Origin: Halobacteriales archaeon QS_4_70_19
GTDB lineage: Archaea > Halobacteriota > Halobacteria > Halobacteriales > Haloarculaceae
Direction: 5' to 3'
Assembly (NCBI GenBank): GCA_003020985.1
Contig: PXRM01000003.1
Location: 1 to 64,000, forward strand
DNA length: 64,000 bases
Positions 1-64,000 of this stretch are shown here, in pieces. The position numbers and the translations under genes were made by a program. Under the pieces are notes generated by a model. The model saw only the letters and a program-made list of their open reading frames with translations. It had not been told where the DNA came from and searched no databases. Within the stretch, counting starts at the first letter, position 1, and every line of letters starts with the position of its first letter.

Positions 1-1
1 C

Positions 2-421
2 GACGCCGAGGTCCAGCGGACGATGATGCAGCTCCTCTCCGAGATGGACGGCTTCGACCAGCGCGGCGACATCTCCATCATCGCCGCCACGAACCGCTTC
101 GACATGCTCGACCGCGCCATCCTGCGGCCCGGTCGCTTCGACCGCCTCATCGAGGTGCCCGAGCCCAACGCCGAGGGCCGGGTCGAGATCCTCCGCATCC
201 ACACCCGCCGGATGAACCTCTCCGACGACGTCGACCTGGAGTCCCTGGCCGAGGCCACCGAGGGCTTCACCGGCGCCGAGCTGGAGTCGCTGTCCACGGA
301 GGCCGGGATGTTCGCCATCCGCGACGACCGCACGGAGGTCCGCCGCGAGGACTTCGACGACGCGATGGAGAAGATCGACCACGACGGCGACGAACTCGGG
401 ACGCCCATCGCGTTCCACTGA
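2..421 (+). CDS. pan: Proteasome-activating nucleotidase (PAN), C-terminal part
   Basis: The 5' part lies outside the window; 139 residues are visible. PAN is the hexameric AAA ATPase that unfolds substrates and feeds them into the archaeal 20S proteasome. The visible part begins at the end of the AAA large domain, with EMDGF and the second region of homology [20 protein letters not shown], which carries the arginine-finger residues. The AAA lid follows ([20 protein letters not shown]). The last residues are IAFH. PAN paralogues usually end in a hydrophobic-Tyr-X (HbYX) motif that opens the 20S gate, and here the aromatic position is Phe rather than Tyr. A Cdc48-type ATPase is less likely because the tail is short and the sequence around [10 protein letters not shown] is PAN-like. 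Confidence 0.9.
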
Positions 422-423
422 GG

Positions 424-520
424 TGCTTTCTCGCCGCGGGAACCGGCTGCCCGGCTTCGCCGGCCAGTTATTCGTTCGCGGGCTCTGCCCGCGAACCACT
501 CCTCGCAAAAACGTTCGGAC
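424..520 (+). repeat. Dispersed hairpin repeat, family A copy 1
   Basis: This element starts just after the pan stop codon. It holds two strong hairpins, one around GGCTGCCCGGCTTCGCCGGCC and one GTTCGCGGG-loop-CCCGCGAAC, then a conserved tail ACCACTCCTCGCAAAAACGTTC. The same order of hairpin, hairpin and AAAACGTTC tail recurs at 43279-43394 (plus) and 16361-16490 (minus). Each copy lies directly behind a stop codon in the gene's orientation. It is probably a 3'-UTR or terminator element; the function is inferred. Confidence 0.75.
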
Positions 521-778
521 AGACGCTGCCGCTCTTCGCGGCCGCGCCGCTCGGAGCGGAGAGACGCGCTCGCTCCGCTCGCACGTATGCACGTTCCTGC
601 TTACCCGCCGATCGCAGCCGCACCAGTTTCCCGGTCGTACCAATCAGCGGCCCACGACCGCCTCCCGCGGGCCACTCCTTTCCAGTCGAACCGGTTCAGC
701 TGGAGTAGCAGGTCTTCTACCGGACGATTAACCCGCCGTACCAAACTCCCTATTCATCGGTCGCCCCACCACCTGTAT
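521..778. other. Non-coding gap with short palindromes
   Basis: No convincing gene is seen. The stretch continues the repeat with small palindromes such as GCGCTCGCTCCGCTCGC near 568-584 and then runs into the upstream region of the next small gene. An open frame from 587 runs into that gene, but its first part is Arg/Ser/Pro-rich and reads like non-coding DNA. Confidence 0.5.
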
Positions 779-1039
779 ATGAGCGCGACCGCAGCCGGGA
801 CGGCCGAGACGGAGACCGAACTCGCGGCAGACCTGACCGAGAAACAGCGGCGCATCGTCGACTACCTCCGCACGGAGGCCGACGGGACGACCTACTTCAA
901 ATCGCGACTGGTCGGCGAGGCACTCGACCTCAGCGCGAAGGAGGTCGGCGCGAACATGCGGGTGGTGAAGGAGGTGGCCCCGTTCGAGATCGAGAAGTGG
1001 GGCTACTCATCAGGGACGACGTGGAAGGTCACGGTCTGA
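779..1039 (+). CDS. Small winged-helix-like protein (DUF7123-type)
   Basis: This is an 86-residue protein. I chose the ATG at 779 because conserved-looking, acidic coding sequence starts there, although the frame is open upstream. Residues about 20-86 read as one compact winged-helix-like fold: TEKQRRIVDYLR, then YFKSRLVGEALDLSAKEVGANM (a plausible helix-turn-helix), then EKWGYSSGTTWKV. I believe this is the haloarchaeal family DUF7123, which has no established function. A DNA- or RNA-binding role is inferred from the fold only. It stands alone, convergent with the regulator gene that follows. Confidence 0.7.
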   Translation: MSATAAGTAETETELAADLTEKQRRIVDYLRTEADGTTYFKSRLVGEALDLSAKEVGANMRVVKEVAPFEIEKWGYSSGTTWKVTV

Positions 1040-1085
1040 CGGAAATCGAGCTGATAATCGGAGCTGTCGCCCGTTCCTCCCGGAA

Positions 1086-1712
1086 CTACTCGGAAAACTC
1101 GACCAGCTCGTCGGCCTCGCCGGCCAGGGCGACGGCGTCGGGGCCGAAGGAGTCGGCGTAGCGGACCAGCAGGAGGAGCGTTGTCTCCGGGCGGGTGAGC
1201 CGGTAGCCGTCGTCACGGTCGAGCAGGCCCGCCTCGGACAGTTCGGCGGCGTACTTGCTGACGGTGGGGGCGGAGACGCCGAGCCGGTCGGCGAGTTCGG
1301 CCCCCGTCGCGTCCGGGTCGCGCAACAGTTCGACGACGAGGCCGCGGGCGGTGTCGCGACGGAGCAATCCGAGCGCGCGCCGCTCGAACGCCGAGAACCG
1401 GCCGGCCGGGGCGTAGCGCCGGTACTCGCCGTCCTTCCAGGAGTCGACGGCGTCGCGCTCGACGAGCCGGCGGAGGTGGTACTGGGTCTCGCCCGTCCCC
1501 AGCCGGAGGTCGTCGCGGAGCTTCGAGAAGTGGGCGCCGGGGGTGGTGGCGAGGTACCCCTGGATGGCAGCGGGCACGTCGCTGGTGGTCTCGTCGTCCG
1601 CGGGCGCGTCCGCGTCGGAGCCGGCGAGTCGCGCCAGGGGTCCGCCGGCGCCGACGGCGGCGAACCGTCTGAGGGTGGCGCGCTTTTCCTCGTCGACCGA
1701 CTCCTCACTCAT
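1086..1712 (-). CDS. Tandem winged-helix transcriptional regulator
   Basis: This 208-residue protein probably acts as a DNA-binding regulator. Residues about 45-100 form one winged helix (AAIQGYLATTPGAHFSKLRD followed by GETQYHLRRLVERDAV). Residues about 110-175 form a second, ArsR-like one (DATGAELADRLGVSAPTVSK, then AAELSEAGLLDRDDGYRLT). A low-complexity Ala/Asp segment at residues 20-45 precedes them, and TM segments and metal-binding Cys clusters are absent. Tandem wHTH proteins of this layout are common in haloarchaea and mostly uncharacterised. The convergent DUF7123 gene and the upstream SPFH gene do not reveal a target. Confidence 0.75.
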   Translation of the reverse strand: MSEESVDEEKRATLRRFAAVGAGGPLARLAGSDADAPADDETTSDVPAAIQGYLATTPGAHFSKLRDDLRLGTGETQYHLRRLVERDAVDSWKDGEYRRYAPAGRFSAFERRALGLLRRDTARGLVVELLRDPDATGAELADRLGVSAPTVSKYAAELSEAGLLDRDDGYRLTRPETTLLLLVRYADSFGPDAVALAGEADELVEFSE

Positions 1713-1787
1713 TGATGGGGAAGAGGAGAAGCCGGGACAAAAGGGCGTCGGCGGTGGTGCCCGGTCGCCTATACCGGGGGTTATGCC

Positions 1788-3023
1788 TCACTCCGTCTCG
1801 GGCTCGCGGTCCCCGTCCCCCGTCCCGTCGCCGGTGGCGGCGTCGCGGTCCGGCGTGGTCTCGCCCGTGTTGTCGCCGGCCCCAACGTCGATGTCGCCGG
1901 CACCCTCGGCCATGTCCTGATCCATCTCCTCGATGACCGCGTCGGGGTCGCGGATGTTCGCGGCGTCCTCGCCCTCCTTGATGGCCTGGGCCTCGGCCTC
2001 CATCTGCTCGACGTCCATCTCCGTCTCCTGCTCGATCTGGCCGAGGATCTCCTCGATGTCGTCCAGTCCGAGTAGTTCGCGGGTCTCGGCGTCGAACTCC
2101 AGGGAGTCCAGTTCGTGGCCATCGGCCTGTACGTCGCTGCCGGTGAGGTGCTTGCCGTAGCGGCCGACGAGCGAAGTGAGCTCCTGCGGGAGGACGAACG
2201 TGGTGGACTCGTTCCGGCCGATGGACTCGAGCGTCTCCATCCCCTTCTCGATGACCGCGCGCTCGCCCATCGACTCGGCGGACTTGGCGCGCAGGACGGT
2301 GGAGATGGCGTCGCCCTGCGCCTCGAGGATCTGGCTCTGCTTCTCCCCCTGGGCGCGGATGATGTCGGACTGCTTGTCACCCTCGGCCTCCTCGATGGCG
2401 GAGCGTCGCTCTCCCTGCGCCTCGAGGATCATGGCGCGGCGGCGGCGCTCGGCGGAGGTCTGCTGCTCCATCGCCTGCTGGACGTCCTGCGAAGGGTTGA
2501 CCTCCCGGACCTCGACGGACTCGACGCGGACCCCCCACTCGTCGGTGGGCTCGTCCAGCTCCTTCCGGATGCGGGCGTTGATCTCGCCGCGCTTGTTCAG
2601 CGTGTCGTCGAGTTCCATGTCCCCCAGCACCGCTCGGAGCGTGGTCTGTGCGAGGTTCGACACTGCCCGCTTGTAGTCGTCGACCTCCAGGAACGCCTTC
2701 TTCGCGTCCATCACCTTGATGTAGACGACCGCGTCGGCGGTGACGGGCGAGTTGTCCCGCGTGATGGCCTCCTGCCGGGGCACGTCCAGCGTCTGCGTCC
2801 GCATGTCGAACGCGTAGGTAGCGGAGACGAACGGCGGGATGAACGAGATTCCCGGTTCCTTGATGCCGCGGTACTGACCGAACAGCGTCCAGACCTTCCG
2901 CTCGTAGGCCTGCACGATGACGACCGACTTGTAGACCGCGACGATCGCGATGGCCAGGATGACCAGCGTGACGATACCACCGACGACGCCCCCGGTCTGG
3001 GCCGGGACGACGGGGAGGGCCAT
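1788..3023 (-). CDS. SPFH/band-7 (stomatin-like) membrane protein
   Basis: The protein has 411 residues. One N-terminal membrane anchor (about residues 12-35, GIVTLVILAIAIVAVYKSVV) is followed by an SPFH domain. The domain shows typical sequence from VVIVQAYERKVWTLFGQYRG to VKVMDAKKAFLEVDDYKRAV, and the signature SAERRRRAMILEAQGERRSA leads into a long Glu/Gln/Arg-rich coiled coil. The C-terminal 100 residues are a very acidic tail typical of haloarchaeal proteins. Stomatin-like proteins form oligomeric membrane scaffolds and often work with NfeD or membrane proteases; no NfeD or protease gene is adjacent. The start ATG is supported by a TATA-like box about 27 bases upstream. Confidence 0.92.
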   Translation of the reverse strand: MALPVVPAQTGGVVGGIVTLVILAIAIVAVYKSVVIVQAYERKVWTLFGQYRGIKEPGISFIPPFVSATYAFDMRTQTLDVPRQEAITRDNSPVTADAVVYIKVMDAKKAFLEVDDYKRAVSNLAQTTLRAVLGDMELDDTLNKRGEINARIRKELDEPTDEWGVRVESVEVREVNPSQDVQQAMEQQTSAERRRRAMILEAQGERRSAIEEAEGDKQSDIIRAQGEKQSQILEAQGDAISTVLRAKSAESMGERAVIEKGMETLESIGRNESTTFVLPQELTSLVGRYGKHLTGSDVQADGHELDSLEFDAETRELLGLDDIEEILGQIEQETEMDVEQMEAEAQAIKEGEDAANIRDPDAVIEEMDQDMAEGAGDIDVGAGDNTGETTPDRDAATGDGTGDGDREPETE

Positions 3024-3046
3024 ACGACGGCTTCGGCCAGACGGGG

Positions 3047-3054
3047 CTTAATGA
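3047..3054 (-). promoter_or_regulatory. TATA-like box of the SPFH gene
   Basis: On the minus strand the sequence reads ATTAAGCC, centred about 27 bases before the SPFH start codon. This is the usual haloarchaeal spacing for a leaderless mRNA. Confidence 0.55.
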
Positions 3055-3116
3055 TTGGCCCGCCCAGCGGACCTGTCCCCGAGTGTTCTTGTCGCTCGGT
3101 GTCCAACCTGCACCCC

Positions 3117-3641
3117 ATGACGGACGAACTCCCGGCCGCGGCGGCGCGCGCCTTCGACCGGCACGACGCCTACGAGCGGGCGGCGGGCCGACCGGCGTTC
3201 GTGCTGACGACGACCCGGTTCGACGCCACCGTCACGGCCCGCGACGCCGGCACGGAGTGGGCGCTGGCGTACGAACTCGAGGTCCGGGCCCCGATGCTCT
3301 CGACGGCCACCGCGGACGAGGTCGGCCCCGCCGTCGAGGAGGGCTGGTACGACACCCTCGCCCTCCGGCTGGAGGACGCCCCCAGCGCCGTCCGCGATTC
3401 GGTCGACGCCACCGTCGACGTGAGCCAGGAGGCGGGTGACGCCGTCGCCACCTACCGGTTCGAGTGGGGCGACCCCGACCGCGCGGCCGACATCGCGAAG
3501 GCGTTCGCCGAGTACGTCGAGGGGACCTACCTGCAGGGGGTTGTGCCGGGCTACGACTACGAGGCACCCGTCTCGGAGATGCTCGCCTCGGCCCGCGGCG
3601 CGGGCGGCGACGAGGAGTCGGGCGACCCGATGCCGTTGTAG
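3117..3641 (+). CDS. DUF5813-type haloarchaeal protein
   Basis: The protein has 174 residues, starting at the ATG at 3117. The frame is open far upstream, but that part is the mirror of the SPFH gene. It is a soluble acidic protein with an alternating alpha/beta pattern: FDRHDAYE, then FDATVTARD, then YELEVRAPML, then VVPGYDYEAPVSEML. I believe it belongs to DUF5813, a haloarchaeal family of unknown function, and I see no catalytic motif. It is divergent from the SPFH gene, with 93 bases between the two starts, so they may share control sequences. Confidence 0.7.
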   Translation: MTDELPAAAARAFDRHDAYERAAGRPAFVLTTTRFDATVTARDAGTEWALAYELEVRAPMLSTATADEVGPAVEEGWYDTLALRLEDAPSAVRDSVDATVDVSQEAGDAVATYRFEWGDPDRAADIAKAFAEYVEGTYLQGVVPGYDYEAPVSEMLASARGAGGDEESGDPMPL

Positions 3642-3885
3642 ATTCTCCGTTACGCCCCGACTTTGTAATCAAATTGCTATCTATGGATGTTATTCTGCGG
3701 CCGGGTCAATAATATCGATTATTTTCGAATTGTGGTGTCGAAGCTCCCCCGAGAGCCCGTTCGCCGTCCGCCGTAGATTGAAATACCGGACCGGGACCAC
3801 TCCCGGTGTGACCTGACTGTCGCCCGGCGTGCGCCAGCGGCCGCGCGGTGTGACGCGCGCCGGTCCCCGACCACAGCACCGCCTG
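3642..3885. other. AT-richer intergenic gap
   Basis: The stretch 3650-3735 is much AT-richer than its surroundings (AATAATATCGATTATTTTCG near 3708-3727). It lies between two convergent genes, so a bidirectional terminator is plausible. No gene is seen. Confidence 0.4.
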
Positions 3886-5001
3886 TCAGCCCTGGCCCAG
3901 CAGCGACGCGACCGTCTCCCGGACGGCCTCGCCGGCCGCCACGACGTCCTCGCGACGGACGTACTCGCGCTCGGCGTGCGCGACGGCCCCCTCGTCGTCC
4001 GCGAGGACCCCCGGCCCGAAGACGACCGTCGGCGCGTCGGCGGCGAAGTAGGACGCCTCCGTCGCAGCCCCGAACGCCCGGGTGTCGCCGCCGGAGGCGT
4101 CGACCAGCGCCTCGACCAGCCGGTCGTCCGGGTCGGTCGTGAACGCCTCGAGGAACGGCGTCTCGCGCTCGGTCAGCGCGAACTCTACGCCCGCGTCCGC
4201 CGGCGCGGCCGCCCGGAGGTGCTCGTTCAGCGCCTGCTCGAACCCGTCGGCCGTCTCCGGCGGGACGCTCCGGCGGTCGATCCCGACCCGGACCTCCGCC
4301 GGGAGCTGGTTCATCGCCTCCCCGCCCGCGACCGTGGTGGCCGTCAGCGTCGGCGCGCCCAACTGCGGGTCCGTCCCGGGCCCCCGTTCCTCGTCGAAGG
4401 TGTCCAGCGCCTCCAGGAGCGGCGCGAGGGCGCGCAACGCGTTCGTCCCGGACTCGGGCTCGGCGGCGTGGGCGGCCTCGCCGGTGACGGTGAGGGTCCC
4501 CTCGAAGCGCCCCTTCGCGGCCGTGCAGACGTCCAGGTCGGTCGGCTCGCCGACGACGTACCCGTCCGCCCGCAGCGAGTCGTCGCCGAAGGCGAGCGCG
4601 GCGGCGCCCGCGGAGGTGGTCTCCTCGTCCGGCGTCACGGCGAGCGTCAGCCGCCCGCGCTCGACCGGCGCGCCGAGGAACGCCGCGAGCAGCGCCGCCA
4701 GTGGTCCCTTCGCGTCGCACGAGCCCCGGCCGCGGACGACGGCCCCGTCCTCGGCCTCCGCAAAGGGGACGTGTGGCGGGACGGTGTCGATGTGCGTGTT
4801 CATGACGAGATGCGGGCCCTCGCGGTCGCCCTCGCGGACGGCGAGCGTGTTGCCGGCCGCGTCCACCCGTGGCTCCCCGCCGACGCCGGCGTCGGTGAGC
4901 GTCTCGACCAGGAGGTCGCGCATCGTGTCGACCGAGTCGTGCGAGGCCGTCCGGACGGCACGCTCGTGGAAGTCGAGCGCGTCGAATCGAGCGGAGGGCA
5001 C
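3886..5001 (-). CDS. dapE: M20 peptidase, probable succinyl-diaminopimelate desuccinylase
   Basis: This 371-residue zinc-dependent M20 amidohydrolase is the last gene of the lysine operon. Its role there would be to remove succinate from N-succinyl-LL-DAP to give LL-DAP, the substrate of DapF. The motif MNTHIDTVPPH gives the metal ligand and catalytic Asp, and GRGSCDAKGPLA the bridging Asp. TPDEETTSAG carries the Glu pair and VVGEPTDLDV follows. I chose the GTG at 5001, four bases after the dapF stop, because the fold begins there (FDALDFHERAVRTASHDSVD). No in-frame ATG is early enough, and the longer open frame upstream is a mirror of dapF. An acetylornithine deacetylase-type activity cannot be excluded by sequence alone; the operon position decides. 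Confidence 0.85.
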   Translation of the reverse strand: MPSARFDALDFHERAVRTASHDSVDTMRDLLVETLTDAGVGGEPRVDAAGNTLAVREGDREGPHLVMNTHIDTVPPHVPFAEAEDGAVVRGRGSCDAKGPLAALLAAFLGAPVERGRLTLAVTPDEETTSAGAAALAFGDDSLRADGYVVGEPTDLDVCTAAKGRFEGTLTVTGEAAHAAEPESGTNALRALAPLLEALDTFDEERGPGTDPQLGAPTLTATTVAGGEAMNQLPAEVRVGIDRRSVPPETADGFEQALNEHLRAAAPADAGVEFALTERETPFLEAFTTDPDDRLVEALVDASGGDTRAFGAATEASYFAADAPTVVFGPGVLADDEGAVAHAEREYVRREDVVAAGEAVRETVASLLGQG

Positions 5002-5005
5002 GCGG

Positions 5006-5962
5006 TCAGTCGCCCGGGTTGGTGCCCGCGTCCGTCGGGTCGACGTCGATACTGGCGTCGGGCCCGACGCCGGGCTCCGGAACCTCCGCCTCGAACTCGA
5101 GGACCGCCGGCCCACGGAGGAGCGCGTCGTCGCCGGTGACGGTGACGGAGAGGTCGCCACCCGGCGGACTGACCCGGACGGTCCCACCGGTCGCGACGTT
5201 TCCGAGTCGGTGAGCGACGGCGCCGATGGCGACCGCGCCCGTGCCACAGGAATCCGTCTCACCCTCGACGCCGCGCTCGTAGGTCCGCTGGCGGAACGCC
5301 GACGCGACGGTGTCGTCCTCCGGTTCCCCCTTCGCCCGGGAGGCGACCGTCACGTTCGCCCCCTCCGGGAACACGTCCGCGTGCCGGACCGCCGGTGCGA
5401 CGTCCGCCAGGTCGACGGCGTCCACGTCGTCGACGAACGCGACGGCGTGCGGGACGCCCGTGTTCACTGCCGTGACGGTGAGCCCCTCGACGTGCTCCCT
5501 GACGAGCGGGTCGGCCGTCCGCATCGGGACGGCGTCGGGGAGGAACTGGGGTCGCCCCATCTCGATGGTGACCTCGTCCGTGAAGCTCCGGTCGTTCTCG
5601 TCGGGGGCCTTGCGGGAGACGACCGCGCGGCGGGTCCCGGACTGCGTGTCGATCATCACCTCGTCGCTGTCGGTCCGTTCGGCGGCCCAGCGCGCCGCGC
5701 AGCGAGCGCCGTTGCCGCACATCGCCGCCACGGAGCCGTCCGGCTGGACGAGCGTCATCACGACGCGCGGCGAAGCGTACTCCGTCTCCAGATGGAGGAA
5801 GAGGACGCCGTCGGCCCCGATACGGGGGCTGTCCGGGTGGCTGATGCCGGTGGTTCGGTCGCAGAGTGCTCGCGCGAACGCCCGCCGATCCCCGACCCGC
5901 TCGGTGGCGTCCACGACGACGAAGTCGTTGCCCGTTCCGTGGTATTTCTGGATGTGTACCAT
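5006..5962 (-). CDS. dapF: Diaminopimelate epimerase
   Basis: DapF interconverts LL-DAP and meso-DAP without a cofactor, using two cysteines as the acid/base pair. Both are present: Cys82 in MCGNGARC and Cys239 in DSCGTGA. The 318-residue protein starts MVHIQKYHGTGNDFVVVD, the typical family N-terminus, so I use the ATG at 5962 although the frame stays open to 6046. The last 25 residues (EVPEPGVGPDAS and on) are an acidic extension beyond the usual fold. It sits between lysA and dapE in the lysine operon and provides meso-DAP to LysA. Confidence 0.95.
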   Translation of the reverse strand: MVHIQKYHGTGNDFVVVDATERVGDRRAFARALCDRTTGISHPDSPRIGADGVLFLHLETEYASPRVVMTLVQPDGSVAAMCGNGARCAARWAAERTDSDEVMIDTQSGTRRAVVSRKAPDENDRSFTDEVTIEMGRPQFLPDAVPMRTADPLVREHVEGLTVTAVNTGVPHAVAFVDDVDAVDLADVAPAVRHADVFPEGANVTVASRAKGEPEDDTVASAFRQRTYERGVEGETDSCGTGAVAIGAVAHRLGNVATGGTVRVSPPGGDLSVTVTGDDALLRGPAVLEFEAEVPEPGVGPDASIDVDPTDAGTNPGD

Positions 5963-6042
5963 CGTGGTCCTCGCGTGGGTGACGTACCGACCCGTGAGAC
6001 TGCCTGGCACGTCGCTCGTTACCGGTCGGAGGGGAGACGCGC

Positions 6043-7356
6043 TCAAGAGTCCTCCGCTTTTGGTTCTAGCCTGGTTAATCCGGCCAGCGTCTCGCGCCGC
6101 GCTGCCAGCCGCGCCTCGCCGTGCTCCACCGCCACCACCGCGGGCCGCGGCCGGGAGTTGTAGTTGCCGGCCATCTCGTAGCCGTAGGCGCCGGCATTGC
6201 CGACCGCCAGCAGGTCGCCGCGTCCCGGGTCCGGGAGCGACCGCCCCCGCGCGAGCACGTCAGCCGTCTCGCAGATCGGCCCGGAGACGTCGCAGGTGAC
6301 CCGTCCCCGGCGAGGGGCGCCCGGTTCGAGACTCCGGAGCTCGTGGTAGGCCTCGTACATCGCCGGCCGGAGGAGCGTCGTCATGCCGGCGTCGACGCCG
6401 ACCACCGTGGTGTCCGGCGTGGGCTTCACCGTGTTGACGGTCGTCAGCAGGACGCCCGCGTCCGCGACGAAGTACCGCCCGGGTTCGATTGCGAGCTGTG
6501 CCCGGTCCGACTCGTCGGCCGTCTCCCCGGCGCCCTCGCGCCAGCCCGCGGCGTACGCCTCCCGGGTGGCCGTCGCCACCGCGTCGAGGTCGAGCGGCGG
6601 TTCGTCCCCGCGGTACGGCACCCCGAAGCCGCCGCCGACGGCGACGAACGTCAGGCCCACGTCCCGGACTTCACCCGCGAGCGTGCCCATCCGCCGGACG
6701 AGTTCGCGGTGGGCCGAGAGCTCGTCGCCGGAGATGCCGCTGCCGGCGTGGGCGTGGAGCCCGACGACCTCGAACCCGTGGTCGATGGCCCGGTCGACGA
6801 CATCGGCGGCCCGGTCGTACGGGACGCCGAACTTCGGCTCCGCGCCGGTCGAGACCTTCGCGTGGTGGCCCGCGCCCACACCGGGGTTGACGCGGACGCA
6901 GAGCCGCCCGTCGAACCCGCGCTCGGCCACCCGGTCGAGCGTGTCCGCTGCCCCCACGGTGAGCACCAGCTCGTCGGCCGCTTCGAGCCCGCAGACGTAG
7001 TCCAGGTCACGGGCGGGCGGGTTGACCGCCGTGTACCGGACCCGGCGGGCCGGGAAGCCGGCTGCCAGTGCCCGCTTCACCTCGCCCGCGGCCGCGCACT
7101 CGGCGCCGACGCCCCGATCGGCCAGCGTCTCCAGGACGGCCCGGGTGGCGTTGGCCTTCACCGCGTAGCTCAGGTCCGCCCCCGGGAACGCCTCGCGCAG
7201 CCGTGACGCGTTGGCCTTCACCCGGCCGAGGTCCTGGACGTACAGCGGCGTTCCGTACTCGTCGGCCAGGTCCCGCAGGGGCTCGGCCGGCCAGTCCGAC
7301 AGGCGCCGGACGGGCGGGTTGTCCGTGCTCGTCGGCCAGCCCTCGCCGTCGGTCAT
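6043..7356 (-). CDS. lysA: Diaminopimelate decarboxylase
   Basis: This PLP enzyme makes L-lysine from meso-DAP, the last step of the pathway. The 437-residue protein has the fold-III TIM barrel with the PLP lysine in LSYAVKANATRAV (Lys67) and a glycine-rich phosphate site (VGGGFGVPYRG). The C-terminal beta domain includes GVDAGMTTLLRPAMYEAYHE and the conserved SGPICETADVLARGR motif. Downstream, dapF starts about 80 bases after the lysA stop. The 82 bases between lysA and the upstream dapD contain no gene. Confidence 0.95.
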   Translation of the reverse strand: MTDGEGWPTSTDNPPVRRLSDWPAEPLRDLADEYGTPLYVQDLGRVKANASRLREAFPGADLSYAVKANATRAVLETLADRGVGAECAAAGEVKRALAAGFPARRVRYTAVNPPARDLDYVCGLEAADELVLTVGAADTLDRVAERGFDGRLCVRVNPGVGAGHHAKVSTGAEPKFGVPYDRAADVVDRAIDHGFEVVGLHAHAGSGISGDELSAHRELVRRMGTLAGEVRDVGLTFVAVGGGFGVPYRGDEPPLDLDAVATATREAYAAGWREGAGETADESDRAQLAIEPGRYFVADAGVLLTTVNTVKPTPDTTVVGVDAGMTTLLRPAMYEAYHELRSLEPGAPRRGRVTCDVSGPICETADVLARGRSLPDPGRGDLLAVGNAGAYGYEMAGNYNSRPRPAVVAVEHGEARLAARRETLAGLTRLEPKAEDS

Positions 7357-7438
7357 GGCGCGTCCCTCCCCGGACCAGAGCGCGAGGGCTTCCGGGAGGT
7401 CGTCCGTCGTCCCTGTTCTTTCGGGTCCATGATGTGGT

Positions 7439-8272
7439 TCAGTTGTCCCGCAGCGCGTCCTCGCGCTCGGTCGCCTCCAGCGTGGACTCCTCGACGTGAG
7501 TCGCCACGACGGCGGGCTTGTACGCGCCGCCGTCGAACAGGTCGTGCTCGCCGACGCTCGACTCGACGTAGCGGATGAACGCGCGCCGCTCCGGCGGGAG
7601 CCGGCCGTAGATGACCTCCTCCTCGACGAGGTCGTAGACGGGGATGCGCGGCGTGAGCAGCGTGTTCTCCCCGACGACGCTGTCCTCGCCCACCTCGAAG
7701 CCGGAGGTGACCCGGCAGCCGGCGCCCAGCGACACGCCGTCCTCGACGACGACGGGTTCGGCCTCGACGGGTTCGAGCACGCCGCCGATGAGCGTGTTGG
7801 CCCCCAGTTTCACGTCCGCGCCGATCTGGGCACAGGACCCGACCGTGTCGCAGGAGTCGACCAGCGTGCCGTCGCCGACGTAGGCGCCGACGTTGACGAA
7901 CGCGGGCGACATCATGATCGCGTCCGCGCCGACGTAGGCCCCGCGGCGCACGACCGTCCCGGTCGGGGTGTTCCGGGTCCCCCGCTCGGGGAGGTCGTCG
8001 GTCCGGCGCAGCGGCAGCACGTCGTGGTAGGCGACGCCGCCGTGCTCGAAGGCCTGGATGTCGCGCAGGCCGAAGTTGAGCAGGATGCCGCGCTTGACCC
8101 ACTCGTTGGCGGTCCAGCCGTCGGCGCCGGAGTCGGCGGCGCGGACTTCGCCCGATTCGAGCGCGTCGAGGAAGGCGTCGAGCGTGCCCAACTCCTCGCG
8201 GCCGACCTCGTCGACGTTGCCCGCGTCGTAGCGCTCGGCGAGTTCCGTCACGTCCGCTTCCAGCGTGCTCAT
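7439..8272 (-). CDS. dapD: Tetrahydrodipicolinate N-succinyltransferase
   Basis: DapD succinylates tetrahydrodipicolinate with succinyl-CoA and so fixes the pathway variant as the succinylase route. The 277-residue protein shows the left-handed beta-helix hexapeptide pattern over residues about 110-215 (VVRRGAYVGADAIMMSPAFV, GAYVGDGTLVDSCDTVGSCA, GANTLIGGVLEPVEAEPVVV). The family signature ending in EDGVSLGAGC is also present. It begins six bases after the dapB stop, consistent with one transcript. Confidence 0.95.
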   Translation of the reverse strand: MSTLEADVTELAERYDAGNVDEVGREELGTLDAFLDALESGEVRAADSGADGWTANEWVKRGILLNFGLRDIQAFEHGGVAYHDVLPLRRTDDLPERGTRNTPTGTVVRRGAYVGADAIMMSPAFVNVGAYVGDGTLVDSCDTVGSCAQIGADVKLGANTLIGGVLEPVEAEPVVVEDGVSLGAGCRVTSGFEVGEDSVVGENTLLTPRIPVYDLVEEEVIYGRLPPERRAFIRYVESSVGEHDLFDGGAYKPAVVATHVEESTLEATEREDALRDN

Positions 8273-8278
8273 GGGTGC

Positions 8279-9058
8279 TCAGTCGCCCCCGTCCCCGATA
8301 ACGTCCCCGAACTCGTACCAGCCGGCCGGCCGGTCGGTCAGCCACTCGACGGCGTCGACGGCACCGGCGGCGAACACCCCCCGGGACTCAGCGCGATGGG
8401 TGAGCGTCACCACCTCGTCGTTGCCGGCGAACAGGACCTCGTGCTCCCCGCGCACGTTGCCCCCGCGACGGACGTGGACGCCCACCTGTCCGGGCTCGCG
8501 CGGGTCCTCGCCCTCGCGGCCGTAGGTCCGGTCGAGCGCGTCGTCGCGGGCTCCGTCGAGTGCGTCGAGCAGCGTGGTCGCGGTGCCGCTGGGCGCGTCG
8601 CGCTTGCCGTCGTGGTGGGTCTCCGTGAGTTCGACGTCGTAGCCCGGGAGCGCGGTCGCGGCCTCGCGGACGACGTTCAGGAGCGCCTGCACGCCGCGGG
8701 CGAAGTTCGAGGCCTTGAGGACGGGAACCGACTCGGCCGCGTCCTCCAGGGCGGCCCGCTCGTTGCCGTCGAAGCCGGTCGTCCCGACGACGGCCGGCAC
8801 CCCCGCCTCGGCGGCCTGCCCGACGTAGTCGACGCTCGCGACGGGGACGGTGAAGTCGACGAGGACCGTGTCGTCGCCCGCCTCGCCGCCATCCTCGGCC
8901 AGCAGCGCCGGCAGGTCCGCCGCCGGGTAGAGGTCGACGCCAGCCACGCTGCCGGCGGGCTCTCGCGACACTGGAATCAGGTCGTGGCCCCGGTCGTGGA
9001 CCTCCCGGGCGACCTCGCCGCCGGTCCGCCCGGTCGCGCCGGTGACGACGACCCTCAT
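8279..9058 (-). CDS. dapB: 4-hydroxy-tetrahydrodipicolinate reductase
   Basis: DapB reduces hydroxy-tetrahydrodipicolinate with NAD(P)H. The 259-residue protein has an N-terminal Rossmann motif (VVVTGATGRTGGEVAREV) and a nucleotide-contacting loop (VLVDFTVPVAS). The family active-site motif ELTETHHDGKRDAPSGTA contains the paired histidines and the Lys. Its ATG overlaps the dapA stop (ATGA, four bases), so translation is probably coupled. Confidence 0.96.
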   Translation of the reverse strand: MRVVVTGATGRTGGEVAREVHDRGHDLIPVSREPAGSVAGVDLYPAADLPALLAEDGGEAGDDTVLVDFTVPVASVDYVGQAAEAGVPAVVGTTGFDGNERAALEDAAESVPVLKASNFARGVQALLNVVREAATALPGYDVELTETHHDGKRDAPSGTATTLLDALDGARDDALDRTYGREGEDPREPGQVGVHVRRGGNVRGEHEVLFAGNDEVVTLTHRAESRGVFAAGAVDAVEWLTDRPAGWYEFGDVIGDGGD

Positions 9059-9954
9059 GCTTCGGCGTCCACGGGTTCGAGCGCCGCTAGCACCTCGCGG
9101 AGGTGATTACGGTTCTGCTCGTCGAGGTACGACAGCGGCGAGCGCATCGTCCGCGGGGGGTGGCCCCGCATCGCCATGGCCTCCTTGACTGGGATGGGGT
9201 TGGTCTCGACGAACAGCGCACGGAACAGCGGCCCCAGTTCGTAGTGGCGTTCGCGGGCGCGGTCCATCTCGTCGGCGAGCGCGGCGTGGACCATCTCCAC
9301 GGTCCGCCCGGGTTCGACGTTCGCGGCGACGGAGATGCAGCCGGTGCCGCCGGTCGCGACGACGGGCAGGGTCATCCCGTCGTCGCCCGAGAGGACCGTA
9401 AACGTCTCATTTCGGGTGCGCTCGATGACCTCACAGATGCGACCCATGTCGCCGCTGGCGGCCTTGTAGCCGACGACGTTCTCGTGGCTGGCGAGGTTGA
9501 CGGCCGTCCGGACCGCGATGTTGCGCCCGGTCCGTCCGGGAACGTTGTAGATGATCTGCGGGAGGTCCACCTCGTCGGCGACTGTCCGGAAGTGGTTCTC
9601 CATCCCGTCGGGCTCGGGGATGTTGTAGTACGGCGAGATGAGGAGGAGCGCGTCGGCGCCGGCGGCCTCGGCGCGCCGGGAGAGCTCGAGCGCCTCGCGG
9701 GTGTTGTTCGAGCCGCTGCCAGCGATGACGGGCACGTCCTCGACGGCCTCGACGACGGCCTCGACGACCTCGATGTGCTCGTCGTGGGTCATCGTCGCGG
9801 ACTCGCCGGTCGTCCCGACGGGGACCACGCCGTCGACGCCGGCCCGTTCGAGGCGGCGGGCGTTGTCCTGCAGCGTCTCGAAGTCGATGCTCTCGTCCTC
9901 GTGGAACGGCGTGGTCATCGCGGGGAACACGCCGTCGAACGTGTCGTGTGTCAT
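9055..9954 (-). CDS. dapA: 4-hydroxy-tetrahydrodipicolinate synthase
   Basis: DapA condenses pyruvate with aspartate semialdehyde, the committed step of lysine synthesis. The 299-residue TIM barrel contains GTTGESATM (carboxylate site), the catalytic Tyr136 in YNVPGRTG and the Schiff-base Lys164 in GYKAASGDM. I chose the ATG at 9954 (MTHDTFDGVFPAMTTPF) because the family starts there; the longer open frame upstream is Arg/Pro-rich and not conserved-looking. It is the first gene of the dapABD-lysA-dapFE operon. The aspartate kinase, semialdehyde dehydrogenase and the DapC aminotransferase must lie elsewhere. Confidence 0.96.
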   Translation of the reverse strand: MTHDTFDGVFPAMTTPFHEDESIDFETLQDNARRLERAGVDGVVPVGTTGESATMTHDEHIEVVEAVVEAVEDVPVIAGSGSNNTREALELSRRAEAAGADALLLISPYYNIPEPDGMENHFRTVADEVDLPQIIYNVPGRTGRNIAVRTAVNLASHENVVGYKAASGDMGRICEVIERTRNETFTVLSGDDGMTLPVVATGGTGCISVAANVEPGRTVEMVHAALADEMDRARERHYELGPLFRALFVETNPIPVKEAMAMRGHPPRTMRSPLSYLDEQNRNHLREVLAALEPVDAEA

Positions 9955-10429
9955 GGTGTATGTCTCGGTGGCCGCGACCGGACTGCCGGCGTGCCGACCG
10001 GGCCGCGACCGTTCGTGCGGAGCGAATCGGGACGCTCCGCAAAGTACGTTGGTAGTTCGTGCGACCGGAACCGGCCCGGGACGGGGTGCCACACCGCCAC
10101 GAGCCACTACGGGCGCTCGCGCTTGCGCTTCCCGGTCGCCGAGAAGTGACGGGCGGACGCGCCGCTCGGGGCCGTCGGGCGGCACCGGGCGGACGCGCGC
10201 CGTCGCATGCGTGAACCCTCTGGTGCCGAGAACTTAGCCGTTACGTCACGCGTCCGCCGCTCGTACGAGGGGAGGCGGCTCGGCGCGGGAGTACTGACAC
10301 CACCCCGCCTGCGAGCACAGGCGCGCGAGCGCGAGGTGGTCGATCTCCGGCCCGACCGCCGGGGACGCGTCGCAGTCGGCCGCCTCGGCGAGGTCGTCGA
10401 CGGCCGCCACGGACGGCCGGCGGGCGGTC
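9955..10429. other. Gene-free region upstream of dapA
   Basis: No supported gene is found. The dapA promoter should lie in 9980-10060; the minus-strand sequence near 10040-10050 (TACTTTGCG) is a weak TATA candidate, which would give a leader of some 60 bases. Open frames here are Arg/Gly/Pro-rich and look non-coding. The right part runs into the permease remnant. Confidence 0.4.
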
Positions 10430-10627
10430 GCCGCCGCCGTCCTGCTCAACCCGGTGGACTGCTTCCGCGTGCTAGCGCTCTCGCAGGTCGACGTGGCCGC
10501 GGGCGGCTTCGGGAGCGTGCCGGCGGCGGCCGGGCTCTCGATGCCGGTCGTCGCCGCCGCGCTCGCCGCCTGGGTCGTCGTCCCGATCGCCGTCGCCGCC
10601 CGGCTGCTCGGGCGGCGCCGGGTCTGA
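10430..10627 (+). pseudogene. Remnant of an ABC-2/NosY-type permease (C-terminus only)
   Basis: The frame ending at the TGA at 10625-10627 reads AVLLNPVDCFRVLALSQVD, then about 20 hydrophobic residues (MPVVAAALAAWVVVPIAVAA) and RLLGRRRV. This matches the end of NosY-like ABC-2 permeases, where an LNPxDxxRxL loop precedes the last TM helix. No start codon or upstream permease sequence is present in any frame: the frame is closed by a stop at about 10297, and the stretch before 10430 is not permease-like. I read it as a 5'-truncated, dead gene fragment. Confidence 0.6.
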
Positions 10628-10691
10628 GCGACGAGCGATCCACCGCCGCGTCCGGCGAAACCCACATGCCGGCGCGCCGTGTCCGGCCGGT

Positions 10692-11678
10692 ATGACCGAC
10701 GCCGACGCGCTCGTCATCGGTGGCTCCCGCTTCATCGGCCGCCACACCGTCGAGGCGCTCTACGACGCGGGCTACGACGTGACCACGTTCAACCGCGGCA
10801 CCCACGAGGACCCGTTCGGGCCAGAGGTCGACCGCGTGGAGGGCGACCGCCGCGAGGACGGCGACCTCGAACGCGCGGCCATCGAGGTCGACCCGGACGT
10901 GGTCGTCGACTGCGTCGCCTACTACCCGCGGGACGTGCGCGTCGCCTGCGAGATCTTCGCCGAGGTCGACGCTTACGTGTTCATCTCCTCGGGTGCGGCG
11001 TACGGCGCCGAGCGTACGCCCAAACGCGAGGGCGAGACGGAACTCCACGACTGCACTCGGGCGCAGGCGAAGGACGACTCCTGGGAGACCTACGGCAACC
11101 GGAAGGCCGCGGGCGACCGGCAGGTCTTCCGGGCGGCCGAGGACGGCGTCAACGCGATGAGCCTCCGCCCGCCCGTCGTCTACGGCCCGCACGACTACAC
11201 GGAACGGTTCGACTACTGGGTCGACCGCATCGACGGGTACGACCGCGTCCTCCTGCCGGGCGACGGGACGAACCTGCGCCACCTCGTCTACGTCGCCGAC
11301 GTGGCCGACGCCGTCGTCACCCTCGTCGAGCGGGGCGAGCCGGGCGAGGCGTACAACTGCGGCGACGACCACCTCCCCACGTTGGGCGAGTGGGTCGACC
11401 TCGTCGCCGACGCCTGCGACAGCCACCCCGAGGTGGTGCCCGCGGGCGCACGCGAACTCGAGGCCGGCGACCTCGACCACGACGACTTCCCGCTCTACCG
11501 CTCGTACCCGCACGTCCTGGACACGACGAAACTGCGGACGCTGGGCTGGCGCTCGACCCCGCACGAGGAGGCAGTCGCCGAGACCGTCGAGCACGTCCGC
11601 GAGCGGGGGCACGAGGGCGAGCGCGGCCCCGAGCGCGCCGCCGAGGAGCGAGTACTGGACATCCTGGAGACGATGTAA
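10692..11678 (+). CDS. NAD-dependent epimerase/dehydratase (extended SDR)
   Basis: The 328-residue protein has a Rossmann N-terminus (ALVIGGSRFIGRHTVEAL), the SDR Ser region ISSGAAYG, and a YxxxK pair in ETYGNRKAAGD. LRPPVVYGPHDYTERF and the RHLVYVADVADAVV segment are typical of nucleotide-sugar epimerases and atypical SDRs. The C-terminal 40 residues are a charged Glu/Arg helix. The substrate is unknown: the flanking genes (permease remnant, secreted hydrolase) give no pathway. The ATG at 10692 directly precedes the Rossmann strand. Confidence 0.88.
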   Translation: MTDADALVIGGSRFIGRHTVEALYDAGYDVTTFNRGTHEDPFGPEVDRVEGDRREDGDLERAAIEVDPDVVVDCVAYYPRDVRVACEIFAEVDAYVFISSGAAYGAERTPKREGETELHDCTRAQAKDDSWETYGNRKAAGDRQVFRAAEDGVNAMSLRPPVVYGPHDYTERFDYWVDRIDGYDRVLLPGDGTNLRHLVYVADVADAVVTLVERGEPGEAYNCGDDHLPTLGEWVDLVADACDSHPEVVPAGARELEAGDLDHDDFPLYRSYPHVLDTTKLRTLGWRSTPHEEAVAETVEHVRERGHEGERGPERAAEERVLDILETM

Positions 11679-11848
11679 ACCGCCGACCGTGTCCGCCGCC
11701 AGGTTCCGAAGATATCGCTCCGGTAGTGGACGTACTCTCGAGATTGGTGGGTAATCTCGGCCTCCGGTACTGAACAATCAATCAGTTCCGCGTTCTACCC
11801 CCGATAAGATAACGCCGTTAAGAACAACCCGGTCATCCCGGAGCTACT

Positions 11849-11856
11849 GTTAACGG
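11849..11856 (+). promoter_or_regulatory. TATA-like box of the CocE-type hydrolase
   Basis: TGTTAACG lies about 27 bases before the ATG at 11879, which fits a leaderless transcript. A second AT-rich stretch (CCGTTAAGAAC) lies about 30 bases further upstream. Confidence 0.45.
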
Positions 11857-11878
11857 AATCCGCCGACCCCTAGCGACC

Positions 11879-13558
11879 ATGTCACACGACACCGGTGGAG
11901 CGACACGGCGGACCGTGCTGCGCGGCCTCGTGGGCGCCGCGTTCGCGAGCGGGATGGCCGACGCCGCGGCGGCGCAGGCCGACGACGCGAACTACGAGAC
12001 GGAGGACCTCCGTATCGAGTCCTGGGACGGCGTCGAACTGGCGTGCACGCTGTTCACGCCCACGGACGCGGCGCCGGGGTCGGCCCCGTACCCGTCGATG
12101 CTGATGACCCACGGCTGGGGCGGGGACCGCTCGGAGGCGATGGGGCCGGAGCTGTTCGCCAGCGAGGGGTACGTGGTGCTGACCTACGACTCGCGCGGGT
12201 TCGGCGAGTCCGGTGGCGAGGCCGGCAGCGACGGCCCGAACGAGGTCAAGGACGCGAAGCGGCTCGTCACCTGGCTCGGGAACCGCGACGAGGTCCGGAC
12301 GGACCGGCCGGTCGACGGCCGGCCGAACCCGCGCGTGGGGATGATCGGGCCCTCGTACGCCGGCGGCATCCAGCTGAACACCGCCGCCCGTGACGACCGG
12401 CTGGACGCCATCGTCCCGGTCATCCCGTGGTACGACCTGAAGTTCTCGCTGGAGCCCAACGGCGTGGTCAAGCGCGGCTGGGGGTCGCTCCTGTACGCCG
12501 TCGGCGTCACCGGCTCACGGGGGGTGACCTCCGGCGACGGCCAGCCGAACGAGCGCGACCTCGAGTCCGGCCTCGACGCGAACATCCACCAGGCGTTCGC
12601 GGAGGGGACCGCGCTGAACGGGTTCTCCGACGACTCCGACGCGTTCTACCGGGCCCGTTCGCCGGGCTACAAGATGGACGCCATCGCGGCCTCGGACACG
12701 CCCACGCTCACCATCGAGGGGTGGCCGGACACGCTGTTCATCCCCAACGAGGGGATCTGGATCCACCGGGACCTCTGCGAGCGCGACGTGGACTCGCGGC
12801 TGCTGCTCTACGACTCCGGGCACGTCCTCGAACTCGTCACCGATCCCGACAGCGAGTACCTCCAGCAGCAGTTCCAGGCCGCGCTCGACCGCGGGTTCTC
12901 GTTCATCGAGGAGCACGTCCGGCGGTCGGCGCCGAACCGGCCGACCGTCGGGCCGACGCGGCGCCAGCGCGTGGAGTGGTGGGAGGACCAGACGGAGTCG
13001 TGGCGGCTCGCCGAGACCATCCCGCCGCAGGCAGCCGAGCCGGAGTCGTTCCGGCTGGGCGAGACCCCCGGTGCCGGCGACCAGTCCGTGGTCCTCAACA
13101 GCGCCGCCCCCACCTCGACGAGCCAGCTGTTCCCCCGCGACGAGGACGCGGCCCCCGGCGCCACGGCCGCGCAGTTCGACTTCCCCGTCGAGGAGCCGTT
13201 CGAGGTGGCGGGGACGCCCACCATCGATGCGACGGTGCGGCCGCTCGGGGCGGCGAGCCACCTGTTCGTGAAGTGCTCGCTCGTCCGCGACGGCGAGGCC
13301 GAACTCATCGACAACCAGGCGATGCCGTTCCGGGTCGAGCGCGACCGCGACGCCCCGGGCGAGGCCATCACGGTCTCGGGGGAACTCGTCGCCTTCCAGC
13401 GCTACTTCCAGCCCGGCGACGTCCTGCGCGTGACTGTCGCCAGCACGGACGCGATGTTCAACGAGGCACGCTCCTCGGCCGGGTTCGTCATCCGGCACAG
13501 CGACGACGCGCCGGCGACGGTGACGTTCCCCGTCGTCCGCGGGAGCACGCCCGACTGA
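11879..13558 (+). CDS. Tat-exported CocE/NonD (S15-type) hydrolase
   Basis: The 559-residue protein starts with a Tat signal (TRRTVLRGLVGAAFASGMAD, cleavage probably after ADAAAAQ), so it acts outside the membrane. The alpha/beta-hydrolase core has an oxyanion motif (MTHGWGGDRSE), SRGFGESGG and the nucleophile Ser159 in MIGPSYAGG. From about residue 370 a C-terminal jelly-roll domain follows, as in Xaa-Pro dipeptidyl peptidases and cocaine esterase-like enzymes. Family members hydrolyse acyl or prolyl bonds; the substrate cannot be told. A second, larger relative is at 58156-60348. Confidence 0.9.
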   Translation: MSHDTGGATRRTVLRGLVGAAFASGMADAAAAQADDANYETEDLRIESWDGVELACTLFTPTDAAPGSAPYPSMLMTHGWGGDRSEAMGPELFASEGYVVLTYDSRGFGESGGEAGSDGPNEVKDAKRLVTWLGNRDEVRTDRPVDGRPNPRVGMIGPSYAGGIQLNTAARDDRLDAIVPVIPWYDLKFSLEPNGVVKRGWGSLLYAVGVTGSRGVTSGDGQPNERDLESGLDANIHQAFAEGTALNGFSDDSDAFYRARSPGYKMDAIAASDTPTLTIEGWPDTLFIPNEGIWIHRDLCERDVDSRLLLYDSGHVLELVTDPDSEYLQQQFQAALDRGFSFIEEHVRRSAPNRPTVGPTRRQRVEWWEDQTESWRLAETIPPQAAEPESFRLGETPGAGDQSVVLNSAAPTSTSQLFPRDEDAAPGATAAQFDFPVEEPFEVAGTPTIDATVRPLGAASHLFVKCSLVRDGEAELIDNQAMPFRVERDRDAPGEAITVSGELVAFQRYFQPGDVLRVTVASTDAMFNEARSSAGFVIRHSDDAPATVTFPVVRGSTPD

Positions 13559-13626
13559 CGGGTAGCGGAACTCGCGGCCCGTAGGGGCCGCGGGGTTCGG
13601 GCCTCGATGTCGAACGTCCCTCGTGG

Positions 13627-14634
13627 TCAGGCCTCGATGTCGAACGTCCGCCGGAGGTTGTCGCAGACGTGGTCGACGGCCTCGTGGGCCCGTTCCAGTT
13701 CGACCGGTACGTCGAGCATCGAGAAGAAGCCGTGGATGACGTCGTCGTAGTTGCGGTGCTCCACCTCGACACCCGCCTCCTCGAGCGCCTCGGCATAGGC
13801 GATGCCCTCGTCCCGGAGCGGGTCGAAGCCCGCCGTCAGAACGGTCGCGGGCGGCAGGTCGTGGAGGTCGCCCTCCAGCGGGAACGCGTAGGGGTTCTTC
13901 CGGTGGAGGTCGCTCCCGAAGTAGCACTCGAAGAACCAGTGCATGTCCTCCTCGACGAGGAAGTAGCCCTCCTTGTTCTGCTCCCAGGAGGGCCGGTCCT
14001 GCCGGGCGTCGACGGCCGGGTAGACGAGCACCTGCCGGTCGATGTCGGGCGTGTGCATGACGGGGTCGTCGGGCGCGGCGTCGTCCTGCCGTCGGTCGCG
14101 GGCGATCTGGCAGACGACCGCCGAGAGGTTGCCGCCGGCGCTGTCGCCCATCACGACCAGCCGGCCGTCGCCGGCGAACTCGTCGGGGTTGGCGTCGACG
14201 TGGCCGGCGACCGCGTAGGCGTCCTCGGCGGCCGCGGGGAACGGCTCCTCCGGCGCGAGGCGGTAGTCGACGGAGACGACGTTCACCCCGGCCCGGTCGC
14301 AGACGTGCCGACAGACCACGTCGTGGCTGCCGATGCCGCCGATGACGAAGCCGCCGCCGTGGTAGTAGACTACCGTCGGCGCCGTCTCGTCGGCCCCGCC
14401 GGGTCGGTAGTGCCGGACCGGCACGGGGTCGCGCTGCTCGCCCTCCTGTGGCTGGTAGCCCGGGACCGTCGTGTCGTGGATGCGCCCCACCTCCGGCTCG
14501 TCGACGTCGGCGCTGAACTGCTCGAACAGGTCGCGGGCCCCCCGCGCCCCGTACTGGTTGAGCGGGAGCGCCTCCAGGGCGGTCAGCTGTTCGAGAACGG
14601 GTTCGACCTCGGGATGCAGTTCGTCGGCTCGCAT
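13627..14634 (-). CDS. Alpha/beta hydrolase of the HSL esterase family
   Basis: This 335-residue cytoplasmic esterase/lipase carries the hormone-sensitive-lipase motif YYHGGGFVIGG as the oxyanion hole and the nucleophile Ser in VMGDSAGGN. An Asp in the AGFDPLRDEG segment and a His in DDVIHGFF complete the triad. I chose the ATG at 14634 (MRADELHPEVEPVLEQ), since the sequence upstream in the same frame is Arg-rich non-coding. It is convergent with the CocE-type gene, with only 68 bases between the stops. It probably hydrolyses short-chain esters; the natural substrate is unknown. Confidence 0.9.
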   Translation of the reverse strand: MRADELHPEVEPVLEQLTALEALPLNQYGARGARDLFEQFSADVDEPEVGRIHDTTVPGYQPQEGEQRDPVPVRHYRPGGADETAPTVVYYHGGGFVIGGIGSHDVVCRHVCDRAGVNVVSVDYRLAPEEPFPAAAEDAYAVAGHVDANPDEFAGDGRLVVMGDSAGGNLSAVVCQIARDRRQDDAAPDDPVMHTPDIDRQVLVYPAVDARQDRPSWEQNKEGYFLVEEDMHWFFECYFGSDLHRKNPYAFPLEGDLHDLPPATVLTAGFDPLRDEGIAYAEALEEAGVEVEHRNYDDVIHGFFSMLDVPVELERAHEAVDHVCDNLRRTFDIEA

Positions 14635-14903
14635 ACCACGGCCTCTCGCCCCGGTCGGATAAACACGGTGCGAGCCATCCGGGGGGCGTTTAATCCGGAC
14701 CGGGCGGTCCCCGCGACCGGCGACCTGCCCCCGTCTCAGTCGCGCCTCGCGTCCACGCCGTACACCTCGGTCCCGGGGTGGAACGAGGACCACGCGTGCC
14801 AGAACAGCGGCGCTAGGTCGTTCGCCCGGTCGAGGCGACGGCCGGGGGGACCGGGCCCCGCCGCCACAAGGCACATGGGTGGACCGGCCGAAGGCGCGCG
14901 GCG

Positions 14904-16205
14904 ATGCCACCTACCGTCGCCGTCGCACACTATCCGGAGGGCGCGGGGCACGCGACACGGATGCTGGCGATCGCCGACGCCGTCGAGGACGCGGGCGGGC
15001 GCGTCCGGATGGCCGGCGGCGGCGCCGGCGCCGAGTTCGTGGGGCTCAACGGCTACGACGCGTTCGAGCCGACGGTCGTCGACTTCATCGACACCTATCA
15101 GGGGACGGCTCCGTGGTCGGCCCTGACCGGGAGCCTCCCCAGGAGCCTCCGGCGGGTCGCGGACTACCGGGCCTGGCTCGACGCGACCGAACCCGACGCG
15201 CTCGTCACGGACGACATGTTCGCGGCGATGGCGGCCACCCGCGCCGACGTGCCGCTGTACGTCCTGAAACACGACATACCGGGACTGTACGACGACCGGG
15301 TCGAGCGCGCGGGTGCCGGCTTCCACACCCTGTTCCAGCTCTCGGCGGCCCGGGAGTTCTTCTACCCGGTCGTCTGGCCCGCCTCGGACGCCGACCCGGC
15401 CGAGGCGACCCGAATCCCGCCGGTGGCGCTGGGCGGCACGCCGCCGGTCCGCGACGGGGCGGACGTGGTGGTCGTCCCGAGCCACTACTCCTCGCTCTCG
15501 CGGCTGGCCGACCAGTTGCGGCGGCAGGGGTACGACGTGCTCGACGTGGCCGACGACGGCTGGGAGGCGGTCCCGTCGCTGCTGCCCTACATCCGCGGCG
15601 CCGACGTGGTCGTCTGCTCGGGCTACTCGACTATCATGGACGCCGCCGTCGCGGGGACCCCCTGCGTGGTCCACCCGGCCACCGACGAGCAGCGCGCGGT
15701 CGCGGACTGGCTCGAACGGTTCGACGTATCCGGGTTCACCGTGGCCGAGGAGCCGCTGGACGTCCTCGAGGCCGCCGTCGACCCGCCCGAGCCCCCGGCG
15801 TTCGACAACGGCGTCGACTACATCGCCCGGTCCGTGATGACCGACCTCACCGACCCGGACCCGTACGCCACGTCCGAGGACCCGCCCGCCGGGACCGACG
15901 ACCCCGGTGTGACGGCTGGCGCGCGGTTCCGCTCGCTCGCGGCGGTTCCCACCCTGGCGGCCGTCTGCCTGACCACGGTCGGTACCGCCGTCGCGCCCTC
16001 GCGGCTGAGCCGCCGCGCCGCGAGCACGACCCGCCGCTTCAGGTCGACCTGCCTGACCGGCACCCGCCGTGCCGCCAGCGCCCTCCGAACCGCCTGGCGT
16101 CGAGCCGCCGATGCCACCCGGGCGGCCGCGCCCCGCGCCCGTGACGCCCTCTCCGGGAGCGCCGACGCCGTCCGCACCGCCGGCGCCGGACTGGTCGGCC
16201 GGTGA
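14904..16205 (+). CDS. GT28/MurG-like glycosyltransferase with basic C-terminal tail
   Basis: The 433-residue protein starts VAVAHYPEGAGHATRMLAIA, the GT-B N-terminal glycine-rich loop seen in MurG/UGT-like and MJ1255-type proteins. The donor-site region YIRGADVVVCSGYSTIMDAA then VAGTPCVVHPATDEQ is conserved. Residues about 330-433 are unusual: Arg/Ala/Thr-rich, with repeated SRRAAS, RRFRS and TRRAASA units that would form basic amphipathic helices, perhaps a membrane or nucleic-acid contact. That tail is foreign to the usual fold. Donor and acceptor sugars are unknown. Confidence 0.78.
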   Translation: MPPTVAVAHYPEGAGHATRMLAIADAVEDAGGRVRMAGGGAGAEFVGLNGYDAFEPTVVDFIDTYQGTAPWSALTGSLPRSLRRVADYRAWLDATEPDALVTDDMFAAMAATRADVPLYVLKHDIPGLYDDRVERAGAGFHTLFQLSAAREFFYPVVWPASDADPAEATRIPPVALGGTPPVRDGADVVVVPSHYSSLSRLADQLRRQGYDVLDVADDGWEAVPSLLPYIRGADVVVCSGYSTIMDAAVAGTPCVVHPATDEQRAVADWLERFDVSGFTVAEEPLDVLEAAVDPPEPPAFDNGVDYIARSVMTDLTDPDPYATSEDPPAGTDDPGVTAGARFRSLAAVPTLAAVCLTTVGTAVAPSRLSRRAASTTRRFRSTCLTGTRRAASALRTAWRRAADATRAAAPRARDALSGSADAVRTAGAGLVGR

Positions 16206-16360
16206 GAAACAGCGTAGCTATCCTGTCAAATCGGCAAATAATACGGGATAAAGAGGAATTTCCTGGACGAAGGGTAGATAAATCAGTAATACGGCGTATC
16301 GCGCGAGCGAAACGAGCGCGGTTTCACCGCTCGGAGACCCGTAGGGCCGGAGAGCGGCGT
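16206..16360. other. Intergenic stretch
   Basis: No gene is seen. An AT-rich part (16220-16300, AAATAATACGGGATAAAGAG) is followed by palindromic GCGCGAGCGAAACGAGCGCG near 16300-16319. It lies between a plus-strand gene end and the family A repeat that trails a minus-strand gene remnant. Confidence 0.4.
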
Positions 16361-16490
16361 TTTTTCTGAACGCTTTCTGCGCAGGTGGTTTATGGGCTCC
16401 ACCGACGAACGGACAGCTGGCCGGCGGAGCCGGCCAGCCGGTTCCCGCAGGCGGGCGGCTCACCGCCGGCCGAGGAAACCCGCAGCGTAA
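16361..16490 (-). repeat. Dispersed hairpin repeat, family A copy 2
   Basis: On the minus strand this begins eight bases after the stop codon of the NmrA-type remnant. It shows a GGGTTTCCTCG start, a variable hairpin (GGCGGTGAGCCGCC), the conserved hairpin GGCTGGCCGGCTCCGCCGGCC, then a degraded second hairpin (GTTCGTCGGTGGAGCC). It ends in a CGTTCAGAA tail. The order and much of the sequence match copies 1 and 3. The second hairpin has lost its perfect pairing here. Confidence 0.7.
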
Positions 16491-16497
16491 AAAAGCT

Positions 16498-16749
16498 CTA
16501 TCGGAACGCCTTCACCCGCCCCGGCACGGGCGCCATCCCGTCCTCGTCCGCCCAGCCGTGGTCGCGGAGAGACTCCTCCAGGCCGGTGAACTCGAAGCCG
16601 AACGTCTCCTCCAGCGCCCGTGCGGCGTCGCTGGATGGGTCGCGGGTGAGACCGCGGACGTTGAACGATCCGTCTACGAGCAGGTGATCGACGACGGCTC
16701 CGCCCCGGTTGCCCGTCGCGCCGGTGGCGAGAACGCGTGTGTCTGCCAT
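16498..16749 (-). pseudogene. NmrA/SDR-type NAD(P)-binding gene with internal deletion
   Basis: Only 83 residues remain of a family normally near 280-300. Residues 1-45 are a standard NmrA N-terminus (RVLATGATGNRGGAVVDHLL, then VRGLTRDPSSDAARAL). Residues about 46-70 (FGFEFTGLEESLRDHGW) look like the extreme C-terminus of the same family. All of the central substrate domain is missing, yet the frame is intact, which points to an in-frame internal deletion, perhaps between two ALEE-coding sites. The product would be half a Rossmann fold and is unlikely to be active. Confidence 0.65.
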
Positions 16750-16877
16750 CGACTCCGGATACGGCCGCCTCCGGGATGACCGTTCGGCGACGCCGACCGC
16801 ACCGGGTGCGATGAGACGATACGTGCCGGTGCGGGACGCACCGGTAGCTTCGTGAGGGCGACCGCCGACGGGCCGAC

Positions 16878-17783
16878 ATGGACATCGTCAGCACCCCGGA
16901 GTCGGCGTTTGACGACGTGCCGGACTACGACTACGAGCCCCGCTACGTGGCGGCAGACGCGCCCGGCGACCCGGAACTGGCGTACGTCGACACGGACCCC
17001 GAGGGCGACAGCGACGAGACGTTCCTCTGTCTCCACGGCGAGCCGACGTGGGGGTACCTCTACCGGAAGATGGTCCCCGCGCTCGCCGAGCGCGGCCGCG
17101 TCGTCGTCCCCGACTTCCTCGGCTTCGGCCGCTCGGACAAGTACACCGGCCGCGACGCCTACACGTTCGACCTGCACTACGACTCGCTGGCCGGCTTCGT
17201 GGAGACGCTGGACCTGACGGGCGTGACGCTGGTCTGCCAGGACTGGGGGAGCATCCTCGGGCTCCCGTACGCCGTCTCGGACGCCCCGGAGCGGTTCGAC
17301 CGCATCGTCGCGATGAACGCGCTGCTGACCGACGGCGAGACGGCGCTCCCGGACACCTGGTACGCCTTCCGCGACATGGTCGTCGACGCCGGCGAACTCG
17401 ACGTGAGCCGGGTCGTCGACGGTGGCTGCGTGACCGACCTCTCCGCCGAGGTGCGGGCCGGGTACGACGCGCCGTTCCCGGACGAGGCGTCGAAGGCCGG
17501 CGCCTACGCCTGGCCGCCGATGGTCCCGCAGGACGCCTCGATGCCGGGTGCCGACCGCCACGCGCAGCTCCGCGAGGACCTCGGCGAGTGGGAGAAGCCG
17601 TTCTTCGCGCTGTTCGCCGACAGCGACCCCATCACGGAGCGGTTCCGCGACCTGTTCCGCGACCTGGTCCCGACGGCGGACGACGAACCGAACGTGTGGG
17701 TCGAGGGGGCCGCGCACTTCATCCAGGAGGACGCCGGCGAGCGCTGTGCCGAGCACATCGTCGACTTCGTGAACCGGCACTGA
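16878..17783 (+). CDS. Haloalkane dehalogenase (HLD-I type alpha/beta hydrolase)
   Basis: The 301-residue protein has the haloalkane dehalogenase layout: oxyanion motif LHGEPTWGYLYRKM, VPDFLGFGRSDKY, and the nucleophile as Asp122 in CQDWGSILG. Asp rather than Ser marks dehalogenases, and the following Trp is a halide-stabilising residue. The acid is Asp250 in LFADSDPIT and the base His280 in GAAHFIQED. The expected reaction is hydrolytic removal of halide from haloalkanes. No catabolic neighbours are present, so the natural substrate is open; a related epoxide hydrolase or luciferase-like role is less likely given the Trp and spacing. Confidence 0.85.
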   Translation: MDIVSTPESAFDDVPDYDYEPRYVAADAPGDPELAYVDTDPEGDSDETFLCLHGEPTWGYLYRKMVPALAERGRVVVPDFLGFGRSDKYTGRDAYTFDLHYDSLAGFVETLDLTGVTLVCQDWGSILGLPYAVSDAPERFDRIVAMNALLTDGETALPDTWYAFRDMVVDAGELDVSRVVDGGCVTDLSAEVRAGYDAPFPDEASKAGAYAWPPMVPQDASMPGADRHAQLREDLGEWEKPFFALFADSDPITERFRDLFRDLVPTADDEPNVWVEGAAHFIQEDAGERCAEHIVDFVNRH

Positions 17784-17850
17784 CCGACGGGCCCCGGCCG
17801 GCACCGTCGCCACGCGTCCCGGGGCGCTGTGGACCGCCGCCACGCGGACG

Positions 17851-17858
17851 TATTTGGG
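17851..17858 (+). promoter_or_regulatory. TATA-like box of the sugar dehydrogenase gene
   Basis: TATTTGGG lies about 27 bases before the ATG at 17881. This supports that start over the earlier in-frame ATG at 17854, which would overlap the box. Confidence 0.5.
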
Positions 17859-17880
17859 CCGCGGGCCCCTCCGTGGCCGC

Positions 17881-19206
17881 ATGGACCACACGAGACGGCG
17901 ACTCCTCCGGCTCGGGGCGACCGGCGCCGCGGCCGGACTCGCCGGCTGCACGCTCCCCGGCGGGGGCGGCGACGGTGACGACGGCACCCCGACTGACGAA
18001 CTCCCCGCGGAGACGGATCTGCCCGACGCGGTCGGCCTCGAACCGCTCGTCGAGGGGCTCCGGGCCCCGCTGGACATCGTCTTCGCTCCGGACGCCGACC
18101 GCGCGTACGTCGCCGAGCAGCAGGGCATCATCCACACCTACGGGGACGGCGTCCTCCGCGACGACCCGTTCCTCGACCTCCGGGACACGGTCACGGCGGG
18201 CGGCGAGAAGGGGCTCCTCGGCGTCGCGCTCCACCCCGACTTCGCCGACGACCGCCGTGCCTTCGTCCGATACAGCGCCCCCAGCCGCGAGGGGACCCCG
18301 TCGGACTACTCGCACACGTTCGTCCTCGCGGAGTTCACGGCGACCGCGGACGGGCGACGCCTCGAACGCGGTAGCGAACGGACGCTGCTGGAGATTCCCG
18401 AGCCACAGAGCAACCACAACGCCGGCGATATCCGCTTCGGCCCGGACGGGTTGCTCTACGTCGGCGTCGGTGACGGCGGCGGCGGCGGCGATCAGGGAAC
18501 GGGCCACGTAGACGACTGGTACGACGCGGTCGCGGGCGGGAACGGGCAGGACGTGACCGAGAACCTCCTCGGGTCGGTCCTCCGTATCGACGTGGACGAC
18601 CGGGAGGGCGGGCGGCCGTACGCCATTCCGGACGACAACCCGCTGGTCGACGGCGACGGACTCGACGAACACTACGCCTGGGGCTTCCGCAACCCGTACC
18701 GGATGGCGTTCGACGACGGCGACCTGTTCGTCGGCGACGTGGGACAGAGCGACTACGAGGAGGTCGACCTCGTCGAGAAGGGTGGCAACTACGGCTGGAA
18801 CGTGAAGGAGGGCCGCCACTGCTACGGCGCGGGCGACTGCTCGGACCGGACGCCGGACGAGGTCCGCGGCGGCGAGCCGCTGGTCGACCCCATCGTCGAG
18901 TACCCCCACTCCGGCGGCGCGGTCAGCGGCATCTCCGTCATCGGCGGACAGGTCTACCGCGGCGATACGGTGCCGGGCCTCGCGGGAGCCTACGTCTTCG
19001 GCGACCTGCAGGTCGAGGGCCACCTGTTCGTGGCGACCCGTCCGGACGCTGGCGGCCGCTGGCCGGCGCGGACGCTCGACCTCGGGGACGACGCCGACCG
19101 ACTCGGCCGGCTCCTCTCGGTCGGCCGCGACGCCGGCGGTGAACTGTACGTCCTCGGTACCGGGGCGAACGACGGCGCGGTCTACCGGCTCGTGGCGGCC
19201 GAGTAG
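17881..19206 (+). CDS. PQQ-dependent sugar dehydrogenase lipoprotein (GDH-B-like)
   Basis: The 441-residue protein starts with a Tat-type lipoprotein signal (TRRRLLRLGATGAAAG, lipobox LAGC). The acidic linker GGGGDGDDGTPTDELP that follows is typical of haloarchaeal lipoproteins. The rest is a six-bladed beta-propeller of the soluble glucose dehydrogenase/aldose sugar dehydrogenase family. Typical stretches are EKGLLGVALHPDF, EPQSNHNAGDIRFGPDGLLY, the glycine-rich loop VGDGGGGGDQGTGH, and YAWGFRNPYRMAFD. It probably oxidises extracellular aldoses with PQQ. No pqq synthesis genes are in the window, so cofactor supply is unknown. Confidence 0.9.
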   Translation: MDHTRRRLLRLGATGAAAGLAGCTLPGGGGDGDDGTPTDELPAETDLPDAVGLEPLVEGLRAPLDIVFAPDADRAYVAEQQGIIHTYGDGVLRDDPFLDLRDTVTAGGEKGLLGVALHPDFADDRRAFVRYSAPSREGTPSDYSHTFVLAEFTATADGRRLERGSERTLLEIPEPQSNHNAGDIRFGPDGLLYVGVGDGGGGGDQGTGHVDDWYDAVAGGNGQDVTENLLGSVLRIDVDDREGGRPYAIPDDNPLVDGDGLDEHYAWGFRNPYRMAFDDGDLFVGDVGQSDYEEVDLVEKGGNYGWNVKEGRHCYGAGDCSDRTPDEVRGGEPLVDPIVEYPHSGGAVSGISVIGGQVYRGDTVPGLAGAYVFGDLQVEGHLFVATRPDAGGRWPARTLDLGDDADRLGRLLSVGRDAGGELYVLGTGANDGAVYRLVAAE

Positions 19207-19346
19207 GCGCTCCGTCCGGTTCTCGGGCGTGCCCCCGCCGGCCACGGGTCCGCACGAGACGTATCACGATCCCGGGAAAACCTTGCGAACGCTTATCACA
19301 CGCCTAGGAGTAGGGGTAGTGATGGACGACCCGTGACGCTCCCGAG

Positions 19347-20624
19347 TTAGTCGGAGTCCGTCCCGCTCGCCGACGGATTCCCGGAGCCTCCCTGATCCTC
19401 GACGCTCGTGCTCGGCCCTCCGTCGTCCCGGTCACCGGCGTCGGGGTCGGCGTCCGCCGTCCCGTTGGCGTCCGGCCCGACGTCGAACTGGTCGCCCGCG
19501 TCCGACCCGGCCTCGGTGTCGATGGCCGGCGTCGCGCGGAGGGGCCGCCCGTGGAGGAGTTCGGGGAGGACGGTGACCACGGCCTGGAACATGAGGATGA
19601 ACAGGATGGGGAGCAGGAAGAACCCGTACCAGCCGAACAGGATGGGGCCGAGGATGTACGCGAACAGGACGAGCATCGTGCTCACCTTCCGGCCCGAGAG
19701 ATACGGCTGGACGAACGTCTGGGGGAGGATGTCGAGGACGAGGAAGTACGCCACCGCGACGAGCGCGACGAACCCGAGCGAGGCCGACCCGCTGCCGGCC
19801 GCCTGGACCCCGAGGTAGACCACGACCGGGACGTAGACCAGCTTCCCGACCACGATGGGGATGAGGCTCGCGACCCCCGTCAGGAAGCCGAGCACCAGCA
19901 CCATCGGCACCTGGAGGTCGCCCGGCGCGAGCGCGTTCGTGAGCCAGTAGGTCGCGGTCGCGACCAGCGCCATCACGCCGGCGAACAGGAGGTTGCCGAA
20001 GAACACCGACTCGAGGTCGCTGTCGACCGCCGACGCGTAGCCGTAGATGGCCGTGTCACGGCCGCCGAACAGCTGGACGAGCACGTCCGAGAGCTCCCCG
20101 TCGTTGGCGAGCAGGAGGTACGTGACGGTCAGCGAGAGGCTGACGAGCAACAGCCCGCCGAACAGGCCCTGGAAGGCCGCGATCGCCGGGTCCGGGTTCA
20201 GGCCGCCGCTCCCACCGAGCAGCGTCGACGGGTCCTGGACGAGTTCCCGGAGCTGGTCGCGCTGGGCCTCCGGGATGCCGTCGATGCCGCCGACCTGCTC
20301 GAGGAGGGTGGCGGTGGCCCCCTCGCTGTAGATCCGCTGTATCTGCAGGACGAGCTGCGCGAGGGCGTAGAGGATGACACCGAGGACGGGGATGAGGACC
20401 GCCAGGACGGTCAACAGGGCGGCCACGCGGTCGGAGTCGATCACCCGGTCGATGCGGTGGCAGATGGGTCGCGTGGCGTAGTAGCCGAACACGCCGAGGA
20501 CGAGCATCCCGACGAACGCGTGCGCGATGAACGCCGCGACGCCGGCCAGGACGAGCAGCAGCAGCCACCAGCCGAGTCGGCCGCGGTCGGGCAGGGACGA
20601 GTCGCCGATGTCTCCGGGCTTCAT
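19347..20624 (-). CDS. AI-2E/PerM family membrane transporter
   Basis: The 425-residue multi-pass protein starts MKPGDIGDSS at 20624, where a hydrophobic N-terminal helix pair follows (WWLLLLVLAGVAAFIAHAFV). About eight TM segments are visible, with the family's long soluble loop at residues about 85-150 (LQIQRIYSEGATAT to RDQLRELVQDP). The C-terminal conserved part ILPQTFVQPYLSGRKVSTM then LFAYILGPILFG follows. The last 60 residues are an acidic Asp/Gly/Ser tail. AI-2E family proteins export small molecules or act as cation antiporters; the substrate here is unknown. Confidence 0.88.
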   Translation of the reverse strand: MKPGDIGDSSLPDRGRLGWWLLLLVLAGVAAFIAHAFVGMLVLGVFGYYATRPICHRIDRVIDSDRVAALLTVLAVLIPVLGVILYALAQLVLQIQRIYSEGATATLLEQVGGIDGIPEAQRDQLRELVQDPSTLLGGSGGLNPDPAIAAFQGLFGGLLLVSLSLTVTYLLLANDGELSDVLVQLFGGRDTAIYGYASAVDSDLESVFFGNLLFAGVMALVATATYWLTNALAPGDLQVPMVLVLGFLTGVASLIPIVVGKLVYVPVVVYLGVQAAGSGSASLGFVALVAVAYFLVLDILPQTFVQPYLSGRKVSTMLVLFAYILGPILFGWYGFFLLPILFILMFQAVVTVLPELLHGRPLRATPAIDTEAGSDAGDQFDVGPDANGTADADPDAGDRDDGGPSTSVEDQGGSGNPSASGTDSD

Positions 20625-20837
20625 GACGAGTAGGCGTCGACGGACCACGGCCGGCCGGTCGACGTGCTATCAGTACACTCAGGCCCCGACGTGCAGGAGT
20701 CCGCTGCAGGCAAGGGAAAGCCGCCTGTGGTCGAGCGAAACCGTTCGAGCGTCCCGGGGGGCCGGCCGACGGGGACCGATCCCTCGGGAGAGGCCGTGGC
20801 ATGTTTTAACACGGGTCGTGCGGAACGATGGGGTGAG

Positions 20838-22007
20838 ATGGGGGGTGAATCAGGAGAGGGCCGGCACGGGGCGGGCACGGACGGCGGGGATGGGGGGAGA
20901 GGACACGGCAGCGCCACCGTCGAGACCCGACTGGCCGACGTGTACCAGGGTCGGACCACGCTGCACTGGCGGTACCTGCTCGTCGGACTCGCCGTTCTGG
21001 GGGCGTGGTGGCTCCTGTTCGGCCCGTTCAGCGCCTTCCTCGCCGCGGTGGGACTGGTCGCGCTGGCGATGGGCCTCGGCCCCACGCGGACGGCGCTGGC
21101 GGCCCGCCGGTGGCCGACCACCGAGGCCGTCGTGCTCGAGTCGACCGTGTTCACGCTGCGCGAACTGCGCGACAGCTTCGGCGACCTGGCCACGACCTCC
21201 TCGACGTCCGGCGGCTGCGTCCCGTTCGTCCGCTACGAGTACAGCGTCGACGGGGAGACACACGTCAACGTGCGCGTGTCCCCGTTCGACGGGCCCATCC
21301 GCCGCCGTCGCTACGCCGAGCGGATCGCCGAGGCGTACCCGGAGCGCACGCACGTGACGATACCCTACGACCCGTCGGACCCGTCGCGGTCGTTCCTCCG
21401 GACGTGGACCTGGTCGACGCGACTGCTCTTCTTCCTCGTCGGCTCGGTCGTCTTCCTCGTCCCCGCCGTCCTGCTCGCGGCGAACGTCAGCATCGACGTG
21501 CCCGTCGACGTCCCGCCGGTCGCCCTCGTGGTCGCCTTCGGGGGTCTGTTCGTGCTGTTCGGCCTCTACACCGTCGTGAACGCCCTCCGGACCTACCGCT
21601 GGCCGACGACGACCGGCGTCGTCCGGGGGCAGGACGTCTCAACGAGCAGCTCCTCGCAGGGCGGCTCGACCACCCATCACCCGAAGCTCCGGTACGAGTA
21701 CGAGGTCGAGGGTGACACGTACGTGAGTTCCCGCATCGCCGTCGGCAGCGGGCCCTCCTTCGGTTCGCGCTCGGGGGCCCGCGAGTGGCTCGAGGACTAC
21801 CCCGAGGGGAGCGAGGTGACGGTCCGCTACAATCCCCGCCGCCCGGACCGGTCGGTGCTCGAACCGGGAGGCATCCTCGGGGGGCTGTTCCTGCTCCTCG
21901 TCGCGGGCGGGATGCTGGCGCTCCTCCTAGTGCTGGCGACGGGCAACGAACAGCTCCTCGTCCGGCTCCTGAAGCGATTGCCGCTGGAACGGCTCCCGGT
22001 CGGCTGA
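20838..22007 (+). CDS. Membrane protein with two DUF3592 domains
   Basis: The 389-residue protein starts at 20838 (MGGESGEG); the frame is open earlier but without protein-like sequence. It has two similar halves. Each has a pair of TM helices (about residues 42-75 and 195-250), then a beta-rich domain starting RRWPTTEAVVLES and YRWPTTTGVVRGQ. In both halves a YEYSVDG/YEYEVEG and VTIPYDPSDP/VTVRYNPRRP motif follows, which is diagnostic of DUF3592. A last TM helix lies at about residues 352-372. The function is unknown. The internal duplication is clear from the paired motifs. Confidence 0.85.
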   Translation: MGGESGEGRHGAGTDGGDGGRGHGSATVETRLADVYQGRTTLHWRYLLVGLAVLGAWWLLFGPFSAFLAAVGLVALAMGLGPTRTALAARRWPTTEAVVLESTVFTLRELRDSFGDLATTSSTSGGCVPFVRYEYSVDGETHVNVRVSPFDGPIRRRRYAERIAEAYPERTHVTIPYDPSDPSRSFLRTWTWSTRLLFFLVGSVVFLVPAVLLAANVSIDVPVDVPPVALVVAFGGLFVLFGLYTVVNALRTYRWPTTTGVVRGQDVSTSSSSQGGSTTHHPKLRYEYEVEGDTYVSSRIAVGSGPSFGSRSGAREWLEDYPEGSEVTVRYNPRRPDRSVLEPGGILGGLFLLLVAGGMLALLLVLATGNEQLLVRLLKRLPLERLPVG

Positions 22008-22011
22008 CGGC

Positions 22012-23166
22012 TCAGTACGACGCGATGCCGTCGGCGATCCGGTCCAGCCCGGTCCGGAGCCGCTCGGTGGAGGCGGCGAAGGAGAGCCGGAGCCGTCCCT
22101 CACCAGCGGTCCCGAAGCCGCTGCCCGGGGCGAGCACGACGCCGTGCTCCCGGAGGAGGTACTTCGCGAACGGCAGGGAAGCGGCGTCGACATCGGGGTC
22201 GAGGAAGGCGTAGAAGGCTCCCTCCGGCCGCGGCGCCGAGAGCCCGTCGATGTCGGCGATGCGGTCGACGACGAGGTCGCGCCGGCGCTCGAACGCGTCG
22301 TACATCGCCTCGAACGGCTCCTGCGGGCCGGTGAGCGCCTCGATGGCGGCCGCCTGGGCGACGCTGGACGGGCAGGCTGTCGTCGACTCGCGGACCTTCG
22401 TCACCTCGTCGATGACCGTCCGGTCGCCGGCGAGCCAGCCGAGCCGCCAGCCCGTCATCGCGTACGTCTTCGAGCAGGAGCCCACCGTGAGGACGTGCGG
22501 CGGGTGGCCGGTCAGCGCCGCGACACCCCGCGGGTCGCGGTCGTATGTCAGCCCGGCGTACACCTCGTCGGCGATGACGTAGGCGCCACAGTCCGCGGCG
22601 GCCTCCACGACCGCCCGGATGGCGTCCGGGTCGTACACCCGACCCGTCGGATTGGAGGGCGTCGTGAGGACGACCGCCGCCGTCTCGGGGCCCATCCGCT
22701 CGGTCAACCGGTCCGGGTCGAGCGCGAACCCCGTCGCCGCCGGCATCGGCACCTCCACGGGCTCTCCTTCGGCCAGGAACGCCTGCGTCTCGTAGTTGGG
22801 CCACGCCGGTCCCGGGTAGAGCAGTTCCTCGCCCGGGCCGACGACGGCCATCGTCGCCAGGTGGAGCGCCTCCATCCCGCCGACCGTGACGACGATCTCG
22901 TCGAGCGCGTGCTCCACCTCGTAGTCGGCGGCCATCGCGTCACGGATGGCCCGCCGGCACGCCGGCGTCCCCGCGTTCGGCGTGTAGTGGGTCGCCCCGT
23001 TCCGGGCCGCCGCTGCAGCCGCGTCGATGACGTGGTCGGGCGTGTCGAAGTCCGGCTCCCCGACCTCCAGGCGGACGAGGTCACGGTCGGCCGCCTCCGC
23101 GAGGTCGTACATCACGCGGATGCGCGAGCGCTCGGCCCGCCGGACCCGGCCGGTCGGCTGGTGCAT
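22012..23166 (-). CDS. Class I/II PLP-dependent aminotransferase
   Basis: The 384-residue fold-I aminotransferase of the AspC/AlaT type contains GEPDFDTPDHV (substrate carboxylate region), LLYPGPAWPNYET, TPSNPTGRVYD and DEVYAGLTYD. The PLP Lys is in SCSKTYAMTGWRLGW, and the C-terminal Arg region is GEGRLRLSFAAS. It starts at the ATG at 23166. A DapC or ArgD-like role is possible in principle, since DapC is not otherwise seen here, but the gene is far from the lysine operon and such specificity cannot be read from sequence. It ends four bases after the convergent DUF3592 gene. Confidence 0.9.
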   Translation of the reverse strand: MHQPTGRVRRAERSRIRVMYDLAEAADRDLVRLEVGEPDFDTPDHVIDAAAAAARNGATHYTPNAGTPACRRAIRDAMAADYEVEHALDEIVVTVGGMEALHLATMAVVGPGEELLYPGPAWPNYETQAFLAEGEPVEVPMPAATGFALDPDRLTERMGPETAAVVLTTPSNPTGRVYDPDAIRAVVEAAADCGAYVIADEVYAGLTYDRDPRGVAALTGHPPHVLTVGSCSKTYAMTGWRLGWLAGDRTVIDEVTKVRESTTACPSSVAQAAAIEALTGPQEPFEAMYDAFERRRDLVVDRIADIDGLSAPRPEGAFYAFLDPDVDAASLPFAKYLLREHGVVLAPGSGFGTAGEGRLRLSFAASTERLRTGLDRIADGIASY

Positions 23167-23242
23167 GCCGGTCGGTGGGACGGCGCGACCTAAACTGTCC
23201 GGTCCCCGTCCCGGTGTCCGGTCTCGGTCCCCCCAGTGGCTC

Positions 23243-24082
23243 TCAGACGACGCCGAAGTACAGCAGCGCGACGCCGAGGCCGGCGAACATCAGCCCGGCC
23301 CCCGAGAGGAGTATGCCCTTCGCGAGGAACCGGAGGACGGTGCGTCTCTCCGCCGCGTCGGAGACGGTGAACGCGGCGGCGTCCTCGCCGGCACTGAGGT
23401 AGGTCGCGGCGCCGCCGGGCCCGCCGGTCCCGCTCGCCCCGTCGCACTTCCACCCGGAGACGTAGACCGACTCGCCCGGTTCGAGACGCCACTCGGTCTC
23501 GATCCGGCCGCCCGTACTGGCGACGATGTCGCGGTCGAACGTCAGGGCCGCCCCGTCCGGGTCGACGGTGACGCTCCCCGAGTCGTCGGTCACGGTGAAG
23601 GGGACGGCTCGTTCCGCCGTCTCGATGACCCGCCACTCGCTGTCGTCGTCGCTCGCGCGTCGCCGCCGCTCTTTCGCCTCGCACCGGTAGCCGAGACACT
23701 CCGTCCCGCTGTAGGAAGCCTCGATGGTCCCGGTCTGAGTCATCGGCTCGGCGTGCCCTTCGACCTCCACCGTGCCGGTCTTGAGGTGGACCTCCCCGAC
23801 CCGGACCGGGTCGTGCTGTGCCAGCGTGACGGCCCGGCCGAGCGCCGGCGCCCCACGGGTAGCGACGGTCTCGACACCGATCACCGCGAAGACGATCCCC
23901 ATCGCAAGATAGAGTGCCTGGTGGCCGCCGAGGCCGGTCGTGGCCGCGAGCCGCCTGATGATCGGTTCGAGGTCGATGCCGAACCCCTCGGCCAGGACGA
24001 GCACCCCGAACACGATGGCGGCGCTCCCCACGACGAGGACCTTGACGAGACGACGCCCCCACGTCCCCATCCGGACCCGCAT
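23243..24082 (-). CDS. GIDE-like (E3 ligase-type domain) membrane protein
   Basis: The 279-residue protein has two N-terminal TM helices (about residues 14-32 and 48-68) and a C-terminal helix pair (about residues 250-279). The beta-rich domain between them resembles the GIDE domain found in MULAN-type ubiquitin ligases. Motifs include VHLKTGTVEVEGHAEPM, GTECLGYRCEAKERRRR, RAVPFTVTDDSGSVTVDPD and WRLEPGESVYVSGW. There is no RING domain, so ligase activity is not implied. A membrane-surface or regulatory role is a guess. An alternative start at the Met four codons in is possible. Confidence 0.72.
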   Translation of the reverse strand: MRVRMGTWGRRLVKVLVVGSAAIVFGVLVLAEGFGIDLEPIIRRLAATTGLGGHQALYLAMGIVFAVIGVETVATRGAPALGRAVTLAQHDPVRVGEVHLKTGTVEVEGHAEPMTQTGTIEASYSGTECLGYRCEAKERRRRASDDDSEWRVIETAERAVPFTVTDDSGSVTVDPDGAALTFDRDIVASTGGRIETEWRLEPGESVYVSGWKCDGASGTGGPGGAATYLSAGEDAAAFTVSDAAERRTVLRFLAKGILLSGAGLMFAGLGVALLYFGVV

Positions 24083-24211
24083 GCCGGACGACGGTCGCTC
24101 ACTGACAACAATCTTACCCCGCTCCGGGCCGAGGAGCCCGCTCCGAACGACGGGTGCCGGAGCGAGCCAACGGCTCGAAACAAGTGGGAAATATCCTCGA
24201 TTGAGAAATTA

Positions 24212-24284
24212 TAGTCCCGGGAGGATTCGAACCTCCGTCGTAGCCCCCAGAAGGCTACATGATTGGCCACTACACCACAGGACT
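24212..24284 (-). tRNA. tRNA-Gln (anticodon CUG)
   Basis: The reverse complement folds into a full cloverleaf. The acceptor is AGTCCTG paired with CGGGACT, the T arm is GGAGG-TTCGAAT-CCTCC, and the anticodon stem is TAGCC/GGCTA with loop TTCTGGG giving CTG. The discriminator is A, and CCA is not encoded. Length is 73 and no intron is present. Confidence 0.95.
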
Positions 24285-24381
24285 TTGCAGATATCCATAC
24301 ATCGCGGAGCAATATGAGTGTTGCGGATTGCCCGGACACGGGCCGGAGCCGGGGCGTGACGGGCCGGGCCGTCGGCCGGTA

Positions 24382-24987
24382 CTACTCCGTCCGCGCGAAC
24401 GCGAGCTGACCGGAGATGCTCTCGACGTAGATGTCGACCACGTCGCCCTCCTGCGTGCCGGGGACGAAGACGGTGTAGCCGCCGCGCTTGGCGACGCCGT
24501 CGCCCTTGCGGCCGGTGTCGGTGATCTCGACGGTGTACCGGCCGCCCTTCTCGACGGTGTCGGCCTGCTGCTGGGTGCTGGAGCGGCGCTTCGAGACCGG
24601 GCGGAAGGCACCACAGGCGTCACAGCGGAGCATCTGGGTGCCGTCCTCGTTCACGATGCGGGTGTCCGGCAGGCCACACTCCGAACAGCGGACGTACTCC
24701 TCGACGTAGTCGGTGATGGCGGCGTCGAAGTCCTTCCCGTCGAAGCGGCCGTTGTAGCGGCCGACGCCCTCGGTGAGCTGGCCGGCCGTCGCGAGCGCCC
24801 GCTGGACGAAGGAGTGGACGTGCTCCGTCTCGCGGCCGAGCGCGTCGGCGACGTCGGAGAGGTTGGTGAAGCGGGTGAACGCGCCGTCGGCCTGCCCTTC
24901 GGGGTCCGGGACGGAGAGGCGGGAGCTCTCCGCGCTCCGCTCGGGGAGCGCGTCGAGCGCCCTGGTGAGTGAGGTGTCGTAGTCCAT
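24382..24987 (-). CDS. Translation initiation factor aIF2 beta with TRAM domain
   Basis: The protein has 201 residues. Residues about 1-75 form the aIF2-beta core (MDYDTSLTRALDALP, RFTNLSDVADALGRETEHV). Residues about 75-135 hold the zinc ribbon (VRCSECGLPDTRI then MLRCDACGAFRPV; four Cys). Residues about 150-200 form an added TRAM domain (KGGRYTVEITDTGRKGDGVA, VFVPGTQEGDVVDIYVE), which binds RNA in other proteins. The factor is part of the trimeric aIF2 that brings initiator tRNA to the ribosome. The ATG at 24987 is supported by a TATA box 26 bases upstream. The TRAM fusion is a recurrent haloarchaeal arrangement. Confidence 0.92.
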   Translation of the reverse strand: MDYDTSLTRALDALPERSAESSRLSVPDPEGQADGAFTRFTNLSDVADALGRETEHVHSFVQRALATAGQLTEGVGRYNGRFDGKDFDAAITDYVEEYVRCSECGLPDTRIVNEDGTQMLRCDACGAFRPVSKRRSSTQQQADTVEKGGRYTVEITDTGRKGDGVAKRGGYTVFVPGTQEGDVVDIYVESISGQLAFARTE

Positions 24988-25010
24988 AGGAGAGGGAGCC
25001 GGCCGCAACG

Positions 25011-25016
25011 TATACG
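25011..25016 (-). promoter_or_regulatory. TATA-like box of the aIF2 beta gene
   Basis: GTATAC-type sequence on the minus strand, about 26 bases before the start codon, fits a leaderless mRNA. Confidence 0.5.
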
Positions 25017-25135
25017 CGTTCCGTGTCACGGATCCGCCCGGGCCGACGCTGCGCCGTTCCGGGCCGCGGCGACCCGTCCGGCGGCAGCCGACCCGCGGTG
25101 AGAACGATTTTGCGCGTCGCCCGCGACCCGCCGGT

Positions 25136-25513
25136 ATGACCGAGGATCAGTCGGCCGACCGTGCCGACGCTCCGACCGACCGCGAGGTGGCCTGCTTCGA
25201 GGCGGGCGTGAAGTTCGGCTCGCTCTACCACCAGTTCGCCGGGACGCCGCTGTCGTCCGACAGCGCGGACGCGCTCGCCCGGGCGATGGAGGAAAGCATC
25301 GAGAACCAGCCCCACTGCGAGGAGGTCGTGGTGGAGCCCCGCGAGGACGCGCTGGCGGCCGCGCTCGCCGAGGGAACGGCCGACTACACGGAGTGGACCG
25401 GCCGGTTCGCGGAGGTGCGCATGCGCATCGAGTACGAGGGGGTCACGGTCCACACGGGGATGGCGATGGCGGACGGCTACCCGCTGATGAAGGTCGAGTC
25501 CATCGAGGAGTGA
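25136..25513 (+). CDS. mptD: Archaeal dihydroneopterin aldolase (MptD family)
   Basis: The 125-residue protein matches archaeal MptD (DUF372), which cleaves dihydroneopterin to 6-hydroxymethyl-dihydropterin for folate or pterin cofactors. The family pattern is clear: ACFEAGVKFGSLYHQFAGTP, then ESIENQPHCEEV, and the C-terminal YPLMKVESIE. The first 18 residues are an acidic leader. It is divergent from the aIF2 beta gene (148 bases between starts). In-frame coding-like sequence continues after its stop (see the remnant). Confidence 0.85.
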   Translation: MTEDQSADRADAPTDREVACFEAGVKFGSLYHQFAGTPLSSDSADALARAMEESIENQPHCEEVVVEPREDALAAALAEGTADYTEWTGRFAEVRMRIEYEGVTVHTGMAMADGYPLMKVESIEE

Positions 25514-25666
25514 GCGGCCGTCGGCGGCCTCCAGTCCCGGGACGAGAAGAGGGCGTTCGAGTCGCTGCAGCGGCCGTCCGACCCCGACGCCCCCCGGTTC
25601 ATCGACTACACGGAGCACGCCGACCAGTACGGGAGCGTCCGAAACCCGCACGAGGCCGACCACTGA
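25514..25666 (+). pseudogene. Coding-like remnant in frame behind mptD
   Basis: After the mptD TGA the same frame reads on for 50 codons with haloarchaeal codon use (ESLQRPSDPDAPRFIDYTEH, then ADQYGSVRNPHEADH) to a TGA at 25664. No ATG, GTG or TTG start is present in this piece. It is either the tail of a decayed gene or a former extension of mptD cut by a nonsense change. I do not recognise the family. Confidence 0.35.
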
Positions 25667-25837
25667 GGCCCGGGACCCTCCGGGCACGAGAGATCGGATG
25701 ATCGTACGATGCCCGACGTACGAGACGAAACTCGGAAAAAGTCGTAAACGAGGGCGTCAGACGACGTATATCGGACATCTAGAAGATATCGGGGTGTGGC
25801 GTGCTCGCACGCCTGACGGGGGCCGCGTCACGAAAGT

Positions 25838-25845
25838 GTTTAGTA
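25838..25845 (+). promoter_or_regulatory. TATA-like box before the argG leader
   Basis: GTTTAGTA, preceded by a CGAAAG stretch that could serve as BRE. It predicts a transcript start at about 25867-25870, essentially at the ATG of the small Arg-rich ORF. Confidence 0.5.
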
Positions 25846-25871
25846 GAGTCCTCCACGCAGTGACATCCACG

Positions 25872-25961
25872 ATGACGACGGACTCCCGTGCACCGCTGGC
25901 CCCGTCGCCCAGCGCCGGGACCCGTCACTTCGTCCCGCGACGACCGCGACCGGGCCGTTAG
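25872..25961 (+). CDS. Candidate Arg-rich leader peptide upstream of argG
   Basis: This is a 29-codon ORF with six Arg codons, four of them in the last seven residues (RRPRPGR at the end). A TATA-like box about 27 bases upstream would place its ATG at the very start of the transcript. The argG start follows 122 bases after its stop. Arg-rich leader peptides before arginine genes regulate by ribosome stalling in other organisms. Such control is not established in archaea, so the role is inferred. It may be a chance ORF. Confidence 0.35.
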   Translation: MTTDSRAPLAPSPSAGTRHFVPRRPRPGR

Positions 25962-26083
25962 GCCCGACTATTCTCACCTCCCTCGACGACCGCAACGCTC
26001 CCTGGCGACGCCGCCCGTGACCGGCCGCCGGTGGCGCCCGGGATATCGAACGACCCATCACACACCACACGCACTACACACCC

Positions 26084-27316
26084 ATGACACACGAGAAAGT
26101 CGCGCTCGCGTTCTCCGGCGGGCTCGACACCACCGTCTGCGTTCCGCTGCTGGAGGAGGAGTACGGCTACGACGAGGTCATCGGCGTCACCGTCGACGTC
26201 GGGCAACCGAGCGAGGAGTTCGACGAGGCCCACGAGACCACCGAGGCGCTCGGGCTGGACCACTACGTCGTCGACGCCCGGGAGGAGTTCGCGGCGCTCT
26301 GTCTGGACGCCGTCCGCGCGAACGCAACCTACCAGGGCTACCCCCTCGGGACGGCACTCGCCCGCCCGGTCATCGCCAAGGCCATCCTCTCCGTGGCGGA
26401 GGAGCACGACTGCACCGGCATCGCCCACGGCTGCACCGGGAAGGGCAACGACCAGCTCCGGTTCGAGGCCGTCTGGCGCGACTCGGACCTGGAGGTGGTC
26501 GCGCCGGTCCGCGAACTCGGCCTGACCCGCGAGTGGGAGCAGGAGTACGCCGCCGAGCGCGACCTGCCCGTCGAGGGCGGCGACGGCGGTGCCTACTCCA
26601 TCGACACGAACCTCTGGAGCCGCTCCGTCGAGGGGAGCGAACTGGAGGAACCGGGGTACGTCCCCGGGGAGGACATCTACGCCTGGACCTCGGCACCGAC
26701 CGGCGAGACCGAGGAGATCGAGATCGAGTTCGAGGAGGGCTACCCCGTCGGGCTGAACGGCGAGTCCGTCGACGCGGTCGAACTCATCGAGACGCTGAAC
26801 GACGTCGCCGGGAGCTACGGCGTCGGCCGCACGGACGTGATGGAGGACCGCATGCTCGGGCTGAAGGTGCGCGAGAACTACGAGCACCCGGCCGCGACGA
26901 CCCTGCTCAACGCCCACGAGGCGCTGGAGTCGCTCGTCCTCACCCAGGAGGAGCGCATGTTCAAGACCCGGATCGACCAGGAGTGGGCCGAGAAGGGCTA
27001 CCAGGGCCTCGTCGACGTTCCGCTCGTCCGCGCGCTGGAGGGCTTCATCGACGAGACCCAGGAGCGCGTCACCGGCACCGTCACCGTCCGCCTCGAGGGC
27101 GGGCAGGCGCGCCCGGTCGGGCGCACGAGCCCGTACGCGGTCTACTCCGCGGAGGCGGCCTCGTTCAACACGGCGGACGTCATCGGCGGCATCGAGCAGA
27201 AGGACGCCACCGGCGTCGCGAAGTACCACGGCTTCCAGGAGCGCCTCTCGAACGAGGTGGCCGAGGCCGCGAACGCCGGCCAGCCCCTCGCCGACGGGGG
27301 GCCCGACGACGAGTGA
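26084..27316 (+). CDS. argG: Argininosuccinate synthase
   Basis: ArgG joins citrulline and aspartate with ATP to give argininosuccinate. The 410-residue protein has the PP-loop LAFSGGLDTTVCVPLLEEEY and the citrulline/ATP motifs TYQGYPLGTALARPV and GIAHGCTGKGNDQLRFE. YSIDTNLWSRSVEGSELEEP is also typical of the family. It is the first structural gene of the arginine cluster. The argH start follows one base after its stop. It is preceded by a 122-base leader behind a short Arg-rich ORF. Confidence 0.97.
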   Translation: MTHEKVALAFSGGLDTTVCVPLLEEEYGYDEVIGVTVDVGQPSEEFDEAHETTEALGLDHYVVDAREEFAALCLDAVRANATYQGYPLGTALARPVIAKAILSVAEEHDCTGIAHGCTGKGNDQLRFEAVWRDSDLEVVAPVRELGLTREWEQEYAAERDLPVEGGDGGAYSIDTNLWSRSVEGSELEEPGYVPGEDIYAWTSAPTGETEEIEIEFEEGYPVGLNGESVDAVELIETLNDVAGSYGVGRTDVMEDRMLGLKVRENYEHPAATTLLNAHEALESLVLTQEERMFKTRIDQEWAEKGYQGLVDVPLVRALEGFIDETQERVTGTVTVRLEGGQARPVGRTSPYAVYSAEAASFNTADVIGGIEQKDATGVAKYHGFQERLSNEVAEAANAGQPLADGGPDDE

Positions 27317-27317
27317 G

Positions 27318-28907
27318 ATGACCGGGCGCGAGCACGAGGACGACCGCGGCGCGGGCGAGCCGGTCACCACCGACGGGACCGGTCACGCCCCGTCGGGCCT
27401 CCGCACCGACGGCGGTGAGGCCGGCGCGGCCGAACCTCGTCGGACGGCGGCCGACGGCGGCGAGGACGTCGTTCGCCGGGAGCGGTTCAGCGGCGGCCCC
27501 GCCCGCGGGTTCCTCTCCTCGCTCGCGCAGGACGAGCACATCTTCACCGCCGACCTGGCGGTCGACCGCGCGCACGTCGTGATGCTCGCCGAGCAGGGCA
27601 TCGTCGCGGCCGAGGAGGCCGGCGAGGTCCTCGGGGCGCTCGCCGACATCGAGCGGGCGGGCCACGGCACGCTCGACGGCGGCGAGGACGTCCACGCCGC
27701 CATCGAGACCGCGGTCATCGAGCGCGTCGGGCCCGTCGGCGGGAAGATGCACACCGCCCGCTCGCGCAACGACGAGGTGGCGACCTGCATCCGCTACCGC
27801 CTCCGCGAGGACCTGCTCGACGTCGTCGACGCGGTGCTCGCCGCCCGCGACGTGCTGCTGGACGCGATGGCGGCCGAGCGCGAGACGCTCGCGCCCGGCT
27901 ACACCCACCTCCAGTCCGCACAGCCCACGACCGTCGCGCACTGGCTGGCCTCCTACGAGGGGGCGCTGGCGCGGGACACCGAGCGGCTGCTGGACGCGTT
28001 CGACCGGACGAACCGGTCGCCGCTGGGTGCCGCCGCCTTCGGCGGGACGCCGTTCGACGTCGACCGCGAGCGGACCGCCGACCTGCTCGGGTTCGACGGC
28101 CTCGTCGAGAACAGCATGGACGCATCGTCCGCCCGGGACTTCCTGCTGGAGGCGACGGGCGCCCTGGCGACGCTCGCGACCCACTGCTCGGGGCTGGCCG
28201 AGGACCTCGTCCTCTTCGCGAACCGCTCGTTCGTCGAGCTGGACGACGACTACGCCTCCACCTCCTCCATCATGCCCCAGAAGAAGAACCCCGACACGCT
28301 GGAGCTGGTGCGGGCGGTCGCGGGTGACGCCGCCGGCGACCTGCAGGCCGTCCTGACGAGCCTGAAGGGGCTCCCCCGGGCGTACAACCGCGACCTCCAG
28401 CGCGTCCACCCCCACGCGTTCGACGCCGCCGACGCGGTGCTGGACGCGGTGGAGGTGGCCGCCGGGGCGGTCGCCACGGCCGAGTGGGAGGAGGATGCCC
28501 TCGCGGCGGCCGCGGGCGGGGGGTTCTCGACGGCGACGGGCGTCGCCGACCTGCTCGCCATGTCGGGCGTCCCGTTCCGGACGGCGCACGAACTCGTCGC
28601 GGCGGCCGCCGAACGTATGGACGACGGGGACGACGCGTACGACGCCGTCGAGCGGGCGGCCGCGGACGTGCTGGACTCGTCGCTCGCCGAATACGTCGAC
28701 CCCGACGAGGTGCGCCGGGCGCTGGCCCCGACCGAGAGCGTGGCGATGCGGGACTCCCGCGGCGGGCCCGCACCGGAGACGATGGCGACCCACCGAGAGC
28801 GTGCGCGCGAGTCGCTGGCGGCGGACCGCTCCGAACTGGCCGGGCGTCGCGAGACAGTGGACGAGGCGGCCGACCGCCTGTCGGCGGAGGTGGCCGACTA
28901 TGTCTGA
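27318..28907 (+). CDS. argH: Argininosuccinate lyase
   Basis: ArgH splits argininosuccinate into arginine and fumarate. The 529-residue protein has the fumarase/aspartase superfamily signature TSSIMPQKKNPDTLELVRA, plus HTARSRNDEVAT and YTHLQSAQPTTVAHW. The first 50 residues are a low-complexity Asp/Gly/Thr-rich extension before the conserved start VVRRERFSGGPARGFLSSLA. A later GTG at the VVRRERF position could be the real start. It overlaps no gene but is one base from argG, so the two are co-transcribed. Confidence 0.97.
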   Translation: MTGREHEDDRGAGEPVTTDGTGHAPSGLRTDGGEAGAAEPRRTAADGGEDVVRRERFSGGPARGFLSSLAQDEHIFTADLAVDRAHVVMLAEQGIVAAEEAGEVLGALADIERAGHGTLDGGEDVHAAIETAVIERVGPVGGKMHTARSRNDEVATCIRYRLREDLLDVVDAVLAARDVLLDAMAAERETLAPGYTHLQSAQPTTVAHWLASYEGALARDTERLLDAFDRTNRSPLGAAAFGGTPFDVDRERTADLLGFDGLVENSMDASSARDFLLEATGALATLATHCSGLAEDLVLFANRSFVELDDDYASTSSIMPQKKNPDTLELVRAVAGDAAGDLQAVLTSLKGLPRAYNRDLQRVHPHAFDAADAVLDAVEVAAGAVATAEWEEDALAAAAGGGFSTATGVADLLAMSGVPFRTAHELVAAAAERMDDGDDAYDAVERAAADVLDSSLAEYVDPDEVRRALAPTESVAMRDSRGGPAPETMATHRERARESLAADRSELAGRRETVDEAADRLSAEVADYV

Positions 28908-29093
28908 GCGACTGACCGGGACCCCGCGCCAAGGCGACGCCCGACGGCCGCGGGGCGACCCACGCGCGCCGCCACCGTCCCCGCCACGGGGACTGACAGA
29001 AATCTGACATCCGAATCCCGACCGCGGTTGCAGACGATCTGTGTGCCGTTAGCCAACGGTTCGTTTCTATAAACTATTCGACAAGTTCGACAT

Positions 29094-29100
29094 GCTTAAG
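29094..29100 (+). promoter_or_regulatory. TATA-like box of the argW-argX-argC unit
   Basis: GCTTAAG lies about 30 bases before the argW ATG, within a 220-base AT-richer gap after argH. A second candidate, TTTCTATAAAC, is 30 bases further upstream. The gap suggests a separate internal promoter inside the arginine cluster. Confidence 0.5.
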
Positions 29101-29127
29101 TGGTCGACGACGCGATATGAGGATACA

Positions 29128-29292
29128 ATGGTAGACTGTCCCGAGTGCGGGGCCGACGTGGACCTGCACGACGACCTCGAGGTCGGAGAGATCGTCGACT
29201 GTGCGACCTGCGGTGCCGAGCTCGAAGTGGTCGACGACGACCCCGTCGAGCTGGACACGGCACCCGAACTGGAAGAGGACTGGGGGGAGTAA
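29128..29292 (+). CDS. argW: Amino-group carrier protein (LysW/ArgW type)
   Basis: This 54-residue acidic zinc-finger protein matches LysW. Two Cys pairs (CPECGADVDL and CATCGAELEV) bind zinc, and the C-terminus is the conserved EDWGE whose terminal Glu carries the substrate. The growing ornithine intermediate is attached through its amino group, which blocks cyclisation. The gene order with argX, argC, argB, argD and argE, plus a complete DAP lysine operon elsewhere in the window, indicates that this carrier serves arginine. The longer upstream frame (from 29092) would overlap the promoter. Confidence 0.95.
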   Translation: MVDCPECGADVDLHDDLEVGEIVDCATCGAELEVVDDDPVELDTAPELEEDWGE

Positions 29293-29293
29293 G

Positions 29294-29440
29294 ATGACCG
29301 CACCCGGCGCGATTCGTGCCTCGCTGCTCGCGGCGCCGTCGCTCGCGGAGAGTGGCGGTCCCGTCCCGCAGTCCCGACGCGACCGCGCCGGGGGACCACA
29401 CCCACCAGCAGCGGGAGCCACCTGCGGGGGTGACTGCTGA
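29294..29440 (+). CDS. Candidate 48-residue ORF between argW and argX
   Basis: An ATG two bases after the argW stop opens a 48-codon frame rich in Ala, Pro, Gly and Arg (MTAPGAIRASLLAAPSLAES at the start, CGGDC at the end). Its TGA shares one base with the argX ATG (TGATG), a typical coupling arrangement. The composition is not acidic and I see no family, so it may simply be a spacer that keeps ribosomes moving into argX. Confidence 0.3.
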   Translation: MTAPGAIRASLLAAPSLAESGGPVPQSRRDRAGGPHPPAAGATCGGDC

Positions 29441-30309
29441 TGCAGGTCGGGATGCTCTACTCGCGTATCCGACGCGACGAGAAGCTGCTCCTCTCGGAGC
29501 TGCGCGACCGCGACCACGAGGTGACGAAGATCGACGTCCGCAAGGAGCACTTCGACGTCCACGGGATGCCCGAGTCGTTCGAGGGGTTAGACCTCGTGCT
29601 GGACCGGTGTCTCGCGACGAGCCGGTCGCGCTACGCCACGGAGTTCGTCGCCCACTGCGACGTGCCCGTGGTCAACGACCCGCGGACCGCCGCCATCTGT
29701 GCGGACAAGGCCCGCAACAGCCTCGTCCTCGAGGAGGCAGGCGTGCCCACCCCGCGGACGACCGTCGCGTTCACGAAGGAGTCCGCGCTGGAGGCCATCG
29801 AGAACTTCGGCTACCCCTGCGTGCTGAAGCCCGTCGTGGGCTCGTGGGGCCGGCTGATGGCGAAGATCGACTCCCGGAACGCCGCCGAGGCCATCCTGGA
29901 GCACAAGGAGACGCTCGGGCACTACGAGCACAAGGTGTTCTACATCCAGGAGTTCGTCGAGAAGCCCGGCCGCGACATGCGCGTGCTCGCCACGGACGGC
30001 GAGCCGGTCACGGCGATGGCCCGCTCCTCGGACCACTGGCTCACCAACGCCGCGAAGGGCGCCACCACGGAGCCCATCGAGGTGACCGACGAGATGCGCG
30101 ACCTCGTCGAGCGCGCCTCCGACGCGGTCGGTGGCGGCCTCCTCGGTGTCGACCTGATGGAGACCGGCGACGACTTCACCGTCCACGAGGTGAACCACAC
30201 GGTCGAGTTCAAGGCGCTCAACGAGGTCGCCGACGTGGACGTGCCGGGGACTGTCGTCGACTGGCTGGAGGAGAAGGCCGAGACGGAGCCGGCGGAGGCG
30301 ACCACATGA
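29440..30309 (+). CDS. argX: Glutamate--[ArgW/LysW] ligase, ATP-grasp
   Basis: The 289-residue protein is of the LysX/ArgX/RimK family and ligates the amino group of glutamate to the C-terminal Glu of ArgW. Features are MLYSRIRRDEKLLLSEL at the N-terminus, CADKARNSLVLEEAGVPTPR, the ATP-grasp loop KPVVGSWGRLMAKI and the metal site VDLMETGDDFTVHEVNHTVE. The start at 29440 overlaps the stop of the small ORF. Its own stop overlaps argC (ATGA). Preference for glutamate over aminoadipate is inferred from the pathway context. Confidence 0.93.
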   Translation: MQVGMLYSRIRRDEKLLLSELRDRDHEVTKIDVRKEHFDVHGMPESFEGLDLVLDRCLATSRSRYATEFVAHCDVPVVNDPRTAAICADKARNSLVLEEAGVPTPRTTVAFTKESALEAIENFGYPCVLKPVVGSWGRLMAKIDSRNAAEAILEHKETLGHYEHKVFYIQEFVEKPGRDMRVLATDGEPVTAMARSSDHWLTNAAKGATTEPIEVTDEMRDLVERASDAVGGGLLGVDLMETGDDFTVHEVNHTVEFKALNEVADVDVPGTVVDWLEEKAETEPAEATT

Positions 30310-31343
30310 CCACGACGGCGAGCGTCGTCGGCGGCACGGGGTTCACCGGCGGGGAACTGCTGCGCCTGCTCGACGGCCACCCCGAGTTCGAGATCGCCGA
30401 GGCGACCTCGCGCTCGGCGGCCAACAGGACCGTCGGCGGCGTCCACCCGAACCTGCGCCACCTCGACCTGCGGTTCTCCGAGCCCGGGGACCTGGAGTCG
30501 GTGGACGTGCTGTTCGCGTGCACGCCCCACGGCGTCTCGATGGGGCGGATCGACGGGTTCCGCGACGTCGCGGGCACCGTCGTCGATCTCTCGGCGGACT
30601 TCCGCCTGCCCGAGGTCTCGTACTACGACGAGTACTACGACGGCCACGAGCGCCCGGAGCTGCTCGACGAGGCCGAGTACGCCCTGCCGGAGCTGAACCG
30701 GGAGAACCTGCCCGGGGCCGACCTCGTCGCGGCCGGCGGCTGCAACGCCACCGCCAGCATCGTCGGCCTGCTCCCGCTGTTCGAGCACGGCGTCCTCGGC
30801 GGCGACGAGCAGCTCGTCATCGACGTCAAGGTCGGCTCCAGCGAGGGTGGCGCCGGCGGCGGCGCAGCATCCTCGCACGTCGAGCGCTCGGGCGTCGTCC
30901 GTCCGTACGCGCCCACGGGCCACCGCCACGAGGCCGAGATCGAGGCCTACCTCGGCACGAGCGTCTCCTTCACCGTCCACGCGGTGGACATGATTCGCGG
31001 CGCGAGCGCGACCTGCCACGTCTTCCCGGACGGCCCGGTCTCGAAGAGCGACCTCTGGGGCGCCTACCGGGGCCAGTACGAGGACGAGCCGTTCGTCCGG
31101 ATGGCCGCAGGCGGCGGTGGCGTCTACCGCTACCCGGAGCCGAAGGCGGTCGCGGGCTCGAACTTCGCGGAGGTCGGCTTCGAGGTCGACCCCGGGAACG
31201 GGCGGCTGGTCGTCTTCTCGGCCATCGACAACATGATGAAGGGCTCGGCGGGGCAGGCGGTCCACGCTGCCAACGTCGCGCTGGGCTTCGAGGAGACGGC
31301 GGGGCTGGAGGCGACGGGCTTTCACCCCGTCGGCGCACCGTAA
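30306..31343 (+). CDS. argC: [ArgW]-glutamyl-phosphate reductase
   Basis: ArgC/LysY-type reductase: NADPH reduces the carrier-bound acyl phosphate to the semialdehyde. The 345-residue protein has SVVGGTGFTGGELLRLLDGH as the Rossmann loop, the catalytic Cys in VAAGGCNATASIVGLLPL, and HRHEAEIEAYLG. I chose the ATG at 30306, which overlaps the argX stop by four bases; the longer open frame upstream is the argX mirror. About 100 bases after its stop a family B repeat separates it from argB. Confidence 0.95.
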   Translation: MTTTASVVGGTGFTGGELLRLLDGHPEFEIAEATSRSAANRTVGGVHPNLRHLDLRFSEPGDLESVDVLFACTPHGVSMGRIDGFRDVAGTVVDLSADFRLPEVSYYDEYYDGHERPELLDEAEYALPELNRENLPGADLVAAGGCNATASIVGLLPLFEHGVLGGDEQLVIDVKVGSSEGGAGGGAASSHVERSGVVRPYAPTGHRHEAEIEAYLGTSVSFTVHAVDMIRGASATCHVFPDGPVSKSDLWGAYRGQYEDEPFVRMAAGGGGVYRYPEPKAVAGSNFAEVGFEVDPGNGRLVVFSAIDNMMKGSAGQAVHAANVALGFEETAGLEATGFHPVGAP

Positions 31344-31436
31344 CGTACGCGAATTACGCGCGGAACAATTCGACAATAATGCAGATAAATGGCGCAAGCT
31401 GGATGTTTCCGATGAAAAAGCAGATCAACAGCTGTA

Positions 31437-31576
31437 GGAAGCCCCGGACCGCTCGACCGGCCGGGTCTCGCTGCGCTCCTCGGTCGTTCGCTTCGCTCAC
31501 TCCCTGCGGTGCTTGCGTCGGCCGGTCCGGGTCGAGCGGTCCGACCCTTCCAGTCCCGCCCGTACCTGCCGCACCG
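31437..31576 (+). repeat. Dispersed repeat, family B copy 1 (inside the arg cluster)
   Basis: This sequence holds the family B landmarks in order: GCCCCGGACCGCTCGACC, CTCGCTGCGCTCCTCG, CTGCGGTGCTTGCGTCG, GGGTCGAGCGGTCCG, and CCTTCCAGTCCCGCCC. Its ends are complementary (GGACCGCTCGACC against GGGTCGAGCGGTCC), so the whole unit can fold back. The same landmarks occur at 36832, 37272 (inverted) and 48021. It fills the gap between argC and argB, which elsewhere in the cluster are tightly packed. Confidence 0.75.
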
Positions 31577-31650
31577 AGCGGCGCACGAGCGGCTGGTTCC
31601 CCGAGCGACATCCCCCTCACGTCGGTGCGTGCTTCCGGGGGTGGGGCAGC

Positions 31651-32565
31651 GTGAGCGTCGACGACTACGAGCGCGTCGTCGTGAAGATCGGCGGCGCGAA
31701 GGCCGTCGAACCGGAGGGGGCGCTGGCCGACATCGCCGACCTCGTCGAGGGGTCGGCGCGGGGCGCCGACGACCGGTCGGGCGGGGAGCGGAGCGACCCG
31801 CGAGACGAGGGCGTCGAACTGGCCGTCGTCCACGGCGGCTCCACGGCGGTCGACGACTCGCTCGAACGGATGGGCATGGAGCCCGAGTACGTCGAGACGC
31901 CGGGCGGCGTCGTCGGCCGGTTCACCGACGAGGAGACCATCGACGTGTTCAAGATGGCCATGGCCGGCCTCGTCAACACGGACCTCGTGACGGGGCTGCG
32001 GAACGCCGGCGCCGACGCCGTCGGTCTCTCCGGAGTGGACGGGGGGCTGCTGACCGGCTCGCGGAAGTCCGCGGTCCGGGTGCTGGAGGACGGGAAGAGG
32101 AAGATCCGGCGGGGCGACCACTCGGGGACCATCGAGTCGGTCGACGCCGACCTGCTGGAGACCCTGCTCGCCGACGGCTACACGCCGGTCGCGTCGCCGC
32201 CGATGCTCGCCGACGAGGGGACCGCGGTAAACACGGACGCCGACCGCGCGAGCGCGGCCGTGGCGGGCGCACTCGGCGCCACGCTCGTCTCCCTGACGGA
32301 CGTGGCGGGCGTCTACCGGGACCCCGACGACCCGTCGACACTCCTCGAGCGGGTCGGGACGCCCGACGAGTACGAGACCCTGGAGGACGCCGCGGAGGGG
32401 TTCATGAGCCGGAAGGTGATGGCGGCGACCGAGGCGCTCGAGGGGGGCGCCCCGGAGGTCGTCATCGCCTCGGCCAACGCGGACCGCCCCGTCCGCGCGG
32501 CGCTGGAGGGCGGCGGCACGCACGTCCTGCGGGACGCGCTCCCCGCGACGGAGGACGACGGATGA
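31651..32565 (+). CDS. argB: [ArgW]-glutamate/aminoadipate kinase
   Basis: The 304-residue amino-acid kinase phosphorylates the side-chain carboxylate of the carrier-bound glutamate. Features are the N-terminal YERVVVKIGGAKAVEP phosphate loop, VHGGSTAVDDSLERMGMEP, GLVNTDLVTGLRNAGADAVG, and VNTDADRASAAVAGAL with the nucleotide site. I chose the GTG at 31651 (VSVDDYERVVVKIGG), since no ATG lies close and the upstream frame is repeat sequence. A loop at residues about 35-50 (SARGADDRSGGERSD) is a small acidic insert compared with LysZ proteins. Confidence 0.93.
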   Translation: MSVDDYERVVVKIGGAKAVEPEGALADIADLVEGSARGADDRSGGERSDPRDEGVELAVVHGGSTAVDDSLERMGMEPEYVETPGGVVGRFTDEETIDVFKMAMAGLVNTDLVTGLRNAGADAVGLSGVDGGLLTGSRKSAVRVLEDGKRKIRRGDHSGTIESVDADLLETLLADGYTPVASPPMLADEGTAVNTDADRASAAVAGALGATLVSLTDVAGVYRDPDDPSTLLERVGTPDEYETLEDAAEGFMSRKVMAATEALEGGAPEVVIASANADRPVRAALEGGGTHVLRDALPATEDDG

Positions 32566-32626
32566 CCGCCTCGCAGAACTGTCACGGACCGACAGGTTCG
32601 ATAGTGCACGACCGTACGACGTACGC

Positions 32627-33754
32627 ATGACTGGATTCGTCTTCTCCGAGAAGCCCATCCGCATCGAACGCGGGGAGGGCGTCCACCTCTACGACGCGAA
32701 CGGGACGGAGTACCTCGACTTCGGGGCCAGCTACGCCTGCACGCCGGTGGGCCACTGCCACCCCGAGGTGGTCGACGCCGCGACGAGCCGGCTGGAGGAG
32801 CTGATGTACGTCCAGGCGTCGTACCCGAACGACGCCCGGGACGCGCTGTACGGGGCGCTGGCGGACTGTGCCCCCGGCGACATCGACTACGTCTGGCTCT
32901 GCAACTCCGGGACGGAGGCCAACGAGGCCGCCCTGAAGTTCGCCCGGAGTGCCACGGGCGACCGGAAGGTCGTCGCGACCACGCGCGGTTTCCACGGCCG
33001 CACGATGGGCGCGCTCGCCGCCACCTGGAAGGACAAGTACAAGAAGCCGTTCGAGCCGCTGGCCGGCGGCGTCGAGTTCGTCGAGTACGGCGACGCCGAC
33101 GCGATGGCCGAGGCCGTCGACGACGAGACCGCGGCGGTCATCCTGGAACCGCTGCAGGGCGAGGGCGGCATCAACCCCGCCGACCCCTCGTACCTGCAGG
33201 CCGTCCGCGAGACCTCCGCCGAGCACGGGACCGCGATGATCATGGACGAGATCCAGACCGGGCTCGGCCGGACCGGCCACATGTGGGCCAGCGGGAAGCA
33301 CGAGGTCGTTCCCGACGTCCTGACGACGGCGAAGGGACTCGGCAGCGGCCTGCCGATCGGGGCGACACTCGTGAAGGAGTGGGTCGCGGAGAACGCCGGC
33401 GACCACGGCTCGACGTTCTCCGGCGGCCCGGTCGTTTCGGCCGCCGCGGGCGCCACGCTGGACGTGCTCCAGCGCGAGAACGTCCCCCGGCACGCCGCCG
33501 AGGTCGGCGACTACCTGATGAGGCAGGTTGAGGACCGGCTCGGCGACGAGGTGCGCGATGTCCGCGGCCACGGGCTGATGATCGGGATCGAGGTGAAGCG
33601 GGGGGCCAACCGCCTGCTCCGCGACCTCGCCATCGACCACCAGATCCTGGCGCTGCCCGCCGGCCGGACGGTCCTGCGGCTGCTCCCGCCGCTCACCATC
33701 GAGCGCGAGCACGCCGACGCGGTCGTCGACGCGCTGGAGGCGATCGTCGCGTGA
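32627..33754 (+). CDS. argD: [ArgW]-semialdehyde/ornithine aminotransferase
   Basis: The 375-residue class III PLP aminotransferase transfers the amino group from glutamate to the carrier-bound semialdehyde. Motifs are VGHCHPEVVDAATSRLEELM, CNSGTEANEAALKFARSATG, TRGFHGRTMGALAATWK and IMDEIQTGLGRTGHMWA, with the PLP Lys in TAKGLGSGLPIGA. The gap of 61 bases after argB may hold a weak promoter. The stop overlaps the argE GTG. Confidence 0.95.
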   Translation: MTGFVFSEKPIRIERGEGVHLYDANGTEYLDFGASYACTPVGHCHPEVVDAATSRLEELMYVQASYPNDARDALYGALADCAPGDIDYVWLCNSGTEANEAALKFARSATGDRKVVATTRGFHGRTMGALAATWKDKYKKPFEPLAGGVEFVEYGDADAMAEAVDDETAAVILEPLQGEGGINPADPSYLQAVRETSAEHGTAMIMDEIQTGLGRTGHMWASGKHEVVPDVLTTAKGLGSGLPIGATLVKEWVAENAGDHGSTFSGGPVVSAAAGATLDVLQRENVPRHAAEVGDYLMRQVEDRLGDEVRDVRGHGLMIGIEVKRGANRLLRDLAIDHQILALPAGRTVLRLLPPLTIEREHADAVVDALEAIVA

Positions 33755-34848
33755 GCGACGCCGAACCCGAGGTCGCGCCGGGGGCCGACATCCCGGTCGA
33801 CGAGGAGGCCCGCGCGCTCCTCGAACGGATGGTCGCTACGCCCTCGCCCACGGGCGAGGAGGCGGCCGCGGCCGCGGAACTGGTCGACTTCTTCGAGTCG
33901 CACGGCCGCGAGGCCCGGACCGACGCGGTCGGCAACGTCCGCGCGCCCGCGGACGACTCGCTCCTCCTCACCTCGCACGTCGACACCGTGCCCGGCGACA
34001 TCCCGGTCCGTGTCGAACCCGGCGAGGGCGACGAGAGCGACGTGCTGTGGGGGCGCGGCAGCGTCGACGCGAAGGGCCCCCTCTGTGCGATGGCGGTCGC
34101 CGCGGTCCGCACGGGCGTCTCCTTCGCCGGCGTCGTCGGCGAGGAGGTCGACTCCCGGGGCGCGCGCCACCTGGTCGAGGAGCGCGACGCGCCCGACGCC
34201 GTGGTCAACGGCGAGCCCTCGGGCTGGGACGGCGTGACGCTGGGGTATCGGGGCCTCGCGGCCGGCCGGTACGTCTGCACCTCCGAGTCCGGGCACACCT
34301 CCCGCGAGGACGCCAACGCCATCCAGTCGGCCATCCGCTGGTGGGCCCGGGTCGAGGACCGCTACGAGACCGACGAGTACGAACCCGTCTTCGAGCAGGT
34401 GACGACGAAGCCCGTCGCCGTCGAGGGGGGCCTCACCGAGGACGGCCTCTCCGTGGAGGCGACGATGGACGTCCAGTTGCGGGTTCCGCCCGCGCTGACC
34501 GTCGAGGACATCCGCGAGGGGGTCGTCGCGGAACTGGAGGCGGGCACGGTCAACTGGAAGGACGCGGTCCCGCCGGTGATGGTCTCGCCGCGGACGGCCG
34601 TGGCGCGCGCGTTCCGGGTCGCCATCCGCGACGCGGGCGGCGACTCGCGGCTGCTCCGCAAGACCGGCACCAGCGACATGAACGTCTTCGCCGGCGCCTG
34701 GGACTGCCCGATGGCGACCTACGGCCCGGGGGACTCCGACCTCGACCACGCGCCCAACGAGCACCTGCCGCTGCGCGACCTCGACCGCGCGGTGGCCGTG
34801 CTGGAGCGCGTCGCGACCGACATCACCGACCAGGAGAACGATGACTGA
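33751..34848 (+). CDS. argE: [ArgW]-ornithine hydrolase (M20 family)
   Basis: The 365-residue LysK/ArgE-type carboxypeptidase releases ornithine from the carrier. Zinc motifs are LLTSHVDTVPGDI and WGRGSVDAKGPLCAMA, the catalytic Glu region is GVVGEEVDSRGARHLVE, and NGEPSGWDGVTLGYRG is characteristic. It starts at a GTG whose last two bases begin the argD stop (GTGA). The argF ATG lies inside its last codons (eight-base overlap). It is a relative of the lysine-operon DapE gene, but the two are clearly diverged. Confidence 0.94.
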   Translation: MSDAEPEVAPGADIPVDEEARALLERMVATPSPTGEEAAAAAELVDFFESHGREARTDAVGNVRAPADDSLLLTSHVDTVPGDIPVRVEPGEGDESDVLWGRGSVDAKGPLCAMAVAAVRTGVSFAGVVGEEVDSRGARHLVEERDAPDAVVNGEPSGWDGVTLGYRGLAAGRYVCTSESGHTSREDANAIQSAIRWWARVEDRYETDEYEPVFEQVTTKPVAVEGGLTEDGLSVEATMDVQLRVPPALTVEDIREGVVAELEAGTVNWKDAVPPVMVSPRTAVARAFRVAIRDAGGDSRLLRKTGTSDMNVFAGAWDCPMATYGPGDSDLDHAPNEHLPLRDLDRAVAVLERVATDITDQENDD

Positions 34849-35755
34849 CGACACCGAGCCCCGCAACTTCGTCGACATCGACGACCTGACGACCGAGGAA
34901 CTGCACGCGGTGCTGACCCGCGCGACCGACCTGAAGGAGCGCCAGCACCGGGGGAAGCACCACCCCCTCCTCTCCGGGCAGACGCTCGGGATGATCTTCC
35001 AGAAGCCCTCGACCCGGACCCGGGTCTCGTTCGAGACCGGGATGACCCAGCTCGGCGGGCACGCCATCTTCCTCGGCCCGGACGACATCCACCTCGGACA
35101 CGGGGAGCCGGTGAAGGACACGGCTCGCGCGCTGTCCCGGTACGTGGACCTGCTGATGGCCCGCGTCTTCGACCACGAGGACGTGCAGGAGCTCGCCGAG
35201 TACGCCACCGTCCCCGTGATCAACGGGCTGACCGACGATGCCCACCCCTGCCAGACGCTGGCGGACCTGCTGACGATCCGCGAGCGGTTCGGCGACTTCG
35301 AGGCGGACGTGGCCTGGGTCGGCGACGGCAACAACGTCGCGCAGTCGTTCGTGCTCGGCGCGGCGATGGTCGATCTGGACCTGACGGTGGCCACGCCCCC
35401 CGAGTACGCCATCAGTGACGCGGTGCTGGACCGGGCGGCCGAACTCGGGACGCCGCCCGAGACCACCGACGACCCCGCGGCCGCCGTCGCCGGCGCCGAC
35501 ATCGTCTACACGGACGTCTGGGTCAGCATGGGGCAGGAGGACCAGCGCGCCGAGAAGCTGGAGCGGTTCCAGCGCGGCGGGTTCCAGGTCAGCGACGACC
35601 TGCTCGACTCCGAGGCGAAGGTGATGCACTGCCTGCCGGCCCACCGGGGCGAGGAGATCACCGACGAGGTGATGGAGTCCGACCGGGCCCTGGTCTGGGA
35701 CCAGGCCGAGAACCGGCTCCACGCCCAGAAGGGGCTCATGACCTGGCTGGACTGA
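34841..35755 (+). CDS. argF: Ornithine carbamoyltransferase
   Basis: ArgF makes citrulline from ornithine and carbamoyl phosphate. The 304-residue protein has the carbamoyl-phosphate site FQKPSTRTRVSFETGM, the HPCQTLADLLTI motif, the ornithine loop VSMGQEDQRAEKLERF and HCLPAHRGEEITDEV. It is the last gene of the cluster and is convergent with thiL, with only 19 bases between the stops. With argG and argH at the other end, the cluster covers all steps from glutamate to arginine except carbamoyl phosphate synthesis. Confidence 0.97.
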   Translation: MTDDTEPRNFVDIDDLTTEELHAVLTRATDLKERQHRGKHHPLLSGQTLGMIFQKPSTRTRVSFETGMTQLGGHAIFLGPDDIHLGHGEPVKDTARALSRYVDLLMARVFDHEDVQELAEYATVPVINGLTDDAHPCQTLADLLTIRERFGDFEADVAWVGDGNNVAQSFVLGAAMVDLDLTVATPPEYAISDAVLDRAAELGTPPETTDDPAAAVAGADIVYTDVWVSMGQEDQRAEKLERFQRGGFQVSDDLLDSEAKVMHCLPAHRGEEITDEVMESDRALVWDQAENRLHAQKGLMTWLD

Positions 35756-35774
35756 CGCCGGGCGTCGGCGGCCG

Positions 35775-36701
35775 TCACCCCCCGTGCGTGTAACCCCGAT
35801 CGGGGAGGGGCTCGTCGTCGATGGTGAGCCCCGCGTCGGCCTCGACGACCGTCCCGACCCGCGTCAGGGCGACCGGACAGGCCGCCCGCGCGGTGTCCAG
35901 CGCCGCCTCCGGGACGGCCACGACCAGTTCGAAGTCCTCGCCGAAGAAGGCCGCCAGTTCCCGCTCGTCCGCGTCGTCCGTGGCGACATCGGCGACGGCG
36001 TCGTGGACCGGGAGCGCATCCGCCTCCAGCGCGACCCCGCAGTCGGAGGCCTCGGCGAGCTGGTGGCACGAGCGCGCGAGGCCGTCGCTGGAGTCCAGCA
36101 TCGCCGTCGCGCGCGGCGCGAGCGCCCGCCCGGCGGCCACGCGCGGCGTGAACCGGAACAGGTCGTTCGCCCGCTCGGGGTCGGACTCGAACAGCCGGAG
36201 CGCCGCGGCCGACCGACCGAGTTCGCCGGTCACGCAGAGCGCGTCGCCCGGGCTGGCACCCGACCGCCGGACCGGTCCCTCCTCGCCGAGCCGCCCGAGC
36301 GCGGTGCTGGCGACGGTGAACTCCCCGTGGCCGTCGAGGTCACCGCCGACGTACTCGGCGTCGACCGCCCGGCAGACCTCACGGGCGCCCCGGACGAACG
36401 CCCGGACCTCGTCCGGGCGGAACTCGGGAGCGCCGTAGACCGCGACGGCCGCCGTCGCCGCGGCGCCCATCGCGGCCACGTCCGAGAGCGACGCCGCGAC
36501 CGCCCGCCAGCCCGCCGTGTAGCGGGTCGTCCCGTCCGGGAAGTCCGTCGTCTCGTGGAGCATGTCCGTCGTGAGGACCTGCCCGTCGACGACGGCGGCG
36601 TCGTCCCCGGCCGCCGGGAGGTCGGCAGCGATGAGCGCGAGGGCCGCACGCTCGTCGATGGGACCATCGGTGTCTGCGGGGTCGTTCCCGGACGCTGTCA
36701 T
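35775..36701 (-). CDS. thiL: Thiamine-monophosphate kinase
   Basis: ThiL phosphorylates thiamine monophosphate to the diphosphate cofactor. The 308-residue protein of the AIR-synthase/PurM fold contains AAGDDAAVVDGQVLTTDMLH (metal-binding Asp pair), GWRAVAASLSDVAAMGAAAT, VGGDLDGHGEFTVASTALG, TPRVAAGRALAP and AMLDSSDGLARS with GEDFELVVAVPE. The N-terminus is slightly shorter than usual and lacks the common FG[ED]xxLI start, but the active-site residues are present. It stands alone. Confidence 0.92.
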   Translation of the reverse strand: MTASGNDPADTDGPIDERAALALIAADLPAAGDDAAVVDGQVLTTDMLHETTDFPDGTTRYTAGWRAVAASLSDVAAMGAAATAAVAVYGAPEFRPDEVRAFVRGAREVCRAVDAEYVGGDLDGHGEFTVASTALGRLGEEGPVRRSGASPGDALCVTGELGRSAAALRLFESDPERANDLFRFTPRVAAGRALAPRATAMLDSSDGLARSCHQLAEASDCGVALEADALPVHDAVADVATDDADERELAAFFGEDFELVVAVPEAALDTARAACPVALTRVGTVVEADAGLTIDDEPLPDRGYTHGG

Positions 36702-36831
36702 CGTCGGGAGAGGGGGCGCGCGGGGTAAAGGGATGCCGGGAAGCGAGGGAAGTGGCTCGGAACGGTACTCCGGTATCGGTGTCTCCGCCCGCTCTCGCTG
36801 CGATGGCGCCTGCAGCGACGATGGAATCGGG

Positions 36832-37038
36832 TGGAAAGGCCCCCGCCCGCTTTATGCTCCGGGGCTCGCTGCGCTCCTCGCATTTCGGGTATGCGGCTCG
36901 CTGCGCTCCTCGCGTTCCGGGCATACGGCTCGCTTCGTTCGCCGTTCCGGGCTGTCGCTGCGGTGCTTACGTCGCCCGGGAGCAGTCGAGATGGGCGGCC
37001 CCTTTCGGTCCCGCCCTGTTGTTGGTTGCACCGAGCGT
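36832..37038 (+). repeat. Dispersed repeat, family B copy 2
   Basis: Family B landmarks are present: GGAAAGGCCCCCG at the left end, then CTGCGGTGCTTACGTCG, then GCGGCCCCTTTCGGTCCCGCCC at the right end. The left end is complementary to the right end. In the middle, a unit of about 32 bases containing GGCTCGCTGCGCTCCTCG and a TTCGGG/TTCCGGGC part is repeated three times in tandem with decay. No protein-like frame is present. Confidence 0.75.
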
Positions 37039-37271
37039 TCGCGCGTGGCGGTTCCGGGCTAGCAGGGTGTCCCCACACCTCCCCGCGCCATCGCCGGGAG
37101 TGTCTCACCTCCTCGGCCGCGAGAGCCTCGGGGCTCGACACGGGTAGCGATGGCGCGCTTCCTCGTCCCGGAACCGGCCCGCCGACCAACCACTCGCCGG
37201 CCGGGAGCGCGTGGTGAGCGGCTTGCCCGCGAACCCGCGCGACCCGGGGAAGGGCAGGGGCGACCCGTCCG
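37039..37271. other. Gene-free spacer between two inverted repeat copies
   Basis: No gene is supported. The spacer lies between oppositely oriented family B copies, so the whole 36832-37472 interval is a large inverted arrangement. Open frames are Pro/Arg/Ser-rich in all six readings. Confidence 0.5.
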
Positions 37272-37472
37272 TGACACCAGCAACGTCGGGGGGGACCGAA
37301 AGGGGCCGATCGCTCGACCCCTCCCGGACGACGCAAGCACCGCAACGAGCGACCGCAGGGAGCGACGTGAGGAGCGTGGTTCGAGAGAGCGAAGCTCTCT
37401 CGTCATCCCGGAAATCTCCGATTTCCGGAGACAGCGAGGCCTGGAGGGTCGAGCGACCGGGGGCTTTCGAGG
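37272..37472 (-). repeat. Dispersed repeat, family B copy 3 (inverted)
   Basis: On the minus strand this reads GAAAGCCCCCGGTCGCTCGA, internal small hairpins (GAGAGAGCTTCGCTCTCTC and GGAAATCGGAGATTTCC), then GCGGTGCTTGCGTCG, and GGGTCGAGCGATCGGCCCC followed by TTTCGGTCC. Ends are near-perfect inverted complements. The inner hairpins differ from the other copies, so the ends are conserved and the middle is variable. Confidence 0.72.
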
Positions 37473-37533
37473 CGGTCCCGTAGCCCACGGCCGATGACTC
37501 GTCGTACCACTACTTCCGCTCCGCCACCGAACG

Positions 37534-37541
37534 CTTTTAAC
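37534..37541 (+). promoter_or_regulatory. TATA-like box of the PPC/DUF296 gene
   Basis: CTTTTAAC lies about 27 bases before the ATG at 37565, the typical position for a leaderless haloarchaeal transcript. Confidence 0.55.
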
Positions 37542-37564
37542 CCGGACCGACCCACCGGCAGGAC

Positions 37565-37990
37565 ATGGAGTACCGTCAGGTCGAGGGCGCCCGGGAGTTC
37601 GTCGCCCGACTCGACCACGGCCGGGACTGGCGCGCGCAGATCGAGGAGTTCGCCGCCGCGGAGGGAATCGACGCGGCCTTCTTCGTCGGCCTGGGCGCGG
37701 TGCAGGACGCGGAGATCTACTTCTACGACCAGAACGAGGGGGAGTACTACCCGGAGGCGTTCGACGAGCCGTTCGAGGTCGCCTCCTGCACGGGGAACGT
37801 CTCCTGGCTCGACGGCGAGCGGTTCGCGCACACGCACGTGGTCCTCTCGCGCGAGGACGGCTCCTGTGTGGCCGGGCACCTGAACGAGGCGACCACGTTC
37901 GCTGGCGAGCTCTACCTCCACGAGTTCGACACGACGCTGGAGCGCGAACACGACGAGACGACGGATCTCGACCTGTGGGGTGGCCTCTGA
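37565..37990 (+). CDS. PPC/DUF296 domain protein
   Basis: The 141-residue protein is one PPC (plants and prokaryotes conserved, DUF296) domain. Motifs are ARLDHGRDWRAQIEEFAAAE, AAFFVGLGAVQDAEIYFYDQ, GNVSWLDGERFAHTHVVLSR and GHLNEATTFAGELYLHEFD. The HTHVVLS and GHL residues line the possible metal site of the trimeric domain. In plants the domain accompanies AT-hook proteins; in archaea the function is unknown, though DNA-linked roles have been proposed. It is upstream of polC in the same orientation, with 118 bases between. Confidence 0.88.
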   Translation: MEYRQVEGAREFVARLDHGRDWRAQIEEFAAAEGIDAAFFVGLGAVQDAEIYFYDQNEGEYYPEAFDEPFEVASCTGNVSWLDGERFAHTHVVLSREDGSCVAGHLNEATTFAGELYLHEFDTTLEREHDETTDLDLWGGL

Positions 37991-38108
37991 GGTGCCGCGC
38001 AATCGGTGGAACCGCGGTAGAGACGACAGGAGCAGAGTATTTCGGACAGGATCGGGACGTATCTAGCGAATTCATGCAACAACCGCGTAATATCGGGGGT
38101 TGGTCGTA

Positions 38109-41100
38109 GTGCGCGACGAGAACGAACGCTATTTCCAGCGTATCGAGGACGACCTCGACGAGGCGTTCGAGGCCGCGCGCGAGGCGAAGGCGCGGGGCGG
38201 CGACCCCTCACCCGAGATCGAGATTCCGGTCGCGAAGGACATGGCCGACCGGGTGGAGAACATCCTCGGCATCGAGGGAGTCGCCGAGCGGGTCCGCGAA
38301 CTCGAAGGGGAGATGTCCCGCGAGGAGGCCGCCCTCGAACTCGTGACCGACTTCGTCGACGGCACCGTCGGGGACTACGACGGCCGCGCCGGGAAGGTCG
38401 AGGGCGCGGTCCGGACCGCCGTCGCGCTGCTGACCGAGGGCGTCGTCGCGGCCCCCATCGAGGGCATTGACCGCGTCGAACTCCTGCAGAACGACGACGG
38501 GACGGAGTTCGTCAACGTCTACTACGCCGGGCCGATCCGCTCGGCGGGCGGGACCGCACAGGCCCTCTCCGTCCTCGTTGCCGACTACGCCCGCTCGCTG
38601 CTGGACATCGACGAGTACCGTGCCCGGGACAGCGAGATCGAGCGCTACGCCGAGGAGATCGGTCTCTACGACAAGGAGACCGGGCTCCAGTACACCCCGA
38701 AGGACCCCGAGACGAGGTTCATCGCCGAGCACATGCCCATCATGCTGGACGGGGAGGCCACGGGCGACGAGGAGGTGTCCGGCTTCCGCGACCTCGAACG
38801 GGTCGACACCAACAACGCCCGCGGGGGGATGTGTCTCGTCCTCGCCGAGGGGATCGCCCTGAAGGCACCCAAGATCCAGCGCTACACCCGCGGACTGGAC
38901 GAGGTCGACTGGCCCTGGCTGCAGGACCTCATCGACGGGAACTACGAGAAGGAGACGGACGAGGGGGCCGCGGACGGTGACGCTGCCGACGATGAGGCTG
39001 CGGACGGTGACGACCCCAGCGACGAGGCCGGCGGGAATCCCCCCGACGAGCAGCCGGGCCCGCCCCGGCCGGACCCGTCCGACAAGTTCCTGCGGGACCT
39101 CATCGCCGGCCGCCCCGTCTTCGGTCACCCCTCGGAGCCGGGCGGGTTCCGCCTCCGCTACGGTCGTGCGCGGAACCACGGCTTCGCCACCGGCGGCATC
39201 CACCCGTCGACGATGCACCTCGTCGACGACTTCCTCGCCACCGGCACCCAGATCAAGACCGAACGCCCCGGCAAGGCCCACGGGATCGTCCCCGTCGACT
39301 CCATCGAGGGGCCGACGGTGAAACTCGCCAACGGCGAGGTCCGGTGCGTCGACGACCTTGAGGAGGCCAGGGAGATCCGCAACGGCGTCGACGCCATCCT
39401 CGACCTGGGCGAGTACCTCGTCAACTACGGGGAGTTCGTCGAGAACAACTGCCCGCTCGCGCCCGCCTCCTACACGGTCGAGTGGTGGCGCCACGACATG
39501 CGCGCGGCGGACGCGGACCTGCAGGCGCTCGAGGACGACCCGCACGTCGACCTCAACCACCCCTCGGCCGCGGAGGCGCTGGCGTGGGCCACCGACCACG
39601 ACGCACCGCTCCACCCGGCGTACACCTACTGCTGGCACGACCTCTCGGTCGAGACGTTCGACGCGCTCGCGGCGGCCGCGAGCGATGGCTCCTGGGCCGA
39701 GGCCGACGGGCTGGCGATGCCCGACGACGGTGATGGCGCCGGCCCCGGTCGGGCCGACGACGCCGCCTCCGACGGGCGGACGCTCGTCCTCCCGCGCACC
39801 GACCTCGCCACCGACGCGCTGGAGGCGCTGCTCGTCGAGCACACCCAGGGCGAGGACACGCTGACCGTCCCGGACGCGCTCCCGCTGGTGCGCTCGCTCG
39901 GGCTCACGGAGGACCTGGACCGGACGTGGACGCTGGCGGACCTCCCGCGCGAGGCCCGCGAGTACGACGGCGGGGCGAACGCTATCGAGGCGGCCAACGC
40001 CGTCGCCCCCTTCCGGCTCCGCGAGCGCGCACCCACCCGCATCGGCGCCCGGATGGGTCGGCCGGAGAAGTCCGAGAGCCGCGACCTCTCGCCGGCGGTC
40101 CACACCCTGTTCCCCATCGGCGAGGCCGGCGGCAGCCAGCGCTCGTTCGCCGAGGCCGCGAAGTACGCTCCCACGATGGAGCACCCGCAGGGCCGCGTCG
40201 ACGTGGAGCTGGCGCGCCGGGGGTGCCGGGACTGTGCGACCGAGACGTTCCGGGCCCGTTGCCCGGACTGTAACACGCCGACCGACGCGGTCTACGTCTG
40301 CCCGGACTGCGACGGCCGCGTCGAACCGGACGAGTCCGACCGCGCCGAGTGCCCCCGCTGCGAGACGCTCGCCTCGCCCACCCAGTACGTCACGCTCGAC
40401 GCCGGCGACGAGTACCGGAGCGCCATGTCCGGCGTGAAGGAACGGGAGAACGCCTTCGGGACGCTGAAGGCGGTCAAGGGGCTCACCTCGAAGGAGAAGG
40501 TCCCCGAACCCGTCGAGAAGGGCATCCTCAGGGCGAAGAACGAGGTGAGCGTGTTCAAGGACGGCACCGTCCGCTACGACATGACCGACCTCCCGGTCAC
40601 GTCGGTCCGGCCGGAGGAACTCGACGTCACGGCCGACGACTTCCGCGAACTCGGCTACCACGAGGACATCGACGGGGAGCCTCTGCGTCACGACGACCAG
40701 CTGGTCGAACTGAAGGTGCAGGACATCGTCCTCTCGGACGGTGCCGCCGAACACATGCTCCGGACGGCCGACTTCGTCGACGACCTGCTCACCCAGTACT
40801 ACGGCGTCGACCCGTTCTACGAGGTCGAGGACCGGCAGGACCTGGTCGGTGAACTGGTGTTCGGGATGGCACCGCACACGTCGGCGGCGGTGGTGGGGCG
40901 GGTGGTCGGGTTCACGAGTGCTGCGGTCGGTTATGCCCACCCATATTTCCACGCAGCGAAGCGGCGGAACTGCTTCCACCCCGATACGAAACTCTGGTAC
41001 GAGGACGAGGACGGAATCACGCACCACGAGCGAATCGAAACGTTCGTCAAGCAGTATCTGGACGAGGAAACCGCCGAGACGGACGACTTCGGAACGCTGG

Positions 41101-43262
41101 TCGATCATCTCGGCGACCTCGATGGGACACTCCATGTGCCGTCGCTGTCGGATGACGGCACACAGTCGCGCCAGCCAGTCGAGGCAGTCAGCAAGCACCC
41201 GGCTCCGGACCACATGGTCCGCATCGAGACCCAATCCGGGCGCGAACTGACCGTGACGCCCGACCACCGGGTCCACGTATACGACGCGGAACTCGGGCGT
41301 ATCGTCTCCACCGAGGCCAGCGAACTGGACAAGTCCACGCCACTTGTCACGCCTCGACATCTCGACAGCCTCCGCCCGACGGAAGACCGACAGCGGTTCG
41401 ACCTCCTCGCGGAGTTCATCGCGACCGACGAGATGGACGAGGACCGCCTGATGGCGAAAGGGATGGAGAAGGACCGGCTCTACGACCTGTTCACCGACTG
41501 TCTGGCCGATGACTGGGACGGTGAGTTCTACGCGCTACAGAGCACCGCCGACCACCTCGGACTGACGAAGAAGTCGCTCAGCAACTACCTCTACCGCGAG
41601 AGTATCCCCGTCTCGTTGCTCGCGGAGTTCTTCGAGACGACCGAGGACCTCCTCGCGTTCGTCCCCGAGGACGCCACCCTCGGGATGAAGCGCGACGGGA
41701 CGGAGATTGATCGAGTCGTCGAACTGAACGGACGGGTCGCGACGCTCCTGGGCTACTACGCCGCCGAGGGGTTCGCCAGAAAGCAGGAGACGCCGAAGGG
41801 GATGATTCACCAGACGACCATCTGTGGGACCGAGGACGAGGCCCGGCAGTTCTTCCTTGACGTGCTCTCGGAGGAGTTCGGTGTCGACCCCTACGAGGAG
41901 AACCACGCGAAAGTCACCGCCTCGGGCCGACTGCTCCGCGTGTTCCTCGACACGGTTCTCGACGGGGGCATACTGGCACACACGAAGCGGGTCCCGCAAT
42001 GTATCTTCGACGCGCCCGACGGGATCGTCGGGGCGTACCTCTCGGGGTACTTCAGTGGGGACGGCACCGTGTCGGAGGGCGCACTCGAGATAAAAGCGAC
42101 CACAGTGAGTCCTGAACTCCGGGACGACATCGTCGCCCTTCTCACGAGGCTAGGTATCAATCCCAGAGTCAACCACGTTGACCCTGTCCCTCTTCATCGG
42201 AAGTTCCCCGACGCCTACCCCATCGACGACGAATCGATGACTGCTCCGTCGTTCATCATCAGACTCAGCTCCGGAGACGTGGTTCAGTTCGCCGAAACGA
42301 GTGGATTCCATCTCTCACGGAAACAGACCCGACTGGAACAGAACGTCGCCGCAGTCACACCGCGTGGTGCGCGGGTCTACGATGGAGGGAGCGGGGACTA
42401 TCTGGTCGATGTCGTCGACTCGATAGAGTACATTGAGGTTGACATCGACTACACGTACTGCTTGGCGGTAGAGAGCACCCATTCACTTGTTGCAGAAGAC
42501 ATATCAGTAAATCAGTGTGATGGGGACGAAGATTGTGTTATGCTGTTATTGGATGGATTACTGAATTTTAGCCGAAGTTATTTGCCAAACAAGCGAGGAG
42601 GAAAAATGGACGCCCCCCTGGTCATGTCCTCGCGCATCGACCCCTCGGAGATCGACGACGAGGCACACAACATCGACATCGCCACCTCGTACCCCCGGGA
42701 GTTCTACGAGGCGACCCGCGAGATGGCCGACCCCGAGGAGGTCGACATCCGGATCGCCGAGTCCACGCTCGCGACGGACGACGAGTACCGCGGCTTCGAC
42801 CACACCCACGACACGACCGACATCGCCGCGGGCCCGGACCTGTCGGCGTACAAGACGCTCGATGACATGGACAGGAAGATGGACGGGCAGCTGGAGCTGG
42901 CCCGGAAGATCCGGGCCGTCGACGAGACGGACGTGGCCGAGCGCATCATCGAGTACCATTTCCTCCCGGACCTCATCGGCAACCTCCGTGCGTTCTCCCG
43001 GCAGGAGACGCGCTGCCGGGACTGCGGTGAGAAGTACCGGCGGATGCCCCTCTCGGGCGACTGCCGAGAGTGTGGCGGCGAGGTCTCGCTGACCGTCTAC
43101 CAGGGCTCCGTGAACAAGTACATGGAGACGGCTATGCGCGTCGCCGAGGAGTACGGGGCCCGCCCGTACACGAAACAGCGCCTCGAGATCCTGGACCGGG
43201 CGCTGGAGTCCATCTTCGAGAACGACCACAACAAGCAGAGCGGAATCGCCGATTTCATGTAG
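38109..43262 (+). CDS. polC: DNA polymerase D large subunit (DP2) with intein
   Basis: The 1717-residue precursor gives about 1202 residues after splicing, typical of haloarchaeal DP2, the catalytic subunit of the replicative PolD. Landmarks are [20 protein letters not shown] near the start, [20 protein letters not shown], and an acidic haloarchaea-specific insert around residues 280-325. A zinc-binding Cys cluster lies near residue 700 ([24 protein letters not shown], CPRCE). The catalytic segment [20 protein letters not shown] is interrupted by the intein, and a second zinc motif is [20 protein letters not shown]. I chose the GTG at 38109 ([15 protein letters not shown]); an upstream TTG at 38100 is the only other option. 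The polB small subunit is not in the window. Confidence 0.96.
   Translation: [1717 protein letters not shown]
40971..42515 (+). mobile_element. Intein with LAGLIDADG homing endonuclease in polC
   Basis: This in-frame insert of 515 residues starts at Cys955 ([14 protein letters not shown], block A). Block B is [16 protein letters not shown] with the TxxH pair. Two LAGLIDADG-like motifs, [13 protein letters not shown] and [15 protein letters not shown], lie about 110 residues apart. Block F/G is [17 protein letters not shown] and ISVNQ, followed by Cys of CDGDED as the +1 residue. The last intein residue is Gln instead of Asn and the penultimate is Asn instead of His. Gln-ended inteins at this PolD site are known from Pyrococcus. 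Codon use becomes AT-richer towards the 3' end. Confidence 0.93.
42516..42608 (+). other. AT-rich C-extein tract (probable co-conversion scar)
   Basis: The 93 bases after the intein encode the conserved [20 protein letters not shown] and on to KRGGKM. By my count about 37 of 93 are G or C (TTATTGGATGGATTACTGAA is typical), against strongly GC-ending codons before the intein and after 42608. The protein sequence is normal. The simplest reading is flanking donor DNA copied in with the intein during homing repair. Confidence 0.7.
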
Positions 43263-43278
43263 ACGAGCTCTCACTCGT

Positions 43279-43394
43279 CGGGTTTCCTCGCGCGCCCCCC
43301 GGCGCGCTGCGGGACCCGGCTGGCCGGCTAAGCCGGCCAGCTATCCGTTCGTCGGCTCCGCCGACGGACCACTCCTCGTGAAAACGTTCAGAAG
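43279..43394 (+). repeat. Dispersed hairpin repeat, family A copy 3
   Basis: This starts 17 bases after the polC stop. It has GGGTTTCCTCG, then a GCGCGCC-loop-GGCGCGC hairpin, then GGCTGGCCGGCTAAGCCGGCC. The second hairpin is GTTCGTCGGCTCCGCCGACGG, and the tail is ACCACTCCTCGTGAAAACG followed by TTCAGAA. It is the best-preserved of the three copies. A further palindrome, GGGCGCTACGCGCCC, lies just downstream (43408-43422). Confidence 0.78.
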
Positions 43395-43550
43395 GAAGCC
43401 GGCACTCGGGCGCTACGCGCCCTCGTACCGGTGAACGGCGCTCGCATCGCTCGCGCCGATGCAGACGGTCCGTCTCCTCCCCTTGATGCGTACGGGAACG
43501 TGGAATCGCCCCTCACAAACACGCTAACACACCACGCGCTGAGTGTGGAA

Positions 43551-43560
43551 CCTTTTGAAC
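43551..43560 (+). promoter_or_regulatory. TATA-like box of the ABC transporter operon
   Basis: CCTTTTGAAC lies about 28 bases before the ATG at 43584. It supports that start over the earlier in-frame ATG at 43431. Confidence 0.5.
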
Positions 43561-43583
43561 CAGGAGGCTGCAACTCGCGGTAC

Positions 43584-44540
43584 ATGGCCGCCATCGAACT
43601 TGACGGGGTCACCAAGCGGTACGGGACCCTCAGGGCCCTGGACGACCTGTCACTGACGGTCGAGGAGGGCGAGGTGTTCGGGTTCCTCGGACCGAACGGG
43701 GCGGGCAAATCGACGACGATCAACGTACTGCTGGACTTCGTCCGGCCGGACGCCGGGGAGGTGCGGCTGCTCGGCGAACCCGTCCGGCGCGAGGAGAGCG
43801 CCCGCGTGCGCGAGCGCGTGGGCGTACTCCCGGAGGGGTTCGGCGTCTACGACCGGCTCTCCGGGCGCAAGCATCTCGCGTTCGCCATCGACTCGAAGGA
43901 CGCCGCCGACGACCCCGACGCGCTGCTGGAACGGGTCGGGCTCGCCGGCGACGGCGACCGGCCGGCGGGCGACTACTCGCGCGGGATGAAACAGCGGCTC
44001 GTGCTGGCGATGGCGCTCGTGGGCGAGCCGGACCTGCTGGTGCTTGACGAACCCTCCACGGGGCTGGACCCCAACGGGGCCCGGCGGATGCGCGAGGTCG
44101 TCCGCGAGGAGGCGGCCCGCGGCGCGACGGTGTTTTTCTCCTCGCACATCCTCGGGCAGGTGGAGGCGGTCTGTGACCGCGTCGGCATCATCCGCGACGG
44201 GGAGATGATCGCGGTCGACTCCGTCGAGGGGCTGCGCGCCGCCAGCGGTGCCGAGTCCGTCCTGGAGGTGTCGGTCGCCGGGGAGGCCCCGGAGGCGGCG
44301 CTCTCCAGCGTCCGCGACCTGGACGGGGTCTCCGAGGTCCGCGCGGCGGGCGGCCAGGTGACCGTCACGCTCGGCGGCGACGTCCGCAAAACGGACGTGC
44401 TGAACGAACTGGAGTCCGCCGGCGTCGAGGTGGTCGACTTCGAGACCCGCGAGGCGTCGCTCGAGGACCTGTTCACCGCCTACACGGAGGGCGACGAGGC
44501 CGACGAGGAGGCCGCCGGGACCGGGGGTGAGCCGGCGTGA
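43584..44540 (+). CDS. ABC transporter ATP-binding protein
   Basis: The 318-residue nucleotide-binding subunit is of the ABC-2/drug-exporter type. Walker A is GPNGAGKST, the Q-loop region is VGVLPEGFGVYDRLSGRKHL, the signature is DYSRGMKQRL, and Walker B is LLVLDEPSTGLDPNGARRM with the switch His in FFSSHILGQVE. Residues about 225-310 are the C-terminal extension typical of this class. Its last codons overlap the GTG start of the permease gene (GTGA), so the two form a transporter unit. The substrate is unknown; such pairs export small molecules, lipids or peptides. Confidence 0.95.
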   Translation: MAAIELDGVTKRYGTLRALDDLSLTVEEGEVFGFLGPNGAGKSTTINVLLDFVRPDAGEVRLLGEPVRREESARVRERVGVLPEGFGVYDRLSGRKHLAFAIDSKDAADDPDALLERVGLAGDGDRPAGDYSRGMKQRLVLAMALVGEPDLLVLDEPSTGLDPNGARRMREVVREEAARGATVFFSSHILGQVEAVCDRVGIIRDGEMIAVDSVEGLRAASGAESVLEVSVAGEAPEAALSSVRDLDGVSEVRAAGGQVTVTLGGDVRKTDVLNELESAGVEVVDFETREASLEDLFTAYTEGDEADEEAAGTGGEPA

Positions 44541-45490
44541 ACCCGGTGCTCGCCGTCGCGCGCAAGGACTTCGAGGACGCCGTCCGGTCGCGTGGCGTGC
44601 TGCTCGTCTCCGTGCTGTTCGTCGGCCTGTTCGTCTTCGGCGCGTACTTCTTCGCGGACCAGGTATCGCAGGCGGCCACGCAGGCCGGCAACGCCCCGCC
44701 CGCCCAGGGCGGCGGTGGCGGCGGCACGCCGGACTCGGACACCTTCCTCCGCGTACTCTCGTCGGCCGTGACGCTCCTGGTCCCGGTCGTGGCGCTCGTC
44801 GCCTCCTACAGCGCCATCGTCGGCGAGCGGACGAGCGGGACGCTGAAGCTCCTGCTCTCGCTGCCCCATTCGCGCCGGGACGTCGTCGTCGGGAAACTGC
44901 TCGGCCGGGGGGCCGTGGTCTGCCTGCCGGCGGTCGGCGGCCTCCTGCTGTCGATGCTGGTGTTCCCGCTCACGGACGTGGCGCTCAAGCCCGTCACCTT
45001 CCTCGGCTTCGCGCTCCTGACGGGGGTGCTGGCGATCACCTTCGTGGCGCTCTCTGTCGGCGTCTCGGCGGCCGCCTCCACCGACCGCCGCGCGGTGGTC
45101 GGCACCGTCGGCGCCTACATCGGCCTGCTGGTGTTCTGGAACCAGGCGGTCGACCCGCTCGTGAGCCGGCTCGCGGAGACCCTCGACTGGGGACAGGCGA
45201 CCGTCCTGAAGGCGTCCATCACGCTGAAGCTCCTCAACCCGCTGGGTGCCTACAACTCCCTGGTCGCCTCGCTCGTCACCGACTCGACGGCCGCGGCCCG
45301 GGCTGCCGTCACCGGCGGCATCCAGCTCTCGCGGCAGTCCGGGTTCCTCCAGCGGCTGTACGCCCAGCAGCTCAGCCAGGAGGGCATCCCGTTCTACCTC
45401 ACCGACGCCGCGGTCGTCGTCTACCTGCTGCTGTGGATCGTCGTCCCGCTCGTGATCGGCTACGGCCTCTTCCGGTCGGCCGACCTCTGA
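44537..45490 (+). CDS. ABC-2 type permease
   Basis: The 317-residue partner of the preceding ATPase has six predicted TM segments (for example SVLFVGLFVFGAYFF near residue 30 and TLLVPVVALVASYSAIVGER near residue 85). The ERTSGTLKLLLSLPHSRRDV coupling segment is characteristic of NosY-like permeases. A Gly/Pro-rich extracytoplasmic loop lies at residues about 50-65. LLNPLGAYNSLVA is the equivalent of the LNPxDxxR loop seen in the remnant at 10430. It starts with GTG. Confidence 0.93.
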   Translation: MNPVLAVARKDFEDAVRSRGVLLVSVLFVGLFVFGAYFFADQVSQAATQAGNAPPAQGGGGGGTPDSDTFLRVLSSAVTLLVPVVALVASYSAIVGERTSGTLKLLLSLPHSRRDVVVGKLLGRGAVVCLPAVGGLLLSMLVFPLTDVALKPVTFLGFALLTGVLAITFVALSVGVSAAASTDRRAVVGTVGAYIGLLVFWNQAVDPLVSRLAETLDWGQATVLKASITLKLLNPLGAYNSLVASLVTDSTAAARAAVTGGIQLSRQSGFLQRLYAQQLSQEGIPFYLTDAAVVVYLLLWIVVPLVIGYGLFRSADL

Positions 45491-45628
45491 GGCGGATCTC
45501 CAGTACGGGTCGTTCGATATCTCCTACCACGGTGGGAAGCAGAGAACGTCTCTATGCTGTCCGATATCCGCATTATTTGTCGAAAACCTTGCCTGTACCG
45601 GAATTACCCGTATCGCTCGGCCAATCGG

Positions 45629-45634
45629 TTTATG
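45629..45634 (+). promoter_or_regulatory. TATA-like box of htpX
   Basis: TTTATG, within GGTTTATGACC, lies about 30 bases before the htpX ATG, in an AT-richer 170-base gap. Confidence 0.5.
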
Positions 45635-45660
45635 ACCTTGCTCGTCGTAGCCCGCACTGT

Positions 45661-46491
45661 ATGACCGATTTCGGACTCCGACTGCGGATGATCGTCGTCG
45701 GGACGATCCTGTTCGCGTTCTACCTCGCGGCGGGCACCTTCGCCGCGGCGATGCTCGGGCTCCCGCTCATCCCGGTCCTCGCCGTCGGTATCCTCGTCGT
45801 CCCGGCGCTCCAGTACAAGTTGGGCAAGTGGCTGGCGACGCGGAAGGCCGAGGAGATTCCCGAGGGTGCGACGGGGCGCTACGGCGAGGTCCGGCAGACG
45901 ACGCTGGATCTCGCCCGCGAGATGGACGTCCCCGAGCCGACGGTGATGAAGATGCGGATGGGCGTGCCCAACGCCTTCGCCGTCGGCCGGAAGGGCGCCG
46001 GCGTCGTCTGCGTGAGCGAGGAACTCGTCGCCCTGCTCGACCGGGACGAGCTGGAGGGCGTCATCGCCCACGAGTTGGCCCACATCAAGAACCGCGACGT
46101 GGTGACGATGGTCATCGGCCAGTCCATCGGGATGATCGTCGGTTACGTCGCCTACTTCGCGGTACTGATGGGCGGCGAGCGCAACATCGGCTCGTTCATC
46201 CTCGCGATGGTCGCCTCCTCGCTGGCGAACGCGCTGGTGATGGTCTTCGTACTCGCCATCTCCCGGTACCGGGAGTACGTCGCCGACTCCGACGCGAAGG
46301 ACGTCATCGGCACCGGCGACCCGCTGGCCCGCGCCCTGGAGAAGATCTCCCGCGGCGCCGAGGGCCGCGACTCCGAACTCGACGAGACGATGAGCGCGCT
46401 CTGCATCTTCAACTCCGAGCGCGGTCTGCTGGAGAAGGTGTTCGCGACCCACCCGCCGATGGAGAAGCGCGTCGAGCGGCTGCGGGAGTAG
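45661..46491 (+). CDS. htpX: Membrane zinc protease HtpX
   Basis: The 276-residue M48 family protease of membrane-protein quality control has two N-terminal TM helices (about residues 10-50), the zinc motif HELAH at residues 137-141 and NAFAVGRKGAGVVCVSEELV. Two further TM helices follow (about residues 148-165 and 175-200), and the third zinc ligand is the Glu in YREYVADSDA. The active site faces the cytoplasm in this family. The conserved end ATHPPMEKRVERL is present. The ATG at 45661 is supported by the TATA box. Confidence 0.94.
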   Translation: MTDFGLRLRMIVVGTILFAFYLAAGTFAAAMLGLPLIPVLAVGILVVPALQYKLGKWLATRKAEEIPEGATGRYGEVRQTTLDLAREMDVPEPTVMKMRMGVPNAFAVGRKGAGVVCVSEELVALLDRDELEGVIAHELAHIKNRDVVTMVIGQSIGMIVGYVAYFAVLMGGERNIGSFILAMVASSLANALVMVFVLAISRYREYVADSDAKDVIGTGDPLARALEKISRGAEGRDSELDETMSALCIFNSERGLLEKVFATHPPMEKRVERLRE

Positions 46492-46673
46492 GAGCACGAA
46501 TCCGTCCGTTTCGTGGCGAGAACTGCAGGAATCACTGACGGCGGGATTCTGCAGAGAGCCAGCTCCATCGAAGCCCTCGATCAGGTAACAGTTCTACGTG
46601 GCCGTGACGGGTTCAGGACGTGAGTCGGTCACGGACGAATCAGTCTCGACGAGTGGTAGAGACCGGGATATCT
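46492..46673. other. Left part of an AT-richer island
   Basis: No gene is seen. Base composition falls gradually after htpX and remains low through about 47940. This stretch is the 3' side of the minus-strand lipoprotein gene. Confidence 0.4.
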
Positions 46674-47174
46674 CTAACATTCGGAGGGCATATATGGGAT
46701 GTTTTTGCCATTGCCATACCGAAGAATGCCCTTGATGTAGACCGGAATGCGCTGTTCAGATTTTTCGGAAGTTCTGTCTGAGGCAATCACCAGCGAACTA
46801 GGGACAACGTCCTTCAGATGATGATATGCGGGTGACGGGAACATGATATTGCCCCGGACTGGCCTCTCCACAACCGTCTCCGTTCGGATTAGCAGTCCTC
46901 CAGAATCAAACGATGAAATGGGCACCCGCCCTTCGAGACAGGGTGCACTGTCAGCAATCACTTGCTCGAGAAGGTGTTCGATGCTCGTTTCCGATGCTCT
47001 CTGTTGACAGAAGCGAGCGCGGGTGCCTTCAGTACGAATCGGCTCGGTTTCATTGATTTGGCTCGGGGTATTGGAGCGTTGGGTTTGTGGTACCTGCGCA
47101 TTGCCAATACAGCCCCCGATCAGAGCTGCTGCTCCGGCTGAGAAAGTCTGTAGGAGAAATCGTCTGGAGGGCAT
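46674..47174 (-). CDS. Hypothetical lipoprotein in an AT-richer island
   Basis: The 166-residue protein has a Tat-like lipoprotein signal (SRRFLLQTFSAGAAALIGGC; lipobox IGGC at about residues 19-22), then a Ser/Thr/Asn-rich linker. The unrecognised domain includes paired Cys (ARFCQQRA, SAPCLEGRV and a C-terminal SEC). It is not acidic, and codon use is far from the rest of the window (many A/T-ending codons), which suggests recent acquisition. I do not recognise the family. Confidence 0.6.
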   Translation of the reverse strand: MPSRRFLLQTFSAGAAALIGGCIGNAQVPQTQRSNTPSQINETEPIRTEGTRARFCQQRASETSIEHLLEQVIADSAPCLEGRVPISSFDSGGLLIRTETVVERPVRGNIMFPSPAYHHLKDVVPSSLVIASDRTSEKSEQRIPVYIKGILRYGNGKNIPYMPSEC

Positions 47175-47511
47175 GGTAAGTAATTTGATTCGTGCAGGAA
47201 ACGTCTTTTGTCCGTCCCATCAATCACTTCCAGCTGCTGAACTTACCCTCTACACCCTTGTGACGGAGATATTTGGTAGCGAACTTCCGCCTAGGTCGGA
47301 GCCGGTCGAACTTTCGATAGAACCGGTGACGCCCTGTTCAATCCCATCCACGAGTGAGTCACAGCGACGACAAAATCGCCCAAAGCCTCTCCACGAACAA
47401 TCCTTTACCCAAGAGCTTACCCTCTATATTCAGCACGAAGGTTTTTATCAGCAATTGAACAGAACCACCGAGACGAACTCGCGGCTGAGGTACTATCCTC
47501 TTTGCCTCTGA
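47175..47511. other. AT-richer gap without recognisable gene
   Basis: This contains the upstream region of the lipoprotein gene and no supported ORF. Open frames on both strands are short or lack protein-like composition. I see no clear repeat or IS end. Confidence 0.35.
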
Positions 47512-47763
47512 AGTAGGCATATCACCGACACAAGGGCACGCCGAGCGGAGTTCTGCGCCGCCGTCGACGCACTCCAGAGACTCGCCGAGGGCACCAACCA
47601 GCTGCAACGCGTCGCAGCGGTCGCTCTTGAGGACCTGCTGCGCGAGAAGTTTCGCGAGTCGCTCGGCGCTAACCGCCCCGCCGACCCAGACCGGGGCGAG
47701 GACAAGTGCATCGTCCGACTGACTCACGACTTCGCCGAGTACCCGCACGAACTGGGTGGTTGA
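47512..47763 (+). pseudogene. Coding-like fragment, 5'-truncated, family unknown
   Basis: The frame ending at the TGA at 47761 reads as amphipathic helices (AEFCAAVDALQRLAEGTNQL, ALEDLLREKFRESLGA) and an acidic end (LTHDFAEYPHELGG). Its G/C-ending codons stand out in an AT-rich setting. There is no start codon before the upstream stop at 47509. The opposite strand is also open from 47748 to 47359, so the choice of strand is not certain. It is probably a leftover of a larger gene. Confidence 0.3.
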
Positions 47764-48020
47764 TCCTGCGTCAGTGTTGCTTACCTTGGACTAGGACCGT
47801 ACACTCGACCGCTTTCGTTTGTCCTTTGCTTCTCGCTCCACAAAGTCTAACTCAATTTTATGCAAATAGCCGTTGAGGTGGGTATTTTTGGTATAAGCGC
47901 GCCCCGTCTCTCCCGAATTAACTCACCGCTGGGCAAGTGAAACGAACGCAGACCGTTGCTGAACTCGTCCTCCGAGTCGGCCATCCTCGTGCTATCAGAT
48001 GCTGGAGAGTTCAACAGAGC

Positions 48021-48177
48021 CAGAGAGCCCCGAGTCGCTCGATCGGGTGCGGCTCGCTGCGCTCCTCGGGTTCCGGGCGTGTGGCGCTCACCACGCTCGC
48101 GTCATTCCGGGCATTCCGCGCGGTGCTTGCGTCGTCTCACCGGAGCGAGCGACTGGCTCCTTTCAGTCCCGCCCACA
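48021..48177 (+). repeat. Dispersed repeat, family B copy 4
   Basis: The landmarks are in order: AGAGCCCCGAGTCGCTCGA, GGCTCGCTGCGCTCCTCG, TTCCGGGC, GCGGTGCTTGCGTCG, GAGCGACTGGCTCC and TTTCAGTCCCGCCC. It lies between the AT-rich island and the pdhC stop (minus strand), pointing against pdhC. No gene is in the flanks 47764-48020 and 48178-48268. Confidence 0.72.
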
Positions 48178-48268
48178 CTGTTTGCCTGGGGTGCTATGCC
48201 GTGCCAGTACGGTGAAAACGACTCGGCCGACCGGACGAGCCAACGAGACGGTGTAAGGCGGGTGTTCA

Positions 48269-49894
48269 CTACTCTAAGAGTAGCAGCTCCGGATTCTGCA
48301 GGTACTCCATCAGCGTGTTCGCGAACTGTGCCGCGTCCGCGCCATCGATGACGCGGTGGTCGATGGACAGCGAGATGGGGAGAGTGTGCTTCGCGACGAC
48401 CTCGCCGCTCGCGGGTTCCCCGCTCGCTCGGGGCGTCTCCGACGCCCCGCTGTCCTCCACGACGGGTCGCTGTTTCAGTTCGCCCAGGCCGAGGATGGCG
48501 GTTTCGGGGTAGTTGATGATGGGCGTGGCGTACTCGCCCCCGATGGCGCCGAAGTTGGTGACGGAGAAGGTGCCACCCTGCATCTCCTCGCGGCTGATGG
48601 AGCGGTCGCGGGCCTTGCTCGCCAGCTCGTTCACCTCGCTGGCGATGGTGAGCATGTCCTTCTCCCCGGCGCCTTTCACGACGGGGACCATCAGGCCCGC
48701 GTCGGTGGCGACGGCGATGCCGATGTTGTGGTAATGCTTGACCAGGATCTCCTCCTCGTCCTCGTTCAGCTGCGAGTTGAGGACGGGATGCTCCTTCAGC
48801 GCCGCCACGATGGCCTTCACGATGAACGGCATGTAGGTCAGCCTGATGCCGCGCTCCTCGGCCTTCGGCTTGAGCCGGGCCCGGGTGTCCACGAGGTCGT
48901 CGACGACGACGGTGTCGTGGTGGGTGACGTGGGGCGCGGTGTACTTCGAGTTCTCCATCGCCCGCCCGATGGTCCGGCGGATACCCCGGTAGGGGACCCG
49001 CTCGACCTCGCCCTCGGGGGTCGTCTCGGTGTCCACAGCCCCCCCGCCGGCCGCCTGCTGCACGGCGGCCGCGTCGGCCTGCTGGGCGGCACGCTGGGCC
49101 TCGGCGTACGCCCGGATCTGCTCGGCGTCGACGAACGGCTCGCCGTCGCGGATCTCGTCGGTCGGCACGTCGTCGATGTCGATGCCCTCCTCCTCGGCGA
49201 CCTGCCGCGTGGCGGGCGCGGCGAGCGTCCGGTCGCGGCCCGCGGCCTCGGGGGCTCCGCCCGGATGCGCGTCCGCAGGGACGGACTCCGTGTCGGCTCC
49301 GTCGTCGCCCTCGTCGGTCACCTCCCGCGTGGCCGAGCGGACCGCCGGCTCGGTCCCCTCGGCCGTCTCCGCCGGACCGCCGGATTCGTCCGCGCCGCCG
49401 GACTCGGCCGCGGCCCGTACGTCGCCCTCCGTGACCCGTCCCCCGGGACCACTGCCGGCGACCGTCTCGATGTCGACGTCGAGTTCCCGGGCCAGCCGCC
49501 GGGCCGAGGGGGCCGCGAAGACGCGACCGCCCTTCGCCGACACCTCGCCGCCGGACTCGCCGTCCGTGCTCGCGTCGGTCCCCTCGTCGACCGCGGAGAC
49601 GGCGGTCTCCGTGTCGTCCGCCGACGCCGCGTCGCCGGACTCCTCGACGGGTTCGCCCTCGACGTCGAACGTGATGATGATCTCGCCGACGGGAACCATC
49701 TCGCCCTCCTCGGCGAGGATCTCGCGGACGGTGCCGTTCACGGGTGCCGGGACCTCCACGACGGCCTTGTCCGTCTCCACCTCGGCGACCGGCTGATCCT
49801 CGCTGACGGTGTCGCCCACCTCGACCAGCCAGTTGACGACCTCGGCCTCGGTCAGCCCCTCGCCCACGTCGGGGAGTTTGAACTCGCGGACCAT
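48269..49894 (-). CDS. pdhC: Dihydrolipoamide acyltransferase (E2) of a 2-oxoacid dehydrogenase
   Basis: The 541-residue protein comprises one lipoyl domain (residues about 1-76, lipoyl Lys43 in ETDKAVVEVPAP) and an acidic linker. Two peripheral-subunit-binding domains follow (one around AAPSARRLARELDVDIETVA, one around AAPATRQVAEEEGIDIDDVP) instead of the usual single one. The catalytic domain ends with SIDHRVIDGADAAQFANTLM (His and Asp). It accepts the acyl group from E1 and passes it to CoA. It sits two bases behind pdhB. The substrate (pyruvate or branched-chain oxoacids) is not proven by sequence. Confidence 0.93.
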   Translation of the reverse strand: MVREFKLPDVGEGLTEAEVVNWLVEVGDTVSEDQPVAEVETDKAVVEVPAPVNGTVREILAEEGEMVPVGEIIITFDVEGEPVEESGDAASADDTETAVSAVDEGTDASTDGESGGEVSAKGGRVFAAPSARRLARELDVDIETVAGSGPGGRVTEGDVRAAAESGGADESGGPAETAEGTEPAVRSATREVTDEGDDGADTESVPADAHPGGAPEAAGRDRTLAAPATRQVAEEEGIDIDDVPTDEIRDGEPFVDAEQIRAYAEAQRAAQQADAAAVQQAAGGGAVDTETTPEGEVERVPYRGIRRTIGRAMENSKYTAPHVTHHDTVVVDDLVDTRARLKPKAEERGIRLTYMPFIVKAIVAALKEHPVLNSQLNEDEEEILVKHYHNIGIAVATDAGLMVPVVKGAGEKDMLTIASEVNELASKARDRSISREEMQGGTFSVTNFGAIGGEYATPIINYPETAILGLGELKQRPVVEDSGASETPRASGEPASGEVVAKHTLPISLSIDHRVIDGADAAQFANTLMEYLQNPELLLLE

Positions 49895-49896
49895 GC

Positions 49897-50907
49897 TCAG
49901 AACTCCACCGTCTCCCGGATACCGTCCGCGATGCGGGCGCTTTCGGGCAGGTAGTAGTCCTCCAGCGCGTACAGCGGGAACGGCACGTCGAACCCGGTGA
50001 CGCGCTTGACCGGCGCCTCCTGGTAGAGCAGCGCCTCCTCCTGGATGGTGGCGGTGATCTCACCCGCCAGCCCGCCCGTCTTGGGGGCCTCGTGGACCAC
50101 GACCGCACGGCCCGTCTTCCGGAACGACTCCAGGATGGTATCCGTGTCCATCGGGGACAGCGTCCGGAGGTCGACCACCTCGCAGTCGATGCCCTCCTCG
50201 GCGAGGTCCTCGGCAGCCTCCATCGTGGGACGGGTCATCGCTCCCCAGGTGTAGACGGAGACGTCGGCGCCCTCCCGGCGGACTGCGGCCTCACCGAGCG
50301 GGACGGTGTAGGTCTCGTCGGGGACCTCCTCGCGGAACGCCCGGTAGACGAGCTTCGGTTCCAGGAAGACGACGGGGTCCGGGTCGCGGATGGCGCTCGC
50401 CAGCAGTCCCTTCGTGTCGTACGGGGTCGACGGGATGACCACCTTCAGTCCGGGTTCGTGGACGAAGAAGGCCTCCTTGGACTCGGAGTGGTGCTCCGGG
50501 GCGCGGATGCCGCCGCCGTACGGCGCCCGGACGACCATCGGACAGGTGTAGCGTCCGCGCGAACGCGTCCGCAGCCGGGCGGCGTGGGAGATGATCTGGT
50601 CGAACGCGGGGTAGATGAACCCCATGAACTGGATCTCGGGCACCGGCCGCATCCCGTAGGCGGCCATCCCGACCGCGGTGCCGACGATGCCCGCTTCCGC
50701 GAGCGGCGTGTCCACGACGCGCTCGTCGCCGAACTCGTCGTAGAGGCCCTGCGTGGCGCGGAAGACGCCACCGTTCTTGCCGACGTCCTCACCCATCACC
50801 AGCACACTGTCGTCGCGCTCCATCTCGCCGTACAGGCCGTCCCGGACGGCCTGTACGAGGGTGAGGTTCTGCGTGCTTCCCGCCGTGTCCGCGTCTTGCG
50901 TGCTCAT
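49897..50907 (-). CDS. pdhB: 2-oxoacid dehydrogenase E1 beta subunit
   Basis: The 336-residue E1 beta of the PDH/BCKDH type has [38 protein letters not shown], the [19 protein letters not shown] segment and a C-terminal transketolase-like domain ([35 protein letters not shown]). With PdhA it forms the thiamine-diphosphate decarboxylase. Its ATG overlaps the pdhA stop by four bases (ATGA). Confidence 0.95.
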
Positions 50908-52007
50908 TCCAGGAGTACCTCGTCGCCGTGCGTTTCGCGTAGCCGCTGGAGGTACGCGAGCTGTTTCTGCAGCCTGCGTGGCTGGTCAGCGTAGACGTGC
51001 TCGAAGACGTCCGCCGGCTCGGGCCGTTCGACCGTCTCGGCGGCCTCGATGGCGTCCGCGATCCGCTCCTCGATCTCGCGCTGGATGTCGGCCACCCGGT
51101 CGTCGTCGAGGAGCCCCCGGTCCCGGAGGAAGGTCTCCAGCCGCGGGATGGGGTCTTTGGCCTTCCACTTCTCGACCTCGTCCTCGTCGCGGTAGACGGA
51201 GGGGTCGTCGGCGGTCGTGTGGGCCCCGAAGCGGTACTGGACTGCCTCGATGAGCGTCGGCCGGAGCTCGTCCCCGTCCGGATCCTTCGCCTTCTCGACG
51301 GCCTCGCGGGTCACCTTGTACACCGCGAGCGGGTCCATTCCGTCCACCTGGACGCCCTCGAAGCCGTAGGCGATCGCCTTCTGCGCCAGCGTCTCCGAGC
51401 GGGTCTGGCGCTCCCGGGGGACCGAGATGGCCCACTGGTTATTGTTGCAGAAGAAGACGGCGGGCGCATCGAAGACGCCGGCGAAGTTGAGCCCCTCGTG
51501 GAAGTCACCCTCCGAGGTGGCACCGTCGCCGAAGTAGCAGACGAACGCCTCGTCGCCGCCCTGCAGCCGCGACGCCCAGGCCATCCCGGTCGCGTGGGGG
51601 ATCTGCGTCGCGATGGGGACCGCCACGGGGAAGACGTTCAGGTCGTCCAGCTCGTTCCCCCGTTCGTCACCCATCCAGTACCGGAGCGTCCCGCTGAGGT
51701 CCTGCCCCCGGACGAGCGCGACCCCGTGCTCCCGGTAGGAGGGGACGACCCAGTCGTCCGCGTCGAGGGCGTAGGCGGAGCCGATCTGGGCGCCCTCCTG
51801 CCCGGAGAGCGGCGGGTAGGTCCCCATCCGTCCCTGGCGCTGGAGGCTGACCGCGCGCTGGTCGAAGTGGCGGGCCAGTTTCATGTCCCGGTACATCCCG
51901 ACGAGGTCCTCGTCGGGGACGTCCGGGACCTCGGCACCGTCGAGGACGCGGCCGTCCTCGTCGAGGACCTGTACCTGCTCGCGGGGGTCCCGCTGTAACA
52001 TGCTCAT
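50904..52007 (-). CDS. pdhA: 2-oxoacid dehydrogenase E1 alpha subunit
   Basis: The 367-residue E1 alpha has the thiamine-diphosphate/Mg motif [20 protein letters not shown] to [10 protein letters not shown], the phosphorylation-loop-like [20 protein letters not shown] region and the N-terminal [17 protein letters not shown]. The start may be the ATG at 52007 or the Met two codons on (MLQRDPRE). It follows lipA in the same direction after 183 bases, which should hold the operon promoter. Confidence 0.95.
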
Positions 52008-52190
52008 GAGGGTATCACCCTGCGGTACGGCATGGGTCCGACTGCCGCCCCCGACGCCGTATAGTTTACGTAAGATTTGCCCGAAACGGACGAACGTTCG
52101 GTCAGTTCCCGGCCTCCGTGTGGACTGTCCAGCACAGCGGTCCGCACTGCCGGAGTCGACCGTCCCGCGGCGGTGACGGCGCCCGGGAGG

Positions 52191-53123
52191 TCAGTCCCCC
52201 CGCGACCGCGCCTCCGCCCGGGCCTCCTCGATGCTCGCGTCCTCCCGTTCGAGCGCCTCGACGAAGAACTCGCCCGCCTTGAACGACGAGCGGACCATCG
52301 GGCCCGAGGCACAGTACCGGAAGCCGAACTCCGCCTCCGCGATCTCCTGCCACGTGTCGAACTTGTCCGGGTGGACGTAGTCGAACACCTCCAGGTGCGA
52401 CCGGGAGGGCTGGAGGTACTGTCCGAACGTGACGATGTCCGTCCCCACCTCCCGGAGGTCGCCCAGCGTCCGGTACACCTCGTGGTCGTACTCGCCGACG
52501 CCGAGCATCAGGCTCGTCTTCACGTACGCGTCCGAGTCGCGGGCGTACTGCTCCAGCACCGAGAGGGACTGCTCGTAGCCCGCCCGCCGGTCGCGGATGG
52601 GCCACTGGAGCCGCTCGACGGTCTCGACGTTGTGCGCCAGTACGTCCGCTCCCGCCTCGGCGACCTCCCGGACGAGGTCGGCCTCGCCCTGGAAGTCGGG
52701 GGTGAGCGCCTCGACGAGGATGGAGGGGTCCCGGTCCTTGATCGCGCGGATGGTGTCGGCGAAGTGGCCCGCCCCCTGGTCGGGCAGGTCGTCCCGGTCG
52801 ACCGACGTGAGGACGACGTAATCGAGGCCGATCTCCGCGACGGCGTCCGCGACGCTGTCGGGCTCGTCGGGGTCCGGCGGCTCCATCCCGCCGGTCTGCA
52901 CGTCGCAGAAGTTACAGCCCCGCGAGCAGCGGTCGCCCAGCAGCATGAACGTCGCCGTCCCGGGCCCGTTCCGCCCGGACCAGCAGTCCCCCAGGTTCGG
53001 ACAGGACGCCTCCTCGCAGACCGTATGGAGGTCGTGCTCCCGCAGGGTCGACTTGATCTCCGTGAACCGCTCGCCCGACGGCGGCCGCATCTTCAGCCAG
53101 TCGGGCTTGCGTACGCCGCTCAT
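52191..53123 (-). CDS. lipA: Lipoyl synthase
   Basis: This radical-SAM enzyme inserts two sulfurs into octanoyl groups on E2. The 310-residue protein has the auxiliary cluster motif CEEASCPNLGDCW, the radical-SAM motif CSRGCNFCDV, LTSVDRDDLPDQGAGHFADT, and a C-terminal SSFKAGEFF (conserved Ser of the auxiliary cluster). I chose the ATG at 53123 (MSGVRKPDWLKMRPPSGERF), the family's start. The position in front of pdhABC links the cofactor to its user. No lipB or lplA is in the window. Confidence 0.96.
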   Translation of the reverse strand: MSGVRKPDWLKMRPPSGERFTEIKSTLREHDLHTVCEEASCPNLGDCWSGRNGPGTATFMLLGDRCSRGCNFCDVQTGGMEPPDPDEPDSVADAVAEIGLDYVVLTSVDRDDLPDQGAGHFADTIRAIKDRDPSILVEALTPDFQGEADLVREVAEAGADVLAHNVETVERLQWPIRDRRAGYEQSLSVLEQYARDSDAYVKTSLMLGVGEYDHEVYRTLGDLREVGTDIVTFGQYLQPSRSHLEVFDYVHPDKFDTWQEIAEAEFGFRYCASGPMVRSSFKAGEFFVEALEREDASIEEARAEARSRGD

Positions 53124-53200
53124 TGGCGGTGTGTTGGACGGCATCGGTGAAAGCGCTGTGGTCGGCTCCCGGGGCTGCCGCCGCCCCGACGAGCGGACGC

Positions 53201-53206
53201 TTATAC
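53201..53206 (+). promoter_or_regulatory. TATA-like box of msrA
   Basis: TTATAC lies about 27 bases before the msrA ATG at 53230, consistent with a leaderless transcript and divergent from lipA. Confidence 0.55.
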
Positions 53207-53229
53207 CTCTCGACGACCAAGGAGACGCC

Positions 53230-53829
53230 ATGAGCGACACCGAGACGGCGACGTTCGCAGGGGGCTGCTTCTGGTGCATCGAGGCGGCGATGACGGAACT
53301 CGACGGCGTCCACGCCGCGGAGTCGGGCTACACCGGCGGCCACACGGAGGATCCGAGCTACCGCGAGGTCTGCTCCGGGAGCACGGGCCACGCCGAGGCC
53401 GTCCAGGTCGAGTACGACCCCGACGTCATCACGTACGAGGAGCTGCTGGAGGTGTTCTTCTCCATCCATGACCCGACGACGGAGGACCGCGAGGGACCCG
53501 ACGTGGGCTCGCAGTACCGCTCGGCGGTCTACTACCACGACGAGGAACAGCAGGAGCTCGTCGAGGGGTTCATCCGGGCCCTGGAGGACGAGGGCGTCTA
53601 CGAGGGCATCGTCACGGAGGTCGAACCACTGGGCGAGTGGTACCGCGCCGAGGAGAAACACCAGGACTACTTCGAGAAGAACCCGAACCAGCCGTACTGC
53701 GCGGCGCAGGTCCGGCCGAAGGTGGAGAAGGTCCGCGAGAAGTTCTCCGCGAAGGTGCGTGCGGATGGTGGGGTTCCGGAGGCGTCGCGAGAGGCGCTGG
53801 CCGACCGCGTGCGGCGGTTATTCCGGTAA
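53230..53829 (+). CDS. msrA: Peptide-methionine (S)-S-oxide reductase
   Basis: MsrA repairs oxidised methionine. The 199-residue protein has the catalytic GGCFWCIEA motif (Cys13), GYTGGHTEDPSYREVCSGST, GHAEAVQVEYDP, and DVGSQYRSAVYYH. The C-terminal KNPNQPYCAAQVRPKVEK includes a second Cys that could resolve the disulfide. The last 25 residues are an extra basic/acidic tail. I chose the ATG at 53230; earlier in-frame sequence overlaps lipA and is not protein-like. Confidence 0.95.
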   Translation: MSDTETATFAGGCFWCIEAAMTELDGVHAAESGYTGGHTEDPSYREVCSGSTGHAEAVQVEYDPDVITYEELLEVFFSIHDPTTEDREGPDVGSQYRSAVYYHDEEQQELVEGFIRALEDEGVYEGIVTEVEPLGEWYRAEEKHQDYFEKNPNQPYCAAQVRPKVEKVREKFSAKVRADGGVPEASREALADRVRRLFR

Positions 53830-53910
53830 CCGATCGCGCTTCGGCGGGGCGGTGTGTTCCGCTGGCCGATCACCTCGGCAGTGACGACGCTGCCACACGA
53901 CCCAAGACAT

Positions 53911-55230
53911 ATGCCGGGAAACTCCGATTCCTCGCCCATGTCCGCCCTCGAGGCCCTCCACCGATTGCGCCACGAGCGGCCGCGCTGGACCGCGCTCGCG
54001 CTCGCGACGCTCGCGGTGCTGCTGACCTGGCCCGCCGTCGACTGGTGGCTCCGCTCCATCGAGGTCGCCCCGCAGTTCCGCTTCTGGGACTTCGGCGCGT
54101 ACGGCAACGCCGTCGCGAGCTGGGAGGCCGGCGAGCCGCTCTACACACGGAACGACGACGGCGGCTTCCACGGGAGCTTCCTCTATCCGCCGTTCTCGGT
54201 GCTCCTGTTCTACCCGTTCGTGGAGCTGTTCGAGCCCGAGACGACCCGGCTCGCCTGGAGCGTCGTCACGGTCGGAGTCATGTGGGTCGGGATGCAGGCG
54301 CTGGTCGCGTCGCTCGGCCGGTCGCTCTCGGTCCCCGAGCGGCTCCTCGGGCTGGTGGCGTTGCTGGGGTTCCAGCCGCTACTGCTCGGCGTGAAGATGG
54401 GCCAGACCGCCGCGTTCACCGGCGGGATGCTCGCGCTGGCCGGTGCCGGCGTGATGAACGACTCGAAGGGCCGGCGGTTCGACGACGCGTGGGCCACGCT
54501 CGGCGCCGCCGCCACCGCGTTCGTAGGACTCCTCAAACTCCCCTTCGCCCCCGCCGGCGCCCACCTGCTGCGGAGCAAGCGCCGGTTCGCGGCCGCCGTC
54601 GGGACGGGCGTGCTCTTGCTCGTCGTCTCGTTGGCCGTCTTCGGCGTCGACAGCCACCGGCTCTACGTCGACGTGCTGGCGTGGGGCGTCGAGTCGGGCG
54701 GGTCCGCCCGGAACCCCGCGCTCTGGCTGCCGCCCTACTACCGGCCGCTGGCGTGGATTCCCGGGGCGATCGCCCTCCGGCTCGTGGCCAGCGCCATCGT
54801 CGCGACGTACGCCGTCCTCGCGGTCGACGCCGACCGCGAGGTGTTCGCGCTGGGCGTCGCGTCCATCCCGCTGCTGGCGCCGCTGGCGTACACCTACTAC
54901 TTCACCGTCGTCCTCCCGGCGGCCGTCGTGCTGCTGGCCGTCGAGTTCGACCACCCCAGCGGCCGGCCGGCGCTCCCGCTCGTCGGCTTCCTCTGCGTGC
55001 AGTTCCACAGCTACGGGCTGAAGTTCGTCGTCGACGTGGTCCCGCAGTTCCTCCCCGCGTTCTCCGCGCTCCGGCCCGCGTACTTCCTGCTCCAGCCCGG
55101 ACTCTGGGGGAACCTCGTTCTCGTGGGGCTGGCCGCGGCACGGGCCGCCGAACGCGTCGAACTGCCGGCGTGGGTCGAGGCGCGGCTGGCGGCGATGCAG
55201 TCCGACGAGACGAGTCTACAAGGCGATTGA
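53911..55230 (+). CDS. Multi-pass membrane glycosyltransferase (DUF2029/GT87 type)
   Basis: The 439-residue protein has about ten TM helices. The DUF2029/GT87 features are present: an acidic site after the first helix (RFWDFGAYGNAVASWEAGEP with the paired Asp), LYTRNDDGGFHGSFLYPPFS, and KMGQTAAFTGGMLALA. GT87 enzymes transfer mannose from polyprenyl phosphate on the outer face of the membrane; the acceptor is unknown here. The start may be the ATG at 53911 (MPGNSDSS) or the Met nine codons on (MSALEALHR). It is convergent with the SRP54 gene. Confidence 0.85.
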   Translation: MPGNSDSSPMSALEALHRLRHERPRWTALALATLAVLLTWPAVDWWLRSIEVAPQFRFWDFGAYGNAVASWEAGEPLYTRNDDGGFHGSFLYPPFSVLLFYPFVELFEPETTRLAWSVVTVGVMWVGMQALVASLGRSLSVPERLLGLVALLGFQPLLLGVKMGQTAAFTGGMLALAGAGVMNDSKGRRFDDAWATLGAAATAFVGLLKLPFAPAGAHLLRSKRRFAAAVGTGVLLLVVSLAVFGVDSHRLYVDVLAWGVESGGSARNPALWLPPYYRPLAWIPGAIALRLVASAIVATYAVLAVDADREVFALGVASIPLLAPLAYTYYFTVVLPAAVVLLAVEFDHPSGRPALPLVGFLCVQFHSYGLKFVVDVVPQFLPAFSALRPAYFLLQPGLWGNLVLVGLAAARAAERVELPAWVEARLAAMQSDETSLQGD

Positions 55231-55322
55231 TGCCGAAGTATCGTTCGATAGTACACAGCCCGTCTCGAAAACGAACTATAGCTGCGGAAGTTACGACGTA
55301 GGTGAAAAATATGGGCCGGGGC

Positions 55323-56675
55323 TCAGTCCCCGAACGGCCCCATGCCGCCCATGCCGCCGCCGCCACCGCCGCCGCCCTGCATCTGCTTCATCATCCGCTG
55401 CATGTCGCCGTCGCCCATCCCCTGGAACTGCTTCATCATCCGCGACATCATCTTGCCGGAGCCGCGGGCGATGCGCTCGACCTGCGACCTCCCGACCGAG
55501 CGGGGGTTCTCCAGCTCCTCCTCGGTCATCGAGCCCATCACGACCTCGAAGTTCCGCATCCGGTCCTGGGTGACGTCCATCGCGTCGTCCGGGAGCTTGT
55601 CCATCAGCCCGCCGCCCAGGCCGGGGATCATGTCCATCACCTGGTCGAGCGGCCCCATCCTGTTCATCGCGTTCATCTGCTTGCGCATGTCCTTGAGGGT
55701 GAACTCGCCCTCCATCAGCTGCTCGGGGTCCCAGTCATCCTCGTCCTGGCCGGTCTCCTCCATCGCGCGCTCGACGCGCTCGGTCAGCTGCTTCAGGTCG
55801 CCCATCCCGAGCAGCCGGGAGATGAAGCCCGAGGGCTCGAACCGCTCGATGTCCTGGACCTCCTCGCCGGTCCCGAGGAAGGCGATGGTGGAGTCGGTCT
55901 GGTCGACGGCGGCCAGCGCACCGCCACCTTTCGCCGTCCCGTCGAGCTTCGTGATGACGACGCCGTCGACGCCGACCGCGTCGCCGAACGCCTTCGCCTG
56001 GTCCTTCGCGCCCTGGCCGATGGCGGCGTCCAGCACCAGGAGGTTCCGGTCGGGGTCCACCTCGGCCTCGATCTCCTCCAGCTCGTCGACCAGCTCCTCG
56101 TTCAGGCCGGAGCGACCGGAGGTGTCGACGATGCGGACGTCCGCGTCTGCCGTCTCGTCGAGCCCGTCGCGGGCGATCCTCACGGGGTCCTCCTCGTCGG
56201 GGTCGCCGTAGAAGTCGACCTCCGCCCGCTCGGTCATCTGCCTGGCCTGGTCGTACGCGCCCGGCCGGAAGGTGTCCGTCTGGATGACCGCGGGCCGGAG
56301 GCCCTTCTTCGAGAACCACCACGCCATCTTCGCCGCCGTCGTCGTCTTCCCCGACCCCTGGAGGCCGGCGAGGACGATGGTCTGCGGTTCCAGCGGAATC
56401 TCCGTCGAGTCGCCGACCAGCGCGACCAGCTCCTCGTAGACGATGCGGAGGATGTGGTCCCGCGCGGTGGTGCCGGCGGGTGGCTCCTCCTCCAGCGCGC
56501 GCTCCTTGATGTCGTCGGACAGCGACTGCACCAGCGCGATGTCGACGTCGGCCTGGATGAGCGCCCGCTGGATCTCCCTGACGATCTCCTCGACGTCCTC
56601 CTCGCTCAGCCGGGACTGGCCCCGGAGCTTCTCCAGGGAGCCACGCAGCGAGGAGCCGAGATTGTCGAGTACCAT
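55323..56675 (-). CDS. srp54: Signal recognition particle 54 kDa protein
   Basis: The 450-residue SRP54/Ffh has an N domain (residues about 1-85) and a G domain with [39 protein letters not shown] and [17 protein letters not shown]. The Met-rich M domain ([18 protein letters not shown] and on) binds SRP RNA and signal sequences. The tail is Gly/Met-rich with a run of eight Gly. It delivers nascent membrane proteins to FtsY. The start is supported by a TATA box about 28 bases upstream. Confidence 0.97.
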
Positions 56676-56700
56676 TTACACGGGGTTGTCGGCCGGGACG

Positions 56701-56706
56701 CTAAAC
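56701..56706 (-). promoter_or_regulatory. TATA-like box of the SRP54 gene
   Basis: GTTTAG on the minus strand (within AAAGCGTTTAGCG) lies about 28 bases before the start codon. Confidence 0.5.
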
Positions 56707-56778
56707 GCTTTCCGTGGTGTCCGTCGACCGTTCCCCGCGCCCGCCACCGCCCCCGTGCCCGGCTCCGCCGGTCCTCTC

Positions 56779-56860
56779 ATACGGATTACGCTAACTGTTT
56801 ACTACGACGACCGCCTGAGTGCAGACGGTCGATGTAGAAATGACTTAGCGTAATCCGTAT
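56779..56860. mobile_element. 82-bp palindromic MITE-like element
   Basis: The left arm ATACGGATTACGCTAA (56779-56794) is the exact inverse complement of the right arm TTAGCGTAATCCGTAT (56845-56860). The interior continues as an imperfect palindrome around GACCG-CCTGAGTGCAGA-CGGTC, so the entire element folds into one hairpin. It encodes nothing. No clear target-site duplication is visible. The layout fits a miniature inverted-repeat transposable element mobilised by a transposase elsewhere. It ends exactly at the stop codon of the next gene. Confidence 0.7.
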
Positions 56861-57359
56861 CAGTCGCTCCCGCTCGGCGTCGAGTCGTGCCCCGTTCCCG
56901 TGTTGCTCTCGGTCTCCGCGTCGCCCGACTCCTCGTCCGGGTCCGGTTCGCCCGCCGTGTCGGACTCGGCGTCCGCGTCCGTCCCCTCGTCGGTCTCCTC
57001 GTCCGGGTCCCGCTCCGCCGCGTCGGCCGACTCCCCGTCCTCGGGAGCCGTCGTGTCGGCGGACTCCCCGGCGATCGCCGCGTCGACCGGCGTCCGCTCG
57101 TCCGCCGCGTCCGCGGCGGGTTCGGGCGCGTCGACCGCGTCGCCCCCGCCAGCTTCCGCGTCCGGTCGAGCGACGCCCAGTTGAGCGCGTCGGGCGGGTC
57201 GGCCTCGAACGCTTCGTACTGGTCGACGACCCGCTGGTTGACGTGCCGGTCGAACTCGCCACAGACGTCACACGACCGCGTGAGGTGGGACACGTCGTAC
57301 GACCGGATGACGGTGCCCTCCATACAGTTCAGACACCGATACGTTCGGGAGACTGGCAC
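56860..57359 (-). pseudogene. Zinc-finger protein gene with a frameshift
   Basis: The N-terminal frame (from the ATG at 57359) reads RTYRCLNCMEGTVIRSYDVS and CDVCGEFDRHVNQRVVDQYE, a two-CxxC zinc finger, to LNWASLDRTRKLAG. After a run of five G (57143-57147) that frame becomes Arg/Thr-rich. A neighbouring frame continues as an acidic tail typical of haloarchaea (GDAVDAPEPAADAADERTPV to GTGHDSTPSGSD) up to the TGA at 56860-56862. One extra G in the run would join them perfectly into a 166-residue protein. It is a real mutation, a sequence error or a slippage site. The family is not recognised. Confidence 0.6.
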
Positions 57360-57567
57360 TACCCCTCCCTTGGACGCAAGGGCGGTAATAGCTACGGACT
57401 CTCCGTCACACGCCGACTGTCGGCCGAGTCGGAGACTGGGCGCTGTTCGTATCGAAACGCGCCGATTACCGATAAAAACCCGGAGAAAGGGACGAACTGT
57501 TCCGATTACGGGGTTATCTCATCCGGGCCGCCGTGGCGTTGAAGCGGGAGCCACACGAGGAGCCGGT

Positions 57568-57972
57568 ATGGTCACCGACGAGGAACTCGTCGCGGCGGCG
57601 CGCGAGGCCTGCGAACGGGCGTACGCCCCGTATTCGGGCTACGACGTGGGCGCCGCGCTCCTGACCCGCGACGGGAGCGTCTTCCGGGGCTGCAACGTCG
57701 AGATGGTCACGTTCACCAACACCATCCACGCCGAGAGCGCCGCGCTCGGGGCGGCCGTCGTCGCCGGCCACCGCGAGTTCGAGGCGGTCGCCGTCGCCTC
57801 GGGCGACCGGGACGGCGTCACGCCCTGCGGGCTCTGCCGGCAGACGCTCGCCGAACTCTGCGAGGCGGGGTTCCGGGTGCTCTGTGACGTGGGCGACGGC
57901 ATCGAGGAGTGGACGCTCGACGACCTGCTCCCCGGCGCGATGACGGGCGACGAGGTCGCCACGCGTGAATGA
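57568..57972 (+). CDS. cdd: Cytidine deaminase
   Basis: The 134-residue protein deaminates cytidine/deoxycytidine to uridine. Features are YAPYSGYDVGAALLTRDG, GCNVEMVTFTNTIHAESAAL and TPCGLCRQTLAEL. Zinc ligands are His in HAES (where most tetrameric enzymes have Cys) and the two Cys of PCGLC, with Glu in HAE as the proton shuttle. The start at 57568 follows a 208-base divergent region shared with the zinc-finger gene. Confidence 0.92.
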   Translation: MVTDEELVAAAREACERAYAPYSGYDVGAALLTRDGSVFRGCNVEMVTFTNTIHAESAALGAAVVAGHREFEAVAVASGDRDGVTPCGLCRQTLAELCEAGFRVLCDVGDGIEEWTLDDLLPGAMTGDEVATRE

Positions 57973-57999
57973 CCCGCCGCCCACGGGTGACGGACGCCG

Positions 58000-58128
58000 T
58001 CAGGTGGGCCGCGCACAGGCGTTCGCGTAGCCGCGCTCGCAGAGGAGCCGGCGGGCGACCCGCTCCGGGGCGTCACGGTAGTCGGTGCGACAGACTGCAC
58101 GGCGGTCGTCGGTGGAGCCTCCGATCAC
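58000..58128 (-). CDS. Candidate 42-residue protein or gene tail
   Basis: From a GTG at 58128 the frame reads IGGSTDDRRAVCRTDYRDAP and ERVARRLLCERGYANACARP with haloarchaeal codon use, ending in a TGA at 58000-58002. Three Cys are present. It lies in the 183-base gap between cdd and the large hydrolase gene. It could be a genuine small protein or the remains of a longer one. The family is not recognised. Confidence 0.35.
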   Translation of the reverse strand: MIGGSTDDRRAVCRTDYRDAPERVARRLLCERGYANACARPT

Positions 58129-58155
58129 GTACCGGGTCCGGGACCACTCCCCACG

Positions 58156-60348
58156 TCAGCCGTCGAAGCCGGTCCCGATACCGACGACCGTGTTAGTGTC
58201 CTGGGTGCCGGGGACGGCCACCCACTCGTCGCTGCCGGGCGGGCTGACCTCTGCCGGGCCGAACGTGTCCCGGCCCGGGGAGGACGGGGCCTCCACGAAG
58301 TAGTCGGCCGACACGCTCGTCCCGGTCCCCGCGAGGGTGACCAGGGTGCGCCCGTCGTCAAGCGTCTCCGTCGCCGCCACGTCGCCCCCCACGACCTCCC
58401 AGCCCGCCGGGACGGTGTCGCGGAGCCGGACCGCGCGCTCGGCGCTCGCCGACAGCGAGACCTGGTTCGTCGCGCCCGCGGTGAAGACGCTGCCGTCGTC
58501 CGTTCGCTCGCCCTCCACCGCGAGCGTCTCGGGCGAGTCGGCGACCGGGAGTCGGAGGGCCGTCCCGCCGGGGCGGTTCGGCGCGCCGAGTACGACCTCG
58601 TTCGTCGGCCGGCCGTCCGGGTCGTTCAAGCACCAGTCGCGGTTGTCTGACGCGACGACCAGTCCCACCCGCGACCCGTCGCTGAACACGTAGTCCGCGT
58701 CCCAGAACTCGACCGGCGCCCGGTACGGCTCTCCGACCGGCACCGGCTCGGACGTGTCCAGCCCGTTCCGGTTCCGGGCGTTGAGGAATCCGCGGGTCGC
58801 CACCTCCACGGAGCCGTCCGGGAACCGCTCGTAGAGGACGGGCGTGAAGTGGACGGAGTCGGCCGTCGAACTGGCCAGCAGGTCCAGTTGCGGCGCGCGC
58901 CACTCCCCGAGCGGGACGCTCCCCGTGACCCGGAGGCGGTCCGCCAGCGCCGCGGACTCGAACTTGAGGTGGTTGTGGGCGCTCCCGTCGGTGGCAAACA
59001 TCTCCTCCTCGGTCAGCGGCGGCGCCGTGTCCGTGTACGTCGGTGCTCCGTCGCCGACGAGTGCGAGCGCACGCTGGCCGGCATCGGCCCGCGTCAGGGC
59101 GAACCGCTCCACCTGCGTTCCGCGCGGCGGTAGCTCCTCGTGCTGGAGGCGCTCGCCCGTGCTGACCTGCGTGTCCACGCGCGGGATGTCCGTGACGCCG
59201 GTGTCGATGCCCTGCAGGAACTGGTCGAACCAGGCGTGGCGCACGTCCTGCGCGTCCGCGAAGTTCGAGTCCGTGTGGGGCCACTGGCCCATCACGAGCT
59301 TCTTCGGGACGGTGTCGGGCAGCGCGTCGAAAAAGCGCGTCGAGTCCCAGTGCTTGACGTTGTGGTCGAGCCAGCCCGCCTCCAGGAACACCGCGCAGTC
59401 GACGTTCTCGGCCCGCCGGCGGTAGTCCCGGCGCTCCCAGAACTCGTCGTACACCGGGTCGTACTCGTAGGCCCGCTCGGTGTGCTCGACGCCGTCACAG
59501 GGGGCGAACCGGCGCTCGTTCGCCGCGGCGAACCGCCCCGGGTCCTGGACGTTCGCGCCGGGGACGAACCCGAAGCCGAGGTCGAACGCCAGCGGCGTGT
59601 CGAACCCCTCGTCCGTCGGGTACTCGTTGTTGAGGAAGTAGCGGATGCCGCCGCCGAAGGCGTAGTCGTACCAGCGGTCGATGGCCACCTGCGGGACGAT
59701 GGCCGCCAGATGCTCGGGGGCCTCCACGGCGGCCGCGAGCTGGGTCGTGCCGTCGTAGGAGGCGCCGATCATCCCGACGTTCCGGGTGCCCGCGCTCCCC
59801 CCGTCGCGGTCGGCGTACTCGCCGGCCGCGTCCGGCTCGCCACCGAGGTACTCGACCAGTTGCTTGCCGGTGAGTCGCTCGCGGTAGCCCCCGTAGTCGT
59901 AGCAGCCGCCGGAGTTCCGACAGCCGACCACGTCGAAGCTCGCCCGGGCGTAGCCCCGCGGGACGTAGTAGTCCGCCACCCCGTCGGCCGCGATGCTCGC
60001 GGCCTCGCTCTGCGGGCTCCGGATGTCGTTGTACGGCGAGTAGGTGAGGATGACGGGGACGTCCTTCACCATCTCGCCGTCGTCGTCGGTCGGCCAGATG
60101 ATCTCGCCGAACAGCGTCGGCGACTCCGCGGCCCCGCCCTTGGCCTCGGGCAGCGTGTAGCTCGTCTCCACGTAGTGCTGCTCGGCGGCGGCCATCCCGT
60201 ACTGGGGTTCGGTTTCGCCGCTCGCGGTCTCGTAGTCATCGTTCGGGACCGCCACGGCCTCCCCGGCCCCGGCGTCGGCGACGACCGTCGCGGCGCCCGC
60301 GTACCCTGCCACCCTGAGCAGGTCTCGGCGTGTAATGCGCTCTCGCAT
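58156..60348 (-). CDS. Large Tat-exported Xaa-Pro dipeptidyl-peptidase/CocE-like hydrolase
   Basis: The 730-residue protein starts with a Tat signal (ITRRDLLRVAGYAGAATVVA). The S15-type alpha/beta hydrolase domain has ILTYSPYNDIRSPQ, a cap region with four Cys (VGCRNSGGCYDYGGY plus FAPCDGVEH and VDCAVF) and the nucleophile Ser197 in MIGASYDGTTQLAA. A C-terminal beta-sandwich follows (around VHFTPVLYERFPDGSVEV). The last 120 residues form an added beta-rich, Ser/Thr-rich module (SLSASAERAVRLRDTVPAGW, possibly an NEW3-like or surface domain). The frame stays open far upstream, but sequence before the ATG at 60348 is not protein-like. The substrate is unknown. Confidence 0.88.
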   Translation of the reverse strand: MRERITRRDLLRVAGYAGAATVVADAGAGEAVAVPNDDYETASGETEPQYGMAAAEQHYVETSYTLPEAKGGAAESPTLFGEIIWPTDDDGEMVKDVPVILTYSPYNDIRSPQSEAASIAADGVADYYVPRGYARASFDVVGCRNSGGCYDYGGYRERLTGKQLVEYLGGEPDAAGEYADRDGGSAGTRNVGMIGASYDGTTQLAAAVEAPEHLAAIVPQVAIDRWYDYAFGGGIRYFLNNEYPTDEGFDTPLAFDLGFGFVPGANVQDPGRFAAANERRFAPCDGVEHTERAYEYDPVYDEFWERRDYRRRAENVDCAVFLEAGWLDHNVKHWDSTRFFDALPDTVPKKLVMGQWPHTDSNFADAQDVRHAWFDQFLQGIDTGVTDIPRVDTQVSTGERLQHEELPPRGTQVERFALTRADAGQRALALVGDGAPTYTDTAPPLTEEEMFATDGSAHNHLKFESAALADRLRVTGSVPLGEWRAPQLDLLASSTADSVHFTPVLYERFPDGSVEVATRGFLNARNRNGLDTSEPVPVGEPYRAPVEFWDADYVFSDGSRVGLVVASDNRDWCLNDPDGRPTNEVVLGAPNRPGGTALRLPVADSPETLAVEGERTDDGSVFTAGATNQVSLSASAERAVRLRDTVPAGWEVVGGDVAATETLDDGRTLVTLAGTGTSVSADYFVEAPSSPGRDTFGPAEVSPPGSDEWVAVPGTQDTNTVVGIGTGFDG

Positions 60349-60376
60349 GTGTGGACGACTGCCGCCGACCCACAAA

Positions 60377-60426
60377 GGGACTCTGACAAGCCCGTCAAAA
60401 CGGGACTCTGACAAGCCCGTCAAAAC
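60377..60426. repeat. Two tandem 25-bp repeats upstream of the S15 hydrolase
   Basis: The unit GGGACTCTGACAAGCCCGTC plus AAAAC occurs twice without mismatch, followed by the start of a third (GGGAC, then a base change). Each unit boundary forms the palindrome CCCGTCAAAACGGG. The array lies 29-78 bases before the hydrolase start codon, over the expected promoter, so it could be a tandem operator. Confidence 0.65.
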
Positions 60427-60602
60427 GGGACGCTGAATGCGGTCAAACAACCGTTCGGTGCTCCTCGGTAGCGTTCCCCGGACGCTCCCGCCGATGGTGG
60501 CACTGTTCGCTTCGCTCGGAGCGAGCGTGGTGGGACCGAGCGAACGCCTCGCGTTCGCGAGGGTCACCGCGGTCGTGAGCGAGGAGCGTAGCGACGAGCG
60601 AA

Positions 60603-60677
60603 CGAGCGCGGTGGGATTCGAACCCACGACCATCGGATTAGAAGTCCGACGCTCTCTCCAGGCTGAGCTACGCGCCC
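60603..60677 (-). tRNA. tRNA-Arg (anticodon UCU)
   Basis: The reverse complement folds fully. The acceptor is GGGCGCG with CGCGCTC (one G-T pair), the D arm includes TAGCTCAGCCTGG, and the anticodon stem is TCGGA/TCCGA with loop CTTCTAA giving TCT. The T arm is GTGGG-TTCGAAT-CCCAC. Length is 75 with no intron or encoded CCA. Confidence 0.95.
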
Positions 60678-60734
60678 TGTCGGCAGGCAGGGCCGCCGGG
60701 CGCAAAAGCGGTGTGGGTTCCGGCTGCGGGGGAC

Positions 60735-63536
60735 TTAGGCCTCTAGCTTCTGTTGCAGGACCTCGGGGGCCGCGGCCAGCGCGTCGTCGAGCGCGTCGGT
60801 GTCGGGCCCACCGCCCTGTGCGAAGTCCGGCGGGCCGCCACCGCCGCCGCCGACACGACCGGCGAGGTCGGCGACGACCTCGCCCGCGTTGATGCCGACG
60901 CTGTCCGGAATGGCGACGACGAAGGTCGCGCCGTCGACCCCCGACCCGATGACGGCGACCTTCCCCTCGTCGGCGAGCGCGTTCGCGGTCGCCCGGAGCT
61001 CGTCCATGTCGGCGTCGAGCCGCTGGACGACGGCCGTCGTCTCGCCGAGGTCGACCTCCTCGCCGGACTCCCCGCCCTGGGCGCGGGCCTCGGCGAGCTG
61101 CTCTTTCAGCTCCTCGATGCGCTTGCCCCGCTCCTTCCACTCCTCGAAGAACCGCTCGGCCGTCTCGGGCACCGCCTGCGGGTCCACGTCCAGCGTGTCG
61201 GCCGCGTCGTAGAGGGCGTCTTCGGTGCGCTGGGTGGCGTCGATGGCGGCGTCGCCGGCCGCGAAGACGAGCCGCTCGACGCCGTCCTGCACGCGCTCCG
61301 TCCCGACGACCTTGATCGTCCCGATCTCGCCGGTCCGGCTGACGTGGGTCCCGGCACAGGCCTGCACGTCCTGGCCGACCGTGATGACCCGGACCTCCGT
61401 CCCGGCCGGGATGCCGCCCTGGAACAGGTCGAAGCCGTACTTGCCCTGCGCGTCGTTCCGGTCGAGCCACTCCTGCTTGATGGAGACGTTCTCCCGGACG
61501 ATGTCGTTGGCCACCCGTTCGATGGCCCTGACCTCCTCCCGGTCGATGCGGTCGTAGTGGGTGACGTCCAGCCGCGATGACTCCACGCCCTTCTGCGCGC
61601 CGGCCTGCCGGACGTGGTCGCCCAGCACCTCGCGGGCGGCGTGGCCGACGATGTGGGTCGCGGTGTGGTGGGCCATCAGGCGCCGGCGGCGGGTGCCGTC
61701 GACCTGCCCGCGGACGAACTCCCCCTTCCCGGGGTCCTCGTCCGTCCGGTGGAGGACGACGCCGTCGACCTCCCGTACGTCCGTCACCTCGGCGGTGGCG
61801 TCGTCGTTCGAGAGCGTCCCGGCGTCGGCGGGCTGGCCCCCGCCCTCGGGGTAGAACATCGTCTGGTCGAGCGCCACGTCGTACAGCGTCTCGCCGTCCT
61901 CGCCCGCCTCCGGCCGCTCGTTGACGTCCAGCACGACGGCCTCGAACTCCGTCCGGTCGGGGTCCTCGTAGAACAGTTTCTCCGTCGCCGGCAGGTCAGC
62001 GACCCGCTCGTCGACCCCCTCGCCCTCCTCGCCGAAGGCGGCGCCGCCCCCGTGACGGGAGGCCACCAGCGAGTAGAAGTCGTCGGGGACCGCCACCTCG
62101 GCGCCGCGCTCGGCGGCGATCTCCTCGACCATGTCCGGCTGGATGCCGTGGCTGTCGTACAGCTCGATGACCTCATCCAGCGGGACGGGCTCGTCGCGGT
62201 CGGCGTACTCGTCGGCGAGCGCCTCGACCCGGCGGCCGCCCCGTTCCAGCGTCTCGCGGTACTTCTCGACCTCCGTCCGGACGATGTCGCGGATGGTGTC
62301 GCGGTTCCGGTAGTCCAGCCGCTCGGCCTGCATGTCCACGAGCTCGTCGAGCGGGGCGTCCACGCCCACGTCGTCGACGAGCCGTTTGGTACGGCGCAGG
62401 ACCATCCGCGCGAGGTAGCCCGTCCCCGCGTTGGAGGGGACGACGCCGTCGCCTAGCATGTACGCCAGCGTCCGGCAGTGGTCGGCGATGGCGTAGATGT
62501 CCTCCAGCGGCTCCATCAGCGCCTCCAGGCGCTCGACGTCGACGTCGAGCCGCTCGGCGATCTCCCGCCGGGCTGTCTCCATGTCCTCGGCCTCGTCGAT
62601 GTCCATCCGGCCCGCCAGCTTGGCCGACTGGTGGATCAGGTCCTCCTGGGCCTCCGTGTGCTCGATGCCGGCGTTCTCCTTCAGGAAGTCGATGGCCTCC
62701 GGGTAGACCGCCTCGTACACCGTGGGCGTCCCCTGGCTCATCCAGGTCCACCGCTCCAGCCCGTAGCCCGTGTCGACGATGTACGTGTCCATGGGGCTGT
62801 AGCGGTTGCCGTCCTTCAGCTCGTACTCCCCGTCGTGGTCCTGCTCCATCGACATGAAGACGAGCGTCGCCAGCTCGGCGCCCTTGTAGATGACCTCGAT
62901 GGCCGGCCCGGCGTTGCCGCCCCCGACCCACGGGTCCTCGATGTAGGTGATCTCCTCGACGTCGGCGCCCAGCTCCTCGAACAGGCCCTCGCAGAGCTCG
63001 ACGGTCCGGTCCTTCCAGTACACCTCGCCCTGGTAGGCGTACTGGTCGGGGTCCTCGATGTCCTCGCGGGCGTTGAACGCGTGGTGGGCCATCATCTCGA
63101 ACGCCATCGTGTGGCGCCCGGTCTTGCCGACGTTGTCGATGTCCTGCATCCGGATGCAGGGCTGGCTGATGGTCAGCGGGTTGGCCGGCGGCGGCGTCCT
63201 GCCCGAGGTGACCAGCGGCTGGAAGTCGTAGATGGACGCCTGGGTCAGGAGGACGTCGTCGCGCCAGCGGTTGGCGGCCACCGGGTACGGATCGATGCGC
63301 TCGTGCCCGTGCTCCTCGAAGTACGAGAGGAAGGCCTCCCGCATCTCCGAGAGCGAGTGCGACTCGGCGAAGCCGGGGTCGTCGATGAAGCCGTACTCCT
63401 CGCAGGGGGGCTCGCCGCACAGCTCGCGGTCCTCGTCGCGCGTCCAGAAGTGGTCCTCACAGCCCGGACACTCCTTCCGGACGAACCCCTCCTCCCGGAA
63501 GTATTCGAGTTGGTACTCCTCTGTGAGGTCGCTCAT
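60735..63536 (-). CDS. alaS: Alanyl-tRNA synthetase, archaeal type
   Basis: The 933-residue archaeal-form AlaRS has an N-terminal Cys motif ([20 protein letters not shown], then [10 protein letters not shown]). Class II core motifs include [20 protein letters not shown] and [20 protein letters not shown]. The editing domain has the HxxxH zinc site in [20 protein letters not shown] and the [13 protein letters not shown] motif. A C-terminal coiled-coil and a glycine-rich C-Ala domain follow ([20 protein letters not shown]). I chose the ATG at 63536 ([13 protein letters not shown]); a Met three codons earlier is also possible. It charges tRNA-Ala and hydrolyses mischarged Ser/Gly. Confidence 0.97.
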
Positions 63537-63780
63537 TGCGCACACGTGGCTGCGGTTCGGGCAAAAGGGTTCCGAACGGCCGGTTCGGCGGCAAACGACG
63601 CCGAGACGGTCGTTTCACCGCCGAGCGACGCTCGCAGCGCGTCGTTCCCTCGACCCGACGCGCTGCCCGGGACAGTATTTTCGAGCAAGATACATCTACT
63701 AAATGGTTGTTATATCCGTATGAAAGATAGGATCCGAATCCGCCGCGAATGAACGATATTCGACGCTTGTCCGGGGCGAA
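63537..63780. other. AT-richer region upstream of alaS
   Basis: The gap of 244 bases has a marked AT-rich part at 63675-63730 (ACTAAATGGTTGTTATATCC). It should hold the alaS promoter and the 3' end of the next minus-strand gene. No gene is seen. Confidence 0.4.
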
Positions 63781-64000
63781 TCACGGCTGTGGCGGCCCCT
63801 CGTCGTACGCGTCGAGCTCCCGGTAGAAGTTCAGCATCGCGAACTTGAGCTTCTCCGGGGAGACGTCGACCATCTCGGCGCGCTCCTCCTCCGGGAAGGT
63901 GTCGTGGACCGAGTACTGGCCGAGGCCGTCGGCGCGCGAGCGGGCGTATCGCTCGTCGACGAGCGCGCGCACCCCGAAGTCGTCGGGCGACCGGACCACC
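63781..64000 (-). CDS. C-terminal part of an unidentified protein
   Basis: The gene is cut by the window end; about 72 residues to the stop are visible (FGVRALVDERYARSRADGLG, then EEERAEMVDVSPEKLKFAML and a short acidic end). A GTG lies at 63999, but the frame is open to the edge, so the true start is probably outside. It is charged, helical and soluble. I do not recognise the family from this part. Confidence 0.55.
   Translation of the reverse strand, partial: VVRSPDDFGVRALVDERYARSRADGLGQYSVHDTFPEEERAEMVDVSPEKLKFAMLNFYRELDAYDEGPPQP

Follow-up and report, generated by a model that had tools for sequence, protein, structure and literature searches.

A palindromic element behind gene ends in Halobacteriales: a probable terminator of transcription on both strands

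The window analysed here is a stretch of 64,000 nucleotides from Halobacteriales archaeon QS_4_70_19 (contig PXRM01000003.1). It holds three copies of a palindromic element, each of them directly 3' of a stop codon and in the direction of the gene concerned (Table 1). The three genes are pan, a short ORF whose NmrA match is slightly below the Pfam cut-off, and polC/DP2. An earlier note on this DNA had placed repeats at these three places and strands, behind these same stops, and all are indeed present. Their extent was underestimated in it: the repeats are real but longer, continuing past the ends that had been given through two more hairpins to a conserved GGTGAAAC...GTATGC terminus, so that the true ends are 590, 16294 and 43462. 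The polC/DP2 gene itself carries an intein, with Intein_splicing and LAGLIDADG_3 matches within residues 1015-1468 (window 38100-43262).

Table 1. Copies of the element in the window and the optional insert of copy 1
Feature	Position	Strand	Context
Copy 1	422..590	+	behind pan stop TGA 419-421 (pan C-terminus)
Copy 2	16294..16497	-	behind stop TAG 16500-16498 of 129-aa NmrA-like ORF
Copy 3	43265..43462	+	behind polC/DP2 stop TAG 43260-43262
hp2 + hp3 insert in copy 1	445..496	+	optional double hairpin; hairpins of the earlier note

The full element is about 145 nt long and reaches about 200 nt with optional double-hairpin inserts. Read in gene direction, the gene end is followed by a short outer arm, a T5-6 tract, a GC arm, TCG and the helix P2 with its variable hairpin hp1. 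Then come ACTC, a second GC arm, A5-6, C, the partner of the outer arm, GAAAAA, the hairpin hp4, GGTGAAAC, the hairpin hp5 and GTATGC. In the source genus, the outer arm is GAGC and its partner GTTC. The two GC arms pair together and A5-6 pairs with the T-tract; on the sense strand T5 precedes all helices. P2 itself (GGTnTCC/GGGnACC) contains an inner internal loop, UCG/CUGC, and is flanked by TCG and ACTC, which form a conserved internal loop UCG/ACUC. We know of no ribozyme or kink-turn that the internal loop matches.

The two hairpins reported previously (GGCTGGCC... and GTTCGTCGG...) exist, but they form an optional insert, hp2 and hp3, which is sited between P2 and ACTC and is absent from loci L017, L020 and L021 and from most other genera. 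The hp2/hp3 module was also seen outside the element at L050 (G000:C16:65905-65971) and L056 (G000:C28:102392-102494), two copies of another repeat with the common flank CAGGCAACAGGGnGGnACTGAAAGGGGCCGC. In Haloglomus, nested double-hairpin modules such as GTCGTGGAATCGC...GCGATTCCACGGGCAATCAGAACGC...GCGTTCTGATGAC are inserted both within hairpin loops and at fixed points in the element, and their copies are about 90% identical (L003, L006, L007, L008, L013, L014 and L016 in genome G000; L120). They are apparently small mobile palindromes inside palindromes. Simple forms of the element were found as well, in which an unrelated perfect hairpin replaces P2 and the T/A frame stays; the flanking TCG/(A,G)CTC loop is retained in about 40 of 73 of them.

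Searches were conducted with two covariance models, R1 built from 12 copies and R2 representing the 145-nt form. For model building, N was put in place of missing modules, because MAFFT set the module boundary wrongly when full and minimal forms were aligned together. Copy 1 was matched at 422-524 by R1 and at 421-592 by R2, copy 2 with 129.8 bits by R1 and at 16292-16498 by R2, and copy 3 with 108.1 bits by R1 and at 43268-43464 by R2. Copy 1 is degenerate, the 5' arm of P2 and hp1 being gone; its A-tract is AAAAA (507-511) and its 3' terminus GTATGC. Unlike copy 1, the orthologous pan loci of congeners bear intact forms. Copy 2 has the sense tract TTTTTT four nt past the stop and its downstream gene is convergent. 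Copy 3 retains P2, hp2, hp3 and the A-tract, and is followed by a codirectional gene. The sense T-tract is degenerate in copy 1 (TTTC) and copy 3 (TCTC), and these two copies have either decayed or act mainly against antisense transcription.

The element is repeated throughout the genome. BLAST with copy 3 identified some 22 distinct places in the 2.84-Mb genome of the source organism (E 1e-34 to 1e-5) and R1 matched 28-34 places, which excludes a chance match; the copy number is about 30 per genome. A deep search of one complete genome returned 39 matches. Of 116 Halobacteriales genomes, R2 found the element in 106, which cover 42 of 45 genera (among them Haloarcula, Halobacterium, Halosimplex, Halorientalis, Natronomonas, Halobaculum, Halogeometricum and Halorussus). 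None of the 82 genomes searched elsewhere in the phylum has it. A looser arrangement (T5, 20 to 75 nt, A5, 7 to 8 nt, A5) is present up to tens of times in a genome, many of these copies being simple forms; the same pattern read backwards, used as a control, is almost absent. Matches to the pattern in Mycobacterium, Pseudonocardia and Stenotrophomonas scored 15-21 bits and were taken as chance. A virus-borne element was also considered and rejected: the core pattern matched no more than three viral contigs, with an R2 score of 10 bits. Rfam (release 15) gave no match at the gathering threshold and, below it, chance-level miRNA matches only. No prior description was found in the open-access journal papers searched. 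Two or three codirectional copies follow each other in tandem at G006:C1:701583-702033, G006:C1:703157-703496 and G028:C1:919856-920286.

The position of the copies relative to genes is highly regular. The covariance-model search of the genome, which the earlier note had proposed, located 28/28 full-type copies 3' of a stop in the sense orientation; the remaining two of the 30 loci listed match the hp2/hp3 insert only. That note had named copies without strand or position preference, or stems without covariation, as evidence against its reading, and neither was found. Of 85 named copies that were identified from their sequence only, 63 are in sense and directly 3' of a stop, a tRNA or the SRP RNA, against 11% of random positions. 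They comprise 49 copies behind sense stops (mostly at -3 to +6 nt), 13 at tRNA ends, some of which were assigned by eye and with Rfam, and one behind an SRP RNA whose 3' end lies 10 nt ahead of the copy (L067). Another 11 are solely antisense to an opposite-strand ORF, and 11 have no assignment, several of these being tandem copies or cases of missed stops: the simple gene caller misses small ORFs and may take wrong frames, and by eye some unassigned copies follow stops or tRNAs. Overall, the distance to stops is mostly 0-8 nt, in sense. The 20 simple forms of two genomes are distributed likewise over sense stops (6), tRNAs (9, six by ARAGORN and L369, L373 and L374 by eye) and reversed positions beside an opposite-strand stop (5). 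Being found behind stops, tRNA and SRP RNA genes alike, the element is thus a marker of transcription-unit 3' ends of every kind. The next gene runs either way about equally, and a model restricted to convergent genes was rejected on this account. Two convergent genes may each be followed by a copy of its own, the copies then standing tail to tail, and in a minority of cases a copy is reversed and follows the stop of the gene on the opposite strand.

Two particular settings were also observed. At L071, L168, L218, L222 and L232 a duplicated tRNA 3' end precedes the copy, the real tRNA being located roughly 100 nt or more upstream; these duplications resemble that of an attachment site next to a terminator. 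At L207, L182, L179, L165 and L230 the copy starts beside the apparent promoter region of a divergent gene and points away from it, as if stopping backward transcripts from that promoter.

The structure of the element is under selection. In a cross-genus alignment of 21 copies, 90.6% of the cells were paired, changes affected both sides in 21 of 35 pairs, and 118 cells showed double changes against 44.0 +/- 4.7 in shuffled alignments (reached in 0/500) and at most 23 in slid controls. The outer arms co-vary between genera (GAGC/GTTC, CCAC/GTGG, CGAC/GTCG, CATC/ATGG, TACC/CTACG), and at the pan locus of Haloglomus the arms of P2 differ with pairing largely retained (GGATTCGC/GCGAACC, GGTGCCC/GGACACC, GGTGGCC/GGCCACC). 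The retention of pairing through stem changes, for which a few examples had been named before, is therefore real and far more extensive. It had been read as suggesting selection on RNA structure, but retained pairing alone does not demonstrate selection on a sense RNA. One pair of P2 is U-G in 82 of 83 cases among the 85 named copies, and outside this invariant pair G-U (49) is not in excess of A-C (39). As a control, 30 haloarchaeal tRNAs gave 37 G-U and 0 A-C, a contrast that is overstated because the tRNA program itself requires pairs. The inner hairpin of 73 simple forms contains 602 Watson-Crick, 5 G-U and 2 A-C pairs. Since G-U does not exceed A-C, the constraint on pairing looks like one on DNA, or on the RNA of both strands, and not like a simple sense-RNA constraint. 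The fixed U-G pair and the internal loop are exceptions and hint at specific recognition.

These observations bear on two alternative functions. The element could be a sense 3'-UTR RNA that folds in read-through transcripts and stabilises, processes or regulates them. The sense orientation directly behind stops, the strong covariation and the invariant U-G pair, whose retention on the sense strand is understandable only in RNA, all agree with this function. It is nevertheless improbable: a regulatory RNA of this kind would be confined to protein genes and to the sense orientation, but copies lie behind tRNA and SRP RNA genes and some are reversed. Moreover, T5C precedes the structure, so that most sense transcripts should end earlier, and the general excess of G-U over A-C is missing. 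Because the same element stands behind tRNA and SRP RNA genes and is reversed in a minority of cases, a role in transcription termination is indicated instead of a 3'-UTR stability element; of the functions suggested for it previously (3'-UTR, terminator or RNA-stability element), that of terminator is favored and that of 3'-UTR stability element is not supported in the form given. The pairing without preference of G-U over A-C would also suit a DNA site, where the palindrome would be extruded as hairpins or bound by a chromosomal protein and act as a roadblock or supercoil buffer between units, the T-tracts being incidental. The strong folding of copy 3 as single-strand DNA (z -5.6) and the tail-to-tail copies of convergent neighbours are in line with such a site. 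It is made very unlikely by the strict order T5-hairpin-A5-A5, by the invariant U-G, which is a mismatch in DNA, and by the fact that gene 3' ends set the position.

The copies show concerted evolution. In different families, orthologous genes bear the element in the same position, among them those coding for aCPSF1, thermosome, PolC and acyl-CoA dehydrogenase (all named from their sequences). The sequence of the element nevertheless tracks the genome, not the gene: aCPSF1 copies of two genera have a mutual score of 25.5, whereas their scores with copies from the same genome reach 156. Locus-specific inserts are common to closely related species (L113/L116, L107/L117). Among 60 3' flanks of polC and pan, the frame is present in sense in 14 and reversed in 3, the shuffled frequency being 0.07% for each, and some of the others hold degenerate forms; polC orthologs of other genera have the element in either orientation. 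The history of the copies is thus partly one of inheritance in place, of loss and renewed gain, and of homogenisation within genomes. Homogenisation, perhaps by gene conversion or by spread, gives each genus its own outer-stem sequence, or "dialect". The aCPSF1 gene, recognized by its C-terminal sequence, was seen to carry the element in two families, at L057 (G003) and L094 (G039), and self-regulation of aCPSF1 through the element is possible.

A further reading is that of a mobile palindrome, comparable to REP/BIME, MITE or the Haloquadratum SMRs, which would have spread in genomes and persisted at gene ends where it did no harm or was of use. The element is multi-copy, with genus dialects and own-genome copies more alike than orthologous ones; tandem copies occur (G006 701583-702033, G028 919856-920286), modules are nested, the hp2/hp3 module turns up in other contexts, and at some orthologous loci the element is reversed or absent. 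A tolerated insertion would hardly produce the exact spacing of 0-8 nt to stops and tRNA ends, the same orthologous genes bear the element across families, and it is near-universal in the order with no linked transposase seen, all of which makes a mobile origin of this type an unlikely explanation.

The terminator motif of Haloferax is a run of T that ends at C; T5C gave 95% termination in a reporter, and little structure was found near termination sites (PMC7237163). In Methanococcus, aCPSF1 binds and uses U-tracts (PMC8716108). Among copies of the element with a detectable tract, 137 of 163 have T5 or longer on the sense strand. This tract is not background, since T5 lies within 40 nt of the stop in only one of 44 other genes of the window. 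A run of at least 4-5 T near the gene end, as expected from an archaeal T-tract terminator, is thus the rule on the sense strand, with copies 1 and 3 of the window as exceptions. The two A-tracts are A5 or longer in 134/142 and 126/142 copies, and a stem of hp4 of at least 6 bp lies 0-3 nt from the A5 tract in 89 of the 113 copies with a stem, regardless of the direction of the next gene. The antisense strand accordingly reads as a GC-rich hairpin with a T-run immediately behind it, the arrangement of a bacterial-type terminator; a stricter pattern (loop 3-8) had no match in L125. The sense strand lacks this arrangement, its T5 being ahead of every helix instead of behind a hairpin.

Taken together, anatomy and position argue that the element is probably a haloarchaeal gene-end terminator acting on both strands. 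In the sense direction, a polymerase leaving the gene would reach the T5-6(C) tract a few nt past the stop or the mature RNA end and would be stopped by the known archaeal route, that is by the U-tract and probably with the aCPSF1/FttA nuclease. In the opposite direction, a polymerase coming from a convergent gene or an antisense promoter would transcribe hp5 first, then hp4 and, within 0-3 nt, a T5 (the sense A5), then a second T5. This would make up a hairpin-plus-U-tract terminator with a spare tract. The palindromic body, by pairing the sense T-tract with the A-tract, would join both terminators. It may stop read-through transcripts by its structure, act as a DNA hairpin at which the polymerase pauses, or offer a factor a binding site in the conserved UCG/ACUC internal loop. 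The whole would constitute a two-sided terminator and insulator. Several features count against this proposal: the sense hairpins come after the T-tract, which leaves a role for them in sense termination unexplained, the internal loop and the invariant U-G exceed the needs of a plain terminator, two copies of the window are without sense T5, and the termination sites of Haloferax show little structure nearby (PMC7237163). A bolder and more doubtful version, which we put forward tentatively, is that of an order-wide class read by a dedicated haloarchaeal factor. Such a factor would recognize the UCG/ACUC loop and the U-G pair, co-evolve with the genus-specific outer stems and couple termination, 3'-end formation and insulation of both strands. 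If true, this would be a mode of termination new to archaea, in which hairpins are considered dispensable.

The element flags likely transcript ends in hundreds of genomes and is a candidate for use as a strong terminator part in haloarchaeal genetics. With some 30 scattered copies homogenised in each genome, it is also a good case for the study of gene conversion or spread in polyploid archaea. Among known systems, enterobacterial REP/BIME are palindromic intergenic repeats often found behind stops and linked to mRNA ends and termination. They differ from the element in sequence and anatomy, have no T/A-tract frame and their orientation is not tied to genes in the same way. Bacterial intrinsic terminators are resembled on the antisense strand, where a GC-rich hairpin is followed by T5 within 0-3 nt; unlike them, the element has its sense T-tract ahead of the hairpin, and the usual bidirectional order of A-tract, hairpin and T-tract, taken as a control, is almost absent. 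The SMRs of Haloquadratum are similar as non-coding haloarchaeal repeats of about 110 bp, multi-copy, with inverted ends and no known transposase, but they are inserted mostly in PATE/IS605 elements of one species whereas the element lies behind genes across the order (PMC3119063). Membership in SMR-A was rejected, as copies stand where ordinary genes, tRNAs and SRP RNA end and not in PATE or IS605-type elements. Archaeal T-tract terminators share the T5(C) a few nt behind the ends of protein and RNA genes (PMC7237163; PMC8716108). These are described as bare U-tracts for which structure is not required, whereas here the tract opens a covarying palindromic element of 145 nt with two T5 tracts in opposite directions, which makes it directly testable whether structure and antisense insulation form part of archaeal termination.
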